A stretch of DNA of 64,000 nt, taken from NCBI GenBank assembly GCA_902800015.1, contig CADCCU010000001.1, positions 1 to 64,000 on the forward strand, given 5' to 3'. The DNA comes from an uncultured Ureaplasma sp. (GTDB taxonomy: Bacteria > Bacillota_I > Bacilli_A > Mycoplasmatales > Mycoplasmoidaceae). The translations under genes and the position numbers were made by a program. Shown here piece by piece: positions 1-64,000 of the stretch (positions are counted from its first letter, which is position 1; each line of letters opens with the position of its first letter). Under the pieces are notes generated by a model. It saw only the letters and a list, made by a program, of their open reading frames with translations, made no database searches and was not told where the DNA came from.

Positions 1-3
1 GTT

Positions 4-726
4 TTATTTGTCTTTCTTATTATCTACCTCAATATATGTAATCTCATTTTCTTTTTTTTGTTTACAGTATACATCAAGAACTTGTTTAGATTGTTGCATA
101 GCTTTGTCTGATGCTTGTTTTTCACTTTTTAATTCATTAATATATTGACTAGTATAAGTAGAATTTTTAACACATTGTTTCACAATGATATTACAAATAA
201 TAAATGAAACTACAAGTGAAATAATAAAAATGAAAATTCTTAATAAATACCACCAAATTTGGTTATTCTCTCAATATTCGATTAGACTAGAAATGATAAA
301 TATAAAACTAGCCATTCCTGTTGCCAAACTAAATGGCAATACATCTCACCAAACAAATTTGCATAATTTTAATATAAAAGGAATTAAAAAGCTTAATAAT
401 AATCCACTAGATAAATAAGCAAATAATAAAGGATTAAGAATGAACATATCGGTTCGGTTATGGATAACACAATCTTTTTTATTTAATCATTCCATTAACA
501 TTTGTTCAGTTACACCATACTGTGAATAATGATCTAACAACCAATTAAAATTGGTTTCAGTTACTTTGCCAGATCATAAAACACCATTTTTAGCAACAAT
601 ATAATCAACATCTAATATATCTAATTCACCGATTAAAATAATGATTAATAAAAAAATAATAATCAATGATAGAACTATCAATGTTGTTTTTCAAGGTCTA
701 GTTTTAATGGAAAATTGTTTAGACAT
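4..726 (-). CDS. Hypothetical four-helix membrane protein
   Basis: I do not recognise the family. The 240-residue protein has a hydrophobic helix near residues 12-35, then a soluble loop rich in Asp, Asn and Trp, and three more helices between about residues 95 and 180. It ends in a hydrophilic Lys/Gln-rich tail that is probably cytoplasmic. Three tryptophans are encoded by TGA. The ATG overlaps the last codons of mtnN by 8 bases (at the fourth position of the shared stretch), so it is very likely translated as the last gene of the parE-parC-nadD-mtnN run. The gene ends four bases from the window edge. Coding is supported by the continuous frame, the membrane pattern and the tight packing; no function is proposed. 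Confidence 0.75.
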
Positions 727-1426
727 TGTCTATAATTTCAGCAATAATTTTTGTTGCATCATAACGGATATCAACAACATTATAATCTCATTGTTTTGTA
801 TTGTATTTACTTTTAGCACCATCAGAAACAAATTTAATCAATGTTACATTAATATTTTTATAGTGGCTTGCTATTTGCAGTATGCTTGCACCTTCCATAT
901 CAACAATATCAGTAGTTGCAAAAATGTGGAGTCTATTTTTATTCTTATTAGTAACAAATGAATCAGATGTCGCTAATTCAATATCATGATGAATTCTAAA
1001 ATTAAATTTATTACCGATAATTTTATAAACAAGCAGATTTAATTTTTTACTTGTTGTATATATTATTGGTTCCTGCGGTATTTGATTCATAGCATATTTA
1101 AAACCAGTAGCATCAGCATCAGAATAATATGCATTATTTACAATACATAAATCTTCACCCGTGAGTTTATTACTTAATGTACCAGCACTACCAACATTAA
1201 TAATATTATCAACTTTTAAGCAATTAATTAATATAGAAGTGGCACTAGCAGCATTAGCTTTACCAACTTTTGAAAAAAACAAAAAGAATTTATTATTATT
1301 AATTCTGCATGAATAATAATTATTATTATTAAAACTTTTTAATTTTCAATTAACTCCTCTTAATTTTCACAGTTTTTTGTCAATGCTAACTTCGCCTTTT
1401 AAAGCTACGATAAATGCAAGTTTCAT
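719..1426 (-). CDS. mtnN: 5'-methylthioadenosine/S-adenosylhomocysteine nucleosidase
   Basis: MtnN (Pfs) hydrolyses methylthioadenosine and S-adenosylhomocysteine to adenine and the thioribose product, clearing by-products of methylation. The 235-residue protein starts MKLAFIVALKGEV, matching the family N-terminus with its catalytic Glu. It continues with the nucleoside phosphorylase fold segment NVGSAG, the DMEGAS segment that corresponds to the substrate-binding Met-Glu pair, and a SDGA segment placing the catalytic Asp near the C-terminus. Several Trp codons are TGA. The start lies one base after the nadD stop and the end overlaps the membrane-protein start, so it sits inside one operon. 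A run of Asn codons near residue 35 is unusual but in frame. Confidence 0.9.
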
Positions 1427-1427
1427 A

Positions 1428-2480
1428 TTAATATTTTCCTTTAATTTCCATATATAGTTTATCGAAACCTTTATTTAAATCTTTTTTAACTAAATTTAAA
1501 TATCCTACACGATCTGATACATCTTCTTTTGTACGTGATGGTTCAAGTTTATCAGCACAATAAATAATTTTTGCTAATGTTGAACATTTTTTATGAGGAA
1601 TAACATGTTCACTAATAGCATTTAAAATCTCTTTATCAGAGACATTAAAATGCTTTTTAGCATATTTTGCTGCGGCTAATCCATGCAATGTATGAATTGT
1701 AGGATAATAATATTTATCAAATTTCTTTACTAAATTTAATGTTTTATTTTGATCAAATTCTTTAGCAATATCATGATACATAGCTGCATAATAGATTTTA
1801 TTTAAATATTTATATTTAACAGCTTTAGCTATTTCTAAAGCTGTATCTTTTACACGTAATGTATGTAAATATCTTTTTTCGCTCATCAAATTTTTAACTT
1901 GAATAGATACATACATTTTATGATTTTTAATATATTTAATGATCTTTTTATCCAGATATTTTTTATTTGGTTCAATTCTTAATTGTTGACTAGAAATAAT
2001 GATTGGATTTATGTTAATTGAAATAAAATGCGCATCATTAGTTTGTATTTGTTTATTAGTACGATTGCCGACAACAACATGAGCATTATTAATAATATAT
2101 TCCCAATTTTTCCATTTTTTAAAATCATCATATCTATCAGAGCCAATTAATAGATATAGATCAGCTTGTGGAAATTGTTTCTTAAAATGTTGAATTGTTT
2201 GGTATGTGTAAGAAACTTTATTTTTAAAATTAATAATTTCATAATCACTAACAATAACATTTTTAATCTTGCTAAAAGCAAGATTACACATGTCTAATCG
2301 ATTTTTTGGATATGAATAATTGTCATGATTTTTTAATGGTGGAATTGAATTTGGAATAATATAAATTTTATCAGGTTTAATGTTTTTGATTGCTTTTTTT
2401 AATAAGTAAACATGACCTTTATGTACAGGATCGAAACAACCACCATAGATCAATATTTTTATTTTTTTATTTTTTTTCAT
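1428..2480 (-). CDS. nadD: Nicotinate-nucleotide adenylyltransferase fused to YqeK-like HD phosphohydrolase
   Basis: The N-terminal half (about residues 5-190) is NadD, which adenylates nicotinate mononucleotide in NAD synthesis. It shows the GGCFDPVHKGH nucleotidyltransferase motif and the later ISSQQLR segment equivalent to ISST(x)IR. The C-terminal half is an HD-domain hydrolase: HTLRV, then YHDIAKEF carrying the metal-binding His-Asp, then HGLAAA and EHVIPH. This matches the YqeK family, whose characterised members hydrolyse Ap4A. The same fusion is known in Mycoplasma (the MG240 type), so the single 350-residue frame is real. The start overlaps the parC end by 14 bases, implying translational coupling. 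Which nucleotide the HD half uses here is inference. Confidence 0.93.
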   Translation of the reverse strand: MKKNKKIKILIYGGCFDPVHKGHVYLLKKAIKNIKPDKIYIIPNSIPPLKNHDNYSYPKNRLDMCNLAFSKIKNVIVSDYEIINFKNKVSYTYQTIQHFKKQFPQADLYLLIGSDRYDDFKKWKNWEYIINNAHVVVGNRTNKQIQTNDAHFISININPIIISSQQLRIEPNKKYLDKKIIKYIKNHKMYVSIQVKNLMSEKRYLHTLRVKDTALEIAKAVKYKYLNKIYYAAMYHDIAKEFDQNKTLNLVKKFDKYYYPTIHTLHGLAAAKYAKKHFNVSDKEILNAISEHVIPHKKCSTLAKIIYCADKLEPSRTKEDVSDRVGYLNLVKKDLNKGFDKLYMEIKGKY

Positions 2481-4974
2481 TGTTTATATCAAATAAGTTA
2501 TTAGGAAAATCTTTTGTTTCATTTGTTGTTGATACAACACTAGGTGATTCAGTTCGACTATTTTCATTAAAATTAAACACGCTAGCAGCATTAATTTTTG
2601 ATGAAGTAACCTTACTAATACGTGTATCACGATCGCCAAGAGGAATATCACCTAGATTAATAAATTTCAAGTTATTATTATCATCAACATATTGGATAAT
2701 GTCACTCTTTTTTGTGATATATACATTATCAATGTATGAAATATTTGTTTTAGGTTGATTTACTAAACTTACACCTTTACTTGGACGATTTAAGATTGGC
2801 AAATCATTTATGTGAATACGTTTCATACCATTTGATGAAACAAATAGAATAGTATCATTTGTATTTGTTTCATTGTAATTGATAATGCCAGCAATGTTAG
2901 CATTTGACATCATATTCATTGCTTTTACGCCACTAGCATTTCTTGATACTAAAGAAATTTGATCTTGTTTAGTTGCATAACCATAACCAAGATTATTTAC
3001 AATACCAATATTGATATCATCAGTTTCATTTGGTAATACTAAACAACTAACTAATTTGTCATTACTTAGTTGCATTATTTTTGAACTCTTAGTTAATTTA
3101 GAAATACCTAAATCTTTAACCAATGTTCTTTTAATCATACCTTTAGCTGATGCTAAAACTAAACATCGAGGATCATTGATGTTGTTATCATAATTAAAGC
3201 CAGCAATAATTTTTTCATCAGGTGCTAAATTAATTAAAGTATTAACATGAATACCAATATCTTTTCATTTAACTTGTTCAATTTTGAAAGTTGGAATACT
3301 TATAAAATTACCATGTGAAGTGATTAAAATAGTTTTATCTCTTTGATTAGAGATAAATTGGCATATAGGTAAATCACCATTTTTAATCTTAATAGTTTGA
3401 TAATCAATATTGGTGTATGTTTGCAATGAAACAGATTTTAAATAACCATCATGAGTACAGAAGATCATCATTTTACGGTCTTCAATTGTATCACTCTCGT
3501 CAATTTGAATTTTTTCATTTTCATTAGAAATTACACTCTTACGTGGATATCCAAATTCTTTCTTATATGATCTCAATTGATTCTTAATGTAATTATCACG
3601 GTATTGAGTATTATTAATTAATAATTTAAATTGCTCAATATCAGCAATCAATTGGTTTAATTCATCTTTTAAAGATGATACATCTGTATTAGATAAACGA
3701 TACAAACGCAAATTTACAATTGCTTCAGCTTGAAGGTTAGTAAATGATAAACGATTCATTATTGCTTGTTTAGCATCATCTTTATTACTTGCATGACGAA
3801 TAATTTCAACTACATCATCTATAATTGTTATTGCTTTGATCAAACCTTCCACAACTTCTTTACGTTTTAATGATTTTTCTAAATCATATTTACTTGCAGC
3901 AATAATTACTTCATTAATGTGTTTAATAAAAGAATCCAATGCAGTAAAAATTGAGAATTGCACTGGCTTATGATTATCAATAGCTACCATGTTCATGGTA
4001 TATGAAACTTGCATTTCTGTTTCTTTATAAATGATATTTTTCATTAACTCAAAGTTCTTACCATTCGCCAACTCAAGAACAATATGAATACCATTCTTAT
4101 CAGTTTCATCCCTAACTTCTCTAATGTTTAAAACATCATATTTTTCTTTTAATTCGTCAAGTTGACGAATAATTAAAGATTTATTGGTTTCATAAGGAAT
4201 AGATGTAATTATTGCTGTTTTTGCATTTACATATTCAATGTTACCACGAATATTAATTTTTCCTTTGCCAGTTGTATATGCATCAATGATACCTTGTTGA
4301 TTTAAAATAATTCCTCCTGTAGGGAAATCTGGTCCAGGCATAACATTAAGAATTGATTTTAAATAGCAATTTGGTGAGTCAATTCTTGTGATAATAGCTT
4401 CGATTACTTCAGAAGGATTAAAAGTAGGAATATTAGTTGCATATCCTGCAGCAATACCATTAGCACCATTAATTAATAAATTTGGTAACAATGTTGGTAA
4501 AACTACTGGTTCTTGTTCGGTATCATCAAAGTTATTGATGAACTGAACAGTATTTTTATCTAAGTTATTAGTCATTGTTTGACCAAATTTAGATAATCGG
4601 CATTCAGTATATCGCATAGCTGCAGCATCATCACCATCAATAGAACCATTATTACCATGCATATCAAGCAGGGTAATATTATTTTTCCATGATTGACTCA
4701 TTCTTACCATTGCTTCATAAATTGAAGAATCACCATGTGGGTGGTATTTACCAATAACTTCACCAACAGTTCTAGCTGATTTTTTATGTGGTTGGTCATA
4801 GAATAAATACAAATTATTCATTGCATAAATAATTCTTCTTTGTACTGGTTTTAATCCATCTCGAATATCAGGAAGAGCACGATCTTGAATGATATATTTG
4901 GCATATTTGCCAAAATCATCAGACATTACATTTTCAAGTGTTAAATTTAAATATTCTTTTTTTGTGTTGCTCAT
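2467..4974 (-). CDS. parC: DNA topoisomerase IV subunit A
   Basis: ParC is the DNA-cleaving subunit of topoisomerase IV, which decatenates daughter chromosomes. The 835-residue protein has the winged-helix segment [20 protein letters not shown] and the catalytic tyrosine at about residue 122 in AAAMRYTE. The segment [11 protein letters not shown] and the absence of a GyrA box in the C-terminal beta-pinwheel favour ParC over GyrA. The C-terminal region is continuous through one TGA tryptophan (near base 3268) and ends in an Asn/Ser-rich tail. It lies directly downstream of parE (12 bases between them) as the usual parE-parC pair, and its last 14 bases overlap nadD. Confidence 0.95.
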
Positions 4975-4986
4975 AGTTAGTAAATA

Positions 4987-6927
<1,941 letters not shown>

Positions 6928-6939
6928 ATTAAATAATTA

Positions 6940-8226
6940 ATGACAACTAATTTTGAATTTAAGCAAATACTAAATAAAATTAAACAATTTTTACGACAAA
7001 ATTTTACAAAACGTAATAATTTAGTAAGATTGATTTATTTTGCTATTGCTGCAGCAATCGTCATAGTTTGTGCATGCCCAATGCATATATTTGCTATGAA
7101 TGCTGAAAAAAGTCATTATGGTAATGGATTAATTCAAATTGATATTGCCTTAAATGATGGAATTTCATTTTCAATATTAAGTGGTAATACGATGGCTATA
7201 TATGCTTTACAAGCAATAATTATTTTAATCATATCTGTATTTTTAACATTTTGTGTAAAATGATATTATGTATTGACTCTTGGCTTAGCTGAAACAGGTG
7301 CATTATTTAATTTTTTTGATCGTATGGTACCTAAATGCCCTGTTAGTTTAAGCAGTGGAGGAATACAAAAAAATTGTGTCCTAGATTATCTCCATTTTAG
7401 TTTTGGCAGGACATCATTTAACTTCCCAGATGTATTTATCATAACCGGATTAATTCTTGCTTTACTTATTAGTTTAATTTTATTAATTGATAATAGTGTT
7501 AGAGAATCAAAAATGAAAAAAATGAAAGAGACAAAAATAAATCAAAATAATCTAAATGTTATCTTTGAAGATGATAATTATATTATTGTTAACAAACCTA
7601 AAGGTATGTTAGTACATCCTACTAAATATGAAGATAAAAATACTGTAGTTGATTTTTTAAGACCAAGGATTAAAGTGCAAGAGTTCAATGATGCTTTACG
7701 ACCAGGAATTGTTCAACGTCTAGATCGTGATACAAATGGACTAATGGTAGTTGCTAAAAATAAAAAAACTGCCGATGAATTAATTAGTCAAATTCAAGAT
7801 AACACTTTAGTTAAAAAATACTATGCAATTGTCCATAATGATTTTAAGGATGATGAGATTATTATTAAAGCCCCAATAATTCGTTCAAGTAGTAATACTA
7901 CTAAAATGGTTGTTAGTGATGATCCTAAAGCAAAAGATGCTATTACAGAACTAAAAGTGCTTGAACATTACAAAACTGCAGCACTTATTGAATGCAAATT
8001 ACTAACTGGTAGAACACATCAAATTCGTGTCCATATGAATTACATTCATCACCCTATCTATAATGATCCTTTGTATGGTCATAATGACGGTTATGAAAAT
8101 TATGGGCAATTTTTAACTTCTCACTATCTTCAATTTATAAGTCCGACATCTGGTCAAGTTGTAAAATACAATATTGAACCTGATCAAATTTTTAATAAAC
8201 TAAAAGAAGAATTAAAATCAATGTAA
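6940..8226 (+). CDS. lspA: LspA (signal peptidase II) fused to RluD-type pseudouridine synthase
   Basis: One uninterrupted 428-residue frame encodes two enzymes. Residues 1 to about 185 are LspA, the membrane aspartyl protease that removes lipoprotein signal peptides: four hydrophobic segments, LNDGISFSIL, GALFNFFDR with the first catalytic Asp (about 127), and FNFPD with the second (about 164). From about residue 205 the protein is an RluA/RluD-family pseudouridine synthase catalytic domain: VNKPKGMLVHP, the RLDRDTNGL motif with catalytic Asp (about 262), and LLTGRTHQIRVHM. The S4 RNA-binding domain that normally precedes RluD is missing, and the linker is short and Lys/Glu/Met-rich. The only standard-code stop in the frame is a TGA tryptophan at 7261. 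LspA normally ends in the cytoplasm, so the synthase would sit on the inner face. In-frame ATGs at 7513 and 7522 could also yield a separate RluD. tsaB starts one base downstream. Confidence 0.9.
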
Positions 8227-8227
8227 T

Positions 8228-8797
8228 ATGAAGCTTTTTATTGATACAACACAAAACTATTGTAATCTTGCATTAATTAATCATAAAAATCAAATTGTTG
8301 ATAAATATCAAGAATTAACCAATAACAACATGACAGATTTAGTTATTGAAAAAATTAATTACATTCTTAAGAAGAACAAAGTCAATAAAAATACAATTGA
8401 AGCAATTTATTTATTAATTGGACCAGGAAGTTTTACTGGATGCCGTGTTGGCTATATAATTGCAGTAACTTGAGCTAATATAAAAAATATCAAACTTTAT
8501 ATTATGAATTCTTTGTTATTTCAAACAAATAAAGGTACTGGCATTAGCATTATCGATGCTAAGAGTAATAAAAAATTCATAGCTATTTATGATAAATATC
8601 AAGCTATAATTGAGCCTGAAATAATTCTAAAAAATCAAGCAGAAGACATATGCAAAAAACATAAGAAAATTAATATTTATAGTGATTACAAAAATATTGA
8701 TTTTTTTGAAAGATTACAACAACATTTATCAAAATTTAAAATTATTAAAAATCTTGATAAATTAGAACCATTATATTTAAAAAGACCTATTGAATAG
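8228..8797 (+). CDS. tsaB: tRNA threonylcarbamoyladenosine biosynthesis protein TsaB
   Basis: TsaB is the ASKHA-fold scaffold partner of TsaD in making t6A37 on ANN-decoding tRNAs. The 189-residue protein starts MKLFIDTTQNYCNLAL (the family's DTS-type opening) and has the conserved LIGPGSFTGCRVG segment. It is at the short end for the family and degenerate toward the C-terminus, as is common in mycoplasmas. The frame crosses one TGA tryptophan at 8471. Its ATG is one base after the lspA-rluD stop and its stop is one base before the next gene, so it is part of a tight operon. Confidence 0.85.
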
Positions 8798-8798
8798 T

Positions 8799-9380
8799 AT
8801 GAAAACAAAGCCTATAGAAAACTTAAATTCAAATACTGATAACAACTTTGTTAATGAAAGAAAATTATTAGCACTTGATGCATCATACAAATGAAAGAAA
8901 TATTGAAAAGTTATTAATATTTATTTTTATGTTACAGTTGCAATAGGTCTAGCTTTATTTATTACAGCAGCTATAATTTTTCCTCACCAAAATGATTTTA
9001 ACAAGGTAAAAACTTTAGGTATGGTTTTCGGTTTTATCTCATTAGTTTTTTTAGCCATTACTTGAGTCCTTAACATTTTTTTTAATGCACCAATAAAATA
9101 TATCAATAGTTCGCAAAAATGTTTGGAACCATTGCATATTAAACAAAAGAAGATTATGATTTTTTATCGGATTGTTTTCTTTTCTTTAACAACTTTACCG
9201 ACATTTACATTAATAATTGCTACAAATATCATTGATCGTTACTATATTGGATCTATTGCTGCAATTTATGCATCTTTAGGGGTCTTTATTTGTCTAGCAA
9301 TTATCACAATATGTATTCATGTTGCTTATATTAAAAACAAGCAAGCAATGTACAAATGTGTACTACACGACTATATTTAA
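8799..9380 (+). CDS. Hypothetical four-helix membrane protein
   Basis: The 193-residue protein is not one I recognise. A hydrophilic N-terminus of about 35 residues is followed by two hydrophobic helices (about residues 42-62 and 75-95), a basic loop and two more helices (about 120-142 and 150-172), ending in a short hydrophilic tail. Tryptophans at several places are TGA. The ATG is one base after the tsaB stop, so co-translation is likely. A promoter for hisS lies immediately downstream, which makes this the last gene of its operon. Confidence 0.75.
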
Positions 9381-9413
9381 TATATTGTTATAATTTTATA
9401 GAAGAGGGAAGTT

Positions 9414-10685
9414 ATGTCTGATAAATCTACTCGTTTAAGGGGAACAATTGATATTTATGGTAAATATGCTGAACAATTTACCTATATTGTCGATTCATGT
9501 ACTAAATTAGCAAAACTATATGGATACCAATATTTTGAAACACCAGTAATTGAACCTAAAAGTTTATTTGTTTCATCTGTTGGTGAGTCAAGCGATATTG
9601 TAAAAAAAGAATTTTATGAATTTACTGACAAAGGAGAAAGAAGTGTAGTTTTACGTCCTGAAGGTACAGCAAGTGTTATTAGAGCAGTTGTTGAAAACAA
9701 AATCATTAATCAACAAATCCACCCTATTCGTGTTTATTATGTAGAACCAATGTTTCGATATGAAAGACCACAAAGTGGTCGTTTAAGAGAATTTCACCAA
9801 TTTGGTATTGAATGTATTGGAACCGGTTCATACATGGATGATGTTGAATCATTAATTTTTGCATACCAAATTATTAATTCTTTAGGTATCAAACATGTTA
9901 CATTATCAATTAACAATATTGGTAATTTTACTTCAAGAAGTAAATGAATCACTGCATTGACTAAATATTTTAAGAAGTTTGAAAAAGATTTAACACCTGA
10001 TTCAATAAATAGAATTAATTCTAACCCATTGAGAATTCTTGATGATAAAATTGATGGCAAAAAAGATTTTGTTAAAAATGCACCTAAGATTGATGAATTT
10101 TTAACACAACAGGAAGTTGAATATTTCAACAATATTTTAGTTGAACTAAAAAAACAAAAGATACCTTTTGTAATTGATCCAACTATGGTGAGAGGACTAG
10201 ATTACTATACAAACTTTGTTTTTGAAATTAATAGTACTGAGCCTAAGTTAGCTGCACAATCAACATTATTAGGTGGTGGTAGATATAATAATCTGCTTGC
10301 TAAATTAGGGGCAAAAGATGAAGGCTGCATTGGTTTTGCTTGTGGAATTGAAAGAATAATTGAACAATTAGAACTTGAAAATATTTCACTAAAAACAAAT
10401 GACAACATAAAAGTTGTTGTCGCCCCTTTAGATGCTAAATGTAATTCTATTGCTTTAGACATTTTAAATAAACTAAGAGATAATAATATAGGAGCTATCT
10501 GTAACTTTAATGCTTACAAAATTCGTAACCATTTTAATTTAGCTGATAAAACTCAATGTGAGCAAATAATTATTATTGGCGAAAAGGAAATGGCTAATAA
10601 AAAAGTTTTAATTAAGAATCAAAAAACATTAAAGCAAACTGAAGTAGCTATTAATAAAATTATTGAATTTTTAAAAGGTGAATAA
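9414..10685 (+). CDS. hisS: Histidyl-tRNA synthetase
   Basis: HisRS charges tRNA-His. The 423-residue class II enzyme has motif 2 in the PMFRYERPQSGRLREFHQFG region, the preceding LRPEGTASVIRA segment, the histidine-binding GLDYYT loop and motif 3 GFACGIERI, followed by a C-terminal anticodon-binding domain. One Trp (9945) is TGA. A TATAAT box (9389-9394) and a GAGGGAAG ribosome-binding site precede the ATG. aspS follows after 2 bases, the same hisS-aspS pairing seen in Firmicutes. Confidence 0.96.
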
Positions 10686-10687
10686 TT

Positions 10688-12427
<1,740 letters not shown>

Positions 12428-12437
12428 TTTTTTTAAT

Positions 12438-12656
12438 TTATTCCTTTAAATTATTTTTAACAATTAGGTTATTGATTCTTGATTCTAATTTATCTAATCT
12501 ATGTTCAATATTTTCAACACGGTTGATTAATGATTGAATTAAGCCAAGAATTTGTTGGTTAAACTTATCTTGATCAGACATAAACTTAACAACTTTTTGG
12601 TTAAATTCTCGCTGTTTATTGTAAAAACTCAAAAAATAATGTAGTGCGGTGGTCAT
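12438..12656 (-). CDS. Small coiled-coil protein, function unknown
   Basis: A 72-residue frame starts MTTALHYFLSFYN and then shows a heptad-like pattern (LINRVENIEHRLDKLESRIN) of a parallel coiled coil, with a charged end. I do not recognise a family. Small coiled-coil proteins with repeated LDKLESR heptads are common in mycoplasmas, but no specific assignment is justified. It is isolated, without a clear ribosome-binding site, and faces aspS tail to tail. It could be a spurious or decayed gene; the regular heptads are the main evidence for coding. Confidence 0.4.
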   Translation of the reverse strand: MTTALHYFLSFYNKQREFNQKVVKFMSDQDKFNQQILGLIQSLINRVENIEHRLDKLESRINNLIVKNNLKE

Positions 12657-12659
12657 CAC

Positions 12660-12931
12660 GTATAGTTAATAATCATATATCACTTCTTACCGCTCTTGTC
12701 AATATGATACATACTTTTAATGTTTAGGTAAGTTAGTACTGTCATTAAAGTCTTCAAAGTTATTTTAATAACTTTAATCTTTTGTGTTTTTAATTAATCG
12801 TCATATTTAGCACTACTTTGTAAAAAATTAAATTTGTTAGAAGCTTAAAAGAAATTAATAAAATCTCAAATAACGTATTCTATATTGTTTATTTTGATAT
12901 TAAATTAATATAATATAAACATTCTAAAACT
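12660..12931. other. Intergenic region with a hairpin and the greA promoter
   Basis: No convincing gene is seen in these bases. They contain a perfect dyad (AAAGTTAT, 4-base loop, ATAACTTT, 12756-12775) followed on the plus strand by a T-rich stretch. A -10 box TATAAT (12909-12914) lies 17 bases before the greA ATG. A roughly 65-codon frame on the minus strand (reading TGA as Trp) overlaps the small coiled-coil gene in another phase and is not supported by anything else. Confidence 0.5.
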
Positions 12932-13426
12932 ATGGCAAACGAAAATTTAAATGAAAAAACTCTTCTTACTGAAGAAGGCTTAAATAAACTTAATGCTGAA
13001 CTTAGAGAATTAATTGATGAAAAGCGTCCTACTATCATCAAAGCAATTCAAGAAGCGCGTGAACAAGGTGACCTTAGTGAAAATGCAGACTATGCAGCTG
13101 CTAAAAATGAACAAGGTGAAATTGAAAAAAGAATTCAAGAAATTAAAGACATCTTATCAAATTATGAATTAATTTCTGAAGTCAAAGATGATACTTCTAA
13201 TGAAAAAGTAAAAGTTGGTTCAAAAGTTAAACTTTTAGATTTATCTAATAATGAAGAAGTTACTTACGAAATTGTTGGTGAAGTTGAAGCTGATCCTGAT
13301 AATAACAAGATTTCTAACCAATCACCATTAGCACAAGCTATCTTAGGTAAAAATGTTAAAACAATAGTTGAAATTAGAAATATTGACGACCCTTATAAAG
13401 TTAAGATATTAAAAATTAAAAATTAA
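12932..13426 (+). CDS. greA: Transcription elongation factor GreA
   Basis: GreA binds the RNA polymerase secondary channel and stimulates cleavage of backtracked transcripts. The 164-residue protein is full length: an N-terminal antiparallel coiled coil with the acidic tip (REQGDLSENADYAAAKNEQ) and the C-terminal FKBP-like domain (VKVGSKVKLLD, with SPLAQAILGK). It lacks a Shine-Dalgarno; the -10 box is 17 bases before the ATG. It is monocistronic and followed by the tRNA cluster. Confidence 0.96.
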   Translation: MANENLNEKTLLTEEGLNKLNAELRELIDEKRPTIIKAIQEAREQGDLSENADYAAAKNEQGEIEKRIQEIKDILSNYELISEVKDDTSNEKVKVGSKVKLLDLSNNEEVTYEIVGEVEADPDNNKISNQSPLAQAILGKNVKTIVEIRNIDDPYKVKILKIKN

Positions 13427-13432
13427 TTAATA

Positions 13433-13438
13433 TATAAT
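13433..13438 (+). promoter_or_regulatory. -10 box of the five-tRNA cluster
   Basis: TATAAT lies just after the greA stop and about 28 bases before the first tRNA. A short dyad (ATTTGCTT, 6-base loop, AAGCAAAT) sits between them; it lacks a T tail and could be part of the tRNA precursor leader. Confidence 0.55.
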
Positions 13439-13465
13439 CTATTTGCTTACTATCAAGCAAATTAT

Positions 13466-13550
13466 GGACAGATAGCGAAGCGGCCAAACGCAGCTGACTG
13501 TAAATCAGCCACCCACGGTTTCAGTGGTTCGAATCCACTTCTGTCCACCA
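13466..13550 (+). tRNA. tRNA-Tyr (GTA)
   Basis: The 85-nt sequence folds as a class II tRNA with acceptor GGACAGA/TCTGTCC, a GTA anticodon in CTGACTGTAAATCAG, a long variable arm, a T-loop TTCGAAT and an encoded CCA end. It is the first of five tandem tRNA genes on one transcript. Confidence 0.97.
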
Positions 13551-13555
13551 TTAAT

Positions 13556-13630
13556 TGGGTTGTAGCCAAGCGGTAAGGCATCAGATTTTGATTCTGACAT
13601 GCGGTGGTTCGAATCCACCCTACCCAGCCA
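13556..13630 (+). tRNA. tRNA-Gln (TTG)
   Basis: The 75-nt sequence has the anticodon TTG in CAGATTTTGATTCTG, a T-loop TTCGAAT and an encoded CCA. The acceptor stem TGGGTTG/CTACCCA contains an apparent U6-U67 mismatch; all other pairs are canonical. Confidence 0.96.
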
Positions 13631-13634
13631 ATTT

Positions 13635-13709
13635 GTCCCACTAGCTCAGTGGTAGAGCATTTCACTTTTAATGAAGGGGTCCGGAGTTCGAGTCTCCGGT
13701 GGGACACCA
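13635..13709 (+). tRNA. tRNA-Lys (TTT)
   Basis: The 75-nt sequence has acceptor GTCCCAC/GTGGGAC, anticodon TTT in TTCACTTTTAATGAA, T-loop TTCGAGT and an encoded CCA. It lies four bases after tRNA-Gln. Confidence 0.97.
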
Positions 13710-13714
13710 TAAAT

Positions 13715-13800
13715 GCTGAAGTGGCGGAATGGTAGACGCACAGGACTTAAAATCCTGTGGTAGCAATACCGTGAGGGTTCAAGTCCCTCCTTCAGCACCA
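13715..13800 (+). tRNA. tRNA-Leu (TAA)
   Basis: The 86-nt class II tRNA has acceptor GCTGAAG/CTTCAGC, anticodon TAA in CAGGACTTAAAATCCTG, a long variable arm and an encoded CCA. It reads the TTA codon, which dominates leucine usage in this window. Confidence 0.97.
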
Positions 13801-13805
13801 TCATC

Positions 13806-13879
13806 GCGGGTATAGTTCAATGGTAGAACTATAGCCTTCCAAGCTATTGATGTCGGTCCGATTCCGATTACCCGCTCCA
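13806..13879 (+). tRNA. tRNA-Gly (TCC)
   Basis: The 74-nt sequence has acceptor GCGGGTA/TACCCGC, anticodon TCC in ATAGCCTTCCAAGCTAT and an encoded CCA. It is the last gene of the cluster, followed by a terminator. Confidence 0.97.
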
Positions 13880-13893
13880 TCAATATAAAGCAT

Positions 13894-13923
13894 AAAACTC
13901 AGAGTCAGACTCTGAGTTTTTTA
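13894..13923. terminator. Bidirectional terminator between tRNA-Gly and tRNA-Arg
   Basis: A perfect stem (AAAACTCAGAGTC, loop AGA, followed by the complementary CTCTGAGTTTT) has A-rich and T-rich flanks, so it can end the tRNA cluster on the plus strand and the gapA-pgk-ptsG-tRNA-Arg transcript on the minus strand. Confidence 0.85.
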
Positions 13924-13953
13924 TTTATAAATATTTTAAATTTTGTTATTTTA

Positions 13954-14030
13954 TGGCGCGCCCTAAAGGACTCAAACCTTCAACCTTTTGATCCGAAGTC
14001 AAATGCTCTATTCAATTGAGCTAAAGGCGC
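13954..14030 (-). tRNA. tRNA-Arg (TCG)
   Basis: The reverse strand gives a 77-nt tRNA with acceptor GCGCCTT/AGGGCGC, anticodon TCG in TTTGACTTCGGATCAAA and an encoded CCA. It begins 27 bases downstream of the ptsG stop with no terminator between them, so it is probably processed from the glycolytic transcript. A TCG anticodon, if U34 is unmodified, could read the whole CGN box. Confidence 0.95.
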
Positions 14031-14057
14031 ATGCCATAATTATAAACTATTATGGTG

Positions 14058-16007
14058 TTATTTTTTATTTAATAAATCTTTAATATTATTTTTAATAATA
14101 TCAGCTTTCGTACCAAATACAGCATAGACTGATGTTTTTGAAGGACGAGTTACACCATGAGCACCAAGGGCAATAATATCTTCATCTTTAATAATGCTTG
14201 CATCTTTTACTTGTACACGCAATTTAGTAATACATGCATCGACATTAACAATATTATTTTTACCACCATAAACATTGATAATACTTAATGCTAATTTTTG
14301 ATCATCATTTAACTTGCTTAAATCAACATTAATCTCATTAGCTGTTGCTTGTTGCATTTGTTGTGTTTGTTGATTGTTAGCACTTTTTTTAGCTTGATAA
14401 TCTTTCTTTGTAAATAAAGTTGTAGTTGAACCTCTTCCTGGGGTCTTAATATCTCTTTTAACAATAAATATTCAGAAGCCAAAGAAATAAATTGGAATAT
14501 ATGCTAGACCAACAATAATCGCTTTCCAACAATCTGCTTTAGCACCTAAAACATCAGGTAGAATTCCATATATTGAGAAGTCAATTAATCCAGCTGAGAA
14601 TGTCATACCCATATTAGCACGTCAAATATTTAATAGTCAGAATGAAATTGCACAGAATATAGCATGAAAACCTCAGAATAATCCTGGTGCTAAAAATAAG
14701 AATGTAAATTCAATAGGTTCAGTAATACCGGTTAATAATGTTGTAAGTGCAGAACCAAAAACTGCTGAGAAAGCTAATTTACGGTTTTGTCCTTTTGGAG
14801 CAGCCATGATAATTGCAGCTGCAGCAGCTGGTAAACCAAAAATCATAAATGGGTATTTACCTTGCATATATTGACCAGGGTTTGCTGTTGAGAAGCCTTC
14901 TACATTAACAAAGTCTTTCATATTAATAATGTATTTGCTTCCATCAGCTAATGTGACAGATAAACCTGATAATTGGTTAGCAATAGTTCAAGAGTTTTGG
15001 TCACCAACGATTGTTGTTAGTGAATCAGCGGTAATAATACCGTGATCAACACCAAATTCAAATCAAGTAGTATATCCCTCTACTGTTTGACCATTAAGAA
15101 TCATAGGTGCAAGTAAATTAATTTGACCACCAACACTAGTTTGTCATAATGGAATATAAAATGCATGATGCAATCCAAATGGTACTAATGCTCTTTCACC
15201 ATAACCAAATATTAAGGAATTAATTCCAAGAGGCATTTTACTTAATGTTCCACCGAAAAGGTATAAACCTTTACCAATTAATGGCCAAACTATACAAAAT
15301 CCTAATGAAACAATAATTGTGGTTGTAAATGTAATAATTGGGATAAATCTTACACCAGAGAAGAAACTCAATGATGTAGGCATTTTTATGTTCTTAAACT
15401 TGTTGTAAAGAACTGCAACAATGGCACCAATAGCCAAACCACCAAATACACTTGTTTGAAGCGAATTGATACCAACGTTTTCAGTGAAAATTGCTTGAAA
15501 CTCAACATCTGTAAATTGATAGAACAAAAATGTAAAATTATCTGTAGTTGTATTATATTGGATAAATACAGATTGTAATGCACAGAATATTATCCATCCA
15601 ATTACTGCCGATAGTCCCGCGGTTCCAGCATCTCCAGTAAAGGTAATTGCAATTGCTACACAGAATAAAATTGGTAAATTAGCAAATACAGCATTACCAG
15701 GAATCTGTAATACTTTACCAAATATTGACAAAGCTTCATTACCATTTGCATTATTAATAATTGCACTACCTATACCTAAAAACAATCCAGCAATAGGTAG
15801 CATTGCGATTGGCAACATCAAACCACGGGAAAGTTTTGCAATAAACTCTTTTATACCACCATTGCCAGCTGCCTCTTTATTAGGATTTGCTTTAGCGTAT
15901 TTCTTTCACTTCCTCTTAGGTTCGGAATTGATATTTTTAATAGGACGCAAGTCATAAGACTTTACAATTTCATCCCTAGCATAAAATTTTTTTTGTGTAT
16001 ATAACAT
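14058..16007 (-). CDS. ptsG: PTS glucose-family transporter, EIICB
   Basis: This is the membrane permease and EIIB domain that imports and phosphorylates a hexose using phosphate from HPr and EIIA. The 649-residue protein has a hydrophilic N-terminus of about 55 residues, then the EIIC domain (LMLPIAMLPIAGLFLG, and GERALVPFGLHHAFYIPLW), and a C-terminal EIIB domain with the phospho-accepting Cys in VDACITKLRV (about residue 592). No EIIA domain is attached. Several Trp codons are TGA. It follows pgk by 4 bases, so uptake and glycolysis are co-transcribed. The sugar (glucose, or maltose/N-acetylglucosamine-like) cannot be fixed from sequence reading alone. Confidence 0.88.
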
Positions 16008-16011
16008 AATA

Positions 16012-17241
16012 TTATTTATCTTTTATAGCTTCAATACCTGGAAGTTGTGAGCCTTCAATAAGCGCTAATGAAGCACCACCACCTGTAGATACAAAGCTAT
16101 AATCTGAATCCTTAAAACCTAGTTGCACAATTGCAGCAGCTGAATCACCACCACCAATCAATGTATAGCAACCATTATTAGTTAATTTAGCTAATGTGTT
16201 TGCAATACATTTAGTTCCGTTTTGGTAATTTTTAAATTCGAACACACCACAAGGACCATTTCATACAACAGTCTTTGCATTATTTAAAACCTCATTAAAT
16301 AATTCAATTGTTTGATCACCAATATCTAAAGCCTGCATATCTTTTAGTCCATCTTGAATGTTCATTAACACTCCTGGAGTATCAGCAAAATCTTTAGCAC
16401 AATAAGCATCTTTAGTTAAAACAATTTTGCCATTGGCTTTCTCTAACATTTGTTTGGCAAAATTATACATTTCTGGCTCACAGATACTTTTACCAATGTC
16501 ATATCCTTGAGCGCCTAAAAATGTATAAGCCATACCACCACAAATAATAATTTTGTCTACTTTTGATAATAAATTATCAATAACTTTGATCTTATCACTA
16601 ACTTTAGCGCCACCAAGAATAGCTACATATGGATGTTCTGGATTTTCAATTGCTTGAGAAATTGATTTAATTTCATCTTCAATTAAAAAACCAATACATG
16701 AATCCTTAATATTTTGAGCAATGCCTACATTTGATGCATGAGCACGGTGAACAGTTCCAAATGCATCATTAACAAAACAATCACCTAAACTTGCTCAAAA
16801 TTTAGCAAGTTTAGAATTATTTTTTGATTCCATTTTAATAACATTGTTATTTTCATCAACATCATAATATCTTGTATTTTCAAGTAGAAGAATTTGACCA
16901 GATTGTAATTCATCAACTTTTTGTTTTATAACTTCAAAGTCTAATGATGGTTCAAAAATAACTTTGTTATTAGGTAATAGTTTTTGCAAATTTTTTGCTA
17001 CTGGTGCTAGTGTTTTTTTGTTAGATTTAATATCATCAATAGATTTAATTCGGCTTAAATGGCTTAAACCAATAATCTTACACTTTTTGTCTAACAAGTA
17101 TTTAATGGTAGGAATTGCTGCTGTAATTCTCTTATCATTAGTTACATTGCCGTTTTTAATAGGAACATTAAAATCAAAACGGACAATTACTCTCTTGTTA
17201 TCTAAATTAATATCTTTTAAGGTTTTTTTATTGTCGTACAT
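16012..17241 (-). CDS. pgk: Phosphoglycerate kinase
   Basis: Pgk transfers phosphate from 1,3-bisphosphoglycerate to ADP, an ATP-yielding glycolytic step. The 409-residue protein has RVDFNVP-like [12 protein letters not shown], a SHLSRIK segment in the substrate-binding loop, [19 protein letters not shown], the GPCGVFE nucleotide loop and the C-terminal [13 protein letters not shown] hinge. Two tryptophans are TGA. It sits between gapA (8 bases upstream) and ptsG. Confidence 0.96.
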
Positions 17242-17249
17242 TTTGGTTT

Positions 17250-18260
<1,011 letters not shown>

Positions 18261-18297
18261 TCATATTTATTACATAAAAAATTATATATTAATAAAC

Positions 18298-18317
18298 TTA
18301 GATTTTATGAAATCTAA
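18298..18317. repeat. Perfect dyad upstream of gapA
   Basis: TTAGATTT, a 4-base spacer and AAATCTAA form a perfect 8-bp dyad just upstream of the gapA -10 box and 15 bases from the lon CIRCE. Its place around the expected -35 region would suit an operator for gapA, but there is no independent support. Confidence 0.35.
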
Positions 18318-18332
18318 AAAATTTTATAAAAA

Positions 18333-18359
18333 TTAGCACTCTATGGTATAATGTGCTAA
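18333..18359 (+). promoter_or_regulatory. CIRCE operator (HrcA site) and -10 box for lon
   Basis: TTAGCACTC, a 9-base spacer and ATGTGCTAA match the CIRCE inverted repeat (second half with two mismatches to GAGTGCTAA). A TATAAT (18347-18352) is embedded in it, so HrcA binding would block the promoter. lon is a known CIRCE target in mycoplasmas. Confidence 0.85.
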
Positions 18360-18393
18360 TGATAGGTATTCAAAACTTAAATTAGGAGGTTAT

Positions 18394-20688
18394 ATGAATA
18401 AGCCAGTGTTAATAACAAGAGGAATCATTGTTTTTCCTCATACTAAGAAAAAGTTAATTATTGGTCGTAAAAAATCATTAAATGCTATTTTAGCTGCAAA
18501 TGATGGAGATAAACAGATATTTGTTTTTTCACAAAAAGATCCAAATGCTGATGAACCAGCTTTAACTCAAATATACAACAATGGTACATTATGTGAAATC
18601 GTTGAATTAAAAAAAGTTAAAGATGATGAATATAATGTTGTTTTAAAAGGTATAAATCGCGTTATTACCAATAAGTTAGTTGAAAAAAACAACATGATTT
18701 TGGCTGATGCAGAAATCATAAAAGATGAGAAAACTAACAGCAAAAATGTTAAAGAAAAAATGAATCTTTTAGTTAGTTTGTTAACAAACTATACTAAACG
18801 CCAACCATCTCCAGCACTAAAAAAATTAATTAATTCTTCATTCTCACCAAGTAAATTGATTGATCAACTTGCCAATATGGTTCCAATGAGTTTTAAAAAA
18901 GCACAATCAATCATTGAGAAAACTAATATAATTGACCGAATTGAAATTATTTGTGGTGCGCTTGCAAATCCTGAAGATTCTATTGGTATTGAAAATGAAA
19001 TTAATGGCAAGATGAACAAGGAATTAAGCAAACAACAAAGAGAATTTTACTTACGCCAAAAATTAGGAATAATTAAAGAAGAATTAGGACAAATTTCTTC
19101 AACTGAAAATGACACTAAGAATATGCGGGACAAAGTAAACCGTTCTCCATATCCTGAAAATATTAAAAAACGTGCACTTGAAGAAATTTCACGTATGGAA
19201 TCAACAATGAACCCTCAAGAAAATTCGATTACAAGAGGTTATCTTGATTGATTATTAGGCATTCCATACTGACAAAAAACAGAAGATAATAACAATATTG
19301 TGAATGTAGAAAATACATTGAATAAAACCCATTATGGATTAGAAAAAGTTAAAGAACGTATTATTGAGTATTTAGCCGTAAGAGCAAAAACTCCTAATTC
19401 AAAATCTCCTATTATTTGTCTAGTTGGTCCTCCTGGAGTAGGTAAATCAACATTAGCAAAATCTATTGCAGACGCATTAGGTAAGAAATTTGTAAAAATG
19501 TCTCTTGGTGGTGTACATGATGAATCTGAAATCCGTGGACATAGAAAAACTTATTTAGGTTCTATGCCAGGTAGAATTATTAAAGGTATGAAAACCGCTG
19601 AAGTAGTTAACCCTTTATTCTTACTTGACGAGCTTGACAAAATGACAAGTGATAACTTACATGGTGATCCAGCAAGTGCTTTACTTGAAGTTTTAGATCC
19701 TGAACAAAATACAAGCTTTGTTGATAACTATATTGAAGAACCTTATGACTTATCTAATGTTATGTTTGTTGCTACAGCTAACTATGCAGAACAAATTCCT
19801 GAACCATTGTATGACCGTTTAGAAATTATTGAATTAACTTCATATACTGAAAAAGAAAAACTACAAATTGCTAAAAATTATTCAATTCCTAAAATTTTTA
19901 AACAAACTGGTTTAAACGACACTGAATTGAAATTTAAGGATGATGCTATTTCATACATTATTAACCGCTACACAAAAGAAGCTGGCGTTCGTGAACTTGA
20001 ACGTTTAATTAACAAAATCGCTCGTAAATTTATTGTTAAACAATTACATGATAAAAATATCAAAAATGAAATTATTGATATTGAAGCTGTAAGAAAATAT
20101 CTTGACAAAGAAATCTTTGAATACAATGTCCGTGAGAAAGAAAATATTCCTGGCATTGTAAACGGCATGGCTTACACTACTGCTGGTGGTGATTTATTAC
20201 CAATTGAGGTAACTTGTTTTGAAGGCAAAGGTCAAATTATAATCACTGGTAACTTAAAAGAAACAATGAAAGAATCTGCAACTGTTGCTATTGGCTATGT
20301 AAAAGCTAATGCTGATAAATATGGATTGAAAAGTTTCGATTTTAAAAAGAAAGATATTCATATCCATGTTCCTCAAGGTGGAATACCAAAAGATGGACCA
20401 AGTGCGGGAGTTACATTAACAACTGCTGTTATTTCAGCATTAACAAAACAAAGTGTGCCTGCAAATATTGCTATGACTGGTGAAATTACTTTACGTGGTA
20501 AAGTATTAATCATTGGTGGTATTAAAGAAAAAGTTATCTCTGCATTTAGGGGTGGAGTAAATGAAATCTTTATCCCAAAATCTGATGAACGTTTCTTAAA
20601 AGATGTTCCTGAAGAAGTAAAAAGCAAAATTAAATTTCACTTGGTGGAAAACTATAGCGAAATTTATAATGCAATTTTCAAAAAATAG
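18394..20688 (+). CDS. lon: ATP-dependent protease Lon
   Basis: Lon degrades misfolded and regulatory proteins in the cytoplasm. The 764-residue protein has the N-terminal substrate domain, the AAA+ module with Walker A GPPGVGKST (about residue 345) and sensor FLLDELDKM, and the serine-lysine protease domain with catalytic Ser in KDGPSAGV (about 670) and Lys in TLRGKVL (about 45 residues later). Two Trp codons near 19250 are TGA. A strong AGGAGG ribosome-binding site precedes the ATG, and the CIRCE element upstream places it under heat-shock control. Confidence 0.97.
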
Positions 20689-20705
20689 TTAATGATAAAT
20701 AAATT

Positions 20706-20738
20706 AATGTCTATCTCTAGTTAGATAGACATTTTTTC
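20706..20738 (+). terminator. Terminator of lon
   Basis: An 11-bp stem (AATGTCTATCT paired with AGATAGACATT, 6-base loop) is followed directly by TTTTTCTT, a canonical intrinsic terminator separating lon from the atp operon. Confidence 0.9.
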
Positions 20739-20782
20739 TTATTAGATTAATATTTATATAAATAAATGTATTATATTTATGT

Positions 20783-21586
20783 ATGAATAGTCAACAAGTA
20801 ATTACAAGCTTGCAGTTTGAACCATTTCAACTACGGCCACAAATTCTTTCGATTGCGGTTGTTTTGACTATCTTACTAATTGCTTTTATTGTTTATTATG
20901 TAAAACTAAAAAAAGTAAAACAAAATCAAGCACCGCATGGTTATGTATTAGCTGTGCAAATGTATGTTTCATATATTCGTGGACTTGTTATTGATATTCT
21001 AGGTCCTGAATTTGAAAAAATAACACCTTTCTTCATATATTTGTTTTCTTACATTTTGTTATCTAATGTCATTGGTATATTTGGTCTTGAAAACCCAACA
21101 ACATCATTAACAGTTACCCTTTCTATGGGTTTAGTTATGTTTATAGGTTGTTTTGTTGTTGGTTTTAAATATCAAAAAATAAGTTGATTGAAGAAATTTA
21201 CAATTTGTATTAATCTTAAGGGAAAGAAAATCCCAGTAATGATTAACCCAAGTGAAGTTATTTCTCAATTTACACCATTAATTTCAATTTCATTCCGTTT
21301 GTGAGGAAACATTTTTGCTGGAAGTTTAGTTACTGGCTTATGGTTTTATTTTACTGCTTATATTTCGAGAAATATTCCGTTCATTGGAATGTTTAATCTA
21401 ATAGGCGGACTAACAGCAGCACCAATTCACATGTATTTTGATTTACTATGTGGCGTGGTACAAGCTTTAGTATTTACTTTGTTAACAATGGTTTACTGGT
21501 CTTTGGAAAAAGGAAATCAACAACCAAAGCAAGAAATCCAAAAAATCAATAAAGTAAATTTACAACAAAACGTAAAAGTTAACTAA
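20783..21586 (+). CDS. atpB: ATP synthase subunit a
   Basis: Subunit a forms the proton half-channels of the membrane Fo sector. The 267-residue protein has five to six hydrophobic helices and the conserved helix LISISFRLWGNIFAGSLVTG containing the essential Arg facing the c-ring. It is the first gene of the atp operon; no atpI gene precedes it. Two Trp codons are TGA. The C-terminal tail is Lys/Gln-rich and cytoplasmic. Confidence 0.95.
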
Positions 21587-21604
21587 TTCAAAAGGAGAAA
21601 ATAA

Positions 21605-21889
<285 letters not shown>

Positions 21890-21894
21890 GATAA

Positions 21895-22518
21895 ATGAAA
21901 AAAAATGTTAAGTTGTTATTAACTATTAGTTTTAGTTCATTGGTAATCATTCCAATATTTTTTACATCTGGATGTTCACCAATAACAAAAGACGATGTAA
22001 TTAATAATTTGCTACCAAACTTATGAGTGTTTTTAACCCATATTTTTGCTGCAATAGTTTTATTAATTGTTTGTATTTATCTTGTTTGAAACCCTACAAA
22101 AACTAGCTTAGCAAAGCGTCAGGCTTATATTCAAAATGAAATTAATCAAGCTGAAGAAATTAAAAATAAAGCATTAAAGCAGTTAGCAATTGCTGAGCAA
22201 AGTAAAATTGAGGCATTTGAAAATGCTAAGAAAATTATTGAAGATGCTAACAAACAAGCTTACCATAATAAAGCTGAAATTGAACAACAAGCTATTAACA
22301 ATTCTCAAAGAATAATGCAGCAAGCTGAAAATGATGCTAAAAAGATAAAAACAAGTATTGAGCAGACAATGAATCAGCAAATTATTGATCTTGCTTTTGA
22401 AGCATCTAGTGCTTTATTGAAATCTAAAGTTTCTAAAAAAAATTCAAAGTCTTTTGTACAAGATTTCATTGCTGAACTTGAAAAACAAGATTCAAAAAAT
22501 AATAAGAAGGAAAAATAA
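21895..22518 (+). CDS. atpF: ATP synthase subunit b, predicted lipoprotein
   Basis: Subunit b is the peripheral stalk linking Fo to F1. The 207-residue protein begins with a signal-like helix ending in a lipobox (FFTSGC, Cys 27), so LspA should cleave it and anchor it by lipid; lipoprotein b subunits are known in M. genitalium and M. pneumoniae. A second hydrophobic helix (about residues 45-65) and a long Ala/Glu/Lys coiled coil follow, as expected. The start lies 5 bases after atpE. Confidence 0.93.
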
Positions 22519-22520
22519 TT

Positions 22521-23087
22521 ATGGCCGATAATTCAATAATTATTTACTCATCTTATTCAATAGTGTTGTTTGAATATGCAAAATCTGAGAATGCAATTAA
22601 CCAATATTTTGAGCAGGCTAAATGACTATTAAAAATTTTAACTGCTCAAAAACATTACTTACATATTTTTTTATCAGATTGCAGCATTAGTAAAAGCAAT
22701 CGTAAACAAATTATTGATCTTGTTGTAAATAGAAAAATAAGTGAAAAATTTAAATATTTTTTATACACAATTATTGATTTTAATCGGGCAAAATCTTTAG
22801 TTAAAATTATTGAAAAATTTTTAGATTTGTGTGGAAAAGATCTACACATATTAAATGTAAGAGTTTACTCACCTTTTGAATTAAATACTAAATTAGATAG
22901 CAAATTAAAAAAATCTTTAGAAAAGTATTATCAATCAAAAGTTAATATTGAACACCATATCGATGCTAATTTAATTGGTGGAATTAAAATTGAAACTGAT
23001 CATGGATCAATTGATAATACTTACCAAAGCAAATTAAAAAATTTAAAAGAAGCATTAACAAAATCAAATCAAAACAAAAATAACTAG
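22521..23087 (+). CDS. atpH: ATP synthase subunit delta
   Basis: Delta caps the F1 head and joins the b stalk. The 188-residue protein is divergent, but its position between atpF and atpA, its length, and the C-terminal segment [22 protein letters not shown], which matches the conserved delta signature (GG..I..G...D.S....L), identify it. One Trp (22624) is TGA. The ATG follows atpF by two bases. Confidence 0.92.
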
Positions 23088-23098
23088 TGGGAGAGATT

Positions 23099-24664
23099 AT
23101 GGCTAAGAACATAAACAATTTTACAAGTGCTATAAAAGCAAGAATTCAAAAATATTCCAATGAAGCAATCATCAGTGAAGAAGGAAAAGTAATCTCTGTT
23201 GGTGATGGTATTGTTATGGTTTCAGGACTAAACAATGTAATGCTAAATGAAATGGTTAAATTTGAAAATGGTAGCTATGGTATGGCACTTAACATTGAAG
23301 AAGATTATACTGGCATAGTTATGTTAGGTGAATATGAAAATATTTTAGAAAATAGTATTGTTAAGCGTACCCACAAAATAGTCTCTATCGGTGTTGGTGA
23401 TGCATTAAGTGGTCGTATAATTAATCCACTAGGTGAACCAATTGATGGCAAGGGTGCAATCAAATATGATCATTTTGAACCAATAGACACAATTGCTCCT
23501 GGTGTTATGCAACGTCAAAGTGTTGACAAACCATTAGAAACCGGTATTTTGGCAATTGATTCTATGTTCCCTATTGGCAGAGGACAAAGAGAATTAATTA
23601 TTGGTGATCGTCAAACCGGTAAAACAAGTATAGGAATTGATACAATTATTAACCAAAAAGGTAAAAATGTTCATTGTGTTTATGTTGCAATTGGTCAAAA
23701 AAATTCTTCTGTTGTTCAAGCAGCATTAACATTGACAACATATGGTGCATTAAGTTATACAACCATTGTTTCTGCAACAGCCAGTGATATTCCTGCACTT
23801 AAATATATTGCGCCATTTGCAGGCATTACCATTGCTGAATATTGAATGAAAAAAGGTCAAGATGTTTTAATTATTTTTGATGACTTAACTAAACATGCTA
23901 CAAGTTATAGAACTATTTCATTATTATTACGTCGTCCTCCTGGTCGTGAAGCTTATCCAGGTGACATCTTTTATTTACATTCACGTTTATTAGAACGTGC
24001 TGGAAGACTAAATAAAGAAAATGGCGGTGGTAGTATTACAGCATTACCAATCATTGAAACACAAGCTGGAGATATCTCTGCATATATTCCAACAAATGTA
24101 ATTTCAATTACTGATGGTCAATTATTTATGATTACTTCATTATTTAATGAAGGACAAAGACCTGCTATTAGTGTAGGTTTATCTGTGTCTCGTGTGGGTT
24201 CAGCTGCTCAAATTAAAGCAATAAAACAAGTTGCAGGAAGTTTAAAACTTGACCTTGCACAATATGAAGAACTTTCTGCTTTTAGTCAATTTGGTAGTGA
24301 ACTTGATGAAAATACTAAAAATATTTTGGAACATGGCAAACGTATTATGGCTTTGATTAAACAACCATTATGTAAACCAATTGACCAAATTGACCAAGCA
24401 ATCATCTTATTATGTGTTAAATATCGTTTAATCAAATGGATTCCAATTGATTTGATTCAAATGTTTATAAATGGATTAATTAATAATTTTAAAAAATCAC
24501 CATTAAGAAAAACTTTAGCAAAAACAAAAGAATTTGATGATAAGTTATTTAGTGCTTTTGTTAAAGAAATCAAGAAAAATATTTTGCAATTTATTTCTAG
24601 CATCAAAGATTACAATTTTGCCAAATATGGATCAAAAGAAGAGTTTGCAGAATTAAAAAAATAA
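23099..24664 (+). CDS. atpA: ATP synthase subunit alpha
   Basis: Alpha is the non-catalytic nucleotide-binding subunit of F1. The 521-residue protein has the beta-barrel start ([18 protein letters not shown]), Walker [10 protein letters not shown], the [10 protein letters not shown] Walker B region, [12 protein letters not shown] and the arginine-finger stretch [14 protein letters not shown]. The ATG used here follows a GGGAGAG site; an in-frame GTG 12 bases upstream is part of that site. One Trp in the first TGA (23844) splits the frame under the standard code. Confidence 0.97.
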
Positions 24665-24666
24665 TT

Positions 24667-25542
24667 ATGGCTTCGTTAAGTAACATTAGAAAACGAATAT
24701 CAATAATACAAAAAACTTCAAAGATTACTCAAGCAATGAAGTTAGTTTCCACTATAAAAATTCAACATCAAAAGAATCGCTTTACTGATATTGCAAATTT
24801 TATGGACTCTTTATACAACTTGTTACATGACTTAGCTAAAAGTTCTAAATATGATAATGTTTTTAATAACCAACCTAAATCTAAGAAGAAACTTTACATA
24901 TTAATTAGTTCTTCTCTAGGGCTTTGTGGTGCGTTTAATATTAACGTTGCTAAACATTTGTTAAGTGTTTTAAAACATGAAGATGATATTTATGTTATTG
25001 GTAATCGCGGATTAAGTTATTTACGTTCAAGAGGATATACTAATCAAATTAAAGCAACTTTTAATTTTGATACTCCAGATTTTAATTATTTAGAAATCTA
25101 CCCAATTACACAAACTGCTATTAATGAATTTAAACAAGGTAACTATAGTGAAATTCATATTGTGTATACAAAATATGTTAACTCATTAAATTTTACACCA
25201 GTTGATCTAAAAGTTCTACCAATTGAGCGTTCATTGTTTAATGTACATGATATTGATGAAACTATTATCAATGAATTAAATGAAGAAAATAAAGTTATTG
25301 AATTTGAGCCTAAAAGATCAGAGATCATTACTAGCTTAGTGCCTTTCTTTCTTGGATCATTATTAGTTTCTTGTATTATTGAATCCCAATTATGTGAATA
25401 TACATCACGGAGAAATGCAATGGAAACAGCAACTGATAATGCAAATGAATTAATTAACGATTTAAAAACCATTTACAACCAAGTACGACAAAACAAGATT
25501 ACTCAAGAAATTACTGAAATTATTGCTGGAGCAAGTGAATAG
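24667..25542 (+). CDS. atpG: ATP synthase subunit gamma
   Basis: Gamma is the rotating central shaft. The 291-residue protein has the conserved N-terminal helix (SNIRKRISIIQKTSKITQAMKLVST), the ISSSLGLCGAFNIN segment of the Rossmann-like domain, and the C-terminal helix ending in RQNKITQEITEIIAGA, which is the strict family signature. It starts two bases after atpA. It contains no TGA codon. Confidence 0.97.
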   Translation: MASLSNIRKRISIIQKTSKITQAMKLVSTIKIQHQKNRFTDIANFMDSLYNLLHDLAKSSKYDNVFNNQPKSKKKLYILISSSLGLCGAFNINVAKHLLSVLKHEDDIYVIGNRGLSYLRSRGYTNQIKATFNFDTPDFNYLEIYPITQTAINEFKQGNYSEIHIVYTKYVNSLNFTPVDLKVLPIERSLFNVHDIDETIINELNEENKVIEFEPKRSEIITSLVPFFLGSLLVSCIIESQLCEYTSRRNAMETATDNANELINDLKTIYNQVRQNKITQEITEIIAGASE

Positions 25543-25551
25543 GAGAAAACA

Positions 25552-26990
<1,439 letters not shown>

Positions 26991-26991
<1 letters not shown>

Positions 26992-27404
26992 TGTCTGGAA
27001 AAACTTTTCATTTAATCATTAACACACCAACTGGCATCTTGTTTGAAGATGATATTATTCAAGCTGAAGTTTGTTCATCAAGTGGATATTATGCTTTATT
27101 GGCTGACCACTCTCCAGTTATTGGTTCATTAAAAACAAGCATTTGTTATCTTCGCGATCAAAAAAATAACCGAGTAAAAACAATTGTTAATAACGGTGTC
27201 TTTCAATTTGACAAAAATGTTTTAAACATTTTTACTGACTTCTTTTGCTTTTATAATGATGATAAGAATGACATTCTTAAAATTAGACAAGAAAAAATTG
27301 ACCAAGTATTAAATTCAAAAATAAATGATAATAAAATTTTTTCAATGACACTAGACAAATTAAAAGAAAATTTAAATCAATTAAAAAAAATAGCAAAGGT
27401 TTAA
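26991..27404 (+). CDS. atpC: ATP synthase subunit epsilon
   Basis: Epsilon completes the rotor and can inhibit ATP hydrolysis. The 137-residue protein has the N-terminal beta-sandwich (FHLIINTPTGILFEDDIIQAE, LLADHSPVIGSL) and a C-terminal helical region. It is the last gene of the operon and is followed by a terminator about 130 bases downstream. Confidence 0.93.
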
Positions 27405-27536
27405 TATTTAACATAGTTTGAAGTCCACGATGACAAATTAATTGAACTAAATTTATGAATTTCTTCTATTACAATAATAAATGCATATATTAATGACAAA
27501 ATTATTAAAATTAATATTAATTTTTATAAATAAAAT

Positions 27537-27560
27537 ATCTAGTATACTAGATGTTTTTTA
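27537..27560 (+). terminator. Terminator of the atp operon
   Basis: ATCTAGTATACTAGAT is a perfect palindrome (6-bp stem, TATA loop) followed by GTTTTTTA. Its T run is shared with the left copy of the 29-bp repeat. The 130 bases between atpC and this hairpin hold no clear gene. Confidence 0.75.
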
Positions 27561-27582
27561 TTTAAGTTTTGCTTCACAATTA
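27554..27582 (+). repeat. 29-bp inverted repeat, left copy (flanks ackA)
   Basis: The sequence running from TTTTTTATTTAAG to CTTCACAATTA is the exact reverse complement of 28963-28991. The two copies face each other across ackA, 1380 bases apart, and each abuts a terminator hairpin on its outer side. Confidence 0.85.
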
Positions 27583-27670
27583 ATGATTTAATTTTATTAA
27601 TGCGATCACTTTTTGTAAACTTCGCCAAGTTTAATATTTAATTCTTTTTATATTAATAAATATATAAAAC

Positions 27671-27676
27671 TATAAT
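27671..27676 (+). promoter_or_regulatory. -10 box of ackA
   Basis: TATAAT lies 9 bases before the ackA ATG, so the mRNA would be nearly leaderless. It lies inside the inverted repeats, so the left repeat would not be in the ackA transcript. Confidence 0.5.
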
Positions 27677-27685
27677 TAGATTCAT

Positions 27686-28894
27686 ATGAAAAATATGAAA
27701 AATTTAGACAAAAAAGTAAATATTGTCATTAATGCTGGTAGTTCATCTATCAAATATAAAATCTTCTGAAAATCAAATGATGAAGTTATTGCTTCAGGAC
27801 AATGTGAAAAAATTGGAAATCCACAAGGCATATTTTCACTAAAATATAAAGATAAAAAAATTGAGCAAACTTTGCCAATTAAAAATCATCAAGTTGCTAT
27901 TAAAAAAATTCTTGATGAATTAACTAAAAATAAAATTATTAGTAATCTAAAAGACATCTATGCTGTAGGACACCGTACAGTTATTGGTGGTGATTTATGC
28001 AATAAATCTGTTATTGCTACAAAAGCAGTTAAAAAAGAAATTAGAGATAATTTTGATTTGGCTCCATTACATAATAAGCCAGAGTTAGAAACTATTGAAG
28101 TATTTGAAAAATTATTACCTGGTGTTAAAAATGTATGTGTTTTTGATATATCATTTCATCGAACAATTCCAGATTTTAATAACTATCCTATTAAACAAGA
28201 CGTTGTTAAAAAATACAGAATATATAAATATGGTATGCATGGAACTAGTTACCGTTACATTGTGCAAAAAATGCAAAATGTTTTAAAAAAGAAAAATATA
28301 AATTTAATTGTTTGTCATTTAGGTAATGGTGCAAGTATCTGCGAAGTTATTAATAGTAAATCTTTTAACACTACAATGGGTTTAACTCCATTAGAAGGTT
28401 TAATGATGGGTACACGTAGTGGTGATGTCGACCCAAGCATAGTTACTTACTTAATTCGAAAAGGTTTTACTGCTGAGCAAGCTGATGATCTATTAAATAA
28501 GGAATCAGGCTTTAAAGGCGTAACTGGTTATAATGATTGTCGAGATGTTATCACAGCTTCAAGAAAAGGTAATAAACAAGCTACACTAGGTTTAAAAATG
28601 TTTGTTTCACGTATTGCTAAATATATAGTAACTTACGCTAATGAAATTGCCAATTATGGTAAGATTGATGCAATTGTATTTACTGCAGGTATTGGTGAAA
28701 ACTCACCAACTATTATTAAAATGGTTATTGATAGTTTACCAATCTTAAATTTAAAATTGGATGAAAAGAAATTACCTATAAAATATGATGATTGAAAATT
28801 AATTTCTACAAGAGAATCAAAAATTAAAATTTATCAAGTTCATACAAATGAAGAACTAATGATCGAACAAGATATTAAAAAATTAGTTAAATAA
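27686..28894 (+). CDS. ackA: Acetate kinase
   Basis: AckA makes ATP and acetate from acetyl phosphate. The 402-residue protein has the ASKHA signatures VNIVINAGSSSIKYKIF, VCVFDISFHRTIP, the catalytic GMHGTSYRY, CHLGNGASIC, GLTPLEGLMMGTRSGDVDP and FTAGIGENS. The ATG at 27695 is an alternative start. Trp residues near both ends are TGA. pta is not adjacent and not in the window. The gene stands alone between two exact inverted repeats and two terminators. Confidence 0.96.
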
Positions 28895-28962
28895 AAACAA
28901 TTGTTAAATTTAAAATAGACTATAGACTAAAAAGTATTAAACTAACATATTCTTAATATTTA

Positions 28963-28991
28963 TAATTGTGAAGCAAAACTTAAATAAAAAA
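28963..28991 (-). repeat. 29-bp inverted repeat, right copy (flanks ackA)
   Basis: This copy reads TAATTGTGAAGC to TTAAATAAAAAA on the plus strand and is the exact reverse complement of the left copy at 27554-27582. It overlaps the A-rich side of the terminator between ackA and tRNA-Ser. Confidence 0.85.
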
Positions 28992-29018
28992 ATAGTTGTT
29001 TTTCCACAACTATTTTTT
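28987..29018. terminator. Bidirectional terminator between ackA and tRNA-Ser
   Basis: AAAATAGTTGT pairs with ACAACTATTTT around a short TTTTCC loop, with A-rich and T-rich flanks, so it can terminate ackA (plus) and tRNA-Ser (minus). Confidence 0.85.
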
Positions 29019-29024
29019 ACACTA

Positions 29025-29113
29025 TGGCGGAAACGATGGGACTCGAACCCATGCATCGAAGAACGACCTAACACCTTAGCAGGGTGTCCTCTTAACCACT
29101 TGAGTACGTTTCC
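29025..29113 (-). tRNA. tRNA-Ser (GCT)
   Basis: The reverse strand gives an 89-nt class II tRNA: acceptor GGAAACG/CGTTTCC, anticodon GCT in ACACCCTGCTAAGGTGT, a long variable arm, T-loop TTCGAGT and encoded CCA. It reads AGC/AGU. It begins 53 bases after the permease stop and may be co-transcribed with it. Confidence 0.97.
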
Positions 29114-29166
29114 AAATGATAACTAATACTAATTATATATTAGCTATCAAAATTTATGAATTAAGC

Positions 29167-30834
29167 TTATTTAATTTTTGCACGCTTATTGCCTTTAGCA
29201 ATTAAGTTTTCGTGTTTTACTTCGAAAATACTTGGGATAGTACAAATAAATATAAAGACCAGAAGTACAACTAATGTCATAATTGCGCCAAGCATTTCAA
29301 CATTTCATGCATCTTGGCTATAAAGTTCCAAATTACCAGATGAATTAATAATATTGTTACCAATATCTTTAGCTCAACTAGCAACAATAACAATGTTGGC
29401 AAAAGATGAAACAATAATAAATGCCATACCTAAACCAATAATAATTAAACATACTCATGCAGAAGGAATAAAACTTCTGCATTGTTGTACTTTAATTTTT
29501 TTAGTGTGACGGTTAATTAATGCACCAGCAATTGGCAACAATACAAATAAGAATACAATAATTGAAGTTCAGTTAGCCATTAAATCAACAAATGAATATA
29601 ATCTGTTCAAACTACCACCACTAACATCATATCCACTTACAGGATCTCCACCTAAGAATGGTGTTAATTGAGTTAAGCCATAACCATTAACATCACTGTA
29701 ACCGAAGGCACCAATTAATGTTAATACTGCAAAGAAGAAAAATGTAATAATTCCTGAATATATAAGACCAACATAGGGGCGCGAAGGGTTTAATTTACTT
29801 TTATATTTAGCAGGGCAAGGTAAATCACCTATTTTAATTAAATCTTCAAAATATCTTGGATTATAAATAGCAAAACCATTTATAATGCCTAAAATTCCGA
29901 AAGCAATTAAAATTTCTATAACAGCTATTAATCAATGTGGAATTAATGCTAAACCACTAACTTTACCCATATTAGCATCACTTGTTCCAATTAATAATGA
30001 AATACCAATAACTAAGTCTATAATTGACACAATTAATAATCCTATTAATAATGCTTGTGGTGTTTTCTTTGGCTCTTTCATTTCTGACTGCATACCTGCC
30101 GCATTATAAAAGCCATCAAAAGCAAAGGCAATAGCAGGAATTGATCCAATAATACCAAGAATGCCTGATCCTCTTGTTAATAAAACAAATGTTACATGAT
30201 CTTGTTTAACATCAGGTAATATTGTTGTACCACCCATTGGGTTTCCCGTAATTCCAGCTACAACAAATCCCGCAATAGCAGCAAATACTAATGGAATAAA
30301 CTTAACAGATGTAATAATTCAGTTTTGAATGTTTCCAGCACGTGAACTAGTTCCAGAAGCAATAAAGAATCATAAAGTTATTGCTAAACTTATAAGTGCA
30401 ACTATTCATCATGATGCCTGTCAACCAAATGCATCTTGAAACATCATGACAGCATAATATGGCATCAAGAAGAAATTTAATGGTAAATACAAGAAAGCCA
30501 TAAAGTTCTTAGCAGTTTTATATAAGAACTTATTACAAAATGTTTTTACTCATCCAACTACTCCTAAGTTATCTGATGTGTTTACTGAAGAAACCTCCAC
30601 TAAAGCAAGTCCCATACAAATAACACCAATAATTGAGAATATCCAAGAGATGATAGCCAATAAATAACTACCACCAACATTGGATAATATTTCACCATTC
30701 TTTAAAAAAACACCGGCACCAATTGATGAACCAATAACTAAAAGAATAGCAGAAAAAAAACCAATTTTTTTATTTTTAATTTCCGATGGGGTTGCTTTCG
30801 GTTTGCCAATAGTTTTTTGTGTTTGCTTTGGCAT
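29167..30834 (-). CDS. APC-family amino-acid permease
   Basis: The 555-residue membrane protein has about 12 hydrophobic helices. TM1 carries the unwound substrate motif IGSSIGAGVFLKNGEIL, and TM6 has SIPAIAFAFDGFYN, both typical of the APC superfamily. It should import amino acids by proton symport or exchange; the substrate is not predictable here. Many tryptophans are TGA. The N-terminus (about 25 residues) and C-terminus are basic and cytoplasmic. An AGGAG site precedes the ATG, and the upstream region has nested dyads over the promoter. Confidence 0.88.
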
Positions 30835-30848
30835 ATAAAATACTCCTT

Positions 30849-30902
30849 ATATTGTATATTTTGTATTATACAATAATACAATATATGAGGTATGATATAC
30901 CT
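30849..30902 (-). promoter_or_regulatory. Promoter with operator-like dyads upstream of the permease
   Basis: On the minus strand a TATAAT (30870 to 30865) is centred in nested dyads: ATATTGTAT / ATACAATAT with 18 bases between (30849-30884), and an inner TTGTA-TTA-TACAA (30861-30873). A second dyad, AGGTAT-GAT-ATACCT (30888-30902), falls where the -35 element would be. Overlapping symmetric sites on a promoter suggest control by a dimeric repressor, which is not identified. Confidence 0.5.
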
Positions 30903-30950
30903 TATATCAAAATAATATCTTTAAAGTTTTTTTCATATGTAAAAACAAAA

Positions 30951-30977
30951 TTAGCACTCTTTTTGTTAAAGTGCTAA
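30951..30977 (+). promoter_or_regulatory. CIRCE operator (HrcA site) for dnaK
   Basis: TTAGCACTC, a 9-base spacer and AAGTGCTAA match CIRCE with one mismatch. A TATAAT (30986-30991) follows at once, so the operator covers the -35 region of dnaK. Confidence 0.92.
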
Positions 30978-32813
<1,836 letters not shown>

Positions 32814-32842
32814 TTAATAAAACTAATAAATTATTAAAAATA

Positions 32843-32878
32843 AAAAAGAAGTATGTTTAGTAAACTTACTTCTTTTTT
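32843..32878. terminator. Terminator between dnaK and the alcohol dehydrogenase
   Basis: AAAAAGAAGTATGTTTA pairs (with one or two mismatches) with TAAACTTACTTCTTTTT, with A-rich and T-rich flanks that would serve both converging genes. Confidence 0.85.
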
Positions 32879-32901
32879 AAATATTAATTGCAAATTAACT
32901 G

Positions 32902-34068
32902 TTATTTTTCAAGTTTATACAACAGGTTATAAATATTTACACCCAGTTGATGATGGCCTTCAGTGTTACGATCAAAAGCGCCAACCAGTCAATCAATATC
33001 TTGTTTAGTTACTTTTTTAATTTCTTTAAAATCAGTTAATTTTGTTGGTAAATTTAAAAGTTTAATGAAGTTTTGTATTTGTTTAATAAAATGATTAATA
33101 GACTTACTATTAAACAAAGCTTGTGACAATTCAACAGTTAAAGCTTTAAATTTTTTGTCATGAGCACACATGTACTTAATATATATTGGTGTGATTAAAG
33201 CTAAACCCGCTCCGTGAGATATATTTCATCTGCCGCTTAATGCATGTTCTAATCCGTGAACTTTTCAATCACCACCTGATGTATTAAATGCAGCTAAACT
33301 ATTTAGTGATCATGATGAAGTTCATAATATGTTGGCTCTTGCTTGATAATCATTTGGATTTTTTAAGGCAATTGGAACAAATTTTAATAAGGTTTTAATA
33401 TTAGCAACAATAAATTGCTTAGTTCATTCAAAATGTGTATTAACATCATAATATTGTTCTAATAAATGAGAAAAAATGTCAAAACTTCCACTAGCTGTTT
33501 GTCATTTACTTACACTAAAAGTATATGTTGGGTCTTCAAAACAAACAATAGGTCGGTTTTGATTAGCAACTCCTCATTTGTCATGAGTTTTACTATTAGT
33601 AATTACTGAACCATTGTTATTTTCACTGCCTGTAGCAGCAATAGTAATAATTGAAATAATAGGAATAGCAGGCTTATTAACCTTACCATCATTATCCATA
33701 TATTTCCAAACATTCTTATATTGAGTGTTAGTAATTAGATTACTTACAACTTTAGCTTCATCTATAACACTACCACCACCAACAGCAATAATTAAATCAA
33801 CCTTATTTTTTCTGCCTTTGATGGATGCATTATATGTATCAGTATCAATAGGATTTGGTTGAACACCGCTATGTTCAATGAATTTAATTTTTGTTTTTTT
33901 AATTTCTTTAATTATGGTGTTATAAATACCATTAATCTTTATTGAACCACCTCCATACATTATCATGATGCATTTTGGTTTTAATAATTTAATTTCTTTG
34001 CTAAGGTTGTGTTGTACACAATCCTTACCAAAATAATATTTTGTATTTAAAAATAATTGTAATCCCAT
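32902..34068 (-). CDS. Iron-containing alcohol dehydrogenase (BdhA/YugJ-like)
   Basis: This group III alcohol dehydrogenase probably reduces an aldehyde with NAD(P)H. The 388-residue protein has the nucleotide-binding MIMYGGGSIK and AVGGGSVIDEAK, the ITIAATGSENN segment, and metal-ligand histidines in FDIFSHLLEQY, VHGLEHALSG and NISHGAGLA. The N-terminal part LFLNTKYYFGKDCV resembles butanol dehydrogenases. About ten Trp codons are TGA. It is divergent from the dprA-like gene and convergent with dnaK. Substrate is unknown. Confidence 0.9.
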
Positions 34069-34123
34069 ATCAATAATTTTAAATTAACAAACAATTCTTC
34101 AAATTTTTTTCATATTTAATAAC

Positions 34124-34137
34124 ATAGGAGGGCCTAT
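34124..34137 (+). promoter_or_regulatory. Ribosome-binding site inside a small hairpin
   Basis: ATAGG-AGGG-CCTAT forms a 5-bp stem that contains the strong AGGAGG site of the downstream dprA-like gene, so translation initiation could be dampened by structure. The hairpin is short and may be chance. Confidence 0.4.
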
Positions 34138-34139
34138 TA

Positions 34140-34850
34140 ATGGACAAAATATTGATTTATATGTTAATCAAACATAACTTCATTTGGGATGAAGTATATT
34201 ATGCTTTAAAAAATAAAGAAATAATTGACAAATCGGAAGTCAATAAAACTTGTACCAATATTAAATCTAAGTATATAACCATTATTAATGATAAGTATCC
34301 TTACTATTTAAGAACAATATTAAAGCCGCCATTTGCTATTTTTTATTATGGTAATTTTGATTTAATGAATAAGAAACATATTTGTATTGAAACAAATATT
34401 GATAATCAAATTTTAAAACATTTAAAATTTTTGGCAACAAATGATTATGTATTATGTTTTAAGGACTCTACATTAAATAATGAAAGCTTAAATTTATTAA
34501 ATAAAAATCACTTACCATACATTGTCTACACAAATAATATATCAACAATAATTAACAACCGATCATTAAAGAAAATAATTGATATGAAGCAATCATGTTT
34601 TGTATCAGAAACATATGATTCTGAACAAAAAATGTCAAAAAGATTTTTTTATGGATCAGACATCCCAATAATTTTTTTCAACAAATTAAAACTAGAAAAT
34701 CATCAAGAAAAAAATTATTTATCGCAAGAAAATCACAAAATTTATTTGTATACAAATAATATTTTAAATACTAATGAAGAACAAGAACTAAAATTATTAA
34801 AAATTAGAAATTTTAAAGAATTTAAAATAGTTTTTATAAATAAAAACTAA
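34140..34850 (+). CDS. Degenerate DprA/Smf-like protein
   Basis: The 236-residue protein resembles DprA, which loads RecA on incoming single-stranded DNA. The segment ITIINDKYPYYLRTILKPPF followed by AIFYYGN is the DprA N-terminal signature (YP..L..I..PP..L...G). The Rossmann-fold motifs that should follow (GSR and the SGxAxGID region) are not visible; the corresponding stretch is Lys/Asn/Leu-rich. Its place immediately upstream of topA matches the dprA-topA order of Firmicutes. It is therefore probably a decayed or repurposed DprA. A strong AGGAGG precedes the ATG. Confidence 0.65.
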   Translation: MDKILIYMLIKHNFIWDEVYYALKNKEIIDKSEVNKTCTNIKSKYITIINDKYPYYLRTILKPPFAIFYYGNFDLMNKKHICIETNIDNQILKHLKFLATNDYVLCFKDSTLNNESLNLLNKNHLPYIVYTNNISTIINNRSLKKIIDMKQSCFVSETYDSEQKMSKRFFYGSDIPIIFFNKLKLENHQEKNYLSQENHKIYLYTNNILNTNEEQELKLLKIRNFKEFKIVFINKN

Positions 34851-34914
34851 ATAAAAATACAGTCTAAAACACCTATATCACATGAATAGTTTTATATAAT
34901 TTACTCTAAACTAT

Positions 34915-37047
34915 ATGAACAAGTTGCTTATCATTGAGTCACCAAATAAAATCCATACAATAAATAAATATTTAAAAGATGATAATTTTAAAATCATTGC
35001 CACAATTGGACATATTCGTGACTTACCATCAAACAGTTTAGGTTTTGATGAAAAAACACTTGAACCTCGATGAATTATTCCTTCAAGCAAGAAGGGATTA
35101 CAACCCAAGTCAAAAATTGTTGCTAATATAAAAGAAGAAGCAAAAAAAGCTGACGAAATATATTTAGCAACTGACCCTGATCGTGAAGGTGAAGCTATTT
35201 CATGACATGTTTACAGTATTTTACCTGATCAAGATAAGACAAAATGCAAACGGATTACATTTAATGAAATTACTAAGCCTGCTATTCTTGCAGCTTTAGA
35301 ACACCCAAGGGATTTGGATGACAACTGAATTCACTCGCAATTTGCACGTCGTTTACTAGACCGTTTAGTTGGATATAAAGTATCCAAAGAAGTAAGAAAA
35401 AAAACTGGAGGAAGAAGTGCAGGTCGTGTACAATCTGTTGCTCTTAAAATGATCTATGATCGTGAACAACAAATTAAACATTTTAAACCAGTTGATTGAT
35501 GAACACTAGACCCTATTTCAACAAAATATGGTAAATTAATTCTTCGTGAAATCGATCCAAAACTTAAAAATATAAAAATAAATAAAACTAATGATGAAAG
35601 TGTTAGTGGTGTTGACTTTAAAGATTTAGCTTCCGCTGAAAAAGTAAAGGCAGATTTAACAAAGGAATTTAAGATATATCGTATTGAAAAGCCTAAGCAT
35701 TACTTTTCTAATCCAAAAGAACCTTATAAAACTTCTACTCTTCAGCAAGATGCAATTAACCGTTTAAAATGAAGTGTTACAAAGGCTACTTTTGTTGCAC
35801 AAAAATTATATGAAGGTGTAAAAATTGACAATGAATATGTTGCATTAATTAGTTACCCTCGTACAGACAGTGTTCGTATCTCTCCATATTTTACAGAACA
35901 AGCTAAAAAATTTATTACCAGTGCATTTGGAGCTAAATATTTCCAAATCCATAAACAAACATCTGATAAAAATAATGCAAATGTACAAGACGCACATGAG
36001 GCTATCCGTGTAATCGATCCTTTTATTACACCTAAATCTATTAAAAACAAAGTAGAAAAAGAAGAATACGAACTATACAATTTAATTTGATGCCGTACTA
36101 TTGCTAGTTTTATGACTCCTGCACAGTATGAAAATACTGTTGTGCGTATCATCAATAATGAAAATAAATTTTATACATATTCTCGAATTTTAGTTGAGCC
36201 TGGATATAAGAAAATTTATTTTGATGATACAGAATTACCAACAAGAGACTTGTGCCTTTCTGATAGTTTGTTAGGAAAAACAATTAATGACATTAAAACA
36301 ATTGAAGTTAAAAAGCATACTTCTGAGCCACCTGCAAGATACACACAAGCTTCATTGATTAGAGAATTAGATAATGCTGGAGTCGGAAGACCATCAACAT
36401 ATCGTTCAATGGCTAATATGGCTATCGAGCGAGGTTATGCACAATTAAACTCACATTCCTACCAGATGCTATCTCTTGGTGATGATGTTGTTAAATTTTT
36501 AGATAAAAATTTTGACTTTATTATGGATAAAGATTTTACAAAATCTTTTGAAAATCAATTAGATTTAATTGCTGAGGGTAAACTTGATTGGAAATCCCCA
36601 ATTAAGGAATTCCAACCAATTCTTAATAAATCAATTAAAAAAGCCGAAAAAGTTGACAACATGTCTAATTTTGTAAATAGAAAATGTCCAGAGTGTGGAG
36701 GCAATTTAGTATATAGATTTACTAAAGATAAAGGCATCCGTTTTATTGGTTGTAATAATTACCCTAAATGTAAATACAATGAATTTCCAAATGCATTCCA
36801 ACCTAAAAAAACTGGTTTGAAGTGTCCTGAATGTGGTGGTGACTTAGTAATCAAAATAAGCAAACGTAAAAGAAAATTTGTAGGCTGTAGTAATTATCCA
36901 ACATGTAACTTTATTATGAAAACTGATAGTGGTATGATTAAAACAATTGAAACAGCTATTAATGAAAATAAGATTCCGGATGTTAAAGTGGAAAAGGCAG
37001 TTTTTGAAAAGAAAGTCATTAAGCAGAAAGAAAACAAAAAGAAATAA
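34915..37047 (+). CDS. topA: DNA topoisomerase I
   Basis: TopA relaxes negative supercoils. The 710-residue protein has the TOPRIM domain (LLIIESPNKIHTINKYL, ATDPDREGEAISWH), the catalytic tyrosine at about residue 314 in LISYPRTDS, the RYTQASLIRELDNAGVGRPSTY segment, and two C-terminal four-cysteine zinc ribbons (CPECGG...C...C, about residues 590-670). Many Trp codons are TGA. A TATAAT (34895-34900) lies 14 bases before the ATG. trxA follows after 2 bases. Confidence 0.97.
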
Positions 37048-37049
37048 AT

Positions 37050-37370
37050 ATGGCTATAAGTGAATTAATTACAGTAAATTTTGAACAAGCTATTCATACT
37101 AAAAAGTATGTTATTATTGATTTTTATGCAGATTGGTGTGGACCTTGTAAAATGTTATCGCCAATATTGAGCAAGCTTTCTGATGAATATCAAAATATTT
37201 ATTTTTTTAAAGTTAATGTTGACCGTGAATCAGTGTTAGCAAAAAGGCTTAATATTCAATCCATACCTACAGTTCTACTCTTTAGAAATGCTAAATTAGT
37301 TGATATGTTTGTAGGCTACAAAAATCAAATTGATATTAGAAATTTAATTACTAAATTTCTATCCAATTAA
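37050..37370 (+). CDS. trxA: Thioredoxin
   Basis: The 106-residue thioredoxin has the redox motif DWCGPCK (Cys 30 and 33), the buried Asp in IIDFYADW and the cis-proline in QSIPTVLLF. It reduces protein disulfides in the cytoplasm with thioredoxin reductase, which is not in this window. It is coupled to topA (2-base gap). Confidence 0.96.
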   Translation: MAISELITVNFEQAIHTKKYVIIDFYADWCGPCKMLSPILSKLSDEYQNIYFFKVNVDRESVLAKRLNIQSIPTVLLFRNAKLVDMFVGYKNQIDIRNLITKFLSN

Positions 37371-37384
37371 CTATATCTAATATA

Positions 37385-37390
37385 TATAAT
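37385..37390 (+). promoter_or_regulatory. -10 box of adhE
   Basis: TATAAT lies only 9 bases before the adhE ATG, in the 28-base gap after trxA, which suggests a nearly leaderless adhE mRNA in addition to read-through from topA-trxA. Confidence 0.5.
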
Positions 37391-37398
37391 ATTCACAT

Positions 37399-40029
37399 AT
37401 GCCAAACATCAAACAAATTGTTAGTTCTGTAAGAAGTGCACAACAAAAGTTTGCAACTTTCACTCAAGAACAAGTAGATCACATATTCTATATGGCAGCA
37501 AAAGCTGCTAATATGCAAAGAATTCCTCTTGCCCAAATGGCTATAGCCGAAACCAAAATGGGTGTTCTAGAGGATAAAATTATAAAAAATACTTTTGCTG
37601 CTGAATACATATACAACAAATACAAATATATGCAGACATGTGGTGTTGTTGAAGAAGATATTGCTTCTGGATATAAAAAAGTATTAGTACCAAAGGGTGT
37701 AGTTGCTGGTATTATTCCAACAACTAATCCAACATCAACTGCAATCTATAAAATCTTAATATGTCTAAAGACACGTAATGGAATAATTATTTCCCCACAC
37801 CCACGTGCTTATAATTGTACAGTTAAAGCTGCAAAGATTATTTTGGATGCTGCTGTTGCTGCTGGAGCTCCAAAGGATATTATTAGTTGATTGCCTCCTA
37901 ATTCTTCAATGGAAGACACTGCTGAATTAATGAAAGAAAGTGATTTAATTTTAGCAACTGGAGGCAGTGGTTTAGTTAAAGCTGCATATTCATCTGGTAA
38001 ACCAGCAATTGGTGTTGGTCCAGGTAACTGCCCAGCTATTATTGATACAACTGCTGATATCAGAATGGCAGTAGCATCTATCATTCAATCAAATACATTT
38101 GATAATGGTATGATTTGTGCTACTGAAAACTCTGTTATTGCATTAAGCGGAATTTATGATAAAGTAGTTGCAGAATTTAATAATCAACAAGCATATGTAA
38201 TAACTAACAAAAATGATGCTAAAAAAATATGCAACAAAATGTTTTTAACTGATAAAAGTGGTCATCATGTATTAAATCCTGCAATAGTAGGACAAAATGC
38301 TCAAAATTTGGGAAAAATATTTGGTATTAATGTTCCTAAATGAGCTAAGATGTTAGTTGTTGAAACTACAGATTGCACAATAAAAAATCCATTAGCTCAT
38401 GAAAAACTAACGGACTTTGTATCACTATTCAAGGCAAAAGACTTTGATGATGCTTTAAGGATACAAAAAGAATTATTAAAACTTGGACCCGGACATACTT
38501 CTTCACTATTCTGTGATGAATTAGCCGGAGCTGATAAGGTTATTAAATTCAGTGATAATGCAAATACTGGAAGATTAATCATTAACTCTCCTTCATCATT
38601 AGGTGGTGTTGGTGATTTCTATAACTTTAAATTATTACCTACATTCACAATTGGCTGTGGTTCTGTTGGAGGTAATGCAACAAGCCAAAATATTGGACCA
38701 GAAAATTTATTAGATGTAAAGCAGGTAGCTATGCGTAGAGAAAATATGTTATGAATGCGTATACCAAGTAAGGTGTACTTTAAATATGGCTGTATTGAAG
38801 AAGGCTTAAAAGATTTAAGAGATGATGGAGTTAAAAAAGTTTTCATTGTTTCTGATAATTTTATTTGAGATATGTTTGGTCAAAAAATTACTCATATCTT
38901 AGAAAAATATGGTATGAAAACAAAAGTTTTCACAAATGTTGAACCAAACCCATCATGTGCTACAACATATAAAGGAGCTAAAGAAATTAAAGAATACAAC
39001 CCTGAAGCAATTATTGCTTTTGGTGGTGGTAGTTCTCTTGATGCTGCTAAGATGATGTGATTCTATAATGAATATCCTGATGTTAAATTTGAGGATTTAG
39101 CTGTAAGATTCTTAGATATTCGTAAACGTGTTGTAAAATTCCCAACACCTAAGAAAGTACAATTAGTTTGCATTCCAACAACAGCTGGTACAGGATCAGA
39201 AGTTACACCATTTGCTATTATTACTGATGAAAAAACACATATTAAATATTCATTAGCAGATTATGCACTTGTACCAAATATTGCAATAATTGATGCACAA
39301 TTTATGATGTCTTTACCACCAAGAATGACTGCTGTAACTGCTGCTGATGCATTCAGCCACTGTTTTGAATCATATGTATCAGTTCTTGCTACAGATTTTA
39401 CAAGACCGTATTCAATTCAGGGTATAAAATTGATTTACAAATACTTAAAACGTGCATATGATCATGGAACAACTGATAAAGAAGCAAGAGAAGCTATTGC
39501 TCATGCAGCAACTATTGCTGGAATAGCATTTGGTAATGCTTATCTTGGTGTAGTACACTCACTATCACACAAAATTGGTGGACACTTTGGTGTAATGCAC
39601 GGTGCTGCTAATGCTATTTATTTACCATATGTAATGCGTTACAATGCTGCAAAATATGAAAATGAAAAGCAAATGTACTGACCACAATTTAAATACAATG
39701 ATGTAAGAGAAAAATATTGTGAAATTGCTGATATATTAGGCATTAAAGGTAAAACACAAGCACAAAAGGTAGATAATTTGATTAAAGAAATTCAAAAATT
39801 ATTTGCATCGGTTAACCTATGAAAAACAACAAAGGAATATGGTGTAAAAGATGCTGATTTTGAAAAAATTCTTGATCAAATGTCAGTTGAGGCGTTCGAT
39901 GACCAATGTACAGGCGCTAACCCACGTTTACCAAGAGTAAGTGAATTAAAACAATTATTTATCGATGCACATTATGGAAACAAAATCCAAAGTATTGATG
40001 CACAAGATAAAAGTAACGAAAAGAAATAA
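37399..40029 (+). CDS. adhE: Bifunctional aldehyde-alcohol dehydrogenase AdhE
   Basis: AdhE converts acetyl-CoA to ethanol in two NADH-consuming steps. The 876-residue protein has an N-terminal CoA-acylating aldehyde dehydrogenase (GIIPTTNPTST, catalytic Cys in FDNGMICATENS) and a C-terminal iron alcohol dehydrogenase (AFGGGSSLDAAKMMW, PTTAGTGSEVTPFA, metal histidines in AFSHCFE, HSLSHKIGGHFGVMHG). Length is normal for the family. At least eight Trp codons are TGA. With AckA it gives the cell a redox-balanced mixed fermentation. Confidence 0.97.
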
Positions 40030-40694
40030 TGAATACTTCTAAAATAAATGATGATAATGTACATGGTATAAAAAAAACAAATACCAAAAAAGTTAACACC
40101 ACTCGCAAATTGGAATATGTTAACGGTAAAACTGTACAAAGAATGAATTTATGTCAAGCATTCACAAGGATGACATATGCAAATGTAATTATTGGTGCTG
40201 TTTTATACCTAATTACAATGATTACGTTATTTGGGGCAAGAGTTAATGACCCTAATAACTTATGACTAGGTTTTTGAGTAGTTTTAAGACTAAATGGTGC
40301 CGCTCTTTCTGCATTTGCTATTATAGTTTTTTCACTTGATAGTTTATGATTAGCATCATATGCCACACAGTTAGTAGCTAATATCGTTTTACACAATAAA
40401 GTGAAGTTAATTTATGTACCTGCTTTTTTAATTGCTTTAAGTGTTTCTATACTATTGATGTTAATCTTAGGAGGATGTTGTAGCCCTGCATATCTTGAAA
40501 TTGGAGACATATCTTCATGAATTTATATTTCATGAATGCGAACTTTAACTATAAAAAATGTGGGCTTTTCAACATCATTAACTTCAGGAGCAATAATTAT
40601 TTTATTAGAAATAGTACTTATCTATGTGGCATGCATTGGATATACTATTTATTACCACACTTATAAAATTAAAAAAAGTAAATTGATAAAGTAG
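40029..40694 (+). CDS. Hypothetical four-helix membrane protein
   Basis: The 221-residue protein starts in the adhE stop (TAATG). A basic hydrophilic N-terminus of about 45 residues (with Lys/Thr/Asn repeats) is followed by four hydrophobic helices, the third containing [11 protein letters not shown] do not recognise a family. Eight Trp codons are TGA. Translational coupling to adhE and the short distance to pth suggest it is expressed with both. Confidence 0.75.
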
Positions 40695-40705
40695 CAAATA
40701 ACTTG

Positions 40706-41272
40706 ATGAAATTAATCGTTGGCCTTGGAAATTTTCCTACTGAATACAAAAACACCAAGCATAATGTTGGTTTTATGGTTATCGATGCTTGATTACAAAG
40801 AAATCAAACTTTTTTAGACAAAAACGAATTTAATGGATGATTCCGTAAACTAAATAATAAAAATGGTGAACAATTTATTGTTGCTAAACCTTATACCTAT
40901 ATGAATTTATCTGGACAATTTGTGCAACAGATTGTTAAATTTTATAAAATTGATCCAAAGGATATTTTGATTATCTTTGATGATTTAGATACTGATGTAG
41001 GTAATATCCGTGTTAGATCAAAAGGTGGTAGCGGTGGACATAATGGTATTAAAAATATCATTGAATTGCTTCATACTGAAGAAATTAAACGTATACGAAT
41101 TGGTATTGGTAGACCTATTGATAAATCTAAAGTGATTAATTACGTCTTATCAAAGTTTACTAATGATGAATTAGTAAAGATAAATCCAATTGTTGAAATT
41201 GCCGTTGATATAATTAACGATTTCATTGACAACGTTGATTTTGAAAAAATAATGAGTAAATATAATCAATAA
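40706..41272 (+). CDS. pth: Peptidyl-tRNA hydrolase
   Basis: Pth recycles peptidyl-tRNA released from stalled ribosomes. The 188-residue protein has LIVGLGN, the catalytic His in [10 protein letters not shown], the substrate Asn in [10 protein letters not shown], the Asp in [11 protein letters not shown] and [12 protein letters not shown]. Several Trp codons are TGA. Confidence 0.96.
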
Positions 41273-41302
41273 TAATATTAAATATTATTAAAATATATAC
41301 AT

Positions 41303-42145
41303 ATGAATAAATTCATTAAAACATTAGGTTGAATGTTTGCTGTTGTTTTTGTGTTTCTTATTTTTATATGTAGAGCTGGTCACATTAAATCTAAATATAA
41401 AAAATATTTAACAGATCCTACAGCAATGCCAATTGAGATTCGTTATCGTGCTGTTTATAAACTTGCTAAGAATATACTTTTTATCAAACGATATAAAGTT
41501 ATATCTCAAGGAGCTGTTCGTTTGCCTAATATCCCAGCATTATATGTTGCAAATCATAAATCTAATATTGATCCTATTGTTCTTTTTAAGACTTTATATG
41601 AAAATGCAAAGATTCCATATTTTCGTTTTGTTGCTAAATATGAATTATCTGATAACTCATATATTGCTGCTGCTTTAAAGCTTATTGACACAATTTTTAT
41701 TGATCGTAAAAATTTTCGCAAAACTTTAACTGTATTTAAAGATGAAATAAATTTTAAAGAAGACAAACGAACAATTATTATTTTCCCTGAAGGAACAAGG
41801 ATATATAATCCTAATGAAATTGCTTCTTTTCATGCTGGAAGTTTTAGGATAGCTTACGATTCATTGATTCCAATTGTTCCAATTGCTATTGCTGGAGCTA
41901 TTGATACAGATAAAACTAAACATGAAGGCAATTACAAAAATAAAGCAGGAGTAATTTATCTTCATTTTTTAAAACAACTAAGACCACAGGAATATGCAAA
42001 TACTAACATTAATTACACAGCTGTTGAAATTCATGATCGTATTTTAAAAGAGTACATGCGTATTTTTAATTTAATTAAAGATAACAAACCAAATCAAAAT
42101 GTTTTTAATGAAAAAGATAACTTTTCAAAGGAAAGTAGAAACTAA
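41303..42145 (+). CDS. plsC: 1-acyl-sn-glycerol-3-phosphate acyltransferase PlsC
   Basis: PlsC adds the second acyl chain to lysophosphatidic acid at the membrane. The 280-residue protein has one N-terminal hydrophobic helix, the catalytic [10 protein letters not shown] (NHx4D-type) motif and [11 protein letters not shown]. Its C-terminal tail is hydrophilic. The stop overlaps the thyA start (TAATG). It may use acyl groups derived from fatty acids supplied through DegV/FakB-like proteins encoded further on. Confidence 0.93.
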
Positions 42146-43011
42146 TGAAACAATATTTAACATTACTAGAACATATCCTTAAAAATGGTAAATTAAAACA
42201 TAATCGAACTGGTATTGACACCATATCAACATTTGGTTATCAAACTTCTTATGATATATCTGAATATTTTCCACTTTTAACAACTAAAAAAGTCAATTAT
42301 AAAGCTATTATTGCTGAACTTTTATGGTTTATTAAGGGCGATACAAATATTAAATATTTAGTTGATAACAATTGCAATATCTGAAATGATTGACCGTTTG
42401 ATAGTTATAAAAAAACACCAGACTATAAAGGTGAAACATTAAAAGAGTTTGCTCAAAAAATTAAAACCGATGGTGAATTTGCTAAAAAATATGGTAACCT
42501 AGGTCCAGTTTATGGAAAACAATGAAGAGATTTTAATGGTTTTGACCAATTAAAATGAGTTATTAATGAAATTAAAACTAATCCTGATTCACGTCGTTTA
42601 ATTATTAGCGCATGAAATCCAAATGATGTAAGTAAAATGGCTTTGCCGCCTTGTCATTCATTATTCCAATTTTATGTACAAGATGGTAAATTGTCATGCC
42701 AACTATATCAAAGATCAGCTGATGTATTTTTAGGCGTACCATTTAATATTGCTTCATATTCACTACTTACTTATATCATTGCTAAATACACAGGGTTAAA
42801 ACCTGATAAATTTGTTCATACATTTGGTGATTTACATATTTATGTAAATCATATTGAGCAAGTTAAAACTCAACTATCACGAATACCAAAAAAATTACCT
42901 AAATTAATTATTAAAAGAATTCCAGAACATATTGAAGATTTTCAAATTGATGATTTTGAAATTGTTGATTATGATCCAGAACCTATGATAAAAGCAGAGG
43001 TAGCAGTTTAA
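42145..43011 (+). CDS. thyA: Thymidylate synthase
   Basis: ThyA methylates dUMP to dTMP using methylene-tetrahydrofolate. The 288-residue protein has the N-terminal NRTGIDTIS, the catalytic Cys in [33 protein letters not shown] and HIYVNHIEQ. Many Trp codons are TGA. folA, which regenerates tetrahydrofolate, follows after one base. Confidence 0.97.
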
Positions 43012-43012
43012 T

Positions 43013-43489
43013 ATGATTAAAATGATTTGATGTGAAGATATTAATCATGGAATTGGTATTGATAATAAATTACCATGATGAATAAAAGAAGAAATGAATC
43101 ATTTTAAGAAAACAACAATGAATCAAATTGTTGTTTGTGGCGACAAAACATTTGCTTCTTGAGGTAATAAACCATTACCTAACCGACAAAATGTTGTTAT
43201 TACTTTGGATAAAAATTTTAAGGCTCCAGAAGGTGTGCAAGTTTTTCATGATTTTAAAAAACTGATTGATACATTCAAAGATAAAGATATTTATATTATT
43301 GGTGGCAAAACAATATATACATTGTTTTATCCATATGCTGATGAATTAATCATTTCTACATTGAAAAAATCATATAATTGTAACCTATTTATGCATTTTG
43401 ATTTAAATGATTTTGATAGATCTCAACAAGTGTATTATGATGAATTTATTGTTAATTATTATAAGCGGGTAAGAAATGGTAAACAATAA
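43013..43489 (+). CDS. folA: Dihydrofolate reductase
   Basis: FolA reduces the dihydrofolate formed by ThyA. The 158-residue protein has GIGIDNKLPWW, MNQIVVCGDKTFASW, and DIYIIGGKTIYTLF. The conserved acidic active-site residue falls in the IKEEMNHF segment. Five or more Trp codons are TGA. Its last 14 bases overlap scpA. Confidence 0.94.
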
Positions 43490-44246
43490 TTTAAATCTTG
43501 AATTAAAATTAAATGATTTTGAAGGCCCATTAGATTTACTTGATACTTTAATTAGAGAAAAGAAAATGGACATTCTTAATCTTGATATTGAATCTTTAAC
43601 TAGTCAATATCTTGATTACATCAAAAATCAAATTAACACCATCAATATTGAACTTGCTAGTGAATATCTTGAAATGAGTGCATATTTAATTGCCCTTAAA
43701 TCAAAGAAATTGATTCCGAGTGAGAACGAATTACAAAATGATAGTGCCTTTGAATATGAACGTGATAAATTAATTGAAAGAATTATTCAATATCGTAAAT
43801 ATAAAGAAGTTGTTAGTCAATTGCAAACAAAAAGTGAAATAAGAAAACAAATGTTAGATAAACAAACTAATGATGCAAAAGATTATGAACCTGATAATTT
43901 AATTGAAGAAGCATTACCAGAGAAAATTAATGTGCAAAAAATATCTAAAGCGATAACTGATGCAATTGACAAATATTTAATGACAAGCATTATTCAACGT
44001 AAAATTCTTGTTCAGGAACTATCTGTTCAAGATATTGAAGATCAATTATGAGATTTTTTAAAATCATATAAAAATAAAACAATTAGTTTTAGTGAATACT
44101 TATCAATAATTGATCCGATTGAAATTACACAACAATTTATTGTAACAACTTTCCTAGCTATTTTAGATTTGGTAAGATATAGTAAAATTACAATTACACA
44201 AAATCCAAAGGATAATGAAATTCTTATTAATATTATAAAGGGTTAA
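43476..44246 (+). CDS. scpA: Segregation and condensation protein A
   Basis: ScpA is the kleisin that bridges SMC heads. The 256-residue protein has the family opening LKLNDFEGPLDLLDTLIREKKMDILNLDI and an all-helical middle with the YLEMSAYLIALKSKKLIP segment. One Trp is TGA (44048). It starts inside folA and is followed by scpB after two bases. Confidence 0.94.
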
Positions 44247-44248
44247 TT

Positions 44249-44839
44249 ATGAATAACAATACAAAATCAATCATTGAAAGTCTACTTTACATTAAAGGAA
44301 GAGATGGCACAACTGTTAATGAAATTAAAAAAGTTATTAATCTACCAGTAGATGATATCCGTAAATTACTAAAAGAAATGAAAAAGGAATATGATAAAAA
44401 TGTTGATCGAGGAATTACCATTCAACAATACGGTGACACATACCGCTTATTAACTAAAAAAGAAAATCATGATATACTTACTTTAATTTACGATACAAAA
44501 ACTAAAAGTCCACTTACCCAATCATTATTAGAAACTTTAGCTATTGTTGCTTATAACCAACCTTGTCCTTCTTCACTTATAGAAAAAATTAGAGGACATA
44601 ATGCATTGAATGGATTAGAAAAATTAACTAAATTAGATTTAATAAAATGCGTTGGTAGGGCTAATACTCCAGGCAAACCATACTTATATGAGATTACTAA
44701 TAAGTTTTATGACTTATTTGGCATTAAATCAATGAAAGAGTTGCCAAACATTGATGAAAATATAAATCTTGATGATTTAGACAATTCATTTGATTTTTTT
44801 GACTCAAGTAAAGAAGATGGGAAGACTAAGAAAAATTAA
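44249..44839 (+). CDS. scpB: Segregation and condensation protein B
   Basis: ScpB dimerises on ScpA to regulate the SMC complex. The 196-residue protein has two winged-helix domains, with SIIESLLYIKGRDGTTVNEI at the start and LLETLAIVAYNQPCPSSLIEKIRG in the second. An acidic Asp/Ser tail ends the protein. Its last 23 bases overlap trmB. Confidence 0.94.
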   Translation: MNNNTKSIIESLLYIKGRDGTTVNEIKKVINLPVDDIRKLLKEMKKEYDKNVDRGITIQQYGDTYRLLTKKENHDILTLIYDTKTKSPLTQSLLETLAIVAYNQPCPSSLIEKIRGHNALNGLEKLTKLDLIKCVGRANTPGKPYLYEITNKFYDLFGIKSMKELPNIDENINLDDLDNSFDFFDSSKEDGKTKKN

Positions 44840-45434
44840 AAATGATTTAGAACTTGTTCAAAGTTCTAATTATTATTTCAAAACACTTTCTAAGAATAAA
44901 AATCAAAATTACCTAGATATCGGAATGGGCAAAGGTGATTTTATTATTAATATGGCCTTAACTAATAACAAAATTAACTTTTATGGATTAGATAAATTCC
45001 CTACAGTTATTTACAAGGCAATTAATAAATTAAATAATTTTGATAAACCAATAAAAAATATAAAGTTTTTGGCAATTGATGTTATTGATATTTTTAAATA
45101 TTTCCCAAAAAAATACATTGATAAGATATTTTTAAATTTTTCAGATCCTTGACCAAAAAAACGCCATGCCAAAAGAAGACTGACTTCAAATACTTATTTA
45201 GATTTCTATAAACAATTATTAAATAAAAATGGTGTTGTGGAATTTAAAACTGATAATGATAACCTATATGAATACTCATTAGAGACAATTAAAAATAGAA
45301 AAGATATTAAGATTATTAAATTCTCTAAAAATTTATATAAATCAAATAAAACAGACACGATATTGACAGAATATGAAAAAAAATTTATTGGAATGGGTAT
45401 TCCAATAAAATATATTTCTTTTAAATTTGATTAA
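44817..45434 (+). CDS. trmB: tRNA (guanine-N7-)-methyltransferase TrmB
   Basis: TrmB makes m7G46 in tRNAs. The 205-residue protein has the SAM-binding motif YLDIGMGKGDFI and the family signature NFSDPWPKKRHAKRRL. The ATG chosen (MGRLRKIK) fits the family N-terminus; an in-frame upstream ATT codon lies deeper in scpB. Its TAA shares the palindrome TTAA with the cdaM stop on the opposite strand. Confidence 0.93.
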
Positions 45435-46078
45435 ATTTTATTTTTTGTAATTAATTTATCATACAACCAATATTTTTTAAAGATTTCTAATAATTCAGCA
45501 TTTAATTTAATTGGTTCCATTGATAAAGTACGATGAATATTTCTATATGAAAAAGTAATATCACCATTAGTTTCACTGACAACAAATGATAAACAATCAT
45601 AGTGTTCACAGATACCAAAAGCTGCACGGTGACGTGCACCATATTCAACAGAAAGAATTCTTCTTGTTAATGGTAAATAGCTTGATACACTAACTATTTT
45701 TAAATCTCGAACAATCATTGCCCCGTCATGTAATGGTGATTTGTGATTATAAAAAACGCTAACAATAAATTCTGGAGAAAACTCAGCTTCAACTTTAACA
45801 CCTAAATCAATATATTTGTTTAAATTGTCTCTATTTTCAATAACAATTATACCACCAACCTTATTAAAAGAAAGTCTAGCTAATGAAGTTGACATATTGT
45901 TAATAAAAGCATCAATTTCATAGGTTGTTCTTTTATTTTTCTTTCCTTTTTTTGAACGTTTAGTAAAGTAAGTTTGAAACCTTTCTTGAAAAATTATTGA
46001 AAATACTTGAATGAAAATAACTATTACTAATAGAATAATAGTTAATATAAAAAGCATTTCATTTGTTTGACTATCCAT
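45431..46078 (-). CDS. Diadenylate cyclase, CdaM type
   Basis: This enzyme makes cyclic di-AMP from two ATP. The 215-residue protein has one N-terminal membrane helix (about residues 8-30), a basic linker and a DAC domain with the catalytic DGA (118-120) and RHRAA (149-153) motifs. One-helix cyclases of this kind are called CdaM in M. pneumoniae. It begins 3 bases after a DHH phosphoesterase, so synthesis and probable degradation are co-expressed. Confidence 0.92.
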   Translation of the reverse strand: MDSQTNEMLFILTIILLVIVIFIQVFSIIFQERFQTYFTKRSKKGKKNKRTTYEIDAFINNMSTSLARLSFNKVGGIIVIENRDNLNKYIDLGVKVEAEFSPEFIVSVFYNHKSPLHDGAMIVRDLKIVSVSSYLPLTRRILSVEYGARHRAAFGICEHYDCLSFVVSETNGDITFSYRNIHRTLSMEPIKLNAELLEIFKKYWLYDKLITKNKI

Positions 46079-46081
46079 TGA

Positions 46082-47056
46082 TTACTCCTTTTTTTTAGCT
46101 ATTTCTCTAATATATTCTGATACATCTTTAACTAGGTGTTTATACTCTTTCTTACTTTGTAGGGTAAAACCTGCTGCATGAATATGACCGCCACCTGAAT
46201 ATTTTTCAGCAATTTTATTAATTGGTATATCGCGACTACGTAATGATCCTCTTCATTTATTAACAGTATTATCGTAATAGATAGTCATTCATACGTCTAA
46301 CTCTTTAACGTTGTTAAAAACATGGACCATGCTAAATCGTAAATCTATATCAAATTTGTCAAAAGCATTGCGTGGAATTACAGCATAACCAAATCTTAGG
46401 TCTTTATCAAATTTAATTAAACTAGCAATATATGATTCAAATCGCAATTGTCTGAAAGACTTTAAATAGATAGATTTATGAATTAAATTACGATCTAATT
46501 TTTTGCTGATTAACTTAGCGGCTAATTCAAAAGTTTTTTGTCTTGTTGTATCGTATAAGAATCTTGCGGTATCAGTTAAAATACCTGCATATAAATATAA
46601 TGCTACTCGTTCACTAACATATTTTTCGTCCCAATTGTACAATAATGTACCTACTAATTCACATGTTGATGAGGCTTTATCATCAATGTATTCTATGTTT
46701 GAAAAGTTTTCAATTAACGGATGGTGATCGATTCTAATAAGTTCCTTACAGTATATTTGTCGGTTTGATCATACCCTCTTAGCATTAGCTGTATCTAAAA
46801 TAATACCTAATGAGTCTTTTAGGAAATTATTTGTAATATATTTGTGATCAAACACAAATAAATCTTTACCAAAACTATCACTTAAAGTGTCTAGGCCAAT
46901 AACTTCAACATGCTTCTTTGGATATTTATCATTCAAATATAGTTTTAAAGCAAAACATGAACCTAATGCATCGAAATCAGGAATTTCATGAAAAAACAAT
47001 GAAATATTATCATATTCTTCAATTTTTTGAATAATCTGTTTTTCTATAAACGTCAT
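46082..47056 (-). CDS. DHH-DHHA1 phosphoesterase (PdeM or NrnA type)
   Basis: The 324-residue protein has the DHH-family motifs DFDALGS, DTANAKRV, RIDHHP and a C-terminal DHHA1 domain with SGGGHIHAAGF. Members of this two-domain group cleave c-di-AMP/pApA (PdeM) or nanoRNA and pAp (NrnA). The adjacent cyclase, 3 bases downstream, supports a c-di-AMP phosphodiesterase role, but motif reading cannot separate the two. Several Trp codons are TGA, which break the frame under the standard code. Confidence 0.9.
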
Positions 47057-47059
47057 ATG

Positions 47060-48244
47060 TTAATCTATTATTTTAATATATTTAGTTAATGTATCATCAA
47101 AAATTTTATCAATGAGCATTAGCTCAGATTCTAATTTTTCAGCAATATCAATCCTAGGTTTAGTTGCAGGTGATTTAGGCACAAATAATGCACAACAATC
47201 AGCATATGGCAAAATAGATATATCATAAGTGTTAATTTTTTGTGCTATTTTTATAATCTCTATTTTGTCATAAGTTAGCAAGGGCCTTAAAACAACAGTT
47301 TTGTTATCAAGCACATTCTCAATAGTTTGCATACTTTCAATTGTTTGACTTGCAACTTGACCTAATGATTCTCCAGTTGCAATTGCGTCATAGCTATATT
47401 TTTCTTTAAGATAATTTGCAATTCTAAAAAAATAACGACGCATTAAGGTTATTTGATATGACTTATCACTTATATGAGCTAGCTCATGTTGAATCATTGT
47501 AAAATTAACAACAAAAATCCGTGCTTTCTCTAATTTTCCATCCAAAGTTATTGCTTTAACTAAATCTTCAACTTTTTTTAAAGCTAAATCAGAAGTATGT
47601 GGTGGAGTAATGAATGTAACAAAATCAACATGAAGTCCTTTTTTCATCACTAAGCTTGAAGCTACTGGTGAATCTATACCGCCAGAAATTAATGATAAAG
47701 CCTTACCATTAATACCGATAGGAAATCCTCCAATACCTTCTATTCTTGCAAAGAATAGGATAATGTTATTAGTATGAATTTCAATATTAATTGTTAAATC
47801 TGGATTATCCATAATTACTTTTTTGTTTTTAGTATTTTTAAGAATTACTTCACCAATTAATTTTGAATAATCCATAGAATTGATTGGAAAAGTTTTATCG
47901 TGTCTTTTAGTGTTAACTTTAAAAGTTGTAAAGTCTTTATTTTTAATTAATTCTAAAACTTGATCTTTTACTTGTGCAATCTGATTACCATTGATTTTAA
48001 AAGCTTCAATAATTTGAAAAATACCAGGAATTCTTTTAACAATATTCAATACTTCTTGATATTCATTATCATTGCAAATTATTTCCATACAATCAAACTT
48101 CTTAGCAACAACTACTGAATTAAATTGTTTAAGAGCATAAATGATGTTTTTATATAAACAATCAATAAAATTGATTCTATTTTTTCCTTTTAAAATTAAT
48201 TCACCATATTTTAGATAAATAATCTTACATAAATTAGATGACAT
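47060..48244 (-). CDS. thiI: tRNA 4-thiouridine synthase ThiI
   Basis: ThiI adenylates U8 of tRNA and transfers sulfur from a cysteine desulfurase. The 394-residue protein has an N-terminal ferredoxin-like/THUMP region and the PP-loop ALSLISGGIDSPVASSL (about residue 190). It lacks a rhodanese domain, like Firmicute ThiI. It overlaps the nuclease gene by 11 bases and ends 3 bases before the DHH gene. It contains no TGA codon. Confidence 0.95.
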   Translation of the reverse strand: MSSNLCKIIYLKYGELILKGKNRINFIDCLYKNIIYALKQFNSVVVAKKFDCMEIICNDNEYQEVLNIVKRIPGIFQIIEAFKINGNQIAQVKDQVLELIKNKDFTTFKVNTKRHDKTFPINSMDYSKLIGEVILKNTKNKKVIMDNPDLTINIEIHTNNIILFFARIEGIGGFPIGINGKALSLISGGIDSPVASSLVMKKGLHVDFVTFITPPHTSDLALKKVEDLVKAITLDGKLEKARIFVVNFTMIQHELAHISDKSYQITLMRRYFFRIANYLKEKYSYDAIATGESLGQVASQTIESMQTIENVLDNKTVVLRPLLTYDKIEIIKIAQKINTYDISILPYADCCALFVPKSPATKPRIDIAEKLESELMLIDKIFDDTLTKYIKIID

Positions 48245-49088
48245 TAATACCTAACTCCTCAGACAATCATTTTTTATCTCGTTCTTCTAATTTCATTGAA
48301 TAATGATTATCTATCACATATAACTTATATCAATCTCTTGCATAGGCAATTGTTGATTCTAAATTATTAAAATCATTAATGTTTAGTTCAGCAAAATGAA
48401 TCTCATGTTTGTCAGCATCAAATTTTTCAGGATAAACATAATCTTCTGGTTTTAAAAATGCAACAGCAAATATTCCATTCTTAACATTGCGTAAATACAT
48501 ATATAGAAGTAATTGTAAACAATATTCAGTTGATACTTTAAATTGTTGATTTACAAATCATGACTCTTTCTTTTTACCTATCTCCTTAATAATTGGGAAA
48601 TTGTTAGCATCTTTTTTAATACGAAAAGAACCATTGATTTTTTCATATGATAATTTATCTTCACTTGATGTTTTGATTTCTAACATTGGTAAACCTTGAT
48701 CATAAGCAAAATTACCATTATTATCGATAGGTTCACCATCGGGAATACCACCAAATATAGGATCATCAAAAACATTTCATTTAACTTCGATTGGGTTGTA
48801 AACTTTAAATTTAATATTGGTAATTTTTGTTACATAATCTCTGATTTTTGGTTCTATAGTTGATCCAACAATTGCTAATGTTGGATCCATCTCATCTTTA
48901 TAAATATTAACAATTGTACACCATGCTTGTACTGGTGATGTATATTGATTAAGATTTAATATTGAAGCAAATCTTGAACCTGTTATCTTTTTGAAATACT
49001 TTTTATTTTTATTAACATATTCATCAGATAAGTAAATCCGATCATTTTTAATATAAAAATCTTTATTAATTTGTTTAGTAAAGGGCAT
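48234..49088 (-). CDS. YqaJ/RecB-like PD-(D/E)xK nuclease (MAGa7180-like)
   Basis: The 284-residue protein looks like a PD-(D/E)xK nuclease of the YqaJ kind. ITGSRFASILNLNQY resembles the YqaJ opening, GSTIEPKIRDY supplies an early acidic residue, and GIPDGEP followed by MLEIKTSS gives the D...ExK metal site. Similar proteins are annotated as MAGa7180-family putative nucleases in mycoplasmas. An AAAGGAAA site precedes the ATG. Its cellular role (repair or nutrient DNA processing) is not known from context. Confidence 0.75.
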
Positions 49089-49102
49089 AAAGTATTTCCT
49101 TT

Positions 49103-49696
49103 CTAATTAAAAATTTCATTAAATTTATCACCGACATTATATTCAGAAGGTAATTCAATAATCCCAACATCGTTAAATTTATCATTATGTAAATTCAATT
49201 CCCTTTTGCTACACAACATTCCAAATGATTTAATTCCTAATAATTGACCGTTTTTAATTATTTCTCCACTTGGTAAAATTGCTCCATTTAAAGCCACAAC
49301 AACTTTAATTTCGTTCTTTGCATTTTTAGCTCCACAAACAATTTGTAGTTCATCATTACCGACATTAACTATACATTTATGCAAATGTGTGCCTTTTATT
49401 TCCTCACATTGTTTAATTTGACCAACAATAAAATCATTTGTATCAATAAGCTTAGATAGATCAATATTAGTAATTTCTTTAACTTTCAAACATAATTGAT
49501 TATCAAATTTTAAATATCCATCATTGAGCTTCATATGCTTATCAAAATTAAAGATATTGATAAAACTAACTTCTTTATTTTCGTTATATCCTACACTAAA
49601 ATTATCATTAATTTCAACATTAGTGATTTTTTTATCATTAATTACAATAACCAATGTGTTATTTAATATTTTTTGATTATAGAATGCAACAACCAT
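49103..49696 (-). CDS. YtpR-like tRNA-binding (EMAP/OB-fold) protein
   Basis: The 197-residue protein has an N-terminal domain of about 90 residues and a C-terminal tRNA-binding OB-fold like that of PheRS-beta and MetRS: FIVGQIKQCEEIKGTHLHKC, LQIVCGAKNAK, and GIKSFGMLCSKRELNL. This matches YtpR (MG449-type). It probably binds tRNA; the exact role is unknown. It is the first gene of a five-gene minus-strand operon. Confidence 0.88.
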   Translation of the reverse strand: MVVAFYNQKILNNTLVIVINDKKITNVEINDNFSVGYNENKEVSFINIFNFDKHMKLNDGYLKFDNQLCLKVKEITNIDLSKLIDTNDFIVGQIKQCEEIKGTHLHKCIVNVGNDELQIVCGAKNAKNEIKVVVALNGAILPSGEIIKNGQLLGIKSFGMLCSKRELNLHNDKFNDVGIIELPSEYNVGDKFNEIFN

Positions 49697-49734
49697 AATA
49701 TTAAAATATTATATAATGAGTAATGCATTAAAAT

Positions 49735-50610
49735 ATGAAAAAAATAGCATTTATTGTTGATACTTCAAGCAGTATAAAAATTGATGAATTTAAAGATGTT
49801 TATGTTTTACCACTTACAATAAACGTCACTAACACAAAAACTAATGAAATAAAATCTTACCACGACACAGTTGACATTGCTAATAACGATGTAGCTAAAT
49901 TTTTAAGTGATAAAAACTGCAATGTAACAACTTCTCAAGCATCACCAGGTAATATTATTAATTTTGTAGAAAAAATTTATGATAAATATGATGAGATTTA
50001 TGTTCTTCCTATACCTTTATATCTTTCAGGATGTGCATATACATGAGATCTAATTGCTAAAGAATATGATAAACTTATTGTTGGTTTAGAAAATACTGAA
50101 GTTCTTGAAGGTATTAAATGGCGTGTTGAAAATTTATTAGAAATGGTTAGAAATAATACACTAACTCCCGCAACATTTAAGGAACATCTTAAAAAACAAC
50201 AAGAAAATGAAATAGGTGTACTTTTTATATCAGATATTACTCAACTTGCTAAAGGTGGAAGAATTTCAAATTTTAAATCGTTGATATTAAAGTTTTTAAA
50301 GTTAAATATAGTTATCACATGTGATAAAAGAGGATTGCTATTTTTCAAAACAACCAAAGGATTAACTAAAGGATTTGACGCAGCAATAGAGGAATACAAA
50401 AAAAGAATTCCTGGTTTTTCTTTAGATAAAATTAAAAACGTTTGTGTTCAATTCGGAACAAAAAATGAAAATAGTCCAAATTCGATTCAATTAATGAATT
50501 ACATTAAAAGTGTATTGCCTAATGATTGTAAAATTACAACTGGATATATTCCTAATGTTATCCTTGCGCATACAGGTGATGATGCAATAACAATCAAGAT
50601 AAAAATTTAA
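49735..50610 (+). CDS. DegV-family (FakB-like) fatty-acid-binding protein 1
   Basis: DegV/FakB proteins hold a fatty acid for phosphorylation by FakA. The 291-residue protein has IAFIVDTSSSI, TTSQASPGNI in the ligand-binding loop, the LAKGGRIS helix region and a C-terminal AHTGDDAITI loop. One Trp (50045) is TGA. A paralogue follows after 15 bases. Confidence 0.9.
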
Positions 50611-50625
50611 TTAGAATTATTTACT

Positions 50626-51519
50626 ATGGAAAAGAAAAAAATAGCAATTATTACAGACTCATCAGCTGGAATTAAAAATCAAGAATATAAAAATGTTTAT
50701 GTTCTACCATTGGCTGTCAATGTTTTAGAGAAAAACCAAAACAATGAATCAAATCTAGTCTCATATAAAGATGGAGTTGATTGTGACAATGCTAAGATTG
50801 TAAAAATGTTAAAAAATAGGAAATATACAATTACAACAAGTCAAGCTTCACTTGGTGAGATCATCAATATTTTAGATCCTATATATGATAAGTATGATGA
50901 ATTTTATGCTTTACCAATTACAAGTTCTACATCAGGTAGTGAGAACACTTGAAAAATAGTTGCGAATGATCATAAAAAATTGCATGTTATTCACCAACAC
51001 ATGGGCGGACCAATGCTACAATGATTCATCAATGATTATTTGAAAATGATTGAAAAAGGTGAACTTAATAGTAAAACTATTGAACAATACAATATAAATG
51101 CTAAAAATAAAATTATTGGTGGAATGATTGTTGAAGATGTAAGACAACTTGCAGCTGGTGGTAGAGTAAAAACATTAACTGCTTTCATGCTTAATATTCT
51201 TAACATTAAAGTGAATATTTCATTAGATGATAAAGGAATGAATTTTATTAAAACAGCTCTTACTTATCGCAAATCAATAGATTGTATTTTTAAATACTTT
51301 GCAAACAAAATTACTAATTTTGATGTTAAAAATATTGCTGAAGTAATGTTTATTCGTAATACTAATGAAACAAAGCAAAAGCAAATTGATCAAGCAATCA
51401 ATTATGTTAAAGATAATTTATCTGGATTAAATATTAAATACCTATATAAAATCATGCCAAGTGTTTTAACTACACATGCAGGAAATAATTCTTTAATTGT
51501 TGCAATTAAAATGAAATAA
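50626..51519 (+). CDS. DegV-family (FakB-like) fatty-acid-binding protein 2
   Basis: The 297-residue paralogue of the preceding gene has IAIITDSSAGI, TTSQASLGEI, LAAGGRVK and THAGNNSLIV in the same places. The two have diverged widely, so the duplication is old. Different FakB copies usually prefer different acyl chains. It ends 4 bases from the convergent ATPase gene with no terminator seen between them. Confidence 0.9.
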
Positions 51520-51523
51520 TTTA

Positions 51524-53143
51524 TTATTTATTTGCCCAATTTAATTGAGCAACAGTTTTTGGATTTGAATTATATTTAATATCTTTAATTGTACCATTTG
51601 AAATATTAATTACCATTGTTGCTAAATCAGCTAAAATTGGATTGTGTGTAACAATAATAATTGTTGTTTTATATTTTCTATTAATATCAACAAATAGATT
51701 TAAAATATTTTTTGACATTTGTTCATCAATAGCTCCAGTAGGTTCATCACCAAATAGTATATTTGGATTCTTAGCTATGCTACGAGCAATTGAAACTCTT
51801 TGTTGTTGACCACCTGATAACTCATTTGGATATTTGTTGGCTTGGGTGTTTAAATCAATCGATTTTAAAATTTCATCAATTGGAATAATTCTTGATTTTT
51901 GGTGCTGTAAGTTCTGACCGATTTCAATATTTTCACGAACAGTTAAATTTGGTAATAATCCATATTGTTGGAAGACATAACCGATATTATTTCTTCTAAA
52001 GGTAGTTAATTTGCCTTGATTATAATCAATTAAATTCTCACCTGCAATAATTGTATCACCATATGTGGCATTGTCCATACCAGAAATAATGTTTAACAAT
52101 GTTGTTTTGCCACAACCACTAGGGCCAAGAATAACAACAAATTCACCTTTTTTAATTTTTAAATTTATATTACTTAAAACTTTTGTTGCTAACACCTTGT
52201 TGTTATAGTATTTAACAACATTCTTTAAAATAACTGCTTCTTCGTGCTCATCAAATTCAGAAAAGTTTTTGTATTCATCTTTGAATCTGATTATTTCATT
52301 TTTAATTACATCTTTTTGATCATAATATTCATCAAGAAGTTTTGATTTGTTAATTAAATATTCATTTTTATCAATTTTCGAAGTACAATAAGCTTTTTTA
52401 TTATCAGCCAAATTTTTATCACGTTTATTTTTTAATGTGTGACATTTTTTATGTAGTAAATTAATTTGTTCAATTAATTTTTTCTTTTTTGCTAATTGTT
52501 TAATAGCGATATTTTTTTGATTTTGCTTAAATTGAATATCTTTTTTAGATTTAGCTAATTTAGCAACAAGTCAAGCATGATAACGATTAGCAAAAGAAAT
52601 TTTAATGTTTTCAATATCGTTCGTGATATTAATCAACTTTTTATTATTTTTTTTAATACGTTTTTTTATTGAATATGTTGATTGATGGTTAATAATGCGT
52701 GATTTTAAACAAATATCTCTTAACCAATATAGTTTATTTGTGCAAAATAGTTGTTTTCTTAAATAACGATTTAGTTTACGAATTAAAGATAATTTATATG
52801 GGAAAATTTTATTATCAACATTTTTTGATTCAACATAACAAATAAAATGATATAGACGATCAGCATCTATTTGTTTAGTTTCATCATTAAATAAACTATA
52901 TTCATACATTGCATATTCATTTTTAGTAAATTTAGATTGATAATGATTTAATTGAGAATTAATTCGAGAAATTTTCAGAATTGCTTTCTTTTTATTACGA
53001 AAAGACTTTGGATTGATAACTTCAATTTTGTCAGATTCATTTTGTAAAATTGATAGTTTATCTTTAAAACTATTAATTATTTTTGTTAAATCATTATTTT
53101 CTTTTTTAGTTTTATTTAATTGCTTCAAATTTCTAATTTTCAT
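51524..53143 (-). CDS. ABC transporter ATPase with N-terminal coiled-coil extension
   Basis: The 539-residue protein is the ATPase for the large permease encoded upstream. Residues 1 to about 290 are extremely Lys/Asn/Ile-rich and helical, with heptad-like stretches. The ATPase domain starts near 300 and has Walker A GPSGCGKTT (about 340-348), ELSGGQQQRVSIARS (about 441-455) and Walker B ILFGDEPTGA (about 462). The ATPase is of the LolD/MacB/FtsE kind. A TGA Trp at 52571 joins the two parts; there is no stop between them. A good AGGAG precedes the ATG. This pair resembles MG467/MG468 of M. genitalium. Confidence 0.9.
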
Positions 53144-53158
53144 AATTCTCCTTTATAC

Positions 53159-56100
53159 TTATTTAATTAACTCAATTAATGATGAGCGCTTTAATGAAAT
53201 GTATGAATTCAATCCAGCAATACTGAAGATTACACTAACTACAGCAGTAGATATTAAATAGTCATATCACTTAATATTAGCATCTAATCAAATTCCCATA
53301 CCTTTGAAAATTAATGCATTGTATGTACCTATTAATCCTCAAGACAATAATATTGAAATAATTAAACTGAAGAAAACTACTGGTAAATAAATAGCTAAGA
53401 ATGATCTTGTATTTTCGCCATCTGTGTATCCAAGTGTTTTTAATAAAGCAGCTAAGCGTTTAGAATCATTAATTACCATGTTGGTAATCAACGCTACGAT
53501 GATAATAACCATTAATGAAACAATAGTAATAACTGCATAAGTAGTATTGTTAATAGTATTTGACAAATTGTCAAAAACTAGTTGTGATGAAACTGCATCA
53601 GATACACTAGAAATAACAATTGAATATGATTGATCGCCAAAATAGTTTCTAATTAATTCAATTGCATCCTTGGCATATTCTGCTAATTGATTATGCTTTT
53701 GTTCTTTTTCAGTTAAATCTGTCTCACCATCAATTTGTTGTCATGCATCATATGCTTGCTTAATATTTTTTGATAAATCTAATGTTTCATCTCCATTTAA
53801 TACTACTTGACGGAATATCTCTAAATTAGCACCATAAGAAAGAACATTTTGGGTCACTTCAGAATTAATTTTGTCATTACCTGGATATATTCCAGTTGCA
53901 GCATATAAAATTATGCCATTAGATAATATTGGTCCTCCAGTTGTTGCTTTAGTAAATACACCATTAAATCCATAAGGAGTTAAATTATAACCTTCGCCAT
54001 TTTCGTGCATATTGTCATCATAATTTGATAAATTAATCAACATGTCTTCGCCACCAGGAACACTTACACCTTGTTTAGAAGTTGGTTTGTTTGTATCAAA
54101 ACCACCTCTTAATGGATCCTCTAATGATTGATACTCATAACCATAAAAACTGTTAGGCTGCTTTACATTTTGAATATATTGATCCTGATCATATTCCCCA
54201 TCTAATAGATGAGTTTTTAAGCCTAATAATAAATTAGCTACATCTTGATCAATATAGTATTCTTGACCTTCATATGTTGTGCATATACCTTTAACAACAA
54301 AGTTAACAACGTATTTAGTATCGTTTGAAGTTATTTTATTTAAATAACGATCGACATGGTTATTAATTGTAAAAGAAATTTGACTACCTATTTTTAAATT
54401 ATATTGATGAGCAGCATAAGCATTTACAATAATTGGAAATGGTTTATTGTAATCATAACTTCATGTGCCACTTGATGATTTATAATCATTTTCAAATTGT
54501 TCTTGTGTATATTTAATTACACTATTATTTCCATCATTTAAATTATTATTCTGTTTGTCATATAACTTAATATATTTTGAACATTGATCACCAGTCTTAA
54601 TACCCATGATTTTCACATTTGCATTATCTGAAGCAACATTAGCATCTACATATGTATATGTTTCATCATCACGTGACAATGGAATAGTGTTGTATGTTAC
54701 ATAATAATCTGTTTTTGCAGTTTCAATATAAGAATATGCTGTTGACAATAATTTTAAAAATGATGGTCTCAATGCTACATTAAAATATGAAGTTTTTGAA
54801 TGATCTGTATTATCACCTACAACAATTCCTTTGTTTATTGTGTATTGATCGTCATCTGCAGATTTAATGATAAACTTCTTATATAAATCTAATGTATCTC
54901 CTGTCTCTGTAGCAGCATTAACTAACAAATCATGTAGTTGTTTATATTTCACATCACTTGTTCCATCTTCATAATTAATAGCATTACCTATAAAGTTTAA
55001 AAATTCTGTTCTTGACTTTTCAAGAAGTTTCTTACTATTATCTGGCATTAATGATGCAGCTATATCTCAAGGATTTGATGTGCTTCCCAATGCACCTACA
55101 GTATAATTTAATGCGGTACTGGTCAACATTCTATCTTTTAGATAGAACATGTCAGTTTGTTGACCATATGAATCTCCCATGAATGGGATATATAAATTTG
55201 ATAATATTGCATCATTTGATGCTTGGAAATCATTTTTATATTTATCAAAATAATCATTTACAGGACCACTGGTTTTAACAGATGGATTAATATTGAAATA
55301 ATTAAATAACATTGATGAAAAATAATATTTTTTATTTAAAAAATAATTCAGATCATGTTCTTCATTAGTCAATAGGTCAACTTTTTTTGGCATATAACCT
55401 TTTTGATAACCTGTTGATGTTAATTTATATGTAATACCAGGTAATTTTAGATCTTTTATTGTCACAGGAAGCATTGGTGTGGTTATGGTAATGCCTTGCT
55501 CAGGTGCACCATAATATAATGATTGAATATAGTTAATATCTCTTACATCATTACCCGCTTGATTAAAACCACTCAATCCAGCAAAACCAAAATCATACAT
55601 AGAATTTACATTATCATAATTTATACCTACATATTGACCGCCTTGTGTAGTAGGAGTTACTAAATCAATAGCATAGTTATAATTGCGGCTTTCATTAGTC
55701 AAACTTGTCGCTGCTGCAAATCGTCCATTAATTGAAAAAGTAAATACCAATGTTGATAAAGATAATGTACTCATAATTACAAGTACAAGTAATTTTCAAA
55801 TAGAATTAAAGGCTACTGATACTCTAAATTTGGTCATAATACCAAATTTACCAAATACCTTTTTCATTGATCTTACAGATAAGTTGGCAGTCGCTTGATT
55901 ATCAGTCTTCATTAAATCAACTGTATTCTTCTTTAATACATATAATGATGTGAAGTATACAGTAGCAATAAAGATGGCTAATGTAATTACCAAAATACCG
56001 ATAAATCCTATTCAGTTGAAACCTAACAATGGCGTTGGTAACATCCAATAATTACCAAATAGACTTATAATAGCAAACTGGATTAATGTTCCAACAATAG

Positions 56101-58243
56101 CACCTGATGCAGTTCCAATAATAGCTGGCAACATTGCAAAAGGTAACATTGAAGTAGCAATTTGTTTTGATGAAAAACCGTTTGCACGCATAATTCCTAA
56201 TGTTGATTGTTGGCTTGTAATATAACGGTGAATTACAATTCCACATATAACTAAACTTAATAAAATAATAAACAATGTTAAACTTATTGAAGTTAAATTG
56301 ATTACTTCAACAAATTTAGGAATGTAAGCAATTCGGTAAGAACTAGCATTTAAAACATTAGTTGTGTCATCAGCAAGATATGCTGCTTTTGTTCCTTTTG
56401 GATAAATCATTACTTTGGCAGCTTGTTCATTAATTGCATCTATTAGGGCTTGTTGTTGTTTTTCATCATTTGTAGTAAATTTACCGACAATATAATTTTC
56501 ATTTAAATTATTTCTAAATGAATCATATATTCGTCCATAACCTGCAGTATTTACATAATAAATACATTCACTTTTTGGATTAGGTGTAGATTTTTCAATT
56601 GAGACAATTGGGTAAATAAAATCTGGAGAAATGCCACTACCAATAATTAAATAAGGATTTGCTCCACCAGGAATGATAAATTGATCTTTATACTTTGCAT
56701 TATTTTGAACAGATTCAAATCATTTATTGAAAGTGGGTCAATCCAATGTATTCATTCAACCAATAAATAATTGTTTTTGATCAGTTATTCCTGGATTATT
56801 TCCAACATATTCTTTATATGATTCTTCTTGGTTATAAGTTGAAGGATTAAAAGTGTGTAAATTATTTTCTTTTAAAAATTCTGGATTAACAACAGCAAAA
56901 TATGATGTCCAATTTGACATAGATCATGCAGAAGGCAGACCTGTTGAAATTTCTGTTCATTGAATTGTTACTCTATCATCTTTGCAATAAACTAATTCGC
57001 TGTAATATTGAGTTTCCTGTTTTAAAAAACTCTGTAACTTTGGTTTTGCTTTTTCTCATCAAGTTTGACGATCACTATCTGTAGTTGGCAGTGGTGAACC
57101 ACTTATTACTTTATCAATTTCAGATTTAAAAGCCCCAGGAGTTTCAGTCCAATCACCTTTATTTAATAAATAAATCTTTTCAATATAATGAATATCAAAA
57201 TCATCACCTATACTTTCAGGGATATATTTTAAAGTTTGATTTAAACTTCAATTATTATTAGCTTGATAATCTAATATACCATATGTACAATCACTAACAC
57301 TAAAATTGTTTCATTGTATCTTATTATCACCATTTTTAGGATCAATAGGTACAACTTTATCAATGGTATCATTTGGTGAAGATTTTATTACTTTGTAATA
57401 AATATCATCACTTGAGTTATCAATATTCAATGATGTAAATTGTCTGAAATCACTAACTCCAGATAAATTTTTAAGATATTCTCTTATTGGCGCATTCTCC
57501 TGACTGACAATGTTATATAAGTCATTAGCACAACTTAATAATTTTGCTTGTGTATTTTCATTGATATTTAATGCGTCAAAATAAGTGTTGTATTGGCTTT
57601 GAGTTAATGATTCAGGTGTAGATTCATGATAGTCTTTACCATATCGTGCTTGTCTATTTTTAAAATAATTAAATGCATCAGCATCAATATTTTTCAATGT
57701 ATAACTAAATGTTGGCTCTAAAATGTCGTTATAAGCATCCCATGTGTCATCTGGTGTTGGATTGTTCAAATGTTGAATTCAACTATCTAAATAAAATTTT
57801 TTTAGTGTTGAATCATCATTATTACCTATGATGTCTACAGTATATTTAATTGTGACATAAGCTGTTGATGCGGTAGAGTCTTCACTTATGGTAACATATG
57901 GAGTTATAAGTGTAGGTTGTCCTTCAGCATCAGTAATATTTACTTTGGCCAGTAAATTTTGATCATACAAACAAGAATAATCTTCACTTGTTTGTGGATC
58001 ACTAACAAGTTTTTCAACATTGTTATTGTATTTAACTACACCTACATCATATAGTTCAGAAACAGTAAAATCATGAAGATTACCTGTTTTTGATACATAA
58101 TTATATTCTTTATTGATTGCACTTGTGCTTCCTGATAGTGCGGTATACATACCCACTGATAAGAAAACTAGAAATGATAGTCCACATATGGATAGCTTGT
58201 TTTTCTTAAAAGATCTTACGACATTTTTGAATAAGTTAAACAT
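53159..58243 (-). CDS. Giant FtsX-like ABC transporter permease
   Basis: One continuous frame of 1694 codons is interrupted only by TGA tryptophans. A first membrane helix (about residues 17-37, CGLSFLVFLSVGMYTALSG) is followed by a very long extracytoplasmic segment, then an FtsX-like helix cluster around residues 640-800 (with the coupling segment IMRANGFSSKQI), a second long extracytoplasmic segment rich in Tyr/Asn/Asp, and a final cluster (about 1560-1690) containing LLKTLGYTDGENTR. This two-module layout is that of MacB/LolC-like permeases, as in MG468. The substrate is unknown; exporters or lipoprotein/lipid handling are likely. The ATG at 58243 is preferred; one at 58306 would add 21 basic residues and run into the rpsB promoter. 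Confidence 0.88.
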
Positions 58244-58289
58244 AAGTTTATTTATTTTATCATATTTTTTATTTTTGCCGATTATTAAA

Positions 58290-58295
58290 TATAAT
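58290..58295 (+). promoter_or_regulatory. -10 box of rpsB
   Basis: TATAAT lies about 70 bases before the rpsB ATG, in the gap opposite the giant permease start. It gives rpsB an untranslated leader much longer than those of most genes here. Confidence 0.4.
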
Positions 58296-58363
58296 AAAGA
58301 ACGCATACAAAAGTATGTATTTTAATCAAAAATTGGTTAAAAATAACATCGAAAGGAAAATTA

Positions 58364-59422
58364 ATGTCAGAAAATAAAAAAGATGAATCAGTTGTTGCTG
58401 CAAAAACAACTACTGAAAAAGCAGTTAAGTCTGAAACTAAAAAGAATAGCAAAAAAGCTACAGGCGTAACTAAAAAAACAAAAACTAGAGCAAATTCATC
58501 ACAGAAATTTTCACAAGCTGATGCTAAGAAAAATATTGAAAATAAAATTAATGCTTTTTTTGAAGCAAATAAAGAATTCAATATTAGGAAATTAGTATCT
58601 GTAAGTAAATTAATTGAAGCAAATGCTAATATTGGTTTAAAAGTAAGATACTGAAATCCAAAAATGAAACCATTCATTTATGGTCATAAAAATAACAGAA
58701 ATTATAATATTGACCTATTGAAATGCTTAGTATTCTTAGATCGTGCTTACAAATTTTTAAGTGATCTAACTAAAGAAGGTGGAAGAGTCTTATTAGTTGG
58801 TACACGTGGTGAAATTATTAAAAACCATGTAAAAGAAGAAGCTAAACGTGCAAAATGTTTCTACGTAAATCAAAGATGATTAGGTGGAACATTAACAAAC
58901 TTCCGTACAATTAACAAATCAATTATTAAACTTAATAAATTGATTATGATTCAATTGTCTGATGAAATTAAGAAATATTCAAAGAAGGAACAATTACAAA
59001 AGATCAAAGAAACTGAACGTTTAGGTAAATTCTTTGGTGGAATTAGAACTATGAAAGGCTTACCACAAGCTCTAATAGTTTTAGATCCAGTTGTTGAACA
59101 TAATGCTGTTATTGAAGCTCGTAAATTAAATATTCCAGTTATAGCATTAGCTAACACTAATGCTGATCCTAGCTTGATTGATTTTATTATTCCATGTAAT
59201 ACTTCATCAATCAAAACTGTTTATTTAATGACAACAATCTTATGTGATGCTATTTGTGAAGGTTTAGGTGGACCTACAAAGTTTGTTGATAAACCAGATG
59301 ACCAAATTATTCTTCCTGATTTAACAATAAATGTTCAAAATAAAGATGTAATTAACCGTAAAAGCTTCACAAAAGGTGCTGAAAAGATTGAAGAACCAGC
59401 TACAGTTGATGAAAATAAATAA
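58364..59422 (+). CDS. rpsB: 30S ribosomal protein S2 with N-terminal extension
   Basis: S2 binds at the neck of the 30S subunit. The 352-residue protein has an extra N-terminal region of about 65 residues rich in Lys, Ala, Thr and Ser, then LVEANANIG-like LIEANANIGLKVRYWNPKMKPFIYG, LLVGTRGEI, RWLGGTLTNFRT, LPQALIVLDP, and IPVIALANTNADP. Four Trp codons are TGA. An AAAGGAA site precedes the ATG. It is followed directly by a terminator; tsf, its usual partner, is not downstream. Confidence 0.95.
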
Positions 59423-59436
59423 AATCAACAATAAAT

Positions 59437-59470
59437 AAAAAGACCGTTCCTTATGTTGCGGTCTTTTTTA
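59437..59470. terminator. Bidirectional terminator between rpsB and argS
   Basis: AAAAAGACCG pairs with CGGTCTTTTT around a 12-base loop, with A-rich and T-rich flanks that suit both converging genes. Confidence 0.9.
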
Positions 59471-59473
59471 TTT

Positions 59474-61153
59474 TTACATTTCGTTAACTGGTTTAATATC
59501 TAAAAGTGCTAAACCATTAGCTAAAACTGTTTTAATACAGTATACAAATCAATATCTTTGTTGTGATAGCTCCATATTTGATTCGTCAATAATCTTGTTT
59601 GAAGCATAATATGAATGAAACAATTTAGCTAAGTTATATAGATATACCGTTAAAATATTTACTTCATATGAATTAGCAATCTTTTTTAATGTTGTTACAT
59701 ACGAATGTAAAGCAACCATTATTTGACGTTCAACTTTTGATGTTAATAAATTAAAATTCTTTGGTAATTTATAAGCTTTTCTACATAATATATGTTGAAT
59801 ACGTGCATGAGCATATTGAACATAGTATAATGGATTATTTTTATCTGTTTGTGTTGCTTTGGTAATGTCAATTTCAAGATGACTAGTTATTGGTTTACTT
59901 ACAAGATATCATCTTGCTGGTTCTTTACCAATAGTATTAATTAAATCTTCTAATGTTAAAGAATTTCCTGTTCGCTTTGACATCTTAAATTCTTTACCAT
60001 CTTTTGTTAAACGAACCATTTGCATAATTAAAGTGGTTAGTTGTTCTTTTTTATAACCTAATAATTGCATAGCAATACTCATACGATCAGCATAGCTTTT
60101 ATGATCTGATCCTCAAATATTAAAGATTTTGTCATAACCACGTGATAACTTTATATTATGGTATGCAATATCAGGCATAAAATATGTATTATTACCGTCT
60201 GATTTAACTAACACACGATCTTTATCATCACCATATTTAGTTGTTCTTAATCAAGCAGCTTCATCTTTTAAGTAGATATTATCTCTTAATAATTCTAAAA
60301 CTGTTTTAATAATATCATTCTTATATAGTTCAGTTTCTGGAAACCAAATATCAAATTTAACACCAAATTTTTCTAGTGTATTTTTAATTATGGTCAATAA
60401 GAAATTTTCAGAAAACAATTTAATAGCTTGTCTTTCTTTTGCAAATTCTGAAGAAATACCTTTTTCATCATATGTAACATGTAATAATTGATCACCGTAT
60501 TCTTCTTTTAATTTATTAGCAACTGCAATAATTTCATCACCATGGTATGAATCTTCAGGCAATTCTACTTTTTCACCAAAAAGTTGTTTATATCTAATTA
60601 ATACGCTTACAGCAAGTAATTCCATTTGATTTCCAGCGTTATTAATGTAATACTCTCTATCAACGCGTATACCATTAGCCTCTCAAATTCTTGCTAGTGT
60701 GTCTCCAATAGCAGCATTTCGTGCATGACCAATATGTAATAAACCTGTAGGATTAGCTGAAACAAATTCAATATTGTATTTCAATTTTGTTTTTTTTACA
60801 ATGCCAAACTTATCAGATTTTTTAATAATTTTAAATAATACTTGATGTAAAAGACGATCAGATAATTTAAAATTGATAAAACCTGGTTTTGTAACAGTAA
60901 CTTCCTTAAAGTATTTCTTATTAGTAAATGTTGTGGCTAAATCTGTTGCGTATTCAAAACACTTCTCTTTAGATAAATCTAAAGACATAACAAATTTGGT
61001 AGAAAAATCACCAAAATCAATATTATTATTTTGTTCAACAATAACATTAATGTTATTTCGATCAATATTATTTTCGTTTAAAAAGTCAACAGTGTGATTT
61101 ATAGCATCATTTATTTTGTTAGCAATAAAATCATTAATGTTATTAAATCTCAT
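59474..61153 (-). CDS. argS: Arginyl-tRNA synthetase
   Basis: ArgRS charges tRNA-Arg. The 559-residue class I enzyme has an N-terminal Add-1 domain, the HIGH-type motif [20 protein letters not shown] (about residue 125-145), a KMSKS-type segment FKMSKRTGN, and a helical C-terminus that ends DIKPVNEM (family DALRVRM-like). The ATG one base after the nusG stop is used; a TTG 9 bases upstream would overlap nusG. Many Trp codons are TGA. Confidence 0.95.
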
Positions 61154-61154
61154 T

Positions 61155-61880
61155 CTATTCAATGCCTACTTCATCTAAATTTAATTCAAGTGAAGTTATA
61201 CGACCAAACATTTCAATTTGAATAGTTACCTTACCTTTTTCTAAATCAATGTTTTTTACTTCGCCAGATTCACCCTTAAATGAACCAGAATTAATTTTTA
61301 CTGTATTGCCAACTTTATAGTTGCAAGTATATACTTTTTTTGATTCTTCAACTGGTGCATTAGGAACAATAACTTCACCTGTTTCTTCATTAACTTTAAC
61401 ATTTTCAACTGTAGATTGTGCAACTTGATTTTGATCAGTATCTTTAGAAATATTTTCATACTCAGATATAGAAATTGGAATAGGTAATGCTCCTTTACCA
61501 CTTGAACCAACAAAACCTAATACACCGTTTGTATTACGGATACAGAACCAAATAGAATGCAATATTTTTTGATCCAAATTTTCCATCTTTACAAAAACAT
61601 AACCAGGAAATTTGTTAACAATTTTTGTTTTAATTCTTTTGTAATTACCGTTAGGTAATGTTTCTCATGTTATAGTTTTAGTGTTACGTAAATTTTTTGG
61701 TAGTTTTGGATCAGTTTTTGTAAAAACGTCTTCTACTACTTTTTTAGTTTTAAAAACTTTCATTTCAGTTACATATTCGTTGTAACCAAAATTATTAATC
61801 TTTTCTTTTAAAGATTGAATGATTGAATCTTCTTTACCACCAATTACAGTAATAATAAATCATTGACTATTTTTTAACAT
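61155..61880 (-). CDS. nusG: Transcription termination/antitermination factor NusG
   Basis: NusG binds RNA polymerase and links it to Rho or ribosomes. The 241-residue protein has the NGN domain (WFIITVIGGKEDSII, KFPGYVFVKM, FVGSSGKGALPIPIS) and a C-terminal KOW (YKVGNTVKINSGSFKGESGEV). An acidic, Gln/Thr/Val-rich insert of about 40 residues separates the two domains. A GAGGAAAG site precedes the ATG. The order rpmG-secE-nusG is the conserved bacterial one. Confidence 0.95.
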
Positions 61881-61898
61881 AATTTCTTTCCTCTTTTT

Positions 61899-62837
61899 CT
61901 ATATAAGTGTTAATATGTAATCTAATAATGCAAATATGCCAGCAAGAATAAGGCATACAATAATTACAACTCAGAAGTCTCTAAAAGTCTTTTTAGCAGA
62001 TGGCCATGACATTCTTTGAAATTCTTTACCCATTCCATATCATCATCTTCGTAATTTAAAACTTTTATTTAAATCATTATCATATGATAAGTCACGCTCA
62101 TGAAGTGCTTGTGCACAAGTGTTTTTATAGATAATTCTATTCTCAATTATTTTTGATTGATAATCAAGATTAATTTTTACATATTGATTATGTAATTCCT
62201 CGATTTTTTGTTTATATTCAGATGTATTCTTATTATTCTTGTTTTGTGAAATAAAAACTTGTAAATCTTTATTATAAGCATTCTTTTTAGTTTGGTAATC
62301 TTTATTAATCTCATTAACCTTTTGATGATAAATGTTAGCAATAAAATTCATTTTCTTATGATAGATGCGATATGCACATTTTTTATCAACTCTCATCTTC
62401 TCATACTTTTGTTGCTTTTCAGTCATTTGGTTTTTACTAATTTCATACAACATTGATACTTTAGCAGAAAACAAATTTTCTTCATAAGCATTTTTAAGTT
62501 CTAACAATTTATTGTTAAATTTAATGTGGTTATCATTTTTAATTTGTTTAATTTCTTTTTTGTATTCAGTAGTAAATCAGCATTTTTTATGTTCTGCTTT
62601 ATATTTATTCTTTAAATTTGTTTTTTGAGTTTTAAATTCAATTGCTTGATCTTTTTTAGCTTGTTTACATTGATTTTTGTAATCAGCATTTATTTTTTTT
62701 ATTTTGCTTTTATATTTTTGCTTTTCACTAATTTTAGTATCTTTTAATTTTTTATATTTTAAAGCTCTTTGATGATTGATTTCATCAAACTCTGCTTTTC
62801 TTTTTTGTTTATTGATACGTTTTTCTTCTTTTGTCAT
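61899..62837 (-). CDS. secE: Protein translocase SecE with a giant coiled-coil N-terminal extension
   Basis: The last 50 residues are SecE, the small subunit that clamps SecY: WWYGMGKEFQRMSWPSAKKT then a single hydrophobic helix (VVIIVCLILAGIFALLDYIL). They lie at the expected place between rpmG and nusG. The preceding 260 residues are an uninterrupted charged alpha-helical region rich in Lys, Glu, Gln and Asn (KYKKLKDTKISEKQKYKSKI-type), with no other recognisable domain. The frame has no stop; tryptophans in it are TGA. Normal SecE is 60-130 residues; this one is 312. An internal ATG just before GKEFQRM could yield a short SecE, but the ribosome-binding site there is weak. Confidence 0.85.
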
Positions 62838-62838
62838 A

Positions 62839-62985
62839 TTATCTTGATTCTTTATGAATAGCTACTTTTTTACAGTGTGGACAATACTTTCTTAATTCGA
62901 TACGTTTTGAATTAGATTTCTCTTTTTTTATATGGTAATTTCTAGAATTACATTCACTACACAATAATGGAACGTCTATTTTCAT
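62839..62985 (-). CDS. rpmG: 50S ribosomal protein L33
   Basis: L33 is 48 residues with paired zinc-type cysteines (LLCSECNSRNY and KYCPHCKK), hence the zinc-binding C+ form. It ends in a basic tail. The ATG follows an AGAAGAA-rich leader. It overlaps nothing and secE starts one base after its stop. Confidence 0.93.
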   Translation of the reverse strand: MKIDVPLLCSECNSRNYHIKKEKSNSKRIELRKYCPHCKKVAIHKESR

Positions 62986-63000
62986 AATTCTTCTAAATAA

Positions 63001-63050
63001 AAAGAAGCCAACAAAGGCTTCTATTATTATGGCATTATTATATATATTTA
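63001..63050 (-). promoter_or_regulatory. Promoter and terminator-like attenuator in the rpmG leader
   Basis: On the minus strand a TATAAT box (63043 to 63038) is followed by a 7-bp stem, AGAAGCC-TTTGTT-GGCTTCT, and then TTTTATTT, only about 15 bases before the rpmG ATG. This is an intrinsic terminator placed between the presumed promoter and the genes it drives. Confidence 0.6.
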
Positions 63051-63121
63051 GATTATTAAAAATTAATTTTATTACAATGACTATAAAAAGGCGAAGTTTA
63101 CCCGAAAATTGTCAAGTAAAA

Positions 63122-63157
63122 TAAAAAGTAACTAGTTATACTAGTCACTTTTTTAAT
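63122..63157. terminator. Terminator of the BspA-like gene
   Basis: AAAAAGTAACTAG pairs with CTAGTCACTTTTT (one mismatch) around TTATA, with A-rich and T-rich flanks. It lies about 25 bases after the stop of the surface-protein gene. Confidence 0.8.
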
Positions 63158-63182
63158 CTATATAAGTTACTAATAGTTTTAA

Positions 63183-64000
63183 TTAGAATCTTTGTGTTGT
63201 TCAACCTGAAGGGAATTCGAAATCTTCTGCATCTTGACCACCATTATAATAGAATGTACCATGACCAGCAACTTCATCTACTCAGAAGCTGCCAAAACAA
63301 GTATTATGATTGCCTGTATAATAAATTTTAACTGAAGTTAAACTTTTGCAATGATCAAACATGCAATTGTAGCAATTTTGTGCTAAATTTGTTGCAGGTA
63401 AATCTGGTGCAACAGTTAAAGAAGTACAATAATAAAATGTACCAAGATAACAACCTTTTTTTAAATTTGTTGCAGGTAAGAAACCATAATAAACACCAGT
63501 TATTCCTGTTGAGTGGTTAAATAAATCTTGAAAACAATAATCACATGGAATATCAGTGATATCTCCTTCTTCTCCTGGTGCAGCACCATTATCTAATAGT
63601 CCCATAACATTACCAGAGATAAATACATCACCAATGATTTCAAAACCTGAAGATCTTTCATTCATATTAGGTTCATTTTTTGATCAACCAGTAGGGTTAT
63701 TACCTTTTAAAAATAATCTTTGACCTTGAGGAATACCTATTTGTGTGGTATATTGATATCAATTTGTACCATCTGTTGAATATTGTAGATTTACTGAATT
63801 CCCATGTATATTATTCAATATTAAACTTGAGTCCACATTAGCATTAATAACTACGTAATTTTGATAAGGAGTCATTCAACCACTAGAGAAACAGAAGTCT
63901 TGAGCTGATTCAACACCATCATAATATAATGTGCCAGAAGTAGCAACATTAGTTACTCAATGATCAAAATATGCAGGATCGTAATTACCTGTGTAACCAA
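63183..64000 (-). CDS. BspA-like leucine-rich-repeat surface protein (3' part)
   Basis: The last 272 codons of a longer gene are in the window; the start lies beyond 64000. The protein has BspA/TpLRR-type repeats (LPATNLKKGCYLGTFYYCTSL, then LPATNLAQNCYNCMF) with conserved Cys and Tyr positions. They are flanked by copies of a module ending HWV..VA..GT.YY.G..SAQDF.F.SGW: one near 63870-63960, the other at the C-terminus (WVDEVAGHGTFYYNGG...FPSGW). Such proteins are surface-exposed adhesins in bacteria and in Trichomonas. No membrane anchor follows the last module. Confidence 0.85.

Follow-up and report, generated by a model that had tools for sequence, protein, structure and literature searches.

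In the 64,000-nucleotide stretch of DNA analysed here (the window), the forward strand at positions 6940-8226 carries an open reading frame that joins a signal peptidase II (LspA) to an RluD-type pseudouridine synthase. The frame has 428 codons and is open under genetic code table 4 only, in which TGA encodes Trp. It contains no in-frame TAA or TAG and a single TGA at 7261-7263, corresponding to Trp108, a residue identical in 20 LspAs of the genus. The predicted protein consists of an LspA part (residues 1-182), a linker (residues 183-205) and an RluD part (residues 206-428). In a Pfam profile search, residues 57-179 matched Peptidase_A8 and residues 213-367 matched PseudoU_synth_2, both above their cut-offs. 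Together with three further species described below, the frame and its two domains bear out the initial annotation, which had read the region as one stop-free frame of LspA and RluD. Profile search of the source genome identified one Peptidase_A8 gene, namely this frame, and two PseudoU_synth_2 genes, the second being a 316-codon distant paralogue on another contig; neither a second lspA nor another copy of the fused rluD was found. One base past the TAA of the fused frame starts a separate tsaB gene (8228..8797, forward strand), encoding the t6A dimerisation subunit (TIGR03725, 89.6 bits against a cut-off of 69.3). Between tsaB and hisS, positions 8790-9380 of the same strand encode a predicted membrane protein of 196 codons with a TTG start.

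LspA is an antibiotic target and is usually a minimal four-helix enzyme. The LspA half (6940..7485, forward strand) matches PF01252 (Peptidase_A8) with an E-value of 1.5e-11 and 45.2 bits against a cut-off of 25, and scores 47.1 bits with the LspA equivalog TIGR00077, under the cut-off of 73.95. As this divergent mollicute LspA misses TIGR00077, its assignment is based on PF01252, the motifs and the gene order. The N-x-G, NxxDR and dyad motifs are represented by N72, G74, N124, D127, R128, D149, N161 and D164, matched to the Staphylococcus aureus enzyme via motif spacing rather than a computed alignment. Residues N72, G74, G120, N124, D149, N161 and D164 are invariant in the 20 LspAs of the genus compared. 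Among them, Asp149 (7384..7386, forward strand) and Asp164 (7429..7431, forward strand) correspond to D118 and D136, which form the catalytic dyad of S. aureus LspA (PMC6952399); both catalytic Asp residues are thus present, as first annotated. In S. aureus LspA, the active site lies outside and the C-terminus extends into the cytoplasm (PMC6952399), and this homology supports the cytoplasmic C-terminus that had been proposed for the LspA part. An AlphaFold model, which was built from a thin alignment and is of low confidence in this half, predicts four membrane helices (residues 24-53, 84-104, 108-129 and 162-201), and a fold search with it returned the LspA structure 6ryp as a weak match. 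Compared to the stand-alone S. aureus LspA (LspMrs, PDB 6RYO/6RYP; PMC6952399), the window protein shares the four-helix membrane aspartyl peptidase architecture and retains, by motif, 11 of the 14 highly conserved residues, including N-x-G, NxxDR and the catalytic dyad. It differs in having Pro163 in place of Ala135, in showing no counterparts of D21 and K25, and in bearing an enzyme on a 245-residue cytoplasmic extension. From its family membership, the LspA half is predicted to cleave diacylglyceryl-prolipoprotein in a globomycin-sensitive manner.

The RluD half (7555..8223, forward strand) matches PF00849 with an E-value of 3.1e-35 and 122 bits, and the RluA-family profile TIGR00005 with 235.3 bits, above the cut-off of 192.7. 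The RluD equivalog NF008385, which also covers the S4 part missing here, gives 148.8 bits, under its cut-off of 351, yet no other specific RluA-type profile scores higher. Both the sequence and the modelled fold (pLDDT about 85-95) match RluD crystal structures, including PDB 11wx and 1v9f. The catalytic Asp262 in the RLDRDTNG motif, with a computed position of 7723..7725 on the forward strand, is nearly invariant in the alignment. Compared to stand-alone RluD of Escherichia coli (PDB 1v9f/2ist) and Neisseria gonorrhoeae (PDB 11wx), the RluD half has the same catalytic fold, the RLDxD motif and the lspA-rluD neighbourhood, but it lacks the N-terminal S4 domain and is joined behind LspA. Only about 23 residues separate the two domains and no S4 domain was found in the frame, in agreement with the annotated absence of this RNA-binding part. 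The family match and the fold suggest that the RNA target would be the helix 69 uridines of 23S rRNA (Psi 1911/1915/1917). An RluD of a different composition occurs beside ileS in another Mycoplasmatales family (L039:968-3589, reverse strand): it bears S4 and has about 530 extra residues, in which a PD-(D/E)XK-like pattern (ESPDFIL..GFEIV) was read by eye; Pfam recognises S4 and PseudoU_synth_2 alone in the whole protein.

Searching mollicutes for the same fusion, as the initial annotation had proposed, revealed three further species. Among the 60 relatives searched, G007 (78% identical), G017 (73%) and G015 (68%) carry LspA-RluD in one frame, open under table 4; G017 is RUG206 and G015 is RUG13716, which we take to be rumen assemblies. 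No other single-frame match spanning LspA and RluD was among the matches listed from 320 Mycoplasmatales. In a class-wide sample of 395 genomes, none of the approximately 149 LspA frames listed exceeds 285 codons, too short for an LspA-RluD protein, with frames of genomes reading TGA as Trp being under-reported in this sample. Three apparent candidates were rejected: G026, with a frame of 446 codons, has two genes in separate frames with stops between them; G041, with a match spanning 22-420, is arranged as lspA-TAA-rluD; and G034 has one TAG between lspA and rluD. In a ParE+GyrB tree, the four genomes with the fusion group together as a clade (SH-aLRT 99), which was recovered again in a separate IQ-TREE run. 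The LspA-RluD fusion therefore arose once, in the ancestor of these four species.

The ancestral gene order in the family is lspA-rluD-tsaB, which supports the earlier suggestion that neighbouring genes were fused. In relatives lacking the fusion, an overlap of about 20 bases between lspA and rluD, read in different frames, is common. As the unfused rluD genes of G010, G011, G021, G022, G032 and G034 are already devoid of S4, the loss of this domain probably preceded the fusion. In the sister species G034, lspA, a single TAG and rluD all lie in one frame, the probable rluD start being a GTG located four codons upstream of the conserved Tyr; losing one stop such as this TAG would yield the gene layout of the window. 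We propose that rluD would have lost its S4 part within a compact lspA-rluD-tsaB operon, that lspA and the RluD catalytic domain would then have come into one frame, and that the lspA stop codon would have been lost in the ancestor of the four rumen mycoplasma species. Across the genus, S4 loss from rluD seems to have been repeated, affecting G010/G034 plus the fused clade, the G011/G035/G022 group, G021, G012 and G004.

The linker (7486..7554, forward strand), as delimited by alignment, spans 23-24 codons in all four LspA-RluD fusions. Its dN/dS is about 0.8-1.6 or saturated, its length varies by whole codons only, and its start is modelled as a continuation of the last LspA helix. Two in-frame ATGs, at 7513 and 7522 (7513..7524, forward strand), are present as initially annotated and could release RluD alone. 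The ATG at 7522 is plausibly a relic of the former rluD start: the separate rluD of G010 begins MINQKNKIEIVYEDD, and the window sequence there is MKETKINQNNLNVIFEDD. Judged against the unfused G010, the linkers of G007 and G017 have an ATG exactly at the old rluD start, 11 residues before F/Y-E-D, and that of G015 has a TTG at this position and an ATG at -4, such that in-frame start codons occur in all four fusions. Met is also more frequent in these linkers (6 of 110 residues) than in those of the LspA-TsaB proteins described below (1 of 166; Fisher p 0.017), a post hoc comparison with linker limits picked by eye. Given these start codons, some or even much of the RluD may be produced free; in the extreme, most of the working RluD would be a soluble product of a linker ATG, with the full-length protein providing LspA and its fused RluD being a passenger. 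No Shine-Dalgarno-like site lies upstream of the linker starts, although just 15 of 48 long open reading frames in the window carry one; moreover, the start positions vary among species, and some may be mere inheritance. We regard this internal-start explanation as plausible but less likely than not. As the frame has no stop after LspA, LspA can be made only as the fusion or by cutting the fusion; separate production of the two domains hardly applies to LspA, whereas for RluD an additional free form is conceivable.

The LspA-RluD fusion of the initial annotation stands, now placed in a wider setting that comprises a four-species clade and a second fusion, LspA-TsaB, in eight relatives of the genus. 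The latter proteins of about 360-400 residues are encoded in one frame at L033 (G013), L034 (G016), L035 (G018), L036 (G002), L037 (G009), L038 (G030), L045 (G008) and L129 (G028). Our survey of open-access full text found no prior description of either fusion. As in LspA-RluD, the next operon gene is joined in frame to the LspA C-terminus, but here rluD has been lost and LspA is joined to the t6A protein TsaB instead; the junction is essentially devoid of start codons. None of the eight genomes has an rluD orthologue (no match at 1e-30), and a single TsaB match was found in each. Within the 20 codons ahead of the TsaB domain, seven of the eight fusions contain no ATG, the exception being G009, with one about 17 codons upstream; in G002, a GTG/TTG lies further upstream. 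With start codons nearly absent, TsaB can hardly be made alone in these eight genomes. In G014, rluD is lost as well, and lspA and tsaB abut without being fused. The eight genomes do not form a clean clade, since G004, with an unfused lspA-rluD-tsaB order, falls inside the group on the tree; an AU test rejects their monophyly (p 8.5e-6; the group was named after seeing the tree). This history may reflect at least two fusions, a single fusion that later reverted in one lineage, or long-branch misplacement of G004.

Further LspA tails are found in the same family. In six genomes of the genus g24, LspA has two Cys4 zinc-ribbon motifs at its C-terminus (L180:2490-3527 and L181:2439-3356, both reverse strand; also G294, G295, G297 and G301), as judged by eye for two of these genomes, and this tail weakly matches a topoisomerase zinc ribbon. 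The LspAs of G273 (988 residues; L194:1893-4859, reverse strand) and G274 (597 residues; L195:1895-3688, reverse strand) end in very long, charged, repetitive coiled-coil tails. These proteins likewise extend the cytoplasmic C-terminus, but their extensions are non-enzymes, and rluD and tsaB remain separate genes downstream. Overall, the sequences suggest that the LspA C-terminus is a site of repeated extension and gene fusion in this mycoplasma family.

Such recurrence could mean that the tethering itself was selected, because it would hold RluD or TsaB at the membrane, perhaps beside membrane-bound ribosomes or in a way that links the processing of lipoproteins to translation. It would fit that two different translation-related proteins are joined to the same LspA tail within one genus, that the TsaB fusions must put TsaB at the membrane (with a separate TsaD kept in all eight genomes), and that zinc ribbons occur on the LspA of a related genus. 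However, each partner is merely the next downstream gene, the other tails include repetitive coiled coils, the majority of relatives are unfused and the linkers are unconstrained, all of which make selection for tethering rather unlikely. Slightly less probable still is the broader proposal that, in this lineage, the cytoplasmic LspA tail has repeatedly come to anchor RNA-modifying enzymes (RluD in one clade and TsaB in another), with rRNA or tRNA modification taking place at the membrane.

Pairwise dN/dS among the four fusions is 0.11-0.27 for the LspA half and 0.08-0.23 for the RluD half, indicating that both halves are under purifying selection. The exception in structure is G015 (L004/L084), in which 16 residues (48 bases) of the LspA half are missing, including the catalytic D149; this half may be dead in G015, or the assembly may be wrong at the gap. 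The loss of D149, and the disappearance of rluD from eight relatives, might be taken to indicate that one half has decayed, so that LspA would persist as a mere anchor or RluD as a degenerating tail; since both halves of the remaining three fusions show low dN/dS and keep their catalytic motifs intact, we consider such decay improbable. That two frames were joined artificially by a mistake in assembly or sequencing, a concern of the initial annotation prompted anew by the metagenomic origin of all the assemblies and the suspicious 48-base loss in G015, is contradicted by the same junction recurring between selected domains in four separate assemblies of distinct species, and is hardly credible.

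The frame is thus a genuine, fixed fusion, and we consider it likely that it derives from the lspA-rluD-tsaB operon as proposed and yields one 428-residue LspA-RluD protein with a membrane-tethered RluD. Ribosomes starting at 6940 would make a single polypeptide, the LspA part of which would insert into the membrane such that the active site faces outward and the C-terminus remains cytoplasmic; the tether of about 23 residues would then hold an active RluD that modifies the helix 69 uridines from the membrane. The full-length protein is predicted to accumulate with both enzymes active, and the topology of LspA implies that RluD would be membrane-bound in the cell. The most likely cause of this genuine fusion is operon compaction in a reduced genome, which would be tolerated because the LspA C-terminus lies free in the cytoplasm.

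The enzymes are known and their arrangement is new. With two RNA-modification partners in one genus, the LspA C-terminus appears able to tolerate large cytoplasmic cargo. The fusions record a route by which overlapping genes of an operon become bifunctional proteins in reduced genomes, and near-intermediates of this process survive in G034 (lspA-TAG-rluD) and G014 (lspA abutting tsaB). In addition, LspA-TsaB would oblige a subunit of tRNA modification to reside at the membrane, which bears on where t6A can be made.
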